38,357 nt of DNA from a virus, in IMG/VR virus record IMGVR_UViG_3300044801_000070, positions 1 through 38,357 of that record. One strand, 5' to 3'. Shown here piece after piece: positions 1-38,357 of this stretch; position 1 is the first letter of the stretch; every line of letters starts with the position of its first letter. The notes beneath the pieces are model-generated. The model was given only the letters and a program-made list of their open reading frames with translations, ran no database searches and was not told the DNA's origin. Made by a program: the position numbers and the translations under genes.

Positions 1-127
1 AAGTAATGCAGTGAATTTAGTTAACGTTTTGCTATTTTCCCACAAAACTACTTGCTCGTTAGTTACAATTGACTTCGCATATATCTCCATAGTTGCATCA
101 ATATCCGAACGGACTGGGACTTCAGAT
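1..127. repeat. Left copy of 127-bp terminal direct repeat (circular overlap)
   Basis: Bases 1-127 are identical to bases 38231-38357. The capsid reading frame continues without a break across the join (351 down to 1, then 38230 down to 37613). This means the window is a linearised circular contig of 38,230 unique bases. A repeat of exactly 127 bases is also the largest k-mer commonly used by de Bruijn assemblers, so it is more likely an assembly overlap than a physical terminal repeat. That would fit a circularly permuted, headful-packaged genome. Confidence 0.93.
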
Positions 128-351
128 GCTGGATCAATACCAGAACCGTCTAGTTGACCGCCGTCAGTAGATAAGCGTTCAAAACGAGACATACGAGTAG
201 TTTTACCGATATAACTTTCGGCATGGTGTAGATCAACCCCGAAAGAGTGGATTAAGTTAAACATTGGAGTGCTTAGTAAATCTTCGCTTGCCTGTACAGG
301 CAATTCTGGAGCCATATTACCGATTCCGGTAATACCTGTAGAAAAAGACAT
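1..351 (-). CDS. Major capsid protein, N-terminal part (crosses the genome join)
   Basis: The gene starts at ATG 351-349 behind AACGAGG (8-nt spacing) and runs to base 1. It then continues at 38230 and stops at 37613, for 322 residues in all. This part encodes residues 1-117, starting MSFSTGITGIG. By length, Ala/Thr-rich composition and position just after a scaffold-like gene it is the major capsid protein, and it resembles the N4 gp56-type capsid family (inferred from sequence feel, not a search). No clear promoter was seen in the 161-base gap 352-512, so it is probably read from the late operon. It forms the icosahedral shell around the scaffold core. Confidence 0.82.
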   Translation of the reverse strand, partial: MSFSTGITGIGNMAPELPVQASEDLLSTPMFNLIHSFGVDLHHAESYIGKTTRMSRFERLSTDGGQLDGSGIDPASEVPVRSDIDATMEIYAKSIVTNEQVVLWENSKTLTKFTALL

Positions 352-512
352 AAAAAAACCTCGTTAAAGTTGATAATTTATGTTTGAGGCGAATCAAACT
401 AAAACTGCCAACACTGACGAGGTGTTTCTTTCGGTCTAAAAGTATGGACTTGCGAAGTCAATTATGCGCTATTCAAACGTTATCAAATTAAATATTTATC
501 AGCAAGAATCTA

Positions 513-1262
513 TTAACTTAATCCTTTACGTGCTTTTTGCATCCTTGCCCAATTTGCTGCTTTACGTTCTTCAGTTAGTATATTGCTACTTGACATCCCC
601 TCACCGGATTGTGTCATGCCTGTGCTAGAGGAAGATTTCGGTTTGTTGAAATTAGCTTCGGCTCTAGCAGATTCTTTCTTGTGATCGGTGTTAGGAACGA
701 ATTTCTTGACGGCTTTATAAATGTCTGACCATTTATCGTAGCCATCTTGTAGACGCTGCAAAGGACGTGAAACTTCGGGGTAATGATAATCTAAATAATC
801 TAAATTTTCTTGTGCGATTGTCTGGTTGAAGTCTGAAAATGTTTGCTGAAGTTTCATCGGATATTCTTGTTGTTCGCGCTGAATTCTTTGCTGCTCGTAA
901 ACCGCTTCACGCTGGGCAATCGCTGCCTGCACTTTCTTTTCAATACGTTGATCTTCTGTTTCTTCTTCCTGATAGCCTTGTTGCTGATATTGTTGTTGAG
1001 GCTGTTGCTTATTTAGAATAGCTTCCATCGCTGCTTTAAGAGCTTCTGCTTCTGCTGCCTTCTCTGACGCTCTTTTTTCTGCTGCTTCACGTTGCAAGCG
1101 ATCTTGTTTCCTAGCTTCTCTGAAGGCCTTCCAATTCGGATCTTCTTGCGTTTCTGTTGCAACTGCGGGGGCTTGAGTTTGTTGCTGAGTTTGTGCAGGT
1201 GTTTCAACTTTTTCTTGAGACAAATTTGCATCTACTTTAACTTCAGGCGTTGGCATAGTCAT
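513..1262 (-). CDS. Probable capsid scaffolding protein
   Basis: 249 residues, very rich in Gln, Glu, Lys and Ala. It has a low-complexity Gln-rich N-terminus (about 20-40), a long predicted coiled coil (about 45-145) and a short basic C-terminal tail. Acidic/helical composition, absence of Cys and position directly upstream of the capsid gene in the order portal - scaffold - capsid are typical of podovirus and siphovirus scaffolds, which build the procapsid and leave before packaging. The start at 1262 has AAGGAG upstream; ATG at residue 3 is an alternative. Its ribosome site overlaps that of the divergent gene at 1277. The call rests on composition and synteny. Confidence 0.68.
   Translation of the reverse strand: MTMPTPEVKVDANLSQEKVETPAQTQQQTQAPAVATETQEDPNWKAFREARKQDRLQREAAEKRASEKAAEAEALKAAMEAILNKQQPQQQYQQQGYQEEETEDQRIEKKVQAAIAQREAVYEQQRIQREQQEYPMKLQQTFSDFNQTIAQENLDYLDYHYPEVSRPLQRLQDGYDKWSDIYKAVKKFVPNTDHKKESARAEANFNKPKSSSSTGMTQSGEGMSSSNILTEERKAANWARMQKARKGLS
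1215..1243 (+). promoter_or_regulatory. Candidate rightward promoter for the alpha-CTD-like gene
   Basis: TTGAGA (1215-1220), 17-bp spacer, TAACTT (1238-1243). It lies inside the 5' end of the leftward scaffold gene, upstream of ATG 1277. The -35 box matches well and the -10 box weakly, so the call is tentative. Confidence 0.35.
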
Positions 1263-1266
1263 ATTG

Positions 1267-1275
1267 GAGGCTCCT
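1267..1275. promoter_or_regulatory. Shared palindromic ribosome-binding site for two divergent genes
   Basis: The sequence GGAGGCTCC reads GGAG(G/C)CTCC on both strands. On the plus strand GGAGG precedes ATG 1277; on the minus strand GGAGCC, within AAGGAG, precedes ATG 1262. The two start codons are only 14 bases apart, so the two mRNAs would overlap antisense across both ribosome sites. Confidence 0.7.
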
Positions 1276-1276
1276 T

Positions 1277-1564
1277 ATGGATGAAATTGACAATAATAAA
1301 ATTAAAGATATTGAATTAAAGAAAATAAGTGAAGAGCTTTTAAAACGCTTAGATGAATATAGAGAGACTATGAAATATATGGCAGGTGATGCACCAATTG
1401 GCATTATGTGCCTTCCTAAAGTAATTGAGAATGCTTTAATCGCACACGGCTGCTTGCGTGTCTACGATCTTTTCGATTGCGATTTTGTCAAAGTCAAAGG
1501 GCTCGGAGAAACTCGCATCCGGCAATTGACAACCTGCTTGGATCAATTCATCTCTATGTTTTAG
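1277..1564 (+). CDS. Small RNA polymerase alpha-CTD-like (helix-hairpin-helix) protein
   Basis: 95 residues. The N-terminal third is a charged helix (residues 7-35). Residues about 40-92 follow the pattern of the bacterial RNA polymerase alpha C-terminal domain: a Leu-rich first helix (LPKVIENALIAHG), a VYDLF segment matching the alpha-CTD V-G-(D/E)-L region, then VKVKGLGETRIRQL, matching the K-(G/N)-(F/L)-G-x-x-S/R-L-x-x-I helix-hairpin-helix. This domain binds DNA or transcription factors, so a regulatory role is inferred. It is the only rightward gene in this part of the late operon. Its strong GGAGG site is shared with the divergent scaffold gene, and its last 129 bases overlap antisense with the 202-residue gene. 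Bases 1277-1435 hold no leftward gene, which supports it being real. Confidence 0.66.
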   Translation: MDEIDNNKIKDIELKKISEELLKRLDEYRETMKYMAGDAPIGIMCLPKVIENALIAHGCLRVYDLFDCDFVKVKGLGETRIRQLTTCLDQFISMF

Positions 1565-2044
1565 GAAATATTCATGTTCTGAGAGCATATCAATGTTTTG
1601 ATCGTGTCTGACATAATCCCAAAATACGCCTTTAAAGAATGCTACGGACCATGCTTGCATTGTCTCATATCGCTTGTGTACAATAACATTTGTTCCGGCA
1701 AGTTCTGCCATCACCATTGCGCTAGGAAGTATCCACAGGCGCTTTACAATTCGATCTTTGGCTTTGTTATACAGGAAAACACTTTGATTAGGCCTGGGCT
1801 TTGGTAGATATGGCCAGCAATAGAATTTCCGGCGCTGTAAGTTTTTGATTAGAGGATCTGTTGCTATTATCATGACAACACAAAACTCTGGCTCATCAAT
1901 GATATTCCGGTGAAGCTCAATAGATTCTCTAAGATGCTTCATGATATCGTCAGTAAGCGCGTGGCCTACTTCTAGAGCGTCATATTTCGTCGTGTCATCT
2001 AATGCTTTCTTAGATAGTTCTCCAGCGGTCACTCTTTCACTCAT
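1436..2044 (-). CDS. Conserved-looking phage protein of unknown function, between portal and scaffold
   Basis: 202 residues, globular, with a well-mixed composition. Notable stretches are DPLIKNLQRRKFYCWPYLPKP, VFLYNKAKDRIVKRLWILPSA, YETMQAWSVAFFKG and a C-terminal HEYFLKHRDELIQAGC. The start has AAGGG eight bases upstream. I do not recognise a named family; the position between portal and scaffold suggests a virion-assembly or host-takeover role. The last 43 codons overlap antisense with the alpha-CTD-like gene. The start overlaps by eight bases the open frame that continues from the gene upstream (see 2037-2316). Confidence 0.75.
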   Translation of the reverse strand: MSERVTAGELSKKALDDTTKYDALEVGHALTDDIMKHLRESIELHRNIIDEPEFCVVMIIATDPLIKNLQRRKFYCWPYLPKPRPNQSVFLYNKAKDRIVKRLWILPSAMVMAELAGTNVIVHKRYETMQAWSVAFFKGVFWDYVRHDQNIDMLSEHEYFLKHRDELIQAGCQLPDASFSEPFDFDKIAIEKIVDTQAAVCD

Positions 2045-2127
2045 CTAGAAAACCCTTATAATAATTAGCTTTGTAAGCGCGCCATTGCTGTGGTGTAGGA
2101 TTAGGGATAAAGCTTCTTAGCTTTTTT
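2037..2127 (-). other. Out-of-frame coding extension after an A6 run (possible frameshift)
   Basis: The gene at 2101-2316 stops at 2101, but the +1 frame stays open and protein-like from the A6 run (2127-2122) to TGA 2039-2037. It encodes PNPTPQQWRAYK followed by NYYKGFLDE. Dropping one A from the run would fuse both parts into one protein of about 93 residues that overlaps the next start (2044) by eight bases, the usual spacing in this genome. No ATG starts the second frame. It is a sequencing or assembly indel, a natural frameshift, or programmed slippage. Confidence 0.55.
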
Positions 2128-2316
2128 CTGAGAATTTTTACGCGAACTTTTCTCAATTGCTGCTTCGTATGGTGTTTGTAGTTTAACAGATTCTTTAGGC
2201 AATTCGTTCTTTATCGCAGGGATTTCATGCGAAGGAACGATTGAAACATTCTCTACCCCATGTCTCTCTATTGGCGAATTAGCCTCGAATTTATCGATAC
2301 GCTCAAACTTACTCAT
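2101..2316 (-). CDS. Small hydrophilic protein, probably truncated by a frame change
   Basis: 71 residues from ATG 2316-2314, eight bases after AGGA; a TTG three bases earlier is less likely. It is hydrophilic and ends in a Lys-rich tail (SSRKNSQKKAKK). I do not recognise a family. The Lys-rich end holds an A6 run, after which the +1 frame stays open for 28 more codons, so the true C-terminus may be different. It belongs to the group of small basic proteins between portal and scaffold. Confidence 0.6.
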   Translation of the reverse strand: MSKFERIDKFEANSPIERHGVENVSIVPSHEIPAIKNELPKESVKLQTPYEAAIEKSSRKNSQKKAKKLYP

Positions 2317-2500
2317 CAAAAATTCCTAAATCATAATTTGTAAGTTTACAGCGTAATTTTTCATACCATTTTTTAAAGAATTTTTCGTATTCTTCTTTAG
2401 TAGGAAATCTGTTGTGGTGTACATGGAAATACATTTGAATTTGATGTTTTATATAGCGATTAATCAAATCCAAGAAATATTCATCAGTCCACAATTCCAT
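2309..2500 (-). CDS. Small hypothetical protein rich in aromatic residues
   Basis: 63 residues with many Tyr, Phe, Trp and His and a central helix-forming stretch (TKEEYEKFFKKWYEKL). No family recognised. Its ATG overlaps the TAA of the upstream gene as TAATG, and its end overlaps the next start, so it is translationally coupled on both sides in the late operon. Confidence 0.6.
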   Translation of the reverse strand: MELWTDEYFLDLINRYIKHQIQMYFHVHHNRFPTKEEYEKFFKKWYEKLRCKLTNYDLGIFDE

Positions 2501-2715
2501 TAATGATCACACTCGTTAGTCTTTTCATATGTCGTAGGCCGATCTTTTCCGGCTCTAGGCAAGAAAGCACCCCATCCGTTAGATTCGCCCTTAGGCGTTA
2601 AATCGCGATTCATTTCCCAATGATCGTTGGGAACAGCGCGACCGGAACCTTTTTTGATTACGTCCGCGGTTTTATCTTTAGCGTAATCAGGTGCATGATG
2701 TGTTTTTTTAGACAT
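2500..2715 (-). CDS. Small hydrophilic basic protein
   Basis: 71 residues, rich in Lys, Asp, Gly and Pro, predicted largely disordered (KKTHHAPDYAKDKTADVIKKG). No family recognised. It resembles the neighbouring 63- and 64-residue proteins in size and charge and may be a minor virion or DNA-associated protein. It is coupled to the next gene by a TAATG overlap. A hairpin with a U-tract (2739-2784) lies just upstream of its ribosome site. Confidence 0.6.
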   Translation of the reverse strand: MSKKTHHAPDYAKDKTADVIKKGSGRAVPNDHWEMNRDLTPKGESNGWGAFLPRAGKDRPTTYEKTNECDH

Positions 2716-2733
2716 AAAACCCCTTTGTATTTA

Positions 2734-2784
2734 AAAATGGGATGATGGACTTACACCATCTCACAGGGACTACTATATCATCCC
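2734..2784 (-). terminator. Leftward hairpin with U-tract (terminator or attenuator)
   Basis: GGGATGAT (2739-2746) pairs perfectly with ATCATCCC (2777-2784) around a 30-base loop that can itself fold (GATGG/CCATC read leftward). Reading leftward the stem is followed by ATTTTTAAA, a U-tract. It sits between two small late genes, where it could lower expression of the genes beyond. Confidence 0.5.
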
Positions 2785-2814
2785 GTCTCGATTCTTCGAC
2801 ATTATCCCAATGTG

Positions 2815-3009
2815 TTAATGCTGTGCTCTATGTTTCTTCGCATAAGCTGCAAGACCATCGACAGACTTCTTGTATTCTGCGTTTTGATTCATTTCGCTGG
2901 AATATTTGCCATCTGCAACGTTGACATCAGTCATTTTCTTTTCCCAATGCCCCTCGTTAAATTGAGGCATTGCTGCATGTTTGCCATGTGCTTCTTTACT
3001 ATGTGCCAT
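2815..3009 (-). CDS. Small His/Lys-rich protein
   Basis: 64 residues, rich in His, Lys, Ala and Asn (N-terminus MAHSKEAHGKHAAMPQF, C-terminus AYAKKHRAQH). It is basic, hydrophilic and has no Cys. The start has GGAGACAGT upstream. No family recognised; probably a minor DNA-associated or virion protein. Confidence 0.6.
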   Translation of the reverse strand: MAHSKEAHGKHAAMPQFNEGHWEKKMTDVNVADGKYSSEMNQNAEYKKSVDGLAAYAKKHRAQH

Positions 3010-3037
3010 ACTGTCTCCTTATCCTATTTAGGCTGAT

Positions 3038-3208
3038 TTATTTTTCATCAAATGATTGACCAAATATATTGTTTAACTTTCCTATACACACCAAACAATA
3101 AGACTTTGAAAATGGTTTAATATATTTTGCTATATCGGGCGGAATGGAAATTACAATAAATCTATAATCTTTCGTTTCCATTATTTTATTACAATCAGAA
3201 CATATCAT
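3038..3208 (-). CDS. Tiny zinc-ribbon protein (CxxC...CxxC)
   Basis: 56 residues from ATG 3208-3206 to TAA 3040-3038. It carries MICSDCNK at residues 1-8 and YCLVCIGK at residues 37-44, two CxxC pairs about 32 residues apart, the usual plan of a zinc ribbon. It fills an otherwise empty 200-base gap between two coding genes. No Shine-Dalgarno is obvious; the start lies just past the stop of the upstream gene, so re-initiation is likely. Function unknown. Confidence 0.62.
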   Translation of the reverse strand: MICSDCNKIMETKDYRFIVISIPPDIAKYIKPFSKSYCLVCIGKLNNIFGQSFDEK

Positions 3209-3214
3209 ATTTTT

Positions 3215-3406
3215 TTATTTACCAAGATTTGATAATGTTTTTCTGCTAGAATTTTTATAATTCTTTCCGAAAGATTTACTAGTATCTTTTGCGTGTTTCT
3301 TTATGTCTTTTTTTTGGTGTTCTTTCATAGAAATTGGAGGATCTTTTCTAACCGATTTAGATAGTGTTTTTCCAACTTTTCGAACTGCTTTTGGTGTTGT
3401 TGCCAT
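3215..3406 (-). CDS. Very basic small protein (Lys/Arg/Ser-rich)
   Basis: 63 residues with more than a quarter Lys plus Arg, plus many Ser and Thr (KAVRKVGKTLSKSVRKDPP). It has the look of a nucleic-acid-binding or DNA-condensing peptide. A strong TAGGAG site lies seven bases before the ATG. It follows the portal gene with a nine-base gap. No family is recognised; a minor capsid-associated role is inferred from position. Confidence 0.62.
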   Translation of the reverse strand: MATTPKAVRKVGKTLSKSVRKDPPISMKEHQKKDIKKHAKDTSKSFGKNYKNSSRKTLSNLGK

Positions 3407-3415
3407 AATAATCTC

Positions 3416-5449
3416 CTACCCAGCCATTGCCGGTTGTTGTGATGCTTTATTAACACCTTTAATATATTCCGCCAACTCTAAATTGCTGCGGAAGTTAGCT
3501 AAGTCGAGATCTTCCAATTCAATCATTGCCTTAACAGTGTCTAGATCCGCTTGAGTCTGTTTATGCAAAGCTCCGGCATGTAAGTCTTCGATTTTAGCAA
3601 ATCGCTCTTGAGTAGAGGCCTGGAGATCCATTTCTTTAGCCATGTCGACTTTAGACCTGCTAAATGCTGCCATAATCTTAGCGTTGTCTAATCTCTCTTG
3701 CTGCTGGGCTTGAGCTTGCTGCTGCTGTTGTTGCTGCTGATTCTGTTCTTCCATATCTGCGATGACTTGCTTCTTATTTGTAATAAATGCCGCTCGTAAG
3801 ATGGACTTATCTGCGATACCCATACCCAATTCTTTGAAATGGAGAAGTTGTTGCAGCTCCATCTGTCGTTGACTCGTACTATAATTACCTTCTTCGACAG
3901 CGACGGCATATTTTTGGCTATGTGAAGTAAAGAATCTTGGATCTGCTTCATGACCCAGAATGTTACGGATTTTACCTTTGCTAAAGTTCTTTCTAATCGC
4001 GGACAGGCGTATCTTACCATAGAGTCTTTGCGTATAATCGAGTTTGTCAAAGATCGTCTGTAGAGTAGTAAGGCCCGCCCCTTGTCTAAGCATCGATAGG
4101 ATTCCAGATTTATCGTCGGTCGCTGCTCCCAAAAGCTCTTCATTGACCCCCGAAATTTTAGTGATATCTTCCGCTAAACTTGCTGAAAGTTCAAGCAAAG
4201 ACTGAGGAATGTTAACCGGTTCAATCCTTTGAATTTCATTCGGTAAATGCCCAGCTTTAAGAGGTACTAAGAAACCATCGCCTCCGCTTGATTGACGGAA
4301 AGCTTTTGTGTCCACAACGACATCAACGGGATAAATCCAGCCAGCATTTAAAGACGACTGGAGAATTTGCAGTTCGATAACTTTTCTCATGTTATAAAGA
4401 AACTGGCTATCACGAAGATTTCTAATGATACCCTGCTTACGCCACGCGTACGCCTGAATATCTTGCTCTATATAGCATTGTGAGGGCACAAAAGGATACT
4501 CATCTATTCCTAGCAAATTCTTGCCATGATAGACAATATTGCCCCCAAGCGTGATTACAAGCTTGACAGTTGGAATATCAACTTCTTTGACTTTAAGCCA
4601 CGGTTGTTGAGCAAGCGTACGCTCCATCATATCGTCTTCGTCGCTTTCTTCCTGTTCCCATTCCACAGCCTCGCCGGAAATAGGATCTAGAACAATTTTC
4701 CCTCTGCGAGTCGTGCGATAATAGAATTCGTCATAGGTAAAAAGATTGTTAATGGCCACATTCTGAAGCTCGGCTTGTAATGGAAACCTACCATCTTTAA
4801 ACCCTCCTGGCTTCATCTTATCGATCTCTTTAGAGTACCCAGGAAGCAACGTTTTAGCAACCTGCTTAGATGTCCAACGTCTTCGCCAAATCCCATTACA
4901 GTCGGAAAGATCCTGCTTCCTAGCATATTGATCAATTAAATAATTATTATATGATACAGAATCCGAAAAAAAATCGCCCGAGATCGGGTCCAGGGTATAA
5001 TCTGGGTATAAATGGAGAAGCGTTTCACCTGTATCCAAACAGCCTTCAAATGATTGTGATAGGTATTCTTGAAATCCATCTCTATCTTCGCACCACCGCA
5101 TTACTTTGTTGTAATCATCGGCTAATGGATCGTCATTATCGCTAAGAGGAACTGTAATAGTAGATTTGCGATTCTTCCGCTGAAAACCGGCTATCATATT
5201 GATGTGACGGCGAATCAGATTGAAAAAGAACTTCTGTACATTCTGCGAATTATTACCGTAGAATTGATTATAAAGATTTTGATCACCGACTTTAAAACGC
5301 TTGTCAATAGCTCCTTGAAGCCATAGCGTAGAATTGCAAGTGTAGTTCATTTGATAGAACCAGTCTTGCATTTGCTTTAGATCTTTAGTCTGTATATCAG
5401 TCGGGTCAATATAGCCTAGAGAATATTGACCTGATTCGTACGATCCCAT
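3416..5449 (-). CDS. Portal protein
   Basis: 677 residues, the size of a P22-type portal. It lies directly after the large terminase, as portals do. Twelve copies would form the vertex ring through which DNA enters and leaves. Visible features are an N-terminal Trp/Tyr-rich region, the stretch FFFNLIRRHINMIAGFQRKNR typical of portal clip/wing regions, a long helical C-terminal third, and a run of Gln near residues 565-585. ATG 5449 has AAAGG eight bases upstream. Family naming is by size, synteny and composition. Confidence 0.85.
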   Translation of the reverse strand: MGSYESGQYSLGYIDPTDIQTKDLKQMQDWFYQMNYTCNSTLWLQGAIDKRFKVGDQNLYNQFYGNNSQNVQKFFFNLIRRHINMIAGFQRKNRKSTITVPLSDNDDPLADDYNKVMRWCEDRDGFQEYLSQSFEGCLDTGETLLHLYPDYTLDPISGDFFSDSVSYNNYLIDQYARKQDLSDCNGIWRRRWTSKQVAKTLLPGYSKEIDKMKPGGFKDGRFPLQAELQNVAINNLFTYDEFYYRTTRRGKIVLDPISGEAVEWEQEESDEDDMMERTLAQQPWLKVKEVDIPTVKLVITLGGNIVYHGKNLLGIDEYPFVPSQCYIEQDIQAYAWRKQGIIRNLRDSQFLYNMRKVIELQILQSSLNAGWIYPVDVVVDTKAFRQSSGGDGFLVPLKAGHLPNEIQRIEPVNIPQSLLELSASLAEDITKISGVNEELLGAATDDKSGILSMLRQGAGLTTLQTIFDKLDYTQRLYGKIRLSAIRKNFSKGKIRNILGHEADPRFFTSHSQKYAVAVEEGNYSTSQRQMELQQLLHFKELGMGIADKSILRAAFITNKKQVIADMEEQNQQQQQQQQAQAQQQERLDNAKIMAAFSRSKVDMAKEMDLQASTQERFAKIEDLHAGALHKQTQADLDTVKAMIELEDLDLANFRSNLELAEYIKGVNKASQQPAMAG

Positions 5450-5459
5450 CGATAAGCCT

Positions 5460-5497
5460 TTGTAAATATAAAGCTTTTTATATCATATTATTTACAA
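5460..5497. repeat. AT-rich nested inverted repeat between terL and portal
   Basis: TTGTAAAT (5460-5467) matches ATTTACAA (5490-5497) as an inverted repeat. An inner ATATAAA/TTTATAT stem lies between them. The structure sits in the 61-base gap between terL and the portal gene and could stabilise or process the late mRNA. There is no U-tract. Confidence 0.45.
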
Positions 5498-5510
5498 TCT
5501 ATCAAATCTT

Positions 5511-6785
5511 TTAAAAATATCCTCCTACTGGATTAGCTATAAATCCGTACCCATCGTCCCCAAAGACATTCTTACGAAGTTGGTCATAGGATATGTTCTC
5601 ATCGGGATGCGAGAACTCGCCTTCTGGGAAGGCAGAAAAACAGGCATATCTAAGCGCATCGGGTAAATGGTCATTCTTTTTAACCGGCGCATCTTCCCCT
5701 CTATCTGCTGCTTTTGGATCCCAGGCGTATGATTGCATTTGTTCACGGAGGATAGTACATGAACGATGAATGACAATGTTTTTGCCTGCTATAAACTTGC
5801 CAACTGTTTTTATGCCAGGAATAACATCATTTTTTGCATCTAATACAGGGATGTCCGCTTGACGTAGAGCTATTTTTAAACTTGCTGCTGCGGGATCTAG
5901 ATAGACTGCTGAAATGTTACGATGTCCGATAAACTCTTTGAGATCAATAACAAGCTCCGCATCAGTTTTGGAGCGTCCTTTCTTTGCTGAATCATAGTAA
6001 TATTCCGCTTCAACGCGTAGTTGTGGCCACTTATTGGGGGTGACTGCACATAAGACAGCAGCTGTCGCGTTTGTAGTGCCGTAGTCAATTCCGACCACAT
6101 AGTACGACGGCGAAGGAAACGGGCGATCATATTCATTATCTTTGTCGTAACAGTCATAAATAGCTCCGTGTGCTAATGCCCACTCTCCCAAGATGTATCG
6201 ATTGTACCACATACCAGTATAAGAGGCTTTAAGCTGCTGCTTGTATGCTTCATCGAGGGTTGGATTGTCTTCAAGCGAGAAGTTCCAGCACACGAGATCT
6301 AACCCAGGTTTATCAATATAGTCTTTCTTAAGCCAATGCGCCGGGCCTTCAGGGTTGCACGTTGCTAGCAGCTTTGCACCAGGAACACGTAAACGGCTTT
6401 CTAACATTTTCCAAAATGGCTCGGGCAGGTTCGTTGCTTCGTCCACATACGCAAGTGCTAAAGTGGAGCCCTGAATTGTGGCCACAGCCGACACATCGGG
6501 AGCGCCCACAAACCACACATCTCTGCCGTATAGTCTGCTCATTTGGGCTTTCTCGGTCGGACATGGGAAACCAAGCCTTTGATATAGATGCGTGAGTATG
6601 TTTCTTTGAATAGATGTTCGGTTAACGCCGATAATCATCGCATCGCCAGGAGGGCCATTCTTTAGATCGTATATGAGTCGCTCAGTGCTGCTAAAAGTCT
6701 TTCCGCTGCTGACAGCGCCAACCCATATATTAAAGCGGTGGGTGGCCTCTGCAAAGCTTTTATTCTGTTTTGGGCTTGTTATCAA
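5511..6785 (-). CDS. terL: Terminase large subunit (packaging ATPase and nuclease)
   Basis: 424 residues. ATPase domain: Walker A GAVSSGKT (23-30), Walker B LALAYVDE (109-116) and coupling motif ATCNPEG (141-147). RNase H-like nuclease domain: GIDYG with Asp234, YLDPAA (near 297) and DHLPDALRYA (near 375), which supply the metal-binding acids. This is the PBSX/terminase_6-like type. It pumps DNA into the procapsid through the portal and cuts it. The start is TTG 6785-6783 behind AAAGG with six-base spacing and overlaps terS by 26 bases; no early ATG exists before the Walker A. Confidence 0.95.
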   Translation of the reverse strand: MITSPKQNKSFAEATHRFNIWVGAVSSGKTFSSTERLIYDLKNGPPGDAMIIGVNRTSIQRNILTHLYQRLGFPCPTEKAQMSRLYGRDVWFVGAPDVSAVATIQGSTLALAYVDEATNLPEPFWKMLESRLRVPGAKLLATCNPEGPAHWLKKDYIDKPGLDLVCWNFSLEDNPTLDEAYKQQLKASYTGMWYNRYILGEWALAHGAIYDCYDKDNEYDRPFPSPSYYVVGIDYGTTNATAAVLCAVTPNKWPQLRVEAEYYYDSAKKGRSKTDAELVIDLKEFIGHRNISAVYLDPAAASLKIALRQADIPVLDAKNDVIPGIKTVGKFIAGKNIVIHRSCTILREQMQSYAWDPKAADRGEDAPVKKNDHLPDALRYACFSAFPEGEFSHPDENISYDQLRKNVFGDDGYGFIANPVGGYF

Positions 6786-7215
6786 GTGTAGCCTTTAAAC
6801 TTTCAATTTCTGCTTCTAATGCCATTATACGATGATCTTTTGCAATCGAATTATCGTTGATAGGGATCAAATTAGAATCGTCTGAGTCACGTTGTTTAAG
6901 CCGACACTTTCCTAACCATATCAAGAGCGGGGTATTTTTATTTTTAATAGCTTCGTCATATTGTACTTTTCGCAGACAACTTTCACCTTTTTGCCTTATT
7001 TTCTGGGAATATTCGGTAAACGACATATTATATTTTTCAACTACACGTTCATAAAATCTTTCATATGTTAAATCAAAATTAGGTGCAATTTCTGTTCCGT
7101 GACATCCGGCTTCCAAAAGTTCATCTACTAAATTCCAGTCAATTGGTTTCTGTTGACGACCGCCGTTTTGTATTTGCACTTTATTTTCTTTTTTCATGGC
7201 TTTCTTTTTAGCCAT
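6760..7215 (-). CDS. terS: Terminase small subunit
   Basis: 151 residues directly upstream of and overlapping terL. The N-terminus is basic. Residues about 25-60 form a helix-turn-helix (IDWNLVDELLEAGCHGTEIA then LTYERFYERV) of the kind small terminases use to recognise viral DNA. The middle holds the EAIKNKNTPLLIWLGK segment common in TerS proteins, and the C-terminus is a short coiled coil (EAEIESLKATLDN). It is the first gene of the late leftward operon. ATG 7215 has a GGTGA site. Confidence 0.85.
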   Translation of the reverse strand: MAKKKAMKKENKVQIQNGGRQQKPIDWNLVDELLEAGCHGTEIAPNFDLTYERFYERVVEKYNMSFTEYSQKIRQKGESCLRKVQYDEAIKNKNTPLLIWLGKCRLKQRDSDDSNLIPINDNSIAKDHRIMALEAEIESLKATLDNKPKTE

Positions 7216-7238
7216 TAAATCACCATATTTTTATTTTT

Positions 7239-7267
7239 AGGATAGGAATAGTTGGTATTAGTCGCAA
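7239..7267 (-). promoter_or_regulatory. Leftward promoter of the packaging/late operon
   Basis: Reading leftward: TTGCGA (7267-7262), exactly 17 bases, TATCCT (7244-7239), then about 24 bases to the terS ATG. It is a good sigma70-type match and lies back to back with the rightward promoter at 7298. Confidence 0.6.
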
Positions 7268-7297
7268 GGATTATTTTTTGTGTACGTATCATATGTG

Positions 7298-7326
7298 TTG
7301 CGTATATATGTCACATGTGTTATATT
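7298..7326 (+). promoter_or_regulatory. Rightward promoter with CACATGTG palindrome in the spacer
   Basis: TTGCGT (7298-7303), 17 bases, TATATT (7321-7326). The spacer and flanks hold CATATG (7290-7295) and the eight-base palindrome CACATGTG (7312-7319), a possible operator. The same box pattern (TTGCNT-17-TATATT or TAGAAT) recurs at 11291 and 15114, so these are probably one promoter class. Confidence 0.6.
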
Positions 7327-7332
7327 GATGAT

Positions 7333-7432
7333 ATCAAAGCGAGCATGTCTCCTGAAAGACCCTAAAAGGGTAGGTTGTAGCGGCAAGCGGAGATAGTAAA
7401 TAGTAACAAAAACTAGTCTGTAGGAGGACGAA
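7333..7432 (+). promoter_or_regulatory. Structured mRNA leader with alternative pairing to its own ribosome site
   Basis: The leader can form GTCT/AGAC (7347-7350 with 7357-7360) or ACCCT-AAA-AGGGT (7359-7371). The segment TCTCC (7348-7352) can pair with GGAGA (7389-7393). The same segment, as TCTCCT (7348-7353), can instead pair with the Shine-Dalgarno AGGAGG (7422-7427) just before ATG 7433. These two pairings exclude each other, as in an RNA switch. No known riboswitch class was recognised. Confidence 0.5.
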
Positions 7433-7669
7433 ATGAGAACACAAATTAATTGTTTTAGTGATTTAAAGCGTTGGTATAGCGATCAAATAAGTGGCATTGA
7501 TAAACAAAGCTATACAATGCCTTTTAGTGAGCTTGTAGAGCAAGGGGCAAGTACTTTTGAGAGCCTTCTTAAACAGTGCTCTAATTTTAAATATGGTGCT
7601 TGTTTAGACGACTTAGATTTTGATGTAGATTTGATTTTCGATGCAATTTCAGATTATGAGGCAGACTGA
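7433..7669 (+). CDS. Small acidic hypothetical protein
   Basis: 78 residues, acidic C-terminus (DDLDFDVDLIFDAISDYEAD), no membrane segment. It is the first gene of a two-gene rightward operon that diverges from the packaging operon. AGGAGG sits five bases before the ATG, the strongest ribosome site in the window, but it can be masked by the leader. It ends in a TGATG overlap with the next gene. Function unknown; acidic early phage proteins often target host DNA-binding proteins, but nothing here proves that. Confidence 0.68.
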   Translation: MRTQINCFSDLKRWYSDQISGIDKQSYTMPFSELVEQGASTFESLLKQCSNFKYGACLDDLDFDVDLIFDAISDYEAD

Positions 7670-7884
7670 TGAAACTTGAATTTAGCTTAGTGAAAGAGTT
7701 TGGGAAAGAGCGCTACTATCCGCTGAATGAGGCTTCGAAAGCGCTTGCGATAGTTATGGGTCGACGGAGTTTAACGAAGTGTCAGCTGACGGTTTTAGCG
7801 AATGCCGGATTTCGTATAGAATCTGATGTTTCGTTACTTTGCTCTGATGAGCAGATAAGCACATCTTTAAAACTAATGACCTAG
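7669..7884 (+). CDS. Small hypothetical protein, second gene of the rightward pair
   Basis: 71 residues, coupled to the previous gene by TGATG. The central stretch YYPLNEASKALAIVMGRRSL followed by KCQLTVLANAG suggests a small helical fold, possibly a helix-turn-helix, though I cannot name it. Its last 12 bases overlap the 3' end of the opposing gene at 7873, so the two operons converge tail to tail here. Confidence 0.6.
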   Translation: MKLEFSLVKEFGKERYYPLNEASKALAIVMGRRSLTKCQLTVLANAGFRIESDVSLLCSDEQISTSLKLMT

Positions 7885-8160
7885 GATATGTCCCGCGAGG
7901 GGCATATTTATATTTTTGAGTGTCTCTTTATCAAAGAATTTCATATCGATTTCAACATTATCCCACTGATTTTTGTAAGTAGGTAAAAGTTCATCGATTT
8001 TTTTTCTGCAATAGTCATCGATTTTTTTTCTGCAAAATTCGTCGATTTGATCTTTTAGAAATTCTGGAAGATAACTTTCATCACATTCAGCATCATGATT
8101 CAAGAATTCATCTAGATCAAAGATTTTCAATTCTTTCTTTTTGTCATTTGTATCCGTCAT
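7873..8160 (-). CDS. Acidic hypothetical protein with a duplicated (F/Y)CRKKID motif
   Basis: 95 residues, acidic, last gene of the leftward early region. It has a short internal tandem repeat, FCRKKIDDYCRKKIDE near residues 42-57, also visible in the DNA as two copies of a 24-base unit at about 7986-8045. It is coupled to the upstream gene by ATGA. Function unknown. Confidence 0.62.
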   Translation of the reverse strand: MTDTNDKKKELKIFDLDEFLNHDAECDESYLPEFLKDQIDEFCRKKIDDYCRKKIDELLPTYKNQWDNVEIDMKFFDKETLKNINMPLAGHILGH

Positions 8161-8396
8161 TTTAATTCCTCAATTTTTCCTATAATTTTCGGTTTATCAC
8201 TTAGATAAACATTATCAGAAAAAGGTTTCCATTCTAATGCTTTTACTGAACGTAATGGAAAATTTTTTATGATTGAAGGTGTAAGTAAAGCGAAGATGAA
8301 ATCACCATTTTCAGCAAAATAACCTATTCCATAAAATTCTTTATCAATATTAGGTATTTTAGGAAGCTTTATAAGTAACAAATCTTTTAAGATCAT
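8157..8396 (-). CDS. Hypothetical small protein
   Basis: 79 residues of mixed composition with beta-strand-like stretches (FYGIGYFAENGDFIFALL). No Cys or membrane segment. ATGA overlaps on both sides (8157-8160 and 8393-8396) place it in a tight three-gene unit. No family recognised. Confidence 0.62.
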   Translation of the reverse strand: MILKDLLLIKLPKIPNIDKEFYGIGYFAENGDFIFALLTPSIIKNFPLRSVKALEWKPFSDNVYLSDKPKIIGKIEELK

Positions 8397-8566
8397 TTTT
8401 TTTCCAATTTAGCGATTCTTTCTTTAAGTTTATGAATTTCATCCCAAAGTTGCTCTATGTGTCGAATAGGATTGCCTTCAATTTTAGTAAGTGCATGAAA
8501 AGGAATAGGAGTGGCGAATCCATACCCTTCGTTTTTTTCGTCACTGATGATATGTTGGCTCTTCAT
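8393..8566 (-). CDS. Small hypothetical protein with C-terminal coiled coil
   Basis: 57 residues from ATG 8566-8564 to TGA 8395-8393, overlapping the next start as ATGA. The N-terminus is polar (MKSQHIISDEKNEGYGFATP) and the C-terminus is a heptad-like helix (IEQLWDEIHKLKERIAKLEKK minus ends). The coupled overlap and clean protein-like sequence support it, although no strong Shine-Dalgarno is visible. Function unknown. Confidence 0.58.
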   Translation of the reverse strand: MKSQHIISDEKNEGYGFATPIPFHALTKIEGNPIRHIEQLWDEIHKLKERIAKLEKK

Positions 8567-8656
8567 GTTATCGGCTTGTGTTGTAACGTCTGATAATATA
8601 GCTTATGTAGCGTAAAGTGTTGGTTTTCAAATATTAAAGCTGTTGTTTTGGTTGTC

Positions 8657-8677
8657 AGTGAATAATATTCACTTTTT
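8657..8677 (+). terminator. Perfect palindromic hairpin followed by T5
   Basis: AGTGAAT-AAT-ATTCACT (8657-8673, seven-base-pair stem, three-base loop), running into TTTTT on the plus strand. It fits a weak rightward intrinsic terminator, but no rightward gene ends nearby. It lies just past the stop of the leftward gene at 8696, so it may protect or end that mRNA instead. Confidence 0.35.
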
Positions 8678-8695
8678 GGCTGTTTTTTGGGATAT

Positions 8696-9145
8696 TTATT
8701 CACTCTCGCATTCCAATTCAGCTAATTTCAAGCCATCATCCCAATTTTTTCTTGTTCCGTATATGTGTTCTAAATATTCTTTTACATACTCAATCTGTTT
8801 TGCATATTCCGGTGTGATTAAATTGCTAAATATTACCGGGCCTCTTGAGCCACATTTAGTACACTGCATATAATATTTTATCTTTTGTTGGGACATTGAG
8901 GGATTGTCTTCAACACTCGTGATTAGATCAGGAATTTCACCGCACCAGGGACAACCTTTTTTGTTGATGTTACCTAATAACAAGTGAATATAATTTGATT
9001 TTGTTTTTATCCTGCCCCATTCATTTTGATGAACTTTTGCAAGTTCCAACGGAGGATATTCAGAAACGTTTTCAAATTCATCGTCTTCAGATAATTCTTG
9101 GCAATATTTTAAGTTTGAGCTGTTAAAGTATAGATGTTTTCGCAA
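8696..9145 (-). CDS. Lar-like zinc-ribbon protein (restriction alleviation type)
   Basis: 149 residues. CPWCG (Cys65, Cys68) and CTKCGSRGP (Cys95, Cys98) reproduce the Lar-family pattern CPFCG...CxxCGAxGP, followed by a Trp-containing helix (NWDDGLKLAELE) like the family's EAIxxWN tail. Lar (Rac prophage) modulates host type I restriction. The long N-terminal 60 residues are extra relative to Lar. The start is TTG 9145-9143 with a strong AAGGGAG site six bases upstream. The match is motif-level; anti-restriction activity is inferred. Confidence 0.62.
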   Translation of the reverse strand: MRKHLYFNSSNLKYCQELSEDDEFENVSEYPPLELAKVHQNEWGRIKTKSNYIHLLLGNINKKGCPWCGEIPDLITSVEDNPSMSQQKIKYYMQCTKCGSRGPVIFSNLITPEYAKQIEYVKEYLEHIYGTRKNWDDGLKLAELECESE

Positions 9146-9164
9146 TGAGATCTCCCTTGTTTAC

Positions 9165-9181
9165 ACAATCTTTTTGCTATA
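9165..9181. repeat. 17-bp direct repeat, left copy (flanks gene 9177-9392)
   Basis: ACAATCTTTTTGCTATA occurs here and again at 9408-9424 (243 bases apart), with ATTT shortly after both. The pair brackets one small gene and could mark a gene gained or exchanged by recombination. Confidence 0.6.
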
Positions 9182-9392
9182 GATTTTCACGTTCTTTTTT
9201 TGTATTAAAAGGAATCCAAAAAGTATATTGATAATTCATATTATTTTCACCTGCAATTTTTTTATAGTCGTTACTAGAACATAAGAAAAAACTATGTATA
9301 TCATCGCCGTTAACTTCTTTTTTGCATATATTCCAAATTAAAATTTCTTGTCCTATTGCAGGAAGATCGATTAAAAAAGTGCGCCATTTCAT
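9177..9392 (-). CDS. Small DUF551-like protein
   Basis: 71 residues. It starts MKWRTFLIDLPAIGQEILIWN and has YTFWIPF near the C-terminus, which matches the DUF551 outline W...LP..G..VL(I/V)W...(H/C)W(M/I)P. DUF551 proteins are common in phage early regions and have no known function. It is bracketed by 17-bp direct repeats. Two clearer and one probable further members occur in the window. The match is weak here. Confidence 0.5.
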   Translation of the reverse strand: MKWRTFLIDLPAIGQEILIWNICKKEVNGDDIHSFFLCSSNDYKKIAGENNMNYQYTFWIPFNTKKERENL

Positions 9393-9403
9393 GTTAAATC
9401 CTT

Positions 9404-9583
9404 TTATACAATCTTTTTGCTATAAATTTTGAAGCCATCTCTTTTTTGGTGTTGAGGATCGGGCTTGGCGATCCATTTGTCAGCCTGCGTGCGTAACTTT
9501 CGGCACGGGTTGCAGAGTTTCAATCGTCCGTTCTGATTTCGGAATTCTCTGTCACATTGAAGACACTGCCGTTTGTCAGTCAT
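9404..9583 (-). CDS. Tiny zinc-finger protein, family member 1
   Basis: 59 residues, ATG 9583-9581 to TAA 9406-9404. CLQC (7-10) and CNPC (24-27) are followed by a Trp-containing basic helix (RTQADKW). It shares the plan C-x2-C-x3-F...C-x2/3-C...x-A-(D/E)-x-W with the proteins at 9804-9980 and 10351-10716. It overlaps the upstream gene by eight bases. Probably a zinc-dependent nucleic-acid binder; function unknown. Confidence 0.62.
   Translation of the reverse strand: MTDKRQCLQCDREFRNQNGRLKLCNPCRKLRTQADKWIAKPDPQHQKRDGFKIYSKKIV
9408..9424. repeat. 17-bp direct repeat, right copy
   Basis: Second copy of ACAATCTTTTTGCTATA (first at 9165-9181). It encodes the C-terminal codons of the zinc-finger gene at 9404. 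Confidence 0.6.
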
Positions 9584-9800
9584 TTTTTAAATCGTTTACA
9601 TATTTTTGATAGATGGGATACCGTTTTTTTAACTTATCCATCATTTCATCGATATTTTCTTGAGTTATTCCGTCTTTAGCAAGAACTGTAAGAAAATAAT
9701 TTAATAAAAAAATTACTAATTTTAAGCTTGACCAATTTTTTTTATCTGCAAACTTTACAATTAAAGTTTGAAGTTCATCTACTTCTGATTGTGTAAACAT
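9576..9800 (-). CDS. Small helical hypothetical protein
   Basis: 74 residues, mostly helical: a hydrophobic middle (LVIFLLNYFLTVLA, residues about 28-41) flanked by charged helices. The middle is long enough for one membrane pass but also fits a helical bundle. ATG 9800 has TAGG nine bases upstream. No family recognised. Confidence 0.55.
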   Translation of the reverse strand: MFTQSEVDELQTLIVKFADKKNWSSLKLVIFLLNYFLTVLAKDGITQENIDEMMDKLKKRYPIYQKYVNDLKND

Positions 9801-9803
9801 TTT

Positions 9804-9980
9804 TTAAAACCTATAGCTGAGTGCTTTCGCGGGTAATTTTCGTTTAGGCTTATGCTGTAGCCATTTTTCAGCTTGAGTAAGCGGCCCTTTGCAGGGATTT
9901 TTGCAGTAGAGATGTGTGCGATTTCGAGGGTGAAAAAATTGGCCGCAGGTGGCGCAAGCTTTCATTTCTATGTCTGTCAT
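9804..9980 (-). CDS. Tiny zinc-finger protein, family member 2
   Basis: 58 residues from ATG 9980-9978, chosen because AAAGG lies seven to eight bases upstream. An in-frame ATG at 10022 exists only because of a 19-bp tandem duplication and has no ribosome site. CATC (9-12) and CKNPC (26-30) are followed by QAEKW and a basic tail ending KALSYRF. It is a paralogue of the proteins at 9404-9583 and 10351-10716; the last shares the ALSYRF/AVAYSF ending. Confidence 0.62.
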   Translation of the reverse strand: MTDIEMKACATCGQFFHPRNRTHLYCKNPCKGPLTQAEKWLQHKPKRKLPAKALSYRF

Positions 9981-9990
9981 TTCGGAACCT

Positions 9991-10028
9991 TTAATTCGGA
10001 CATATTTCTTTAATTCGGACATATTTTT
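9991..10028. repeat. 19-bp tandem duplication at a gene start
   Basis: TTAATTCGGACATATTT plus two bases occurs twice head to tail (9991-10009 and 10010-10028). Read leftward each copy contains ATGTCCGAATTAAAG. With a single copy this would be an eight-codon leader ORF ending in an ATGA overlap with ATG 9980. The duplication fuses a start in frame with the gene instead. Confidence 0.6.
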
Positions 10029-10034
10029 TAAAAG

Positions 10035-10199
10035 TCATTTCGCGCAGCACTCTTTTTTTCTAGAAAAGCATTCTTTTAGGAAAGTTTCGATGTCTAGCTT
10101 CACTGATTCTTTTTCGTTTGATTTTGATTTATTATAGATTTTTAGAAACTCATCTAAAATCTCAAAGTCGTCGTCAGTCATTTTTGATTCATAATTCAT
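10035..10199 (-). CDS. Small acidic protein ending in Glu-Cys-Cys-Ala-Lys
   Basis: 54 residues, ATG 10199-10197 to TGA 10037-10035. The N-terminus is acidic (DDDFEILDEFLKIYNK) and the protein ends KKECCAK. The same ending closes the unrelated upstream gene, and the DNA coding for it is also similar, as if one 3' end had been copied onto the other gene. Its start lies inside the stop region of the upstream gene (TGA 10198-10196). Function unknown. Confidence 0.6.
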   Translation of the reverse strand: MNYESKMTDDDFEILDEFLKIYNKSKSNEKESVKLDIETFLKECFSRKKECCAK

Positions 10200-10351
10200 T
10201 TTGCGCAGCATTCCTTTTCTTCGATAATGATTGAAATTAAGCGTTGGGCTTCCCCTGCCGAGATTTTGAGACGGCGTTGGACTAGAGGGACGGATAGTAC
10301 GCCGAATTCAAGTAAGAGGGCTTTTGCTTTAGATAGGTTTTCGTCGTACAT
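10196..10351 (-). CDS. Small winged-helix protein resembling the FtsK gamma domain
   Basis: 51 residues, ATG 10351-10349 to TGA 10198-10196. The stretch LLLEFGVLSVPLVQRRLKIS then GEAQRLISIIIEE follows the FtsK gamma pattern (hydrophobic helix, S-x-x-L-Q-R-R-(F/L)-x-I, A-x-R-L-I-x-x-L-E). FtsK gamma binds the KOPS sequence that steers FtsK at the host terminus. Stand-alone copies occur in phages, with unknown roles. The C-terminus is EKECCAK. It is coupled to the upstream gene by TAATG. DNA binding is inferred. Confidence 0.6.
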   Translation of the reverse strand: MYDENLSKAKALLLEFGVLSVPLVQRRLKISAGEAQRLISIIIEEKECCAK

Positions 10352-10716
10352 TATCCCCGACAGACTTTAAATTGTTTTCCGGGTCCGTATTTTTTCCTAA
10401 AAAAGCTGTATGCCACAGCTTCGTTATTTCGAGGTGTTAGGTTTTCTTTTTTATTCATCCACATTTCAGCTTCATTTCGTGTCCTATAAGTACAAGGATC
10501 TTGACAAAACTTTTGTTTTTTATTATTTGTTTCAAATTCTTTTTTGCAGATTTCACATTCTTTTTTTAACATTTTTACAGGAACATATTTTTGCCGACGA
10601 ATTTCAGCCTGTCGCTTGCTAACACATTTTACACAAGTGTACGCCCACTGACCGTTACTATGTTTTAAAAAATTCTCATTGCAATAAGTACACAATATTT
10701 TTTCTTCTTTGTCCAT
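10351..10716 (-). CDS. Double zinc-finger protein, family member 3
   Basis: 121 residues with two zinc modules: CTYC (9-12) with CVKC (28-31), and CEIC (54-57) with CQDPC (72-76). The second is followed by NEAEMW and a basic tail with AVAYSFFRKKYG. The second half is a paralogue of the 58- and 59-residue proteins at 9804 and 9404. TAATG overlaps link it to both neighbours. The basic, Cys-paired sequence suggests DNA or RNA binding; the role is unknown. Confidence 0.65.
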   Translation of the reverse strand: MDKEEKILCTYCNENFLKHSNGQWAYTCVKCVSKRQAEIRRQKYVPVKMLKKECEICKKEFETNNKKQKFCQDPCTYRTRNEAEMWMNKKENLTPRNNEAVAYSFFRKKYGPGKQFKVCRG

Positions 10717-11027
10717 TACTCCGGAACTCCATCAAATTGCTGAATGAGTTTAAAACAATTTACGCTGCAAACGTAGACTTTTTGAGAAAGCGGCGTGCAG
10801 ACTTGTAAGAAGTGCGTTTTCTCTTTTTTGCAGACTTCGCAGTGTATTGGAGGCGGTGTATTAGATGGCGGCGGTGTTGGATTTGTTCTCATGATTTCCT
10901 TGTTTTCAATAGTAGAAACTAGTTTTTCTAAAAAAATTGACAATCCACCTTCTCTTAAGGATAAATTTCTCGTATATTCCAATACATCTCGAAGGCTCAT
11001 TTTTTCTAATTCAAGTTTATCTTTCAT
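10716..11027 (-). CDS. Hypothetical protein with Pro linker and C-terminal zinc finger
   Basis: 103 residues. A helical N-terminus (1-45) is joined by a Pro-rich linker (TPPPSNTPPPI) to a Cys module with CEVC (63-66) and C...C near 77 and 87-91. No Shine-Dalgarno is visible; its ATG lies inside the end of the small upstream gene, so translation is probably coupled. Function unknown. Confidence 0.6.
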   Translation of the reverse strand: MKDKLELEKMSLRDVLEYTRNLSLREGGLSIFLEKLVSTIENKEIMRTNPTPPPSNTPPPIHCEVCKKEKTHFLQVCTPLSQKVYVCSVNCFKLIQQFDGVPE

Positions 11028-11148
11028 TTATTTTTTTGAAAGCGTTAAAGAAATTTAAGAAAAGTTGAGTTTCGATCATTTCGGGATGTCGAAATCGGTA
11101 GCGCGTCTGGAAAAAGCATAAAACCATTAAAATTATCAGTATAACCAC
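11017..11148 (-). CDS. Possible small membrane peptide
   Basis: 43 residues from GTG 11148-11146, ten bases after AAGG, to TGA 11019-11017. The first 13 residues form a membrane helix (VVILIILMVLCFF) followed by a basic segment (QTRYRFR). The open frame extends further upstream but that part is the tRNA-like element translated, so the short form is preferred. Overlap of 11 bases with the next gene supports it. Tentative. Confidence 0.4.
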   Translation of the reverse strand: MVILIILMVLCFFQTRYRFRHPEMIETQLFLNFFNAFKKINER

Positions 11149-11168
11149 TTCATTTTTACCTTTTTTAT

Positions 11169-11278
11169 GACCGGGGCAGGATTCGAACCTGCAATTTCCG
11201 CAACTGCAAAGGAGAGGTGTCTTTCCCACAAGTAGATCAAATGTTGACTTCTTTCAACCTGCTTTAGACGACCCGGTC
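11169..11278 (-). tRNA. tRNA-like element, 110 nt, no canonical anticodon arm
   Basis: Read leftward, the acceptor stem is perfect, GACCGGG (11278-11272) with CCCGGTC (11175-11169), and the T arm is canonical, GCAGG-TTCGAAT-CCTGC. The 5' part (TCGTCTAAAGCAGG) looks like a D arm. Between D and T arms about 60 bases fold differently: a GTTGA/TCAAC hairpin is clear, but an exhaustive hand check for a five-pair stem with a seven-base loop and T33 finds none. At 110 nt it is too long even for a Ser or Leu tRNA. It may be a decayed tRNA, a tRNA with an insertion, or a tRNA mimic. No 3' CCA is encoded. Confidence 0.55.
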
Positions 11279-11290
11279 TAAATTTTCTTG

Positions 11291-11319
11291 TTGCCTGAAT
11301 TGTAGCATATCTATATATT
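11291..11319 (+). promoter_or_regulatory. Rightward promoter
   Basis: TTGCCT (11291-11296), 17 bases, TATATT (11314-11319), about 19 bases before ATG 11339. Same design as the promoters at 7298 and 15114. Confidence 0.58.
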
Positions 11320-11338
11320 ATTGCGCTAGAGGTATTTT

Positions 11339-11611
11339 ATGCACGCTGTACAATTAGAATTTCAGATTGAAAACGCTAGTAGCGTTGACGAAAAAATAGA
11401 TGTTGCGTATAAGCAGATTGAGCAGATACGAAAATCTAATGACAACGTGCGCAGGGGTTTATTTGCACGTCATGGAGAGCTTGCTAAAATGTATTTGAGA
11501 CAGCAAGCGGAGATCGATGAATTGAAACGGATGATTAGGGAAATGAATCATGAGAAAACAGAATGGAATTACTCGGAAAATGGTCACCTCTTTGCTTTAC
11601 GAGAGGCTTAA
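11339..11611 (+). CDS. Coiled-coil hypothetical protein
   Basis: 90 residues, charged and mostly helical, with heptad-like stretches (DEKIDVAYKQIEQIRKS and AEIDELKRMIREMNHEK). No Cys or membrane segment. It has its own promoter and an AGAGG site. It is one of few rightward genes inside the leftward replication region. Its last 62 bases overlap the start of the gene at 11550 and its final bases overlap the opposing RusA-like gene. Function unknown. Confidence 0.6.
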   Translation: MHAVQLEFQIENASSVDEKIDVAYKQIEQIRKSNDNVRRGLFARHGELAKMYLRQQAEIDELKRMIREMNHEKTEWNYSENGHLFALREA

Positions 11612-11756
11612 AAGCGAGGAGGATTTGCTAACTCAGCAAGTTTGCGAAGATCCGGAAAAAGCGATTGAGTTTTTACACGGTCAATATCGGCTTGCTCGGC
11701 AAGAGCTTTCAGCTCGTCGTCTTCGTAGATTTCAATCCGAAAAGCGTATTCTTTAA
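11550..11756 (+). CDS. Possible small protein antisense to the RusA-like gene
   Basis: 68 residues, charged helical (EEDLLTQQVCEDPEKAIEFL, then RLARQELSARRLRRFQ). It begins inside the previous gene, so it could be coupled to it; ATG at codon 11 is an alternative start. About 149 bases lie antisense to the 3' end of the RusA-like gene, which is well supported, so this frame may be a shadow. It is listed because its composition is protein-like and it follows a promoter-driven gene. Confidence 0.38.
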   Translation: MRKQNGITRKMVTSLLYERLKSEEDLLTQQVCEDPEKAIEFLHGQYRLARQELSARRLRRFQSEKRIL

Positions 11757-12084
11757 CGCGGCCTTTCTCTTGCACATACTCCCACATGATACGCGCATCT
11801 CCGTCGGCTCGGCCTTTTGCTAAGCCAGGGATAAGAATTTCGCTGCACGCGTCTCTAATCGCTTTCATACTGTAAACGAAATTATCGAAATCAAGCGTTC
11901 TTGGTGCGATTCGGATAAGCCGGATGATGCACGGAAGCTTCACTTTGCCTTTAAACGTATTTAAGTAGGCAGCCACGGCGTTTTGTTGTTTTAGCCTACG
12001 TTTCCTTGTCTTAGTCCAATGCTCGTGCGTGTTGGCCTCTGAAAGAAGCCTGATCGGTATCGTGGCGCTAAAGACTGATTTCAT
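11608..12084 (-). CDS. rusA: RusA-like Holliday-junction resolvase
   Basis: 158 residues. Residues about 10-115 follow the RusA fold: a basic N-terminus (EANTHEHWTKTRKRRLKQQ), then APRTLDFDNFVYSMKAIRDA, containing the LDxDN acidic motif, and KGRADGDARIMWEYVQEKG with the second acidic cluster before a final strand (YAFRIEIYE). RusA dimers cut four-way DNA junctions with Mg2+. About 40 residues beyond the usual end are extra. It would act on recombination intermediates made by the RecT-like/YqaJ pair and clear junctions before packaging. It overlaps the upstream gene by 17 bases. Confidence 0.8.
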   Translation of the reverse strand: MKSVFSATIPIRLLSEANTHEHWTKTRKRRLKQQNAVAAYLNTFKGKVKLPCIIRLIRIAPRTLDFDNFVYSMKAIRDACSEILIPGLAKGRADGDARIMWEYVQEKGRVKEYAFRIEIYEDDELKALAEQADIDRVKTQSLFPDLRKLAELANPPRF

Positions 12085-12295
12085 CTTTCACCGTCATATT
12101 GTCTTTCATTTCGTACAGTCCCTTCTCTTCACTCTGCCGCGTTAATTCATCAAGATGTCTAGATTTTGTCCAATCTCCGAATAAGCAATCTTTGCAAATG
12201 TCTATAGGCTCGATTTTTCCCGTTGCCATATCTTCGATTCCCATTCCGTGGCTTTTTCCGCAATATTTGCAGGGGGGATATATTATTTCAGTCAT
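12068..12295 (-). CDS. Small zinc-ribbon hypothetical protein
   Basis: 75 residues from ATG 12295-12293, nine bases after GGAAGG (an ATG nine bases earlier sits on the ribosome site). CKYCGKSHG near the N-terminus and CKDC about 25 residues later form a CxxC...CxxC ribbon, followed by LFGDWTKS and an acidic tail. Coupled to both neighbours by overlaps. Function unknown. Confidence 0.6.
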   Translation of the reverse strand: MTEIIYPPCKYCGKSHGMGIEDMATGKIEPIDICKDCLFGDWTKSRHLDELTRQSEEKGLYEMKDNMTVKDEISL

Positions 12296-12452
12296 TTTTA
12301 TCATCCTTCCAAATTTGATACGCCAACATAAAAGCTATGCGGGTTTCATCATCCCAAGTAAGAACTTGATGAGCGTATTCTATCAATCCGGGCGCTTGCT
12401 CATCTGCTGTATACATGTAGGACAAAGCCTCTTCAATCTTTTCTTTCATCAT
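12288..12452 (-). CDS. Small helical hypothetical protein
   Basis: 54 residues from ATG 12452 (or 53 from ATG 12449, which is better spaced from GAGGG). Sequence features are an amphipathic N-terminus (KEKIEEALSYMYTADEQ) and LTWDDETRIAFMLAYQIW. The frame is open 15 codons upstream, but that part overlaps the DUF551-like gene and lacks a ribosome site. Function unknown. Confidence 0.55.
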   Translation of the reverse strand: MMKEKIEEALSYMYTADEQAPGLIEYAHQVLTWDDETRIAFMLAYQIWKDDKND

Positions 12453-12612
12453 CCCTCGGCGGTTCCGGCATTTCGATAGGCGCCCAGTAAAGATCATGAC
12501 AATTTTTGACGTTAAGATATAATTGTCCGTATCCTATCCAAACCTCTTTGCCGTCAGATAGGAAAACCGGATCTCTTTTAGGGATATCCTGAGTTAACTT
12601 AAGCCAATTCAT
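12433..12612 (-). CDS. DUF551-like small protein
   Basis: 59 residues, ATG 12612-12610 to TGA 12435-12433. It begins MNWLKLTQDIPKRDPVFLSD and ends YWAPIEMPEPP, matching the DUF551 outline (W-x-x-V/L...LP...V(L/F)...W-x-P-(L/I)-x-E-P-P). ATGA overlap with the upstream gene; about 20 bases overlap the next. Family function unknown. Confidence 0.65.
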   Translation of the reverse strand: MNWLKLTQDIPKRDPVFLSDGKEVWIGYGQLYLNVKNCHDLYWAPIEMPEPPRDDERKD

Positions 12613-12782
12613 TTTTCTTTCTCTTTTAAAGCTTGGATTTCGAGAGCTAACGTCAATAACGCCCTAGGAAGATTAAAATACATTTCCTCGTCTTCCCAAC
12701 ATCTATCTTTGTTAGACTCATCGAATCTATCAGCATGTTTTTTCCATGCTGCGATTAGATCTTGCAGAGTGTAGTCGTTCAT
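12609..12782 (-). CDS. Small helical hypothetical protein
   Basis: 57 residues, ATG 12782-12780 to TGA 12611-12609, with ATGA overlaps on both sides. Helical with DRFDESNKDRCWEDEEM in the middle and a Leu-rich end (ALLTLALEIQALKEKEK). No family recognised. Confidence 0.6.
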   Translation of the reverse strand: MNDYTLQDLIAAWKKHADRFDESNKDRCWEDEEMYFNLPRALLTLALEIQALKEKEK

Positions 12783-12958
12783 TTTCGATCCATGGATTTT
12801 GAGTAATCAGTCTGGTCTTCTATAATCGAAAGCCATTCTTTGAAAACAGCGATCTCGAAATAATCTTTTATGATAAAAAGCATGCCATCCTCGCGATTAA
12901 AACTGTCAGCAAAAATGATATAGTTTTGAATATGTGTTGTGACAATGTATTTTTTCAT
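12779..12958 (-). CDS. Small hypothetical protein
   Basis: 59 residues from ATG 12958-12956, eleven bases after GGAGG. The frame also has a TTG six codons earlier that overlaps the Shine-Dalgarno, so ATG is preferred. The mixed beta/alpha outline (KKYIVTTHIQNYIIFADSF) looks like a small globular protein. No family recognised. Confidence 0.58.
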   Translation of the reverse strand: MKKYIVTTHIQNYIIFADSFNREDGMLFIIKDYFEIAVFKEWLSIIEDQTDYSKSMDRK

Positions 12959-12962
12959 TTTT

Positions 12963-13280
12963 TTATTGTCCTCCAAATTCTACGTAAAACAATTCTTCAT
13001 TTGACAATTCACAAATACCCATTTTTTCACAAATTATTTGAAGTTCATCTGGCTCATCCAAAGTGACGAGTTCATCTTTAACTAATTCATGGAGAGAACT
13101 ATAAAACACAAATTTATCGATATATGGGAATCGCTCATGAAGTGTTTTTAAATCTTCGTGACCATATTTATCAATATTTCCTAAAATACAAGCTTTTTCC
13201 ATTCCATGTGATATAACATCTTCTGTATTAATTATATGCATTTTATAATATTGTTCAGATCTTTTTATTTTAAAACTCAT
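12963..13280 (-). CDS. Hypothetical protein next to the replication initiator
   Basis: 105 residues from ATG 13280-13278, five bases after AGGTG. The open frame reaches back into the initiator gene, but that part has no ribosome site. The sequence DLKTLHERFPYIDKFVFYSSLHELVKDELVTL looks like a winged-helix or helical adaptor, and the C-terminus is acidic. Position directly after the initiator suggests a replication helper such as a helicase loader, but no motif proves it. Confidence 0.6.
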   Translation of the reverse strand: MSFKIKRSEQYYKMHIINTEDVISHGMEKACILGNIDKYGHEDLKTLHERFPYIDKFVFYSSLHELVKDELVTLDEPDELQIICEKMGICELSNEELFYVEFGGQ

Positions 13281-13288
13281 TTTTACAC

Positions 13289-14116
13289 CTATTTTTTTCT
13301 GTTTTCTGAAATAGCATAGTTTTTTTCGCATGATAGACGCAAGTAAACTTCGGGTTTGTCAATGGATTTGGTTTTTGTTTTTTTAGAGGATCTTTCATCG
13401 CGTTGAGATTGCTGTTGCTGGCTTATCATGTAATGCACTTGGTCGGAAACATACGAAATCCCGTATTTTTTCATGAGAGATTCTATAGTAGAAAAGGGAA
13501 TACTCCACTGATGTCCCCAATCCGAAATGCGATTTGCAAGATAGCTTTGTATTGCTTGAGCTGCTTCTTTTTTTGGATTTTCGATTTTATCAACGGCGTC
13601 GACGACGATTTGTTCCGTCGACGTAGTCGACGTCGTTAAGTTTGGTTCTTCATAGGGTTCTTCTATATGGTTCTTATATATAGTTTGTCCTTTTTGGTCA
13701 TAGCAGTTTGTCCCTTTGGGACATTCCAGTTTGTCCCTTTTGGACAAACTAGAATCTTTTTTTGAGAGACCAAAAACTTCAAGAATTTCTTTTTCTTTGA
13801 TTCGAAAATATCTTTTTGCTGGAAGTCCAAAACAAACAGATTCGATAAAATTGTGATCCTTTAGAATTTTCAATGCGTGATCTTGTTCTTTTCGCGATAA
13901 GCACGTCCTTTCTTCGCATTTATCCATCGTTAGATAAAACCATCCATCCCCATATTTTGGATGTGAGTCAAGTTCATCGTGTGATGCGTGATATTCGTAG
14001 CGATTGATTAATTCTGATAGCATAATCGCAGCTGTAACGCTTTTGCAATATGTAGCTACAATCCTGCTGTAGATTTGATATGAGCCATGATTTAAAAATG
14101 ATAGGGAAAATTTCAT
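13289..14116 (-). CDS. Phage replication initiator-like protein (winged-helix, O/DnaD type)
   Basis: 275 residues from ATG 14116-14114, seven bases after GGAG (an ATG two codons earlier is too close). Residues about 25-110 form the helix-turn-helix seen in phage replication organisers: SELINRYEYHASH, GWFYLTMDKCEERTCLSRKE, then the wing FGLPAKRYFRI. A linker (120-170) is encoded by iteron DNA, and the C-terminal part (YGISYVSDQVHYMISQQQQ) resembles the helicase-loading end of O-type proteins. It would bind the iterons in its own gene and recruit host helicase, as lambda O does. No phage polymerase or helicase was seen, so host replication proteins are probably used. Confidence 0.72.
   Translation of the reverse strand: MKFSLSFLNHGSYQIYSRIVATYCKSVTAAIMLSELINRYEYHASHDELDSHPKYGDGWFYLTMDKCEERTCLSRKEQDHALKILKDHNFIESVCFGLPAKRYFRIKEKEILEVFGLSKKDSSLSKRDKLECPKGTNCYDQKGQTIYKNHIEEPYEEPNLTTSTTSTEQIVVDAVDKIENPKKEAAQAIQSYLANRISDWGHQWSIPFSTIESLMKKYGISYVSDQVHYMISQQQQSQRDERSSKKTKTKSIDKPEVYLRLSCEKNYAISENRKK
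13682..13750. repeat. Three 23-bp tandem palindromic iterons (candidate replication origin)
   Basis: Three head-to-tail units start AGTTTGTCC at 13682, 13705 and 13728. Each holds an inverted repeat, clearest in TTTGTCC-CTTTT-GGACAAA (13730-13748) and TTTGTCCCTTTGGGACA. An AT-rich stretch (TATATGG...TATATATAG, 13664-13682) lies directly beside them. Tandem palindromic iterons plus an AT-rich tract inside an initiator gene is the layout of the lambda O gene and ori. Confidence 0.75.
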
Positions 14117-14169
14117 ATACATACTCCGTAGGTTAAGTTTTTTTTTTACCTCCGGAACGCTTGCTAAAA

Positions 14170-14291
14170 ATCAACAGAATTGAGTAGAGTGGTGATACAA
14201 GTAGATGTATCCTGTTGATCTTAACAATCGTTTCGAAAGTTCTGTTAAGTTCGTGTAGTGCCGGGAGTAGTGACCCCGGCACTTTCTTTTT
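14170..14291 (+). ncRNA. Structured RNA upstream of and antisense to the initiator leader
   Basis: Perfect stems in order: ATCAACAG/CTGTTGAT (14170-14177 with 14212-14219) enclosing GATACA-AGTAGA-TGTATC (14194-14211); CTTAACA/TGTTAAG (14220-14226 with 14243-14249); and a terminator hairpin with T-run (14257-14291). The stems abut one another (14211/14212, 14219/14220), as in a folded small RNA. No open reading frame occupies the 14123-14354 gap on either strand. The rightward terminator implies rightward transcription with no gene to serve. Position and orientation resemble lambda OOP RNA. No clear rightward promoter was found, so the 5' end is unknown; it could also fold as the leader of the leftward mRNA. 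Confidence 0.58.
14257..14291 (+). terminator. Rightward intrinsic terminator
   Basis: AGTGCCGGG (14257-14265) pairs perfectly with CCCGGCACT (14275-14283) around a nine-base loop, followed by TTCTTTTTA. Nine GC-rich pairs plus a T-run make this the best rightward terminator in the window. Confidence 0.8.
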
Positions 14292-14304
14292 ATACAAAAT
14301 CTAA

Positions 14305-14333
14305 AAGCTACTCCTACCAGCTTTATCAGTCAA
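14305..14333 (-). promoter_or_regulatory. Candidate leftward promoter for the initiator gene
   Basis: Reading leftward TTGACT (14333-14328), 17 bases, TAGCTT (14310-14305). Good -35 and weak -10. It would start an mRNA that carries the hairpins described at 14170-14291 in its leader. Confidence 0.35.
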
Positions 14334-14354
14334 AGAGTTTCGATATTCAAATTT

Positions 14355-14663
14355 TTATTCGCATCCCTCTCCCCTGCAATACGCCATCATTTGGGTTCGC
14401 ACGTCGTAAAAATATGTCGGCCTGGCTTTGATGAGGCACGCGTTTTCTGAGCTATCGCACGTCAAAATATATCCGTTGGATTCGAGATATTCCAATTCTT
14501 CCTCAAAGCTGTTTAAGTCGTCATCATAAGGAAAAAAATGGCTAGCGCTGCTATACGCGTGATGCCCGCAGATATCGTAATAGAGCATAAGCGCTGTAGG
14601 CATTTCGTCGATAATTTTCTGCTCACAGATGTTGCATATAAGATATTGTTTAAGCTGAGACAT
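14355..14663 (-). CDS. Hypothetical protein with N-terminal CxxC
   Basis: 102 residues. The N-terminus has CNIC (10-13) and further Cys and His (YYDICGHHAY), then an acidic stretch (DDDLNSFEEELEYLESNGY) and a Cys-containing C-terminus. ATG 14663 has AAGG eight bases upstream. It lies between the Cro-like regulator and the initiator, a position where lambda-like phages keep small regulators, but no DNA-binding motif is visible. Confidence 0.6.
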   Translation of the reverse strand: MSQLKQYLICNICEQKIIDEMPTALMLYYDICGHHAYSSASHFFPYDDDLNSFEEELEYLESNGYILTCDSSENACLIKARPTYFYDVRTQMMAYCRGEGCE

Positions 14664-14727
14664 GCATAACCTTGTAAAATAATTCTTAAGTTTCTAACGT
14701 TGTCCATAACGCAAGCGGAGGTGTGCT

Positions 14728-14853
14728 ATGGAACTCTGGACAGAGCTAAAAACCGGATTTAAAAACGATTTCGGCTTTAAAATAGTTGTTTACCTATATT
14801 TCTTAATGATTACAAGTATTTTAGCAGGTGCTTGTTGCCTCGTTTTCTGCTAA
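14728..14853 (+). CDS. Tiny single-pass membrane protein
   Basis: 41 residues, ATG 14728 to TAA 14851-14853, with GCGGAGG seven bases upstream. A polar N-terminus (MELWTELKTGFKNDFG) is followed by a membrane helix of about 20 residues ending LAGACCLVFC. It overlaps the 3' end of the opposing regulator gene by 33 bases. A rightward promoter may lie at 14672-14700 (TTGTAA-17-TAACGT). Tiny membrane proteins beside a lysogeny-type switch can be superinfection-exclusion or lysis proteins; no direct evidence here. Confidence 0.52.
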   Translation: MELWTELKTGFKNDFGFKIVVYLYFLMITSILAGACCLVFC

Positions 14854-15087
14854 ATGCACCTTTTTGTTGCATCGATATTTGCGCTTTTTTGTCGGTGCGA
14901 GATCATAAATTGTCACTAGATTTTTTGTGTAGTCGATTATTTTTAGTGCGACGTCAAAAGATGGTGGATACCCTTCGCAGATATTCCAAATCGTCGCGTA
15001 ATTGACCCCTAGGTGCTCTGCAAACTCCTTTCTGTCTAATCCTCTCCACTCTATATACTCACTTAATTTCATTGTTTTTTTTGCCAT
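14821..15087 (-). CDS. Cro/CI-type helix-turn-helix regulator
   Basis: 88 residues. KLSEYIEWRGLDRKEFAEHLGVNYATIWNICEG has the XRE helix-turn-helix (helix 2 RKEFAEHLGV, recognition helix NYATIWNICEG), followed by a third helix and a Lys-rich tail. No peptidase or oligomerisation domain is present, so it resembles Cro more than a full CI. It is the first leftward gene and faces a rightward promoter with a strong inverted repeat (15132-15157), its likely operator. It presumably sets the balance of leftward and rightward early transcription. Confidence 0.8.
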   Translation of the reverse strand: MAKKTMKLSEYIEWRGLDRKEFAEHLGVNYATIWNICEGYPPSFDVALKIIDYTKNLVTIYDLAPTKKRKYRCNKKVHLAENEATSTC

Positions 15088-15113
15088 ATTTCCACTTTTC
15101 CTATCTTTTTTGT

Positions 15114-15142
15114 TTGCGTTAAAACCTTTAACGTGTTAGAAT
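15114..15142 (+). promoter_or_regulatory. Rightward early promoter
   Basis: TTGCGT (15114-15119), 17 bases, TAGAAT (15137-15142). It drives the recombination operon starting at 15209. The -35 box is identical to that at 7298. Confidence 0.65.
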
Positions 15143-15157
15143 GATTTGCATAACACG
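15132..15157. promoter_or_regulatory. Operator-like inverted repeat over the rightward promoter
   Basis: CGTGTTA (15132-15138) and TAACACG (15151-15157) are perfect inverted repeats, 12 bases apart, covering the -10 box and start site. A second symmetric element, GTTG-TTAACGT-CAAC, lies at about 15168-15184. Both are natural targets for the adjacent regulator. Confidence 0.6.
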
Positions 15158-15208
15158 ATAACAGCGCACGTTGTTAACGTCAACAAAAATCAACTGGAGA
15201 CAATCACT

Positions 15209-15418
15209 ATGAAAGACCAAGACAGAAAAGACCTAATGGACCTAATGGCTAATTTAAAGCAGCAATTGAAATCCATCGACAGCGCGACTACAGCACTACA
15301 ATACAAAATATTCGAAATCGAAGACCGCTTGATAACAGAAGTTGAAGCCGACGCGTGGAAAATCATCGGTCAAAATATCTGGAATGCGCAAGTGCATAAC
15401 TATATCGGAGGCTACTAA
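15209..15418 (+). CDS. Small helical protein, first gene of the rightward operon
   Basis: 69 residues from ATG 15209, nine bases after GGAG; the frame is open upstream but through the operator. Charged helices with heptad character (LMANLKQQLKSIDSATTALQ, IFEIEDRLI). No family recognised. The first genes of such operons often protect DNA or inhibit host enzymes, but nothing specific is visible. Confidence 0.62.
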   Translation: MKDQDRKDLMDLMANLKQQLKSIDSATTALQYKIFEIEDRLITEVEADAWKIIGQNIWNAQVHNYIGGY

Positions 15419-15419
15419 T

Positions 15420-15629
15420 ATGATGGATTGCGATATAGAAATGGATGATCCCGATATGAAGTGCTACTGTTATAGATGCGGCGATTGCTGGAAGTCGAAA
15501 GACCACTGGATGGACGAAATTCGATTTAACCATTTGAGATTAGACTGTGATTTCTGCGAATCTTGCGAAGAAATATTAGAAGAAGCGATTAAAGAACAAA
15601 ATTTAATAGATGAGGCCGATGATGAGTAA
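15420..15629 (+). CDS. Acidic zinc-ribbon protein
   Basis: 69 residues from ATG 15420, eight bases after CGGAGG. Cys pairs: CYCYRCGDC (residues 15-23) and CDFCESC (45-51), then a strongly acidic helix (EEILEEAIKEQN). It is a two-knuckle zinc ribbon with acidic ends, suggesting protein rather than DNA binding. Overlaps the RecT-like gene by eight bases. Function unknown. Confidence 0.65.
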   Translation: MMDCDIEMDDPDMKCYCYRCGDCWKSKDHWMDEIRFNHLRLDCDFCESCEEILEEAIKEQNLIDEADDE

Positions 15630-16488
15630 AGATTTAGTTGTAATGAACGAAGAAGACGATTTTGCGAAATCAATAGCAGAAATCGAACAGACACAAAGAG
15701 CATGTCAAATGCTAATGAAAACCCCTCACTATGCAAAGTTGGGGGAAGCTGGGATTTTTGCGATAGTCCAAAAATCGCGTAGTATCGGTTTAAACGTGCT
15801 GGATGCACTCAATGGTTCTATGTACTTCGTTAATGGCAAAGTCGAACTGGCGGCCAATGCTATGAATTATCTCATACGCTCTAAAGGTCATAGTATAACG
15901 AAAGACGAAAAAAGCAATAAAGAAGTCTGCATTCTACGCGGAAAGCGTTGCGACAATGGCGACACCTGGATTGCATCCTTTTCTATTGCTGAGGCTAAAC
16001 TTGCCGGAATTTATAAAAATGTTTGGGAAAAGTATCCCGAAGATATGCTTTTCGCTAGGGCTTTGACAAGATTGGCTCGGCAATTGTTTCCCGATGTGAT
16101 TAAAGGCTGCTATGTAGAGGGCGAGATCCAGGTATCTAAAGATGTAGAAGTTTTAGAGAGTTCCTATTCTGTAAAGCCAGCAGAAAAGACAGTGAAAAAG
16201 CCAGCAACTAAAGTTATCGAAGCGCCGAAAAGTGAGGAAGTTAAAGAAATACAAATAGAAGTCTTGGATACAATCACAACGGATCAAGCAATTACTCTAT
16301 CAACAGTGTTAAATGAATGCGATCCAGCCTATAAAGAAAAAATTATGAATTTCTTTTATAGCAAATTCAAATGTGAAACGGTTGATGACTTTCCCTCTAA
16401 AATGTTCGATGAAGTTCACGAGAAAGCAAAGAAGAATCGCGAAGAATATCAAGCCGCACTAGCTTTCGATACAGAATCGGAAAAGTAA
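15622..16488 (+). CDS. recT: RecT-like single-strand annealing protein (probable)
   Basis: 288 residues from ATG 15622 (ATG 15619 is equally possible), behind GAGG. Residues about 40-170 match the RecT/Red-beta outline: a helix then AIVQKSRSIGLNVLDALNGSMYFVNGK, the Leu/Asp...Y-x-x-x-(G)K core, a hydrophobic helix (ELAANAMNYLIRSKGHS), then FARALTRLARQLFPDVIKG. The C-terminal third is a Lys-rich linker plus a small helical domain. It would anneal complementary strands exposed by the YqaJ-type exonuclease encoded 1 kb downstream, a standard two-gene phage recombination pair. The assignment leans on that context. Confidence 0.65.
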   Translation: MSKDLVVMNEEDDFAKSIAEIEQTQRACQMLMKTPHYAKLGEAGIFAIVQKSRSIGLNVLDALNGSMYFVNGKVELAANAMNYLIRSKGHSITKDEKSNKEVCILRGKRCDNGDTWIASFSIAEAKLAGIYKNVWEKYPEDMLFARALTRLARQLFPDVIKGCYVEGEIQVSKDVEVLESSYSVKPAEKTVKKPATKVIEAPKSEEVKEIQIEVLDTITTDQAITLSTVLNECDPAYKEKIMNFFYSKFKCETVDDFPSKMFDEVHEKAKKNREEYQAALAFDTESEK

Positions 16489-16489
16489 A

Positions 16490-16548
16490 TGTAAAACCAA
16501 ATTGACATACTTTACATACATGGTTTACACTCACTAAAAAGGAGTGTA
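16490..16548 (+). promoter_or_regulatory. Promoter and SD-masking hairpin of HNH gene 1
   Basis: TTGACA (16502-16507), 18 bases, TACACT (16526-16531) is a promoter-like pair inside an imperfect inverted repeat (TGTAAAACCA 16490-16499 with TGGTTTACA 16521-16529). TACACTC (16526-16532) pairs with GAGTGTA (16542-16548), burying part of the AAGGAG ribosome site (16539-16544). If transcription comes from the upstream operon the hairpin would repress translation; from the local promoter it would not form. Confidence 0.55.
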
Positions 16549-16550
16549 TT

Positions 16551-17027
16551 ATGAAAAAAACATGTACTTGCTGCCATCAAGAAAAAAGATTGATGGATTT
16601 TTATAATAAAAAAAATGGAAAGTTTGGAAAACATGCAATTTGTAAAAATTGCCATAAGGGAAAAAGTGCTAAATGGAAAGAAAACAATCCAGATCGAGTT
16701 AGAATAAATCAAACTCTTTATAAAGAAAGATTAAATTCTCAATATTTAGATTTAGATTCAAAATTCACTTTAAGATTGGATGAAAAAAATAAAGAAGGTT
16801 TTGAGCGATATGCAAATACGAAAATGCGGTTGTTGGCAAATAACATATTAAATTATGGGGTTAGAAAAGGTTATATAGAGAAATCAAATATTTGTTCTTT
16901 ATGCAAAATAGAAATAGATATTGAAGGTCACCATGATGATTATTCAAAACCTTTACAGGTTACTTGGGTTTGTCATGGATGTCACGTTTTAATACATAGA
17001 AACAAAAAATTTACAAAGAAAGAATAA
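16551..17027 (+). CDS. HNH-type endonuclease 1 (probable mobile gene)
   Basis: 158 residues. The N-terminus is a zinc module, CTCCHQEKRLMDFY with CKNCHKGK (about 5-37). The C-terminus is CSLC...GHHDDYSKPLQVTWVCHGCHVLIHR, an HNH-like metal site with paired Cys, as in many phage HNH nucleases. The gene is clearly more AT-rich than its neighbours and has its own leader, both signs of a free-standing homing-type insertion. The N-terminal module and leader match HNH gene 2 at 33672. Ends in TAATG with the next gene. Confidence 0.75.
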   Translation: MKKTCTCCHQEKRLMDFYNKKNGKFGKHAICKNCHKGKSAKWKENNPDRVRINQTLYKERLNSQYLDLDSKFTLRLDEKNKEGFERYANTKMRLLANNILNYGVRKGYIEKSNICSLCKIEIDIEGHHDDYSKPLQVTWVCHGCHVLIHRNKKFTKKE

Positions 17028-17266
17028 TGGAAAAACGAGATCTTATAAAAGGCGATGTCGTCCAACTCAGCGCAGATGGCGATTGGGGACCAAAAATTAT
17101 GGTGGTGACAGAACCTAAATCATGGGGAGCTCAAGGATACGTCCTGGAGTTTCCGGAATCGGCCTGCGCGTTTAAAGGGCGTGCTTACAGACGTATCAAA
17201 TGGGAAGGCATGGAATATGTCGGACGGTTAACGTGGATTGAAGAAGATGAGGAGAATAAGGAATAA
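17027..17266 (+). CDS. Small hypothetical protein (beta-rich)
   Basis: 79 residues. KGDVVQLSADGDWGPKIMVVTEP resembles an SH3-like barrel (G-D-x-V-x-L ... M-x-V) as in small phage YodC-like proteins. It has an acidic C-terminus and is coupled by TAATG on both sides. Function unknown. Confidence 0.6.
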   Translation: MEKRDLIKGDVVQLSADGDWGPKIMVVTEPKSWGAQGYVLEFPESACAFKGRAYRRIKWEGMEYVGRLTWIEEDEENKE

Positions 17267-17442
17267 TGGACTGGATACAAACACTCTCAATCATAGCAAC
17301 AGTGCTAGGCACTGCTTATTACATACACAGAGACATAAAAACGGACATAGACGTTCAAACTTGTAGGCTAGATCAATCTAATACTCGAATCGACCAGCTT
17401 TATAGCATGTTTGTCGACTTGCTCAAAGAAGGACGGAAATAA
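17266..17442 (+). CDS. Single-pass membrane protein with coiled coil
   Basis: 58 residues, TAATG overlaps at both ends. An N-terminal membrane helix (WIQTLSIIATVLGTAYYI) is followed by a polar helix (DVQTCRLDQSNTRIDQLYSMF). It has the same plan and similar start (M-D/E-W-x-Q) as the protein at 25942. It could be a holin- or spanin-like protein or a membrane anchor. It sits between early recombination genes, which argues against a lysis role. Confidence 0.6.
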   Translation: MDWIQTLSIIATVLGTAYYIHRDIKTDIDVQTCRLDQSNTRIDQLYSMFVDLLKEGRK

Positions 17443-18023
17443 TGCCTATACTCAGATTAAATCAAGGCACTCCGGAATGGCTTGAGGCTAGAAAAACGCG
17501 GATCACTAGCACAGATGCGTCCATAATTAATGGAACGAACCCTTTTAAATCGTCGTTTGAGCTCTGGCAACAGAAACTAGATCTTATTCCACCGGATCAT
17601 GTTAACGCGCGCATGGCATACGGAACAGAGCAGGAGCCTATCGCAAGGACTGCATTTGAACAAAAGATCGGAATTGAATTCGCGCCGATGGTCTACGCCA
17701 ATGAATGGCAGATGGCTAGTTTAGATGGAATCAACCTTGACGGCGATTGCATCCTTGAAATTAAATGTGGCGAAAAAGCATATAAGGCCGCGAAGGAAGG
17801 GAAAATCCCTGAATACTATATTACTCAGATGATGCACGCGATGCATGTTGTGGGATGCGAGACTTGCCATTACTGGGCGTTTTTCAAGGGTGAGGGTATA
17901 CATATAAGACTAGAGTCTAACGATGCGTTTATAAAGGCTTTAATCGAGAAAGAGGAGGAATTTTACACGTGGATACAGAAGAAAGAACCGAATCCCGTTT
18001 GGCTGGGGCATGGAGAGAATTGA
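17442..18023 (+). CDS. YqaJ-type (lambda exonuclease family) recombination nuclease
   Basis: 193 residues. Motifs: QGTPEWLEARKTRITSTDAS (helix with Glu/Arg near the N-terminus), GTEQEPIAR, ASLDGI(N)LDGD then CILEIKCG (catalytic D...E-x-K of the PD-(D/E)xK fold), and YYITQMMHAMHVVG (Gln of motif IV). This is the YqaJ/lambda Exo family, a 5'-3' exonuclease that leaves 3' single strands for an annealing protein. Paired with the RecT-like gene upstream. Confidence 0.9.
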   Translation: MPILRLNQGTPEWLEARKTRITSTDASIINGTNPFKSSFELWQQKLDLIPPDHVNARMAYGTEQEPIARTAFEQKIGIEFAPMVYANEWQMASLDGINLDGDCILEIKCGEKAYKAAKEGKIPEYYITQMMHAMHVVGCETCHYWAFFKGEGIHIRLESNDAFIKALIEKEEEFYTWIQKKEPNPVWLGHGEN

Positions 18024-18139
18024 TCGAATACGCGCGACTTATACCTGATCCACGCTATAACCCAGTAGAACGTGATAAAAGTAAAACTGTGCGATGGGAA
18101 ATACGAGAGAAAAACGGGAAGTATGAGGTTGTGAAATGA
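17969..18139 (+). CDS. Tiny protein overlapping the exonuclease gene
   Basis: 56 residues from GTG 17969 to TGA 18137-18139. AGGAGG lies ten bases upstream. The first 55 bases overlap the exonuclease in another frame, and the end overlaps the next gene as ATGA. Trp/Arg-rich (LAGAWRELIEYARLIPDPRY, then KTVRWEIREKNG). It fills the gap between two coupled genes, so it is probably real. Function unknown. Confidence 0.58.
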   Translation: MDTEERTESRLAGAWRELIEYARLIPDPRYNPVERDKSKTVRWEIREKNGKYEVVK

Positions 18140-18384
18140 GTGAATGGATCAAAGTCACTGATAGACTGCCGCCAAAGGATCATGATTTCCTTGGTTATGT
18201 ATTGCTTGGTTTTCATTGCTCTGGATTAGGAAAAGATAATCGAGAAAAAAAAAGTATTCAAACTTGTCTTTGGAATGGAAGTAAATACATGGAATCTTGT
18301 AATTGCTCGGGGTCTGAACATGATCCTGAATATATTGAAGTTATCTGCTGGATGCCATTACCGGAGGCGCCTAAATATGAATGA
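18136..18384 (+). CDS. DUF551 protein 1
   Basis: 82 residues. It begins SEWIKVTDRLPPKDHDFLGYV and ends CWMPLPEAPKYE, the full DUF551 signature (W-I-x-V-x-(D/E)-R-L-P...W-M-P-L-P-E-x-P). No known function. ATGA overlap with the upstream gene; it overlaps the next paralogue by eight bases. Confidence 0.82.
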   Translation: MSEWIKVTDRLPPKDHDFLGYVLLGFHCSGLGKDNREKKSIQTCLWNGSKYMESCNCSGSEHDPEYIEVICWMPLPEAPKYE

Positions 18385-18625
18385 ATGGATAATGGTCACA
18401 GAACGTTTGCCAAGGCCTTTTCAGCCGGTTTGGATTTATTGGAGAGCAAAAGAAGTTCTTATTGGCTGTCGGATTTATGAGGGAGACGAAGAAACAAGAT
18501 ATTCGCCGATTGAGGGATGGTATTCTTTCGAAGATGAAGAATGTCGCTGTACATTTTTTTGGATGCCGATAGAAGGTCCACCCCATAATATTGAAAAACC
18601 TTTTCCACCGTATTTAAAAGATTGA
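18377..18625 (+). CDS. DUF551 protein 2
   Basis: 82 residues from ATG 18377, nine bases after GGAGG (the open frame upstream overlaps protein 1). NEWIMVTERLPRPFQPVWIYW at the start and FFWMPIEGPP near the end show it is a tandem paralogue of the previous gene. The last 13 residues (NIEKPFPPYLKD) are extra. Confidence 0.8.
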   Translation: MNEWIMVTERLPRPFQPVWIYWRAKEVLIGCRIYEGDEETRYSPIEGWYSFEDEECRCTFFWMPIEGPPHNIEKPFPPYLKD

Positions 18626-18652
18626 TAAAACGAGGGGGCAACGCACCCCCTC
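18622..18652 (-). terminator. Leftward hairpin with U-rich tail
   Basis: GAGGGGG (18632-18638) pairs with CCCCCTC (18646-18652), loop of seven. Read leftward it is followed by GTTTTATC. It probably backs up the stronger terminator at 19004-19036 for the late transcript. Confidence 0.5.
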
Positions 18653-18750
18653 ACCATAACCTGAGAGACTTAAACGAACAAACTATAAACATTGGAGGAT
18701 CTTACTTCTCCAGATATAGCGCACCGTTGGTTTATCGAAAAGGAATTTAT

Positions 18751-18798
18751 ATGATAATTTTTGAGTTAGACGTGAATCAGCAAGGCAAGGAGTTTTAG
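18751..18798 (+). CDS. 15-residue leader peptide
   Basis: ATG 18751 (behind AAAAGGA) to TAG 18796-18798, directly abutting ATG 18799. Peptide MIIFELDVNQQGKEF. The next gene's GGAG site lies inside it, so its translation could control access to that site. The rest of 18653-18750 shows no gene. Confidence 0.4.
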   Translation: MIIFELDVNQQGKEF

Positions 18799-19044
18799 AT
18801 GCCCGACATAACAAAATGCGAAGGAAAAGCATGCCCTTTTAAAGATACGTGCTACCTCTATCGAGCTATTCCCAGCGAATATAGGCAATCTTTTTTTGTA
18901 GAGACTCCCTTTAAGGATGGTTTATGTGACCATTATTACCCGATAGAGCCAGGGATGAGATTGAATAATACCAATTCGGTAGATACTGGTAGGAAATCGG
19001 TAGAAAAAACCCCCTCACAAACGGAGAAAGAGGGGGAACCGTAG
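18799..19044 (+). CDS. Cys-containing small hypothetical protein, last rightward gene
   Basis: 81 residues. A compact Cys motif, KCEGKACPFKDTCYLYRA...CDHYY (four Cys plus His), looks like a small zinc- or disulfide-stabilised domain seen in many phages without a known role. The C-terminal 25 residues are polar and disordered. GGAG lies eight bases upstream. Its 3' end contains the leftward terminator hairpin, so its tail may be shaped by RNA constraints. Confidence 0.65.
   Translation: MPDITKCEGKACPFKDTCYLYRAIPSEYRQSFFVETPFKDGLCDHYYPIEPGMRLNNTNSVDTGRKSVEKTPSQTEKEGEP
19004..19036 (-). terminator. Leftward intrinsic terminator of the late operon
   Basis: Read leftward: CCCCCTC (19036-19030), 13-base loop, GAGGGGG (19016-19010), then TTTTTT (19009-19004). 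A GC stem plus six U makes a classic terminator. It is placed just past the last late gene (stop 19052) and within the 3' coding end of the opposing gene. Confidence 0.78.
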
Positions 19045-19051
19045 GAGGCGG

Positions 19052-19231
19052 TTATTCTTTTTCAGATTGCAGGAATTCGATTAAACAATCAATTGCTGCA
19101 TTCTTAAGGTTTTTGTCTGTCTGATAATCAATTCTAAATTCTTTGAATATATCATCGAGTTTATCGAAAACAGTAATAAAACCGGAAAGATTAAGCCCCT
19201 TCGATTTCATGAGCGCATAAAGCTTATCCAT
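19052..19231 (-). CDS. Small helical hypothetical protein, last late gene
   Basis: 59 residues, ATG 19231-19229 to TAA 19054-19052, TAATG overlap with the upstream gene. Helical and mixed charge (FDKLDDIFKEFRIDY, CLIEFLQSEKE). No family recognised. Confidence 0.58.
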   Translation of the reverse strand: MDKLYALMKSKGLNLSGFITVFDKLDDIFKEFRIDYQTDKNLKNAAIDCLIEFLQSEKE

Positions 19232-19488
19232 TATTTGCCCTTATGTGGCTTCTTTCCGTCTTTCTTGTGCTCTTCTTTTTTCATGCCTTTAGCTGGTGCC
19301 TTAACGCCTTTGCAGGACATTTCGTGCTTATGTTCTTTTGCCATAATATATTCCTTTTCTTTTTTTAATTTTAATAATTCTGTTGCTAATCGACAATTAT
19401 CGTCTCGTAATTCTTCGATTTTGTCATATGTCTCTTGGATCATGCAGAGAAGGCACGGATGCTGAAAACAGTGATGACAAGTAGGCAT
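19231..19488 (-). CDS. Small protein: Cys/His start, coiled coil, Lys-rich tail
   Basis: 85 residues. The N-terminus CHHCFQHPCLLC (4-15) is a compact metal-binding motif, residues 18-47 are a coiled coil, and the C-terminus is Lys/His-rich (MAKEHKHEMSCKGVKAPAKG onward). The start is fixed by a TAATG overlap. An internal ATG at 19344 with AAAGGA nine bases upstream could give a separate 37-residue basic peptide. Confidence 0.6.
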   Translation of the reverse strand: MPTCHHCFQHPCLLCMIQETYDKIEELRDDNCRLATELLKLKKEKEYIMAKEHKHEMSCKGVKAPAKGMKKEEHKKDGKKPHKGK

Positions 19489-19649
19489 TATTTTTTCTTC
19501 TTTGCTAAGCCTGCTTCAGACATAGCTATAGCCTTCATCTGGGCAGGATTTGTCACGAGTGAGCCTTTTTTAGAACCACTATGCAATTTCCCTGCATAAC
19601 CTTCTTTCATTACCTTTGAGACTTTCTTTTCTGGTTTTGTTTTTGCCAT
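19488..19649 (-). CDS. DUF6496-like small basic protein
   Basis: 53 residues, ATG 19649-19647 to TAA 19490-19488. KKVSKVMKEGYAGKLHSGSK matches the DUF6496 outline (K-V-M-x-E-(F/Y)-x-x-G-x-L-x-S-G-S), a family of tiny basic phage proteins of unknown role. Its ribosome site context (AGTAGGTTGAATC before ATG) is nearly identical to that of the next gene upstream. Confidence 0.62.
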   Translation of the reverse strand: MAKTKPEKKVSKVMKEGYAGKLHSGSKKGSLVTNPAQMKAIAMSEAGLAKKKK

Positions 19650-19685
19650 GATTCAACCTACTTTACGTCCATGTTTTCTTTATCA

Positions 19686-19895
19686 TTAATTAGGCCAGCA
19701 CCACTGACAAGGCCCATTTCCTTCAAGTATTCCATCATCCATATGTTGACCTTTAGGACCAAAAACAAAAAGCCTTACACTTCCATTTTCAGCAACATTT
19801 TGAATTATAGCAGGTGATTGTGTTGGAGGATATTTACCGCAAGCACTACCAGGATGATTATAAATTACTATTTTACCTATTTCGGCTTTAGCCAT
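19686..19895 (-). CDS. Small SH3-like phage protein
   Basis: 69 residues. GKIVIYNHPGSACGK, then SPAIIQNVAENGSVRLFVFGPKG, DGILEGNGPCQWCWP. This matches a widespread small phage protein with an SH3-like barrel (P-A-I-(V/I)...V-x-L-x-V-F...W-x-W-P). Its role is unknown; it is often found near fibre or lysis genes. Confidence 0.62.
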   Translation of the reverse strand: MAKAEIGKIVIYNHPGSACGKYPPTQSPAIIQNVAENGSVRLFVFGPKGQHMDDGILEGNGPCQWCWPN

Positions 19896-19903
19896 GATCC
19901 AAC

Positions 19904-20059
19904 CTACTTAGTTAAAGGGATAGTGGCTTCAAGATCAGTCTTAGGCGTAGCAGTGTCGTCCACAACATCGCTTGCAGTGCCGTGCGTGTCTGTCTGAATA
20001 AAAGAACATGTGCAAGCTGTCATTGAGAGGCATAATAGAATCGCTGGAATGTATTTCAT
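19904..20059 (-). CDS. Tiny lipoprotein (possible outer-membrane spanin)
   Basis: 51 residues, ATG 20059-20057 to TAG 19906-19904, with AAAGGA six bases upstream. Signal peptide KYIPAILLCLSMTAC with a lipobox-like MTAC, leaving a mature chain of about 36 polar residues from Cys16. Size and lipoprotein signal fit an Rz1-type outer-membrane spanin, but no inner-membrane partner overlaps it. If real, the lipobox favours a Gram-negative host. Confidence 0.55.
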   Translation of the reverse strand: MKYIPAILLCLSMTACTCSFIQTDTHGTASDVVDDTATPKTDLEATIPLTK

Positions 20060-20117
20060 AAAGTATCCTTTTGTTAAGAATACTCTATGAAATAATGTTT
20101 ATGCGTACAAGATTTAT

Positions 20118-22103
20118 TTAACTGAATTCGGTGATTACAACTATACCATCAGCACCAGCTCCGCCAGTGCTTCCCGAAACGCCAAAACTTCCTGAACCGC
20201 TTCCGCCACCGCCATATGAAGACCCTGCGTTTCCTGCGGTATTAGACTGTGTATAAATGCCTACTGCTCCGCCACCAAAAAAACTACTTCCACCGTTTCC
20301 ACTAACAATATTTGATCCTGTAGCCATAGATATGCCAACACCTCCAGGAGCTCCATTTGTATTAAAATCACCAGATGCGCCAGCTCCACCAGCTCCACCA
20401 ACACAAGCAAGAAATGAAACGTTATTCCCATTTTCTTGTGTTCCCCCAGCTCCACCAGTTGCGGTAACAATAGCACCAAGGCTTGATGTGCCGCCTGTCC
20501 CACCTGTACCAGATGATCCAGCTGTGCCACCGGTTCCAATTGTGACAGTTTGAGATGATCCAATAGTTGCGGCGGCAACTGTTTTTCTCCCATAACCACC
20601 ACCACCACCACCTGCACCAACTGCATATAAATTGGAACCAGGAGTTCCACCACCACCACCTCCGCCTGCACCACAAACTTCAATTGTGCAATATTTCATG
20701 CCAGAAGTAGGCGTATAAGTATATGTGCCATGACCCGTAAATACTTGAACCGTTACTTTTGTGAAACCGCTGCTTGCCGCATTTGCCCACGCTGGTGGGC
20801 TTCCCGTTGTCGCTGTTAAAACTTGTCCGGTAGTGCCATCGGCAAGAATCGAAGGAACGCCAGTTGCTGATGTTATAAGAACACCATTATTTCCAGTAGC
20901 AAGCGCATTCATAACATTGGCAGCTGAAGCATATAACAACGTGCTTACGGCATTTGTAGTCGGATAAGTGCTTGTCGTTGCACTCCAGTTTGTACCGTCT
21001 GCACGCAACAAAGATCCTGTTGATGTACCAACAGAAGGGTAAGTTGCGGTACTATAAGCAGGATTAGCAGCAGCACCGCCCGATTGCAAAACTTGCCCTG
21101 CTGACCCTGGCCCGACTGATCCAACGGTATTTGTTCCAGTTCCAACAATCACATCATATTGCGTTGTCGTTCCTGTAATCGCTGCGGGGATTGTTGCAAC
21201 TCCAAGTTGACCTGTAGAACTATTGATTGTCACGTATTCAGCATTGGAAGCTGTTACGCCGACGATGCCAGCAATAAAGCATTCGTTTTGTTGACTGTTT
21301 CCAGCGCCTTGCGCACCAATTCGTATCACGTGAGCATCGCTTGCAGTCCCAGAATTTCCGATTACGATGTTTGAGCTTTCTGTACTAGTGTATGAAGAGC
21401 CCGAAGAATAACCTAGACCGATATTGTAGGCTCCCGTATTAATATTACCTAAAGACAAATTTCCTATAGCTGTATTTTGTCCAACAGATGTGGATAGTGT
21501 CGCAAGTGTATTTACCCCAATACCTACATTATTAGCCGATGTTGTCGCTTGATACATCGCACTATTTCCAAAAAGGCAATTTTGTACTCCAGTAGTTACG
21601 GCACTCCCAGCAAGTTCTCCCATCGCAGTATTGCCATTTGCACTTGTTAAACCAGCGAGTGTACCAACGCCAACGCCCGAGTTACCGCTTCCTGATAAAG
21701 TTAAATTTCCAGCCAAATTTCCTATAAGAGTATTGCTGCTAGCATCTGTAACATTTAATGTTGAAGTTGTACCCGAATTTACAAATTTTACAGAGGAACC
21801 TGAATTGACAGCTGCATGATCTGCATAGATCGTGACTGTTGATCCTGTGATACTTCCTGAATCGCCATTTATCGTAACTACTGTTGTTGGCAAACTTTGA
21901 AACGTTGGATCAAGCAACGCACCATTTGAAGTTAAAACCTGATTCGCTGTGCCTGCCGCTGTAGCTGTAAAAGCGCCATTTCCTTCGGCTATAACAACTC
22001 CGTGAACAGTTAGACCACAGTTAGTACCGATAGATGCAAATTGCGTCCCCGATCCTGTCCCAATGAATGTTTTTCCTGAAGCACCTATTCCCACATACGC
22101 CAT
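20118..22103 (-). CDS. Tail fibre / receptor-binding protein with Gly-rich tip
   Basis: 661 residues from ATG 22103, ten bases after GAGG. The N-terminal part is beta-rich. Residues about 140-300 carry YadA/Hia-head-like repeats (NVGIGVNTLATLS, NTAIGNLSLGNINTGAYNIGLG), then FIAGIVGVTASNAEYVTINS. The last 190 residues form a glycine-rich domain (CGAGGGGGGG, GAGGGGGGYGRK, IGTGGTAGSSGTGG), as in polyglycine fibre tips (Gly_rich_2 type). It would form a trimeric fibre whose Gly-rich tip contacts the receptor. No S74 auto-chaperone is seen. Confidence 0.75.
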   Translation of the reverse strand: MAYVGIGASGKTFIGTGSGTQFASIGTNCGLTVHGVVIAEGNGAFTATAAGTANQVLTSNGALLDPTFQSLPTTVVTINGDSGSITGSTVTIYADHAAVNSGSSVKFVNSGTTSTLNVTDASSNTLIGNLAGNLTLSGSGNSGVGVGTLAGLTSANGNTAMGELAGSAVTTGVQNCLFGNSAMYQATTSANNVGIGVNTLATLSTSVGQNTAIGNLSLGNINTGAYNIGLGYSSGSSYTSTESSNIVIGNSGTASDAHVIRIGAQGAGNSQQNECFIAGIVGVTASNAEYVTINSSTGQLGVATIPAAITGTTTQYDVIVGTGTNTVGSVGPGSAGQVLQSGGAAANPAYSTATYPSVGTSTGSLLRADGTNWSATTSTYPTTNAVSTLLYASAANVMNALATGNNGVLITSATGVPSILADGTTGQVLTATTGSPPAWANAASSGFTKVTVQVFTGHGTYTYTPTSGMKYCTIEVCGAGGGGGGGTPGSNLYAVGAGGGGGGYGRKTVAAATIGSSQTVTIGTGGTAGSSGTGGTGGTSSLGAIVTATGGAGGTQENGNNVSFLACVGGAGGAGASGDFNTNGAPGGVGISMATGSNIVSGNGGSSFFGGGAVGIYTQSNTAGNAGSSYGGGGSGSGSFGVSGSTGGAGADGIVVITEFS

Positions 22104-22105
22104 AA

Positions 22106-22702
22106 TCAAAATACCTCGTAATTTGTGCCGTTGAAAATAACCCTTAGTGACTCATAGGTTTCATTGAATACCTGCGATGTAGCGCCATCGATTGTGACAG
22201 CTCCCCCCACTGTGGTTACAGTGATAGCATGAGTTAAAGCAGTACCCGATCTGTCTTTCACCGTGATAACTCTTCCCGTTGTAGTCGTGTTCGGCAATTC
22301 GACTGTGACGGTGTTTGCTGTCGAGTCTACCGCGATATATTCGTCGCTGGCTATAACGACGTAGATCAATGCCGATGTGAGCGTATAGTGCAGATTAGAC
22401 GGTGTTAGGATAATAGAAACAAAGCCGTTTGCATCTACAGAAAAATAGTTACTGTCATACGCTGATAGCCCGATTTTCGTTGCATCTGTTGAGGAGATAG
22501 CTTGCGAGATTTGGACTTGTCCGGTTACAGTATTCCCCGATCCGATAAATCGAAAAGGGATTGAGCCGGCTGCTACAGTTGTACCCAACACATTCAAAAC
22601 ATTGAGCGCAGGCACTGCCGTTCCGGAATTCGTCACATAAGACGTTGCAATAACCGGAGGGATCGGTCCCGTAGATGAGATAGTTTGAAAAAATTGACTC
22701 AT
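22106..22702 (-). CDS. Fibre-associated beta-rich structural protein
   Basis: 198 residues, Thr/Ser/Val-rich. The last 75 residues (DSTANTVTVELPNTTTTGRVITVKD onward) match a beta-helix or fibre-stem repeat common in phage fibres. The ATG overlaps the upstream stop as ATGA; the end overlaps the fibre gene's start region. Probably a fibre stem or adaptor. Confidence 0.62.
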   Translation of the reverse strand: MSQFFQTISSTGPIPPVIATSYVTNSGTAVPALNVLNVLGTTVAAGSIPFRFIGSGNTVTGQVQISQAISSTDATKIGLSAYDSNYFSVDANGFVSIILTPSNLHYTLTSALIYVVIASDEYIAVDSTANTVTVELPNTTTTGRVITVKDRSGTALTHAITVTTVGGAVTIDGATSQVFNETYESLRVIFNGTNYEVF

Positions 22703-23043
22703 CTATAGCCCCCAACGGTAAGCCATGTAGGATGAATACAAGTTCTAACCCATATAATCTGGCCAGCCCTTCCATTTAACGTACCGGAGCCATACGGAGG
22801 GTTATCATCGTGATTTGTCTGTAGATCCACAATAAGAGTAGCCCCCGCTGGCCATACGGCAGCTAGGTTAACTCCGTCATAGCTAACATCAATCGGTATA
22901 TTACTGCCGTTATAGACCGTCATAACCTTGATATTGTCGGAAAATCCAGCTACAGTAATCGGCTGAAATGTTCCTGTCAAAGTCGTTGGGTCAAATTGCT
23001 CTGCCGTTATCGCTTGGAACCAATCATATTGTGGATTTGACAT
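22699..23043 (-). CDS. Small beta-rich structural protein near fibres
   Basis: 114 residues, all-beta look (TVYNGSNIPIDVSYDGVNLAAVWPAG, AGQIIWVRTC). GAGG lies six bases upstream. Probably a fibre adaptor or virion decoration protein, by context. Confidence 0.58.
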   Translation of the reverse strand: MSNPQYDWFQAITAEQFDPTTLTGTFQPITVAGFSDNIKVMTVYNGSNIPIDVSYDGVNLAAVWPAGATLIVDLQTNHDDNPPYGSGTLNGRAGQIIWVRTCIHPTWLTVGGYR

Positions 23044-23250
23044 TTAAGCCTCTATTGCTTCTGGTTGAATATCAGGAGATTTTTCTTCTTGTTTAGCATT
23101 TGCTTGCTTCATTCTTTCTAAAACAAAACTTTGCAAATACGTAGCATAATCATAAAGTTGGCCCAATGGGCAATCTTGATCACAAACCGCATAGCATTTT
23201 TCGAATTTATCTAATTTCAATTGCAATTCGATTTTATTTATATAATTCAT
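23044..23250 (-). CDS. Small hypothetical protein with Cys triplet
   Basis: 68 residues: KFEKCYAVCDQDCPLGQLYDYATY, with three Cys in ten residues, then a helix and an acidic tail. GAGG lies five bases upstream. Located between two fibre genes; function unknown. Confidence 0.58.
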   Translation of the reverse strand: MNYINKIELQLKLDKFEKCYAVCDQDCPLGQLYDYATYLQSFVLERMKQANAKQEEKSPDIQPEAIEA

Positions 23251-23261
23251 TTTTACCTCTT

Positions 23262-25715
23262 TTATGTTGGTCGTACAATTATGTATGAGAAAGTACTTGT
23301 ATCTCCGGTTTGTGTTGATCCTGGAGTGCCTAAAATAAGTGATGTAACAGTAAAACTAGTAGCTGCGGAAATGCTATAAGTCAATTCGCCAAGAGTCGTT
23401 GATCCGTTAGCACCCGTCCTTGTAAGAAGGATCACGTCCCCAGCTGCAATATTCGTATTAGCTATCGTTACTGTACCTAAAGTTAATGTTCCTAATCCGA
23501 TTGAGTTTGTAGCTGCAAACGAAGCGCCTTTGATTTCAAGCATTTTTCCAGCAGTTGCAATCTGAAGATGAGCACCGGTTACATTCACCCCACCAGATCC
23601 GCCATATATCGTAGTCGTACTTGTAGTATTGCTTGAACCGACTTTAACAGTCTGCGCAGCGGCATTAGTTCCGCAACCGACGTTAATTGTGTTAGCTGCT
23701 GTATCTTGACCGATATTGATTGTTCCAGCTGATCCAATAATTGCGAATGTGCTTCCTGACGCTTGCGTAAACGTTATATTCCCCATTGACGTAGAACCAA
23801 CGTTCAAAACAGAAGCCGCGGCGCCTGTAAAGAGATTAGCTGTGACCAGGGTCCCCGTTGTGGTCGATACGTTAATGGTGTTAGTCGTATTTGTGTTTAT
23901 TCCATTGAATAGATTCAATGTTTGAGATGAGGCGGCCGCAGTCGAAGAAAATATATTTAAGGCTTGTACAGCAGTTCCACCAGATACGGCACCATTCAAT
24001 AGATTTATTGTTTGGGTTCCTGTAGTCGCTGCACCTGAAATAGCGTTAATTGTGCTATCTGCTCCATTAGGGCCGTTATTTATACTAGTAATCTGGGCGC
24101 CTACGTTAGTGCCGTTTTGAATTAATACACTATTAGCGGCCGTCGATGATCCTAAAGTAATTGCTCCGGCAGCTTGTGCAGTACCACCAATCGTTATGGT
24201 CCCTGTTGTCATCGCATGACCGATAGAGATACTTCCACCCGTTTGAGTAGCTCCAAGAGTGATAACGTTAGCCGCTGTTCCGCCGATTGCAATCGTTTTA
24301 ACGCCTGTTGTACCTGTACCGATATTGATTGCGCCTGCATTTGTTCCAGTCATTAGGTTAATAGTTTGAGTACCACCGCTTGAATTTCCATTATAAACGT
24401 TGAATGTTGTGGTTCCTGCTGTAATTACCCCACCTAACATTGTGATATTTGAATTTGCCCCTATTCCACCACTAGCCATAGCAATAACAGTTGCTCCAGT
24501 AGTCACATTAGCTATATCTACTGTTGTTGATCCTGAACCGTTAGCAATTAATACGCTATTTGATGCACCAGAAGATGAACCGATTGTGATAGCACCAGTT
24601 TGAGCAGTTCCGCCTATTGTCAAAGTTCCAGTTGTTAAACTTGCTCCAATTGCTGCAACGGTTGTTGTAGCAAAATCCATTGTAAAACCACCCGTACCAG
24701 CATAAATATTTGTCGCTGAAGTAGATGTAACAGAGCCAATAGTTACTGTATTTATTGAAACAGCCGATGCAATTGTTATAGTGTTTGTCCCTGCGCCATC
24801 TGCTAGATGAACCGTGTTTCCTCCCGTACCTGTCGATATATTTGTTGTATTGGCCCCATTTCCAACACCGACATCTACTGTATTTGTGGCAGAAGAGTTT
24901 CCTAATTGTATATGGCCCGTAGATTGAGCTGTGCCGCCAATTCGCAATGTGCCAGTTGTAAGACCAGCACCGATATTAATATTTGTACTTGTGGTCCCGT
25001 TAATTGTTACCGCTGTGCCGCCAATCAATTCAGAATTTGTTGAACTTGTGCTACCAATGATAATCGTTCTAGCCGCTTGCGTACCAATGTTAATCGCATC
25101 TGCACTATTATCTGCCCCGATTCCAATTGTCGTACCACCTGAAGCCCATGTACCGCCCGCTGTCCCCGTTGCAGTAGTAAAACCCAGTGTGGTAAATACA
25201 GCCGTAGAAGGAGCCGTTCCGCCGATTGCTGGAGGAGATGCAAAAACAGAAGCTAAATTTCCTGGAATAATGACTTCGTTTGGATGTGTTGGAACTCCTG
25301 AGACTGCATCCGCATTTGATGCAAGATAAACATAGCCCTGTTGAACAGTTGTAGCAGGTACCCCAGCGCCTACGACGATCGCAGCTAATGCTGTAGCTAC
25401 ATCATTTGCAGAAGAAACATAATCGGCATTTGGAGCACCGCCAGATTCTGTTTGAGCTAAAGTTGCTAAATAAACAATGCCTGGTGTAGTTGTGGAAGCT
25501 AATCCACCTCCGGCTTGATTCCATCTGCCCGCTCCGGTTGTCTCATAGATTAGAGGAGGATTAACGCTGTTATCCTGCCATCTCGTGCCAGGATTCATAA
25601 TATCTTGTGTGGATGGCGCGCGCATTGCGTAGCCGATGAATTGTGGATACACAAAAGCGTCTACACCGGTAGCGTAAGGTGTGCCTTGTGCTGTATTTCC
25701 TAGAGATGCCGTCAT
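23262..25715 (-). CDS. Long repetitive tail fibre protein
   Basis: 817 residues. A non-repetitive N-terminus (1-170) ends in APSTAVFTTLGF; the long shaft is built of Gly/Thr/Ser/Asn-rich beta repeats (TINIGTG, TTIYGGSGG). A larger unit beginning TTGTLxIGGTAQ recurs three times about 110-140 residues apart. The C-terminus is globular (LTRTGANGSTTLGELTYSIS). GGAG lies eight bases before the ATG. Probably a side fibre shaft. Near-identical repeats in the DNA could allow copy-number changes by recombination or mislead assembly. Confidence 0.72.
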   Translation of the reverse strand: MTASLGNTAQGTPYATGVDAFVYPQFIGYAMRAPSTQDIMNPGTRWQDNSVNPPLIYETTGAGRWNQAGGGLASTTTPGIVYLATLAQTESGGAPNADYVSSANDVATALAAIVVGAGVPATTVQQGYVYLASNADAVSGVPTHPNEVIIPGNLASVFASPPAIGGTAPSTAVFTTLGFTTATGTAGGTWASGGTTIGIGADNSADAINIGTQAARTIIIGSTSSTNSELIGGTAVTINGTTSTNINIGAGLTTGTLRIGGTAQSTGHIQLGNSSATNTVDVGVGNGANTTNISTGTGGNTVHLADGAGTNTITIASAVSINTVTIGSVTSTSATNIYAGTGGFTMDFATTTVAAIGASLTTGTLTIGGTAQTGAITIGSSSGASNSVLIANGSGSTTVDIANVTTGATVIAMASGGIGANSNITMLGGVITAGTTTFNVYNGNSSGGTQTINLMTGTNAGAINIGTGTTGVKTIAIGGTAANVITLGATQTGGSISIGHAMTTGTITIGGTAQAAGAITLGSSTAANSVLIQNGTNVGAQITSINNGPNGADSTINAISGAATTGTQTINLLNGAVSGGTAVQALNIFSSTAAASSQTLNLFNGINTNTTNTINVSTTTGTLVTANLFTGAAASVLNVGSTSMGNITFTQASGSTFAIIGSAGTINIGQDTAANTINVGCGTNAAAQTVKVGSSNTTSTTTIYGGSGGVNVTGAHLQIATAGKMLEIKGASFAATNSIGLGTLTLGTVTIANTNIAAGDVILLTRTGANGSTTLGELTYSISAATSFTVTSLILGTPGSTQTGDTSTFSYIIVRPT

Positions 25716-25746
25716 GATTTGACTCCGTAAAAATTAATGAAATTTT

Positions 25747-25756
25747 GCTTATAAGC
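25747..25756. promoter_or_regulatory. Ten-base palindrome upstream of the long fibre gene
   Basis: GCTTATAAGC is a perfect palindrome 32 bases before the fibre ATG. It could be a protein-binding site; no role is proven. The rest of the 25716-25941 gap holds the tRNA-like remnant and the rightward promoter. Confidence 0.3.
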
Positions 25757-25797
25757 TAAAAACACTAAGTTACGGCGGCGATCTCGTAAAAACAGCC

Positions 25798-25860
25798 TGG
25801 GGATATGGATTGCGATTCCATCGTGCGCTAAAATTAGTCTACCAATTAAATTATTTAGTC
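25798..25860 (-). tRNA. tRNA-like remnant (63 nt)
   Basis: Read leftward, a D-arm-like segment (TAATTTAATTGGTAGAC) and a T-arm-like hairpin ATGGA-ATCGCAA-TCCAT (25821-25805) are in tRNA order, but only 14 bases lie between them, too few for an anticodon arm. The expected acceptor strands, GACTAAA and ATCCCCA, do not pair. Alternatively the hairpin itself, with T at loop position two and AA at its end, reads as an anticodon arm. It is best viewed as a decayed tRNA. Confidence 0.35.
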
Positions 25861-25889
25861 ACTAGAAAAATATGAAAAAATCTCTGTAA

Positions 25890-25918
25890 TTGCAAAAGTC
25901 GATCTTTTTTGATATAAT
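25890..25918 (+). promoter_or_regulatory. Strong rightward promoter of the membrane-protein cassette
   Basis: TTGCAA (25890-25895), 17 bases, TATAAT (25913-25918), a near-consensus sigma70 promoter and the strongest seen in the window. It opposes the late transcript and drives 25942-26531. Confidence 0.78.
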
Positions 25919-25941
25919 AGCATTAACATAAGGGATTTAAA

Positions 25942-26139
25942 ATGGAATGGGCGCAATTTTTAATTTTAATAATAACAATTCTTGGAATGTTTTTTTGGAA
26001 TCGTTCGGAATCTAGGAAAGATATTCGCTATATGGATTCTAAGTTAGAATCCACTCGAGAACTTGTCAGGGCAATTTATGACGAAAGCAAGGATTTTCAC
26101 AACAGACTTTGCGCTATCGAAGAAAGGAATAAGAAATGA
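25942..26139 (+). CDS. Membrane protein with coiled coil, cassette gene 1
   Basis: 65 residues. One N-terminal membrane helix (FLILIITILGMFF, residues about 6-20), then a charged coiled coil (SESRKDIRYMDSKLESTREL, IEERNKK). It shares its plan and first residues with the protein at 17266. It has its own strong promoter and an ATGA overlap with the next gene. Candidates are an inner-membrane spanin, a holin-like protein or an exclusion protein. Confidence 0.65.
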   Translation: MEWAQFLILIITILGMFFWNRSESRKDIRYMDSKLESTRELVRAIYDESKDFHNRLCAIEERNKK

Positions 26140-26291
26140 AGAATTTTATATTAAAATGTTTTGTTATAACGATATTTACTCTTTTTTCTTTATATATTAT
26201 TTCTATAAATGATTTATACCCATGTATTAATATACATCATCAAGTTATACAACCATACGGAATACCAATCACCATCCATTTAAAAGGATAG
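26136..26291 (+). CDS. Small membrane or secreted peptide, cassette gene 2
   Basis: 51 residues, ATG 26136 to TAG 26289-26291. A strong hydrophobic helix (FVITIFTLFSLYIISI) is followed by about 27 residues (YPCINIHHQVIQPYGIP) that would face the periplasm. No lipobox. It is coupled to gene 1 by ATGA. Function unknown; very AT-rich. Confidence 0.55.
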   Translation: MKNFILKCFVITIFTLFSLYIISINDLYPCINIHHQVIQPYGIPITIHLKG

Positions 26292-26294
26292 AAT

Positions 26295-26531
26295 ATGTTC
26301 GCTATATTTTTAGTCTTGATCGCAATCACTGGTTGCATCGCATTTTTGATAAAATTTTTATTCATCCAAAAACAAGATCTTTCTCTTTTGCAAAGCGGAA
26401 ATTATGTTATTCGTGAAGACTATGAAGCTTTAGAAAAAAAGTTACGGAGTTTAACGCCTGAGCAATTGGATAGATTAGTAGAAAAATGTGAAGAAGAGTT
26501 AAAAAATGCTAGGTTTAAAAAATCAGCTTAA
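26295..26531 (+). CDS. Membrane protein with coiled coil, cassette gene 3
   Basis: 78 residues. N-terminal membrane helix (IFLVLIAITGCIAFLIKFLF) and a C-terminal coiled coil (EDYEALEKKLRSLTPEQLDRL, VEKCEEELKNA), the plan of an inner-membrane spanin (Rz type). AAGGA lies seven bases upstream. The end overlaps the opposing KTSC gene by nine bases. A lysis role is a guess from topology. Confidence 0.6.
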   Translation: MFAIFLVLIAITGCIAFLIKFLFIQKQDLSLLQSGNYVIREDYEALEKKLRSLTPEQLDRLVEKCEEELKNARFKKSA

Positions 26532-27215
26532 GCGCTGATATGGATATCCTCCTTGACGTATCATTTGGTAGAAGGCTGCTCCGAGACTTGGTTGCTTTCC
26601 TCTCCACCAGCGACCATAATTATTCTGTCCATCTGTTCTAGCTGGGACAGCTCCGTTTTGAAACACTCTGAAAACTCCTGGAGGAACGCCATTATATCCA
26701 TAAACTGATCCTCCTTGGAATCTAACGAGTAGTTTTTTTGATTTGGGATCATATTTAAACCCATAAATATTTGATGAATTTAGATCGGCATGAGGAATCC
26801 CGCCTTGTTCGGGCTGCTCCCCTTGAGGCATCATCTGGTTTAGGAAATTGATAGTCCGCTGAAGTTCTTCCGGATTTCTTAAAAGTGCTTGTAATTCGGG
26901 ATCGGGATATGTGCGTAGATAATTTACAAATGCATCGTCTTTTTGTCCGGCCAAAATCCACATTAACTGAGCGCCTGGAGATGGTGGCGCTCCTAAGTTT
27001 GGCTCTACTTGCGGAGGATGTGGCGGTTGTTCGGGTGGTTGTTCCGGTTGTTGCTGGCCTTCTTCTCTCAACTGGGTTATTCTAGTCGCTGCATGTTCCA
27101 TCACCTGAGCGATTTTTGTTTTCAATTCCTCGCTTAGTGGTTCTCCCCTTTGGACAAGCAATTGCATCATTTCACGCAGAGAATTTTTGATGTCTTCAAT
27201 AGCTTGTTCGTTCAT
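26523..27215 (-). CDS. Virion-associated protein with C-terminal KTSC domain
   Basis: 230 residues. N-terminal helices, then a Pro/Gln-rich linker (60-80), a helical middle and a C-terminal KTSC domain (about 140-228): SSNIYGFKYDPKSKKLLVRF, SVYGYNGVPPGVFRVF, then AAFYQMIRQ. KTSC domains are small and of unknown function, sometimes found next to lysyl-tRNA synthetase or in phage proteins. Placement among ejection-type genes suggests a minor virion protein. Confidence 0.68.
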   Translation of the reverse strand: MNEQAIEDIKNSLREMMQLLVQRGEPLSEELKTKIAQVMEHAATRITQLREEGQQQPEQPPEQPPHPPQVEPNLGAPPSPGAQLMWILAGQKDDAFVNYLRTYPDPELQALLRNPEELQRTINFLNQMMPQGEQPEQGGIPHADLNSSNIYGFKYDPKSKKLLVRFQGGSVYGYNGVPPGVFRVFQNGAVPARTDGQNNYGRWWRGKQPSLGAAFYQMIRQGGYPYQRLS

Positions 27216-27216
27216 G

Positions 27217-27999
27217 CTACATCTTTAGGATTTTATCTAGAGCTGCTAATAGGGCGGAATCGCCTGCACTTTGTTGCTGTGGTTGAGGAGAAACTTGCCC
27301 TTGTTGTTTTGCTAAAAGTTCTCGAATATTTTTAGGTTGTCCACCTTGTTGCGGTTTAACAAATGCCTGTGCTTCTGCCGTAGGTGCCTGCGTAGGTTGT
27401 GATCCTGGAGGATTCATAACCTCCTCAGCTAAAGCATTCTGTTGCAATTGTTGCGATTGTTGCTGTTGTGCCGTCTCTCCGGTACCAAATAAACTCTCAA
27501 TAATTTTTGACCATGGCGTTTTATGACTTTTCATAAGTTTTTTTATCACCTCAGAAAACCTTTTATCACTTTGTGCGAGTGCTCCAGCCTCAATAGGCTT
27601 TCTTCCTTTCTTTATTTCTTCAGTCATAAATTGAAAAAGTTCAGGTGATTCTTGTTCAATGATATTTTTGTTTTGTTTTGCGGGTTCCGCTTTTTTAGAT
27701 GACCCAAATTCATTTTTAAGAAACTCTAATCCAGATTTTAGACTTAATCCTTGGGCTGTTCCTTTTTTTAGAAAATCCCCTAAGCCTGGCATCACTTTAT
27801 TTATCCCTTTATACGCCAATTCTTCGGGTACATATTGACTTAAAAAAGGAAGTATTTTTGATGCTGATTTAGCCGCTAAACCTGCTGTACCAAATGATGC
27901 AGCAGTTTCTAAAACTTGTCGTGCTTCACTGGTTCTTGTTTTGGCTCTTTTAATTTCTGATTCTGCCGCTAATTCATCAGGTCTTGAATAACTAGTCAT
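27217..27999 (-). CDS. Internal virion / DNA-ejection protein (probable)
   Basis: 260 residues: helical N-terminus with Ala-rich segment (ETAASFGTAGLAAKSAS), Lys-rich middle and Gln/Pro-rich end (QQQQSQQLQQ). Low complexity, helical and Gln-rich composition in the block just before the fibre genes is typical of podovirus ejection proteins. It overlaps the upstream gene by eight bases. Function by analogy only. Confidence 0.6.
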   Translation of the reverse strand: MTSYSRPDELAAESEIKRAKTRTSEARQVLETAASFGTAGLAAKSASKILPFLSQYVPEELAYKGINKVMPGLGDFLKKGTAQGLSLKSGLEFLKNEFGSSKKAEPAKQNKNIIEQESPELFQFMTEEIKKGRKPIEAGALAQSDKRFSEVIKKLMKSHKTPWSKIIESLFGTGETAQQQQSQQLQQNALAEEVMNPPGSQPTQAPTAEAQAFVKPQQGGQPKNIRELLAKQQGQVSPQPQQQSAGDSALLAALDKILKM

Positions 28000-29368
28000 T
28001 TGCCACCGACTTTGAAAATGCTGGAAATAATCCTATATCACGCCAATTAGGAAAGAAATCACTAACACCTTTACTCACTTCCCTATCTAATCTTGGTATA
28101 GATCCATATTGATCTTTATTTTCTCTTAGATAGTCAAAGAAAGCATATTCATCAAAATTAGGATCTTGTTGTTTCATTTGTCGCGCGATAGCTAAAAAAC
28201 TATCATTTGGCGTTAAATCTTTAAAAAGATCTTGAGCAAACGCCCTTGTACTTTCCGTAGGGTTTTTAGGAGATATTTTCGTATTACTTATTAAAGATTT
28301 AACTTTTTCAGTTCTAGGATATTGAATGATTGCAGCACCACCAGGGGATAATCCCATTCCTAACTGATTACCGTTCTCATCAAGTCTATCTGTTGTTAAA
28401 TAATTGTAAAAATCCTCATCACTTCCCATATCTGCATAGTTTTTTGCAATATGCATTAAATTCTTTATCGTCTCGTCCTTTTTATGCGGAAGAACTCTAT
28501 CCCAAACATCTCTATTAGCTATTTCAGTTGCTCTGTTTTTATCTTTTGCTAAATCTAATGCCTTCTTGGAATAATATTCTCCTGCTTGTTCTGGAGTCAT
28601 TTTTCCTGTTGCTACCGCATTTCTAGCTTTCTTCTTAATATTTAATTGCAAGTCTCCAGGAATATCCTTGAACGTTTCTTTACCTTCTTTTTGAAGTCGA
28701 ATTTGAAGTTGTTTGTCAAAAGAATCGTCAACCTGGTTATCTATACCTTTTTTGTAATCAAGTTGTTGACGAAACTTCTCAGGGGAATTTTCGTATAATT
28801 CTCTTTGATTATTGGCATATGCATTTGCTTCTTCAAATGTTCTTGCTACTCCCCTATCGAATGCCTCATTTATTGCTGACTCTTGTCTTTGTTGATTCCA
28901 AGGTGATGGAGGTACGAATTTTTCATTTAAAGGGTTTTCGTTTGCTGCTGGAGGATTCGATATAGCTTCTTGTTGTCTTGATAACCCTGAAGGTATTGTT
29001 TGTCCAGCTTGTGGAGTTTGTTTGTTTTGTTGTTGCATATTGGCAAACTGAACATCTTTGATACTCGGTGACGATTGTGGGCCTTCATTTTGTCCCTGAA
29101 TATCTCTGCGACCGTATGCATTTCTAATGTTGTTTTGCTTTGCTAGTTCAGAGAAAGACTGGATCATTTGAGGCGTAACCCCTGGAATAGCAGACAATCT
29201 TGCTAACTGTTGCATAGGATTTAAATTTCCATGTTCTTTCTCGAAACTTTGCAATCCACTAGCCAGTCTTGAACGTTCAATTTCTTTAGGCACCTGCTCT
29301 GCTAAGCCTTGACCTATTCCGGAACCAATACGGCCGAAGATGTTTGCGTTTTTTATATACTGAGCCAT
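27992..29368 (-). CDS. Large internal virion / DNA-ejection protein (probable)
   Basis: 458 residues, mostly helical and polar. Gly-containing N-terminus (FGRIGSGIGQGLAEQVP), Gln/Asn-rich region (90-170), then a helical C-terminal half. The start is coupled by TAATG and has GAGG. Size and position match the second ejection protein of P22-like phages, which crosses the cell envelope ahead of the DNA. Confidence 0.62.
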   Translation of the reverse strand: MAQYIKNANIFGRIGSGIGQGLAEQVPKEIERSRLASGLQSFEKEHGNLNPMQQLARLSAIPGVTPQMIQSFSELAKQNNIRNAYGRRDIQGQNEGPQSSPSIKDVQFANMQQQNKQTPQAGQTIPSGLSRQQEAISNPPAANENPLNEKFVPPSPWNQQRQESAINEAFDRGVARTFEEANAYANNQRELYENSPEKFRQQLDYKKGIDNQVDDSFDKQLQIRLQKEGKETFKDIPGDLQLNIKKKARNAVATGKMTPEQAGEYYSKKALDLAKDKNRATEIANRDVWDRVLPHKKDETIKNLMHIAKNYADMGSDEDFYNYLTTDRLDENGNQLGMGLSPGGAAIIQYPRTEKVKSLISNTKISPKNPTESTRAFAQDLFKDLTPNDSFLAIARQMKQQDPNFDEYAFFDYLRENKDQYGSIPRLDREVSKGVSDFFPNWRDIGLFPAFSKSVAND

Positions 29369-30093
29369 TAAAAACCTCGATTTGGAAGTTGAGTTCTTCC
29401 TGAAGGACTAGCTTGTGGACTTGCTTGAGGAGCGCTTCCACCATAGGGCGAAGTCTGAGCGCCTACTTTATTGCCACCAAAAGCATTTGAAAACCAATTG
29501 CCTGCCGCATTTCCTGCTGCTGCTCCCGCTGGTCCTCCAAAAAATGCTCCTGCTGCTGTTCCTACTGCTGGAGCGAGTTGCCCGAGTAAACCAGGAGATC
29601 CTTGTTCTGTAACCATATTTTGAGAATAATTTCCTAGTCCAGTTTGTCCAATCTGCTGCAATCCTTGCGCTCCTGCTTGTCGCAAATTAGCTCTGATTGC
29701 GCCTAGTCTTTCTGCTAAATCAACACCACCTTGAGTCTGAGCATTTCTAAAACCTGAAGAAGACAATCCGCCGGCTCCCATGCCTGCAAACTGCTCACTA
29801 ATGCCTGGCACTATCTCTTCGTTGTATTGTCGCATCTGAGGAGCTGCAAACGCTGCCATATCAGAAGGATTTTCACTAAGTAGATTTCGATAATAATCTG
29901 CTGCCGTTCCAAATGCTCCACCTGCTCCTGGAGCCATTCCGGCGCCAACAGCTTGTTGATAAAGCCCTTCTTGTTCCGGTCTGAGCGTAGAAACATTTTC
30001 TCGTTTCTCTGGAGTTCCGGTAAGGAATTGACTAGCTTTTTTATTCCATGATTTTGGGGCTAATCCTAGCCACCCTAGACTTAATCCTGCCAT
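29368..30093 (-). CDS. Ejection-type virion protein with glycine zipper
   Basis: 241 residues from ATG 30093, eight bases after GGAG (upstream in-frame starts overlap the previous gene and lack a site). Ala/Gly/Gln-rich. Residues about 170-215 form a glycine zipper (AAGAFFGGPAGAAAGNAAGN) able to enter membranes; the C-terminus is Ser/Pro-rich. First gene of the probable ejection block. Confidence 0.6.
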   Translation of the reverse strand: MAGLSLGWLGLAPKSWNKKASQFLTGTPEKRENVSTLRPEQEGLYQQAVGAGMAPGAGGAFGTAADYYRNLLSENPSDMAAFAAPQMRQYNEEIVPGISEQFAGMGAGGLSSSGFRNAQTQGGVDLAERLGAIRANLRQAGAQGLQQIGQTGLGNYSQNMVTEQGSPGLLGQLAPAVGTAAGAFFGGPAGAAAGNAAGNWFSNAFGGNKVGAQTSPYGGSAPQASPQASPSGRTQLPNRGF

Positions 30094-30095
30094 AG

Positions 30096-30584
30096 TTAAA
30101 GCTCCTGTATGTATTCCATGACAGCCCAACATCTCGAATAAGATGCCGCCACAGTGATATTAATATTAATCGCATCATAAGTTATCGTATCGGATCCATT
30201 CGGTATGGGCTCGCCTGTTAATGCCGTTGCATTCGTAGCGGCTGCGTAGAGTTGTATCAAGCTAAAATTAGCGTCTACACTCACGCCATGCGGTTTTGAG
30301 TTCAACCCTATGCTAAGCGCTCCGAAATCAACCACAATCCTTAGAATCGTCCTAAACTGCTGAGAAGATCCGCCGTCTGAGACTATATTCATGCCAGGAA
30401 TAAACGACTTTCCGCTTAAAAGTTCCTGATCTAAATAATAGCCAATCTCACGCACGTTAATCGCATTCGCAAGTTTCTTCAGTTGTTCTACGATAAAAGG
30501 CCTAGCCTCGTCCCATTTTTCAGGTACAACATCGTAAACAGGGACGTAAGACTCTAGATTTTGGCTGTCGATTGGTATTGTCAT
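30096..30584 (-). CDS. Minor structural protein
   Basis: 162 residues, globular, with KWDEARPFIVEQLKKLANAINVREIGYYLDQE at the N-terminus and a beta-rich C-terminus. Similar proteins that carry this start occur next to podovirus fibre and hub genes. AGGA lies ten bases upstream. Role unknown; probably a fibre attachment or tail protein. Confidence 0.6.
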   Translation of the reverse strand: MTIPIDSQNLESYVPVYDVVPEKWDEARPFIVEQLKKLANAINVREIGYYLDQELLSGKSFIPGMNIVSDGGSSQQFRTILRIVVDFGALSIGLNSKPHGVSVDANFSLIQLYAAATNATALTGEPIPNGSDTITYDAININITVAASYSRCWAVMEYIQEL

Positions 30585-30587
30585 ATT

Positions 30588-31253
30588 TTAATTTCCTAGT
30601 GCTACCCAAAAAAATTGGTTATAAGCGCTCGAATTTGTGATAAAAGCCCAGCTAAAGCTTGTTTTTGATGGTGTTGCACCTGTTTTTAAAATAGTAGCTC
30701 TTCCCGTACTACCTGGAGCCGGATTATCAAAACATTCTTGTGTCCATATATTATAACATGCGACAGGGAAAGCATTTGGCAATATAGAGGTAAATGTTAT
30801 AGTTCCAGTGTCTGGAGTTGAACCACTAGCAAAAAATCCCGCATGTGGACCAGTTACAACACCCCACAAAAGAATAAGTCCTCCTGGTAAATAAGTATAA
30901 CCTTGATTTCCTAAAGAGGGTTGAAAGTTCCTTGTCAATGATGTTAAAAACCCATTATCACCAGATTGGTAATACAAGATTTCATCCGTATTTATTCCGT
31001 CATTTACCTGGTTCACAAATAGCTCGCCAGTGCCCGCAACAGGTGTAGGATTAGGGGCAGGGATCGAAATAGTAGATATAGCATTCATGTGCACGCACGT
31101 GTGATAGCCGTTCTTTACCGTCGTATTAGAATAAGGCAAATGATCGACTCCGAAACTCGTATCAAGTTGTTGAAAGTTCCCTTGAATATTCTTGTAATCC
31201 TGGTCAAGGTTAACTGTACCGGTCGGAATTAGAGGCTGATAAAGTGAAGGCAT
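30588..31253 (-). CDS. Short tail fibre with gp53-like C-terminal domain
   Basis: 221 residues. The C-terminal half follows the gp53-like fibre tip: GYTYLPGGLILLWGVV, FTSILPNAFPVACYNIW, then SSAYNQFFWVALG. This domain binds receptors in several phages. The N-terminal part (NLDQDYKNIQGNFQQLDTSFG) is the attachment segment. AGGAAT lies upstream. Confidence 0.72.
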   Translation of the reverse strand: MPSLYQPLIPTGTVNLDQDYKNIQGNFQQLDTSFGVDHLPYSNTTVKNGYHTCVHMNAISTISIPAPNPTPVAGTGELFVNQVNDGINTDEILYYQSGDNGFLTSLTRNFQPSLGNQGYTYLPGGLILLWGVVTGPHAGFFASGSTPDTGTITFTSILPNAFPVACYNIWTQECFDNPAPGSTGRATILKTGATPSKTSFSWAFITNSSAYNQFFWVALGN

Positions 31254-31293
31254 ATTTATTCCTAATAATCATATTTGTGTAATTATATTTGCG

Positions 31294-33675
31294 TTAAGGC
31301 TGTGTTAATCTCCCGGCACGACGAATCCATAACACTTGGGCATCTATCTGTATATCTTGCTGCTGTTCTTCACCTGCAAGTTGAGCGTTGCTAAACGTAT
31401 ATTCTAGCGTTAAAAAGTTGGCTCTAGTTGCACAATAAACACGCTGCCAGAATTTTGTACCTCGGATATTGCTTGTCGTCGATTGTGTCGTTGGAATTAT
31501 CGAGTTAAAGAACGTGTCAGGCGTTGCTATCGAAGAACCGTTGTTAATGTCGTTTTGAGGTACCTTGTTTGAAACATTTATATCGTCATAGTCTAAATAG
31601 ACATTAAGAGAAATAGCTCCAGGATTAGTGTTCTCTGTACTATCCATGAGTATGTCTAAATAACCAAGCTGGATACTCTGACCTTCATCCAAGAAATTGA
31701 ATTTCTTGCTAATGATAGAGAAGTTTTCGACGATTGCAAGATAGCCAAGGCCATTGTAAGCCTGGCCGGATGGGTCAAGTTGTGGCGTGCTGAATTCCTG
31801 ACTAACTGTGTTGTAAATCATCAACTGGAATGTGTTGGCATCGTTTACAATGATTCCGAAAACGCCGTTGTTGGCATTGTACGGCAGGCCAGTATTAGGA
31901 TTTATCCCAGTATTCAGATTTGAGAAATTAGAAGTCGGCGGAATCCCGCTAATTTTTACGACAAAATCAGTGCTCATATTGTGATTAGGAGAAGTGATAA
32001 TTGTCGGTGTCGTGTCGTATCCAACTATATTTTGTATGTATAGGCTGACATCATTAACCGTTAATTCATTTAGGATTTCAACAAATCCTTGCTGATTGCC
32101 AGCAACGATCAAAGGATCAGCTTGTGGCTGGTTTATCCATGGGAAATTGCATTCTATCCACGGAATCGGAGTATTTAGCCAAGTCCGGCTAGATTGAGCC
32201 TGATATGTTCCTAGACACGTTAAAGAGTCGTTGAAAAGCGCCCAGGAGTCATTTTCGTAGTTATAAACGAGGCGTTGGTTAGGAAAAATTCCTGTGCCTA
32301 CTTTGGGATCATAATCTTCTGCTATCGGCACAGTCCAATAGGCTAAGCGATTAACAAAATCTCTGATCCCCTGTACACGTGAAGGACCGGAATTTGTGGA
32401 ATTAAATTGAAATACGAAATCAGGAATCTTTATATCGATACGCTCTGATTTATAACTATCACATTCAACGATCCCTTTGTCACCAATACCTACAAGAGAA
32501 GTATCGAATTGCACAGAGCTAAAAGTTCCTTCAACGCCTAATTCGCTATTTACTCTTTCGATTTGAAATGGGCTAATTGACCTACCGGTATATCGCAACT
32601 GCCAAGTGCTACGCTCACAATAAATAACAAGATTGTCGCGTACAAAACCGACTGAAACAATGTCCTCTGACGTTGGTATGTCGAGAAATCCTCCTTGTCC
32701 TCTGATATCATCTCTCCATGATCCTTTGGCTGGTGGGCCTGCTGAGTATGGTATAAATGGATTGCCTATTGTCGACCAGCGTATACGATTAGAATAATTA
32801 ACCGCACTGGCTTTGGTTGGCCCTTCATATGTGTTAAACGTGACCATCCTCCCCCTATATGGAAGCATACACAGAAAATTAAATAGGAGTGTTGTTGCGT
32901 CAATCTGATTCCAGGTTGACGAGTCGAAATTTACCCATGATATACCATCGGTAATTCTTGGGGGATCTGCTAAAGTTCCGTATTGTCCGGTGTTATTTGT
33001 CACCCAGAAAAGTTTATTTCCTGGCGTATTAAATGGATTAGGCGTGCTGTAGGATATCCAGTAATTTGTCGACCAAAAAAAATCTACTCCCGAAGGGGAT
33101 GCATTATGCGCGTTCCAGGTTGTCCCTGCGATGAATTCTTGCCATTGATTTAAACCTGAATTGAACGTATAGGCATAGCATTGATCAAAAGCAACTGTCG
33201 TGTCATTTTCACTATTAGCATTCTCCAAAATACGCAATCCCATCACGGGTAATCCAGGGAAGTATTGAATAGCTGTTAAAGGAACCGATCCAGTGACTTT
33301 AAAAACTCCTGTAGTACGGTTAAGCGTTGCTAATGCTGCTAGATTGTTTGATAAAAGAGTTACTAAAGGCCCAACGCCTCCGGCATCCGTAAAAGTATCC
33401 GTCCCAATTTGGAATGTGGCTATACCTGGATTTATGGGAATTGGAGTTATCGAGATTCCAGTGTTATTTCCTAGATTATTTGTTGTTCCGATATTTCGTT
33501 GAAGACGACCTAAAAGCTGATATCCGCGTTTCCTCTTGATCCTCTCGCGCCAAACATAGGCATTCTGTAAATTAGGGTAAGCGTCATCAGGCAATAGGAA
33601 TTCTTCGCGCTGTTGCACGAGTCCAACCGACATGCCCGTAATACGAAGCGGACTATATCCTGCCATAATTCTCAT
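31294..33675 (-). CDS. Large tail hub / nozzle-like protein
   Basis: 793 residues. The N-terminus GMSVGLVQQREEFLLPDDAYP then NAYVWRERIKRKRGYQLLGR is typical of podovirus tail-tube/nozzle proteins. The middle has WD-like beta segments (YNYENDSWALFNDSLTCLGTY). Residues about 575-650 contain an insert with the ITSPNHN...NDANTFQL pattern seen also in the adaptor gene upstream. ATG 33675 overlaps the HNH stop as ATGA; ATG at codon 4 is an alternative. Function by size and synteny. Confidence 0.7.
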   Translation of the reverse strand: MRIMAGYSPLRITGMSVGLVQQREEFLLPDDAYPNLQNAYVWRERIKRKRGYQLLGRLQRNIGTTNNLGNNTGISITPIPINPGIATFQIGTDTFTDAGGVGPLVTLLSNNLAALATLNRTTGVFKVTGSVPLTAIQYFPGLPVMGLRILENANSENDTTVAFDQCYAYTFNSGLNQWQEFIAGTTWNAHNASPSGVDFFWSTNYWISYSTPNPFNTPGNKLFWVTNNTGQYGTLADPPRITDGISWVNFDSSTWNQIDATTLLFNFLCMLPYRGRMVTFNTYEGPTKASAVNYSNRIRWSTIGNPFIPYSAGPPAKGSWRDDIRGQGGFLDIPTSEDIVSVGFVRDNLVIYCERSTWQLRYTGRSISPFQIERVNSELGVEGTFSSVQFDTSLVGIGDKGIVECDSYKSERIDIKIPDFVFQFNSTNSGPSRVQGIRDFVNRLAYWTVPIAEDYDPKVGTGIFPNQRLVYNYENDSWALFNDSLTCLGTYQAQSSRTWLNTPIPWIECNFPWINQPQADPLIVAGNQQGFVEILNELTVNDVSLYIQNIVGYDTTPTIITSPNHNMSTDFVVKISGIPPTSNFSNLNTGINPNTGLPYNANNGVFGIIVNDANTFQLMIYNTVSQEFSTPQLDPSGQAYNGLGYLAIVENFSIISKKFNFLDEGQSIQLGYLDILMDSTENTNPGAISLNVYLDYDDINVSNKVPQNDINNGSSIATPDTFFNSIIPTTQSTTSNIRGTKFWQRVYCATRANFLTLEYTFSNAQLAGEEQQQDIQIDAQVLWIRRAGRLTQP

Positions 33676-34202
33676 TCAGAAGGTTTAAATACCTTCTTAT
33701 TTCTTGGGTTAATTTTAGAATTTCCATTCTTTGCACCTTTTGGCGCACCACCTGCCCATCTTCCTTTTTGTAAGCAATCTTGGTTATTATCATAATGTGT
33801 TCCAAGCCATAAATGTTTTGGGTTAACACACCTTCTATTATCGCAAGTGTGAAGAACCAGCAATTTTTCAGGAATTTCTCCTTTAAAAACTTTATAGCTG
33901 AGTCGATGTACATAAATATTAGTTTTTTGTTTGTCATAATCCTTAGTTACACCGTAACCACATTTAAGAATCGTGCCTTTCCATTCCCAACATCCACCAG
34001 AGATTTTCTTAGTATTGTGAATGATTTTACATTCATTTGAACAATATACATGTCGCTTACCTGTACATATGGACTTACATTCCAAACATTTTCTTTGAGT
34101 TTTTTTTAGATAATAGGATCTATAACATTCCTTACAGGCTAATTGACCCTTTGAAAACTCTTCAAATTCTTTTTCTATTTTACATCTGCAACATTTTTTC
34201 AT
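33672..34202 (-). CDS. HNH endonuclease 2 (probable homing gene in the late operon)
   Basis: 176 residues. N-terminal zinc modules (CCRCKIEKEFEEF, CKEC, CLEC, CSNEC), then an HNH_3 domain: CWEWKGTI...YGV, VHRLSYKVFKGEIPEKLLVLH, CDNRRCVNPKHLWLGTHYDNN. His/Asn of the HNH are in VLHTCDN and NPKHL. It interrupts the adaptor-hub order and is AT-rich. The leader and N-terminus resemble HNH gene 1. It likely spreads by cutting related phages that lack it. Confidence 0.85.
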   Translation of the reverse strand: MKKCCRCKIEKEFEEFSKGQLACKECYRSYYLKKTQRKCLECKSICTGKRHVYCSNECKIIHNTKKISGGCWEWKGTILKCGYGVTKDYDKQKTNIYVHRLSYKVFKGEIPEKLLVLHTCDNRRCVNPKHLWLGTHYDNNQDCLQKGRWAGGAPKGAKNGNSKINPRNKKVFKPSE

Positions 34203-34256
34203 TTGATATCTCCTTTTTCTAGGAGTGTATCATATGCACTATATTCAATATATCAA
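34203..34256 (-). promoter_or_regulatory. Promoter and SD-masking hairpin of HNH gene 2
   Basis: Read leftward: TTGATA (about 34256-34251), 16 bases, TATGAT. Then the hairpin CTCCT (34225-34221), loop AGAAAA, AGGAG (34214-34210), which buries the ribosome site AAGGAG. The segment TACACTC..TA.AAAAAGGAG is shared with the leader of HNH gene 1. Confidence 0.6.
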
Positions 34257-34261
34257 CATAT

Positions 34262-35662
34262 TCAGAATCCAACGCCGATCCCCCATCCCCCACCAATACC
34301 TGTTCCTGTATTCGTTGAATTAAACAATGTTATATTAGGGATAGTAATTTCTTCCACAGCCTGACGCTCTAACACAAGCGCTTCCTGACGTTTAAAGCCT
34401 TCTTGAAGATTGGCCACACCATCCATGTCTTGACGATCTCTAAGGATCTCGCAAGCTGCCCCATAGGCAATATATTGGCCCCATTGGTTAAGCGTAGGGT
34501 GATCCGTTGTCATCATGAATTGAGAAGGCGTTAAGAAAGATTCAACTTCAACGAGGTAAACGTTATCTGGAACAGGTCGGATCGTGATTTCATTATTCCA
34601 ATACAAAAGATTATATGGCCGGCCAGGGTTATAGGTTGCAGCCCAAATGTTGAGTTGTGTTCCAGGCATTAAAGAAACAGGCAGATTTAAATCTATCTGA
34701 GTTGTTACGTAATTTACAGTACCACAAAATTGATGTGTTAAAGTCGTAGGTGGATAAGTACTATAAGGCGGATTTGCATTATTTGTTCCGCCGAGTGGTG
34801 AAAGTGCCGGAATGGCAGGTTTTTGATTATTTAGTGCATCTAGATAAACGTTATCGCCGACGTTGTTTGTATTCAAAAATAACAGTTGGCCATTTGTCGT
34901 ATTGCTTCCAATTCCATAGGAATTCGTAACTGCCCCACCATCGTCTATGATTCGAATAGGTTTTCCATTTATATCAATGCCACCAATGATAAGCTGAGTG
35001 CTTAAAATACCAAAATTAGTAGCAGGAAATGGGTTAACATTATTTCCAAAAAGGATAAAAGATGTACTCGTGCTTGTCGTTATCCATGTGCCACCGGAAA
35101 CATAAGCGCCATATGCTGTATTATCAATCCCATTCAAAGTAAATTCATTAGTATTAACAACAGTTATCGTATAAACATTTCCATTTAGTTGAGTCATCCC
35201 TACAACATTATTGATAAGGATTTGTGTGCCTGTTACTAGATTGTGATTAGGGCTAGTGATCTGCGTTGGATTTGTCGGTTGTGCAATCCCTGTAATCGTT
35301 CCAGAAATGGTTAACATTGATTGCTGAAATTGAGTCGGATATCTAGGATAGAGATTGTAAAGCTGATCGCGATTCTTAAAGAAATTACCTTGAATCCCTT
35401 CAAAATAAACTGGGGCGCGAAAGCCTTGATTATTGTTTATGTCTACAGGATAGCGATCAACGTTAGGAATTGTTAAGAATTTGTAAACGCTTCGCTGCTG
35501 GTCGATTTTGATAGCATATGGGAAATCCTGAGAATAGAAACGATTAACTGCATCTTGGATGTCTGCGCTAGTCAAAGCCGCTTCAGAAGCTGAAGCAGTC
35601 AGCCTACGTACTTTTTTTTCTATAAATGTGTATGTGCTATCTGCTTGAGCGACTGAAGACAT
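34262..35662 (-). CDS. Head-tail adaptor-like protein with FCCH-like insert
   Basis: 466 residues. Helical N-terminus (ALTSADIQDAVNRFYSQDFPYAIK) and C-terminal helical region (WGQYIAYGAACEILRDRQDMDGVANLQEGFKRQE minus ends) match podovirus adaptor/tubular A proteins. Between them (about 125-200) sits a beta insert, TSPNHNLVTGTQILINNV...VVNTNEFTL...SGGTW, the repeat type found in ubiquitin-E1 FCCH-like phage domains. It links portal and hub. Confidence 0.68.
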   Translation of the reverse strand: MSSVAQADSTYTFIEKKVRRLTASASEAALTSADIQDAVNRFYSQDFPYAIKIDQQRSVYKFLTIPNVDRYPVDINNNQGFRAPVYFEGIQGNFFKNRDQLYNLYPRYPTQFQQSMLTISGTITGIAQPTNPTQITSPNHNLVTGTQILINNVVGMTQLNGNVYTITVVNTNEFTLNGIDNTAYGAYVSGGTWITTSTSTSFILFGNNVNPFPATNFGILSTQLIIGGIDINGKPIRIIDDGGAVTNSYGIGSNTTNGQLLFLNTNNVGDNVYLDALNNQKPAIPALSPLGGTNNANPPYSTYPPTTLTHQFCGTVNYVTTQIDLNLPVSLMPGTQLNIWAATYNPGRPYNLLYWNNEITIRPVPDNVYLVEVESFLTPSQFMMTTDHPTLNQWGQYIAYGAACEILRDRQDMDGVANLQEGFKRQEALVLERQAVEEITIPNITLFNSTNTGTGIGGGWGIGVGF

Positions 35663-35687
35663 CTAAAACCAGCTTTACATTGAAAGT

Positions 35688-36119
35688 TTAGAAACCCTGC
35701 GCACTAGCAAACTTGTGCAACCATTCCCCATCCTCATCTTTATCTAATGGGCTTTCGTCTTTTTTAACTGGCTCACCGTCGATGCTGACAAGTCCGCTTC
35801 TTTTTTTCATGTGCTTGTTTTTGTCATTCACTTCTTTGACAAGGCCGAGAGGGATCTCATAAACTTTTCCTGGGATGAAATGCCAGATTTGAATTGGATC
35901 TCCTGCGTATTTGCAATAAGGTTTTGTCAAACGTTCATGCTTTCCGCGCGAATTCAAATATTCAACTTTTACAAGCTTGGCATCTTCTTTCTTCTCTTTT
36001 TCAAGTTTAGTTTTGATATGAGGGGCCATTGCTTTAAATCCATCATCGGGAACGCTGTTTGTCAGTGTGTTGATTAGACCGTGCATTTCGCCCGATGCTG
36101 TCACTAGTGTAAGAGTCAT
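35688..36119 (-). CDS. Minor head protein, unknown
   Basis: 143 residues. A helical, charged N-terminal part precedes PIQIWHFIPGKVYEIPLGLVKEVN, a short beta domain, then a Lys/Asp-rich end. TAGGAG lies upstream. Position between capsid-proximal genes and the adaptor suggests a head-completion role. Confidence 0.6.
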   Translation of the reverse strand: MTLTLVTASGEMHGLINTLTNSVPDDGFKAMAPHIKTKLEKEKKEDAKLVKVEYLNSRGKHERLTKPYCKYAGDPIQIWHFIPGKVYEIPLGLVKEVNDKNKHMKKRSGLVSIDGEPVKKDESPLDKDEDGEWLHKFASAQGF

Positions 36120-36127
36120 GTTTTCTC

Positions 36128-36511
36128 CTAATTTCCTATGTTGTTCAAACTTTGAAAGGGCACAAAATCAGTATTATTATTGTACTGTAAGTTTCTCGAT
36201 CCAGCGGGTGCCATGCTGGCCGGAGTCTCACTGCTTGAAATCGCATAGATGAAAGGATCAAAATTCAATGAATTTACATTCACAGTGAAATTTAAGCCGT
36301 TGACCTGCGTGATTTGGCAAGTTAAATTGTTCGCTTGATACATCCCCCATGTTCGCGGCACTAGCAAACGTACATTCTGTCCTGCGATATACGTATTTGC
36401 GCCAGAAGGGGGCACGGTTGCGGTTATAACCATCGGGTTGGCATTAGTCATGGCTGTAATAAGTAAAGTGCTTGGCGTGGCGATTACAGGCGGTAGATAT
36501 TGATTTACCAT
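36128..36511 (-). CDS. Beta-domain head protein, related to part of the next upstream gene
   Basis: 127 residues. NTYIAGQNVRLLVPRTWGMYQANNLTCQITQVNGLNFTVNVNSLNFDPF closely parallels a segment of the 345-residue protein upstream (QYVVGQKIEFLIPGSFGMVQLNNF...ITAVTDYTFTINVNTSGFTAF). Probably a decoration or adhesion Ig-like module. GAGG is four bases upstream; a terminator-like hairpin lies just before. Confidence 0.62.
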   Translation of the reverse strand: MVNQYLPPVIATPSTLLITAMTNANPMVITATVPPSGANTYIAGQNVRLLVPRTWGMYQANNLTCQITQVNGLNFTVNVNSLNFDPFIYAISSSETPASMAPAGSRNLQYNNNTDFVPFQSLNNIGN

Positions 36512-36514
36512 TAA

Positions 36515-36552
36515 GCCTCAAAATAAGGAGGGGGACAAAATGTCCTCCCCCT
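36515..36552 (-). terminator. Leftward hairpin with U-rich tail between two head genes
   Basis: AGGAGGGGGACA (36526-36537) pairs with TGTCCTCCCCCT (36541-36552) over 12 positions with one mismatch and one G-U, loop AAA. Read leftward it is followed by TTATTTTG. It probably stops a share of transcripts after the abundant capsid and head-protein genes. Confidence 0.65.
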
Positions 36553-36560
36553 AATTATTA

Positions 36561-37598
36561 TTATGAAGGAATTGGCGCGTTTATCGTGCCGGTTTCCATC
36601 TTGTAGCATTGCCATGCAATCACATCACTAGCTGACCCGCCAGGGCTTAAAAGTCCTGCTGGTACGTACATATAAGGGATGAATTGTCCAGTATGGAATG
36701 GGACGTACTGGAAATTATACCCTGTTTGAACACCTGTTACGCTATTATACTGAGTTGACTGACCCGCTGAGGAAACAGTCGCGAACAGTTGAGATGTAGG
36801 CGATGAAGCGCTCGTTGGGAAAGCAAATGCAGTAAATCCGCTAGTATTTACGTTGATAGTAAATGTGTAATCCGTCACTGCCGTAATTACTGGAGGCTTA
36901 TTGCTTGGTAGGTTGAAATTGTTCAACTGAACCATGCCAAAAGAACCAGGAATTAAGAATTCAATTTTCTGACCGACAACATATTGGTGTTTTTCAGATA
37001 CAGTCACAACGCCTTGCGTGGCTTGTGTGATCCCTGTGACATACAAGAATCTAGGCTCTACCGGCATTAGTTTAGAAACACGTCTAACTTGAAACGCTGT
37101 TGCTGCCGATCCAGGAGCGTTAAGACCAAGCAACGTAAATTGCGAGCCGGTAACACTTGAAATCGTAAAGCTCATTCCCGAGTACATAAGCGCGCCAACC
37201 GAATTATAGATGGTGACTACATCACCTTCGCTATAAGTGTTCGTTACGCTTGCAACTGCTGGAGTATTGTTAGTAATCGTTGTCCCTGTCAACGCTGCTT
37301 CCGGTTGAGGAAATGCATTAACATAAGTGAAACCTGCTGACGCGGTAGAGGTCGAAAAGAAATCCATGTTGATAGCGCTAGTACTATTAGTTTTAACCCA
37401 ACGAATGCCATCGTTAGCATTCATCAGTCCGCCGTTATAGTATTCTCCGCCGACGCAGCGACCTGTTGCGTTAGTAGTAGCCATTTGCGTTAGGTTTACT
37501 GTTTTAAAGTAGTCCATACCACTTGGCAAAGGGATAATCTGAGCTACGGCAGTGGCCGGCTGAATGAAAGTCCCTTGAGTAACAATTGTAAAAGCCAT
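36561..37598 (-). CDS. Capsid-adjacent structural protein (decoration or head fibre)
   Basis: 345 residues, beta-rich, Thr/Ala/Val-rich, no Cys motif. Starts MAFTIVTQGTFIQPATAVAQIIPLPSG cut short; an FCCH-like beta module lies at about 180-260. TAGGAG ten bases upstream. The first gene after the capsid gene and before a terminator, so made in large amount; probably a decoration or head protein. Not assignable to a named family by eye. Confidence 0.65.
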   Translation of the reverse strand: MAFTIVTQGTFIQPATAVAQIIPLPSGMDYFKTVNLTQMATTNATGRCVGGEYYNGGLMNANDGIRWVKTNSTSAINMDFFSTSTASAGFTYVNAFPQPEAALTGTTITNNTPAVASVTNTYSEGDVVTIYNSVGALMYSGMSFTISSVTGSQFTLLGLNAPGSAATAFQVRRVSKLMPVEPRFLYVTGITQATQGVVTVSEKHQYVVGQKIEFLIPGSFGMVQLNNFNLPSNKPPVITAVTDYTFTINVNTSGFTAFAFPTSASSPTSQLFATVSSAGQSTQYNSVTGVQTGYNFQYVPFHTGQFIPYMYVPAGLLSPGGSASDVIAWQCYKMETGTINAPIPS

Positions 37599-37612
37599 GA
37601 TATTTTCTCCTA

Positions 37613-38357
37613 TTAGCTTGGGCTAAATGTAGTAACGTTCAGACCCGAGATCCAGTTTTGATTAGTGATCGCGCGAGCAATCGCAAATTTCGCATATAAC
37701 TGACTATTTTGAGCTACAGAAGAAACCACCCATGGCGGACGATAGCCAATTACTGCTGTATAGTTGTTTTGCTCTACTTTTGCGGCAGCTTCTAGGCCGT
37801 ACATAGGGATCGTGTAGATCGTATTCCCTTTTGTAGATACGCCAGGAGTACGAGCCGCTTTGCTAGATACAAAGAAACGGAAACGAGAGATAGAGCAATA
37901 TTCTTCCGGTCTGATCCCTTCTTGCGTTGGGTATGCTGATTTCAGCAATACGCCTTGCACTTTCTGGAGATCGTTTGTCAAATTTGTACTTGCTAGCGCA
38001 ATGAAGGCATCACGAACGCCACCGGTCGAAAATTTTAGCGTGGCTTCCAAATTTGTAAGCATGGAGCGTGCATCATTACCTAAGAGGATCGTTTCGATGT
38101 TATTGACGTCGTTCAAAGAAATATTACTAGGAGAATCGCCGTTTAAGCCCCCAGTGGCGTTTATATAACTAACGCTCGAGCTGAAAAGGTCTCTCATCAA
38201 AAGATCTTCCTTTTCTCTTAACCATTGTCCAAGTAATGCAGTGAATTTAGTTAACGTTTTGCTATTTTCCCACAAAACTACTTGCTCGTTAGTTACAATT
38301 GACTTCGCATATATCTCCATAGTTGCATCAATATCCGAACGGACTGGGACTTCAGAT
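37613..38357 (-). CDS. Major capsid protein, C-terminal part (crosses the genome join)
   Basis: This part continues the frame that starts at 351 and encodes residues 118-322 (and repeats the last 42 codons of the left copy because of the 127-bp overlap). Visible stretches are LTKFTALLGQWLREKEDLLMRDL, a helix of the kind seen in the HK97-fold spine, YTAVIGYRPPWVVSS and the C-terminal SGLNVTTFSPS. It is followed 14 bases later by the next head gene. Confidence 0.82.
   Translation of the reverse strand, partial: SEVPVRSDIDATMEIYAKSIVTNEQVVLWENSKTLTKFTALLGQWLREKEDLLMRDLFSSSVSYINATGGLNGDSPSNISLNDVNNIETILLGNDARSMLTNLEATLKFSTGGVRDAFIALASTNLTNDLQKVQGVLLKSAYPTQEGIRPEEYCSISRFRFFVSSKAARTPGVSTKGNTIYTIPMYGLEAAAKVEQNNYTAVIGYRPPWVVSSVAQNSQLYAKFAIARAITNQNWISGLNVTTFSPS
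38231..38357. repeat. Right copy of the 127-bp terminal direct repeat
   Basis: Identical to bases 1-127; see that entry. Both copies lie inside the capsid gene. Confidence 0.93.

Follow-up and report, generated by a model that had tools for sequence, protein, structure and literature searches.

Known phage factors modify, cut or block the host alpha-CTD, the C-terminal domain of the RNA polymerase alpha subunit (PMC2988021, PMC7552054, PMC4495994). The T4 proteins Alt and ModA act on this domain (PMC2988021), as does Rac of LUZ19 (PMC7552054), and gp67 of phage G1 is cited as doing so in PMC4495994. These proteins identify the alpha-CTD as a worthwhile phage target, but their descriptions are of modifying, cutting or blocking the host domain and not of being alpha-CTD-like themselves. 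Phage-encoded domains of the alpha-CTD type have also been annotated. Bacillus phage vB_BmeM-Goe8 encodes an 'RNA polymerase subunit alpha' (QDP42789.1), and proteins from several uncultured Caudovirales, among them the BFVD entries A0A6J5MNY7 and A0A6J5L490 (about 20% identical to the protein studied here), are annotated as 'RNA polymerase, alpha subunit, C-terminal'. Our search of the literature on phage alpha-CTD mimics and on phage action on the alpha-CTD found no paper on a phage-made alpha-CTD-like protein. Also relevant here are same-register (-0) antisense overlaps, which are a known class in DNA viruses and are longer than the other antisense overlaps surveyed (PMC8903798).

The window analyzed here is a complete-looking IMG/VR virus record of 38,357 nt (IMGVR_UViG_3300044801_000070). 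Its bases 1-126 are repeated at 38232-38357. Because of this 126-nt terminal repeat, the record closes into a circle, and it represents a closed circle of ~38.2 kb or a circularly permuted genome. The head block is encoded leftward and comprises a terminase, a P22-type portal, small genes, a 202-amino acid gene (g202), a putative scaffold gene and a capsid-like gene, which is split by the record ends (1-351, with the rest at the far end). An O-like replication initiator, a RecT-like annealing protein, an endonuclease and a RecE-like exonuclease are encoded at 13289-14122 and 15610-18023, and constitute a recombination-type replication module. No integrase or polymerase was identified among the larger frames searched in the window. 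Phage family searches, which covered most of the larger window proteins, named no RNA polymerase or sigma factor. Thus, the phage probably uses the host polymerase throughout.

A single rightward gene-like frame (1277-1564, + strand, ATG start, 95 aa) occurs among the leftward head and packaging genes, as the original prediction had stated. The gene is present in 105 of the 107 viral loci that carry the portal, g202 and the putative scaffold, and in all 105 it is antisense to g202 and overlaps it (loci were collected by scanning viral contigs with the 95-aa protein, the portal and distant members, and some contigs entered the set more than once). Wherever it is present, the gene lies between g202 and the scaffold, downstream of the portal. 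The family includes 78 distinct protein sequences of about 86-128 aa, with a variable N-terminal part, and relatives on dozens of viral contigs share 34-62% identity with the protein of the window. Base variation at the three codon positions of the half that does not overlap g202 is 1.10/0.73/1.60 bits, an ordinary coding pattern, and the median dN/dS of the non-overlapping part is 0.45 (324 unsaturated pairs). The frame is therefore coding sequence under purifying selection and belongs to the real core genes of this phage clade. A chance open reading frame is ruled out by the conservation, the codon signature and the clade-wide synteny. Also ruled out is an artefact of g202 coding, in which only the leftward frame would be real, given that the non-overlapping half is conserved with the above pattern.

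Two uncharacterized proteins from uncultured Caudovirales (A0A6J5LGC0 and A0A6J5LGT9) belong to the same family, with 56-59% identity over nearly the whole length. No relative of the 95-aa protein was found in annotated phages, and portal matches in annotated phages have ~21-26% identity among the matches listed; cultured relatives of this phage group are very distant. A genome scan recovered only three near relatives (L095, L096 and L097), in metagenome-assembled bins that bear the labels Bacteroidetes, Burkholderiales and Nitrospiraceae. As these three bins carry the labels of three different phyla, some of them are probably wrong.

The gene g202 (1436-2044, - strand) shares 129 nt with the rightward gene, the length originally predicted. 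Its last 42 codons and stop lie opposite residues 54-95 and the stop codon of the 95-aa gene, and the doubly coding segment (1436-1564) specifies the alpha-CTD-like core on the + strand and the C-terminal tail of g202 on the - strand. The register, with codon facing codon, is identical in 59 of 59 genomes, and the overlap is 129 nt long in 36 of them. Within it, entropy by codon position is 1.07/0.39/0.99: the third position, where g202 has its first, is less free to vary, and variation at the second position, common to both frames, narrows. TTA and CTA, leucine codons that would be stops in g202 when read antisense, account for 8 of 379 leucines in the overlap versus 146 of 312 outside. Antisense-stop codons in general (TTA, CTA and TCA) are almost absent after residue 54, those present being at 55-56 with one at 60; at residue 54 itself, where the g202 stop falls in the window, TTA or CTA is found in 40 of 58 sequences. 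Both frames are conserved and both are constrained in the overlap, as in an overlapping gene pair under dual selection. The near absence of antisense-stop codons rules out the case in which only the rightward frame is real.

Two more distant loci (L146 and L147, with portals 36% and 43% identical to the query) encode homologues of g202 and the scaffold and lack the 95-aa gene; in L147, g202 is 157 aa long and ends near the point at which the overlap would start. The AlphaFold model of g202 is confident for most of residues 31-170, with pLDDT of 61 or less from residue 171 on, and a fold search with g202 returned no convincing match. Given the shorter outgroup tail and the very low AlphaFold confidence in the tail, the end of g202 is most simply explained as an extension overprinted across the antisense strand of a folded domain that already existed. 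Alternatively, the outgroup may have lost the 95-aa gene together with the g202 tail. The overlap resembles the -0 class in the pairing of codons in register on opposite strands (PMC8903798), but here it is conserved clade-wide and pairs a predicted folded domain with a tail of low model confidence on the opposite strand.

On its other side, the 95-aa gene is divergent from the putative scaffold gene (513-1262, - strand, 249 aa). The product of the latter is Q/E-rich, and the gene is located between the portal and capsid-like genes and is conserved in relatives; no family search named it, and it is called scaffold by position and composition only. Its N-terminus (1100-1262) includes a 9-residue repeat like KVDTNLxQQ. 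The scaffold start at 1262 and the ATG at 1277 are separated by a 14-nt spacer (1263-1276), as had been noted originally, and both ribosome-binding sites are interlocked within it as GGAG-G-CTCC. The site of the rightward gene, GGAGG (1266-1270, + strand), ends 6 nt before its ATG, and that of the scaffold, AAGGAG (1271-1276, - strand; CTCCTT on the + strand), ends 8 nt before its own. The original prediction described a shared palindromic ribosome site. The two halves do serve the divergent genes, but GGAGGCTCC (1266-1274) is an inverted repeat that forms an imperfect palindrome. A four-base Shine-Dalgarno match precedes the rightward gene in 48 of 59 relatives and the leftward scaffold in 57 of 59, and both sites are recognizable in 47 of 59 genomes versus 0.9% of shuffled spacers. 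Nearly all relatives have 9-16 nt between the two starts, most often 14.

This arrangement may act as a switch. The 95-aa gene would have a rightward promoter of its own within the scaffold coding sequence, and would be silenced, through antisense and collision, when the head genes are transcribed leftward. The 95-aa gene and the head genes would then be favored at different times. Because each transcript covers the ribosome site of the other, expression could be mutually exclusive. A promoter scan recognized no rightward site just upstream of the 95-aa gene start. Scaffold codons 1-20 vary less at their third positions (1.25 vs about 1.3-1.7 elsewhere), which fits a hidden rightward promoter, although codon bias at gene starts could equally cause it. 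In the stretch of four relatives (L014, L018, L035 and L038) that matches the scaffold N-terminus, the DNA motif TCAACTTT is repeated at 27-nt spacing, ~70-100 nt before the rightward gene starts.

Expression of the 95-aa gene could plausibly be coupled to scaffold production through antisense, which would fit the conserved layout, but compact packing explains the layout equally well. The possibility that the interlocked sites and the antisense overlap reflect genome compaction, with no regulatory role, concerns only the switch, and we give it slightly better than even odds. Two normally spaced ribosome sites placed side by side in a 14-nt gap yield GGAG-N-CTCC automatically, and viruses are known to contain long antisense overlaps in the same register (PMC8903798). 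Compaction accounts less readily for a gap and a register that persist clade-wide despite the varying N-terminal length of the protein, or for the lowered variation in the first scaffold codons, though codon bias near gene starts might lower it too.

The AlphaFold model of the 95-aa protein (from a 58-sequence alignment) has a mean pLDDT of 82 and helices at residues 2-36, 41-44, 48-56, 63-66 and 78-94. Thus arranged, a long N-terminal helix is followed by a compact helix-hairpin-helix domain (~39-95) that resembles the alpha-CTD. In a Foldseek search of the PDB, alpha subunits of RNA polymerase or their CTDs, of several bacterial and plastid origins, take all of the first 37 places, and the first non-alpha protein, RAD51, is at rank 38. 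The best E value is 0.03, with probabilities of 0.8-1.0 for most matches; so modest an E value is as expected for ~57 residues. For most isolated CTD entries, the target-normalized TM score is 0.6-0.8 and the rmsd about 1-2 A. These matches support the alpha-CTD fold for the predicted C-terminal half, and bear out at the fold level the helix-hairpin-helix likeness first seen in the sequence.

Sequence profiles only hint at the same relationship. The Thermus alpha-CTD (1doq, E=0.026) ranks first in a profile search of PDB sequences, whose 13 hits include further alpha subunits, and the alignment is ungapped from P40 to the 287 loop. The predicted fold and the ungapped motif order P-(I/V)-x-x-L-x-L...G...(V/I)-x-D-L...G-(L/I)-G are shared with the alpha-CTD family (PF03118). 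Unlike members of that family, the 95-aa protein has no Pfam-level sequence match, and it stands alone, joined to a single long helix and without an alpha-NTD. An hhalign comparison with 27 cellular RpoA CTDs gave a probability of 0.2, which is not significant; only 2 of 58 family members matched PF03118 (RNA_pol_A_CTD), with a best E of 0.074, and the protein of the window record did not match it up to E 10. Searches of Pfam, PHROGs and NCBIfam gave no consistent family. Common descent from the alpha-CTD goes beyond what this non-significant homology supports.

The DNA-reading surface of the alpha-CTD is largely missing from the family. The 265 determinant, made up of R265, N268, C269, G296, K298 and S299 (E. 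coli numbering), was placed on the 95-aa protein by means of the PDB profile alignment and the hhalign alignment with cellular CTDs. The R265 equivalent (position 49) is T, V, A, S, K, P or another residue, with R in 1 of 58 sequences; N268 (position 52) is N in 15 of 58, C269 (position 53) is C in 1, K298 (position 79) is K in 3, and S299 (position 80) is S in 4 and mostly R instead. Only G296 is kept (51/58). The 27 cellular CTDs have both R-x-x-N-C and the K-S pair, and the Goe8 protein, which differs also in being 210 aa long, keeps R265, N268 and C269. The loop that corresponds to the 287 determinant is three residues shorter in the 95-aa protein. R265 is reported to be crucial for UP-element contact (PMC2988021), and the UP-contact residues to be highly conserved in bacteria (PMC4495994). 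With the equivalents of R265, N268, C269 and K298 replaced in most members and the 287 loop shortened, the 95-aa protein is unlikely to read UP elements in the usual way, and canonical activator contact is not expected. Residues that are conserved in the family are instead Y28, D38, R61, Y63, D64, D69 and F91, and basic residues are found at the hairpin (K74 in 51/58, R80 in 49/58 and R82 in 34/58).

We propose, with a probability of about 0.4, that the 95-aa protein is a small host-directed transcription regulator that acts by protein contact. Host transcription is the most plausible target of an alpha-CTD-like core protein in a phage that probably depends on the host polymerase, and a protein lacking the DNA determinant would reach it by protein contact. 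The N-terminal helix would be a docking or dimerizing part, and the alpha-CTD-like domain would replace the host alpha-CTD, or compete with it, at a partner of the polymerase. The proposal includes no reading of UP-element DNA by the protein because the DNA-contact residues are gone. Counted against the regulator are the non-significant sequence homology to the alpha-CTD, the replaced DNA-contact residues, the location of the gene in the head-assembly block and the failure of the promoter scan to recognize a promoter for it.

The helix-hairpin-helix fold is also found in proteins unrelated to transcription. The chief competitor of the regulator explanation is a helix-hairpin-helix accessory that would bind nucleic acid during head assembly, DNA packaging or DNA processing and have no relation to RNA polymerase, so that the match to the alpha-CTD would reflect a shared small fold. 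In every carrier genome the gene keeps its place among head genes, basic residues cluster at the hairpin, and the lack of significant homology to the alpha-CTD is as this explanation would have it. However, the gene is transcribed opposite to all head genes, alpha-CTDs exclusively fill the first 37 PDB fold matches, above other helix-hairpin-helix proteins, and the alignment to the alpha-CTD has no gaps up to the 287 loop. We regard such a head accessory as a possible but tentative explanation.

A different host target, as in counter-defence or a decoy function, could be engaged through Y28, R61, Y63, D64, D69 and F91, which are invariant or nearly so. However, no defence or counter-defence family appeared consistently among the Pfam, PHROGs and NCBIfam matches (searches of general scope), and a core gene in almost all genomes would be unusual for such roles, making this unlikely. 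The functional half of the original prediction, in which a free-standing mimic of the alpha-CTD would redirect the host polymerase by binding UP elements or activators, draws on the fold match and on the existence of alpha-CTD-bearing phage proteins such as that of Goe8. It is unsupported and highly doubtful given the shortened 287 loop and the non-conserved equivalents of R265, N268, C269 and K298, of which cellular CTDs retain all four and the Goe8 protein the first three.

The proposed regulator can be combined with the switch described above: a core protein with the alpha-CTD fold that has lost the DNA determinant would occupy the partners of the alpha-CTD, and an antisense switch at the interlocked sites would make its expression mutually exclusive with that of the head genes. 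We consider this full scheme improbable as a whole. Already known are the annotation of alpha-CTD-type domains in phages, two database members of the 95-aa family, phage action on the alpha-CTD and same-register overlaps; what is new, as far as our searches reach, is that the gene is core across the clade, that its product has lost the DNA determinant, that the core of the fold is doubly coding and that the ribosome sites interlock.

Across the clade, the locus cleanly illustrates how a folded domain and a tail that is probably disordered can share DNA in antisense codon register, which is useful for studies of overprinting. If the proposed role is true, a phage-made alpha-CTD-like effector without DNA-reading residues would join the few known phage routes to the host alpha-CTD. 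As the gene is near-universal in this uncultured phage group, its role bears on how these phages take over their hosts.
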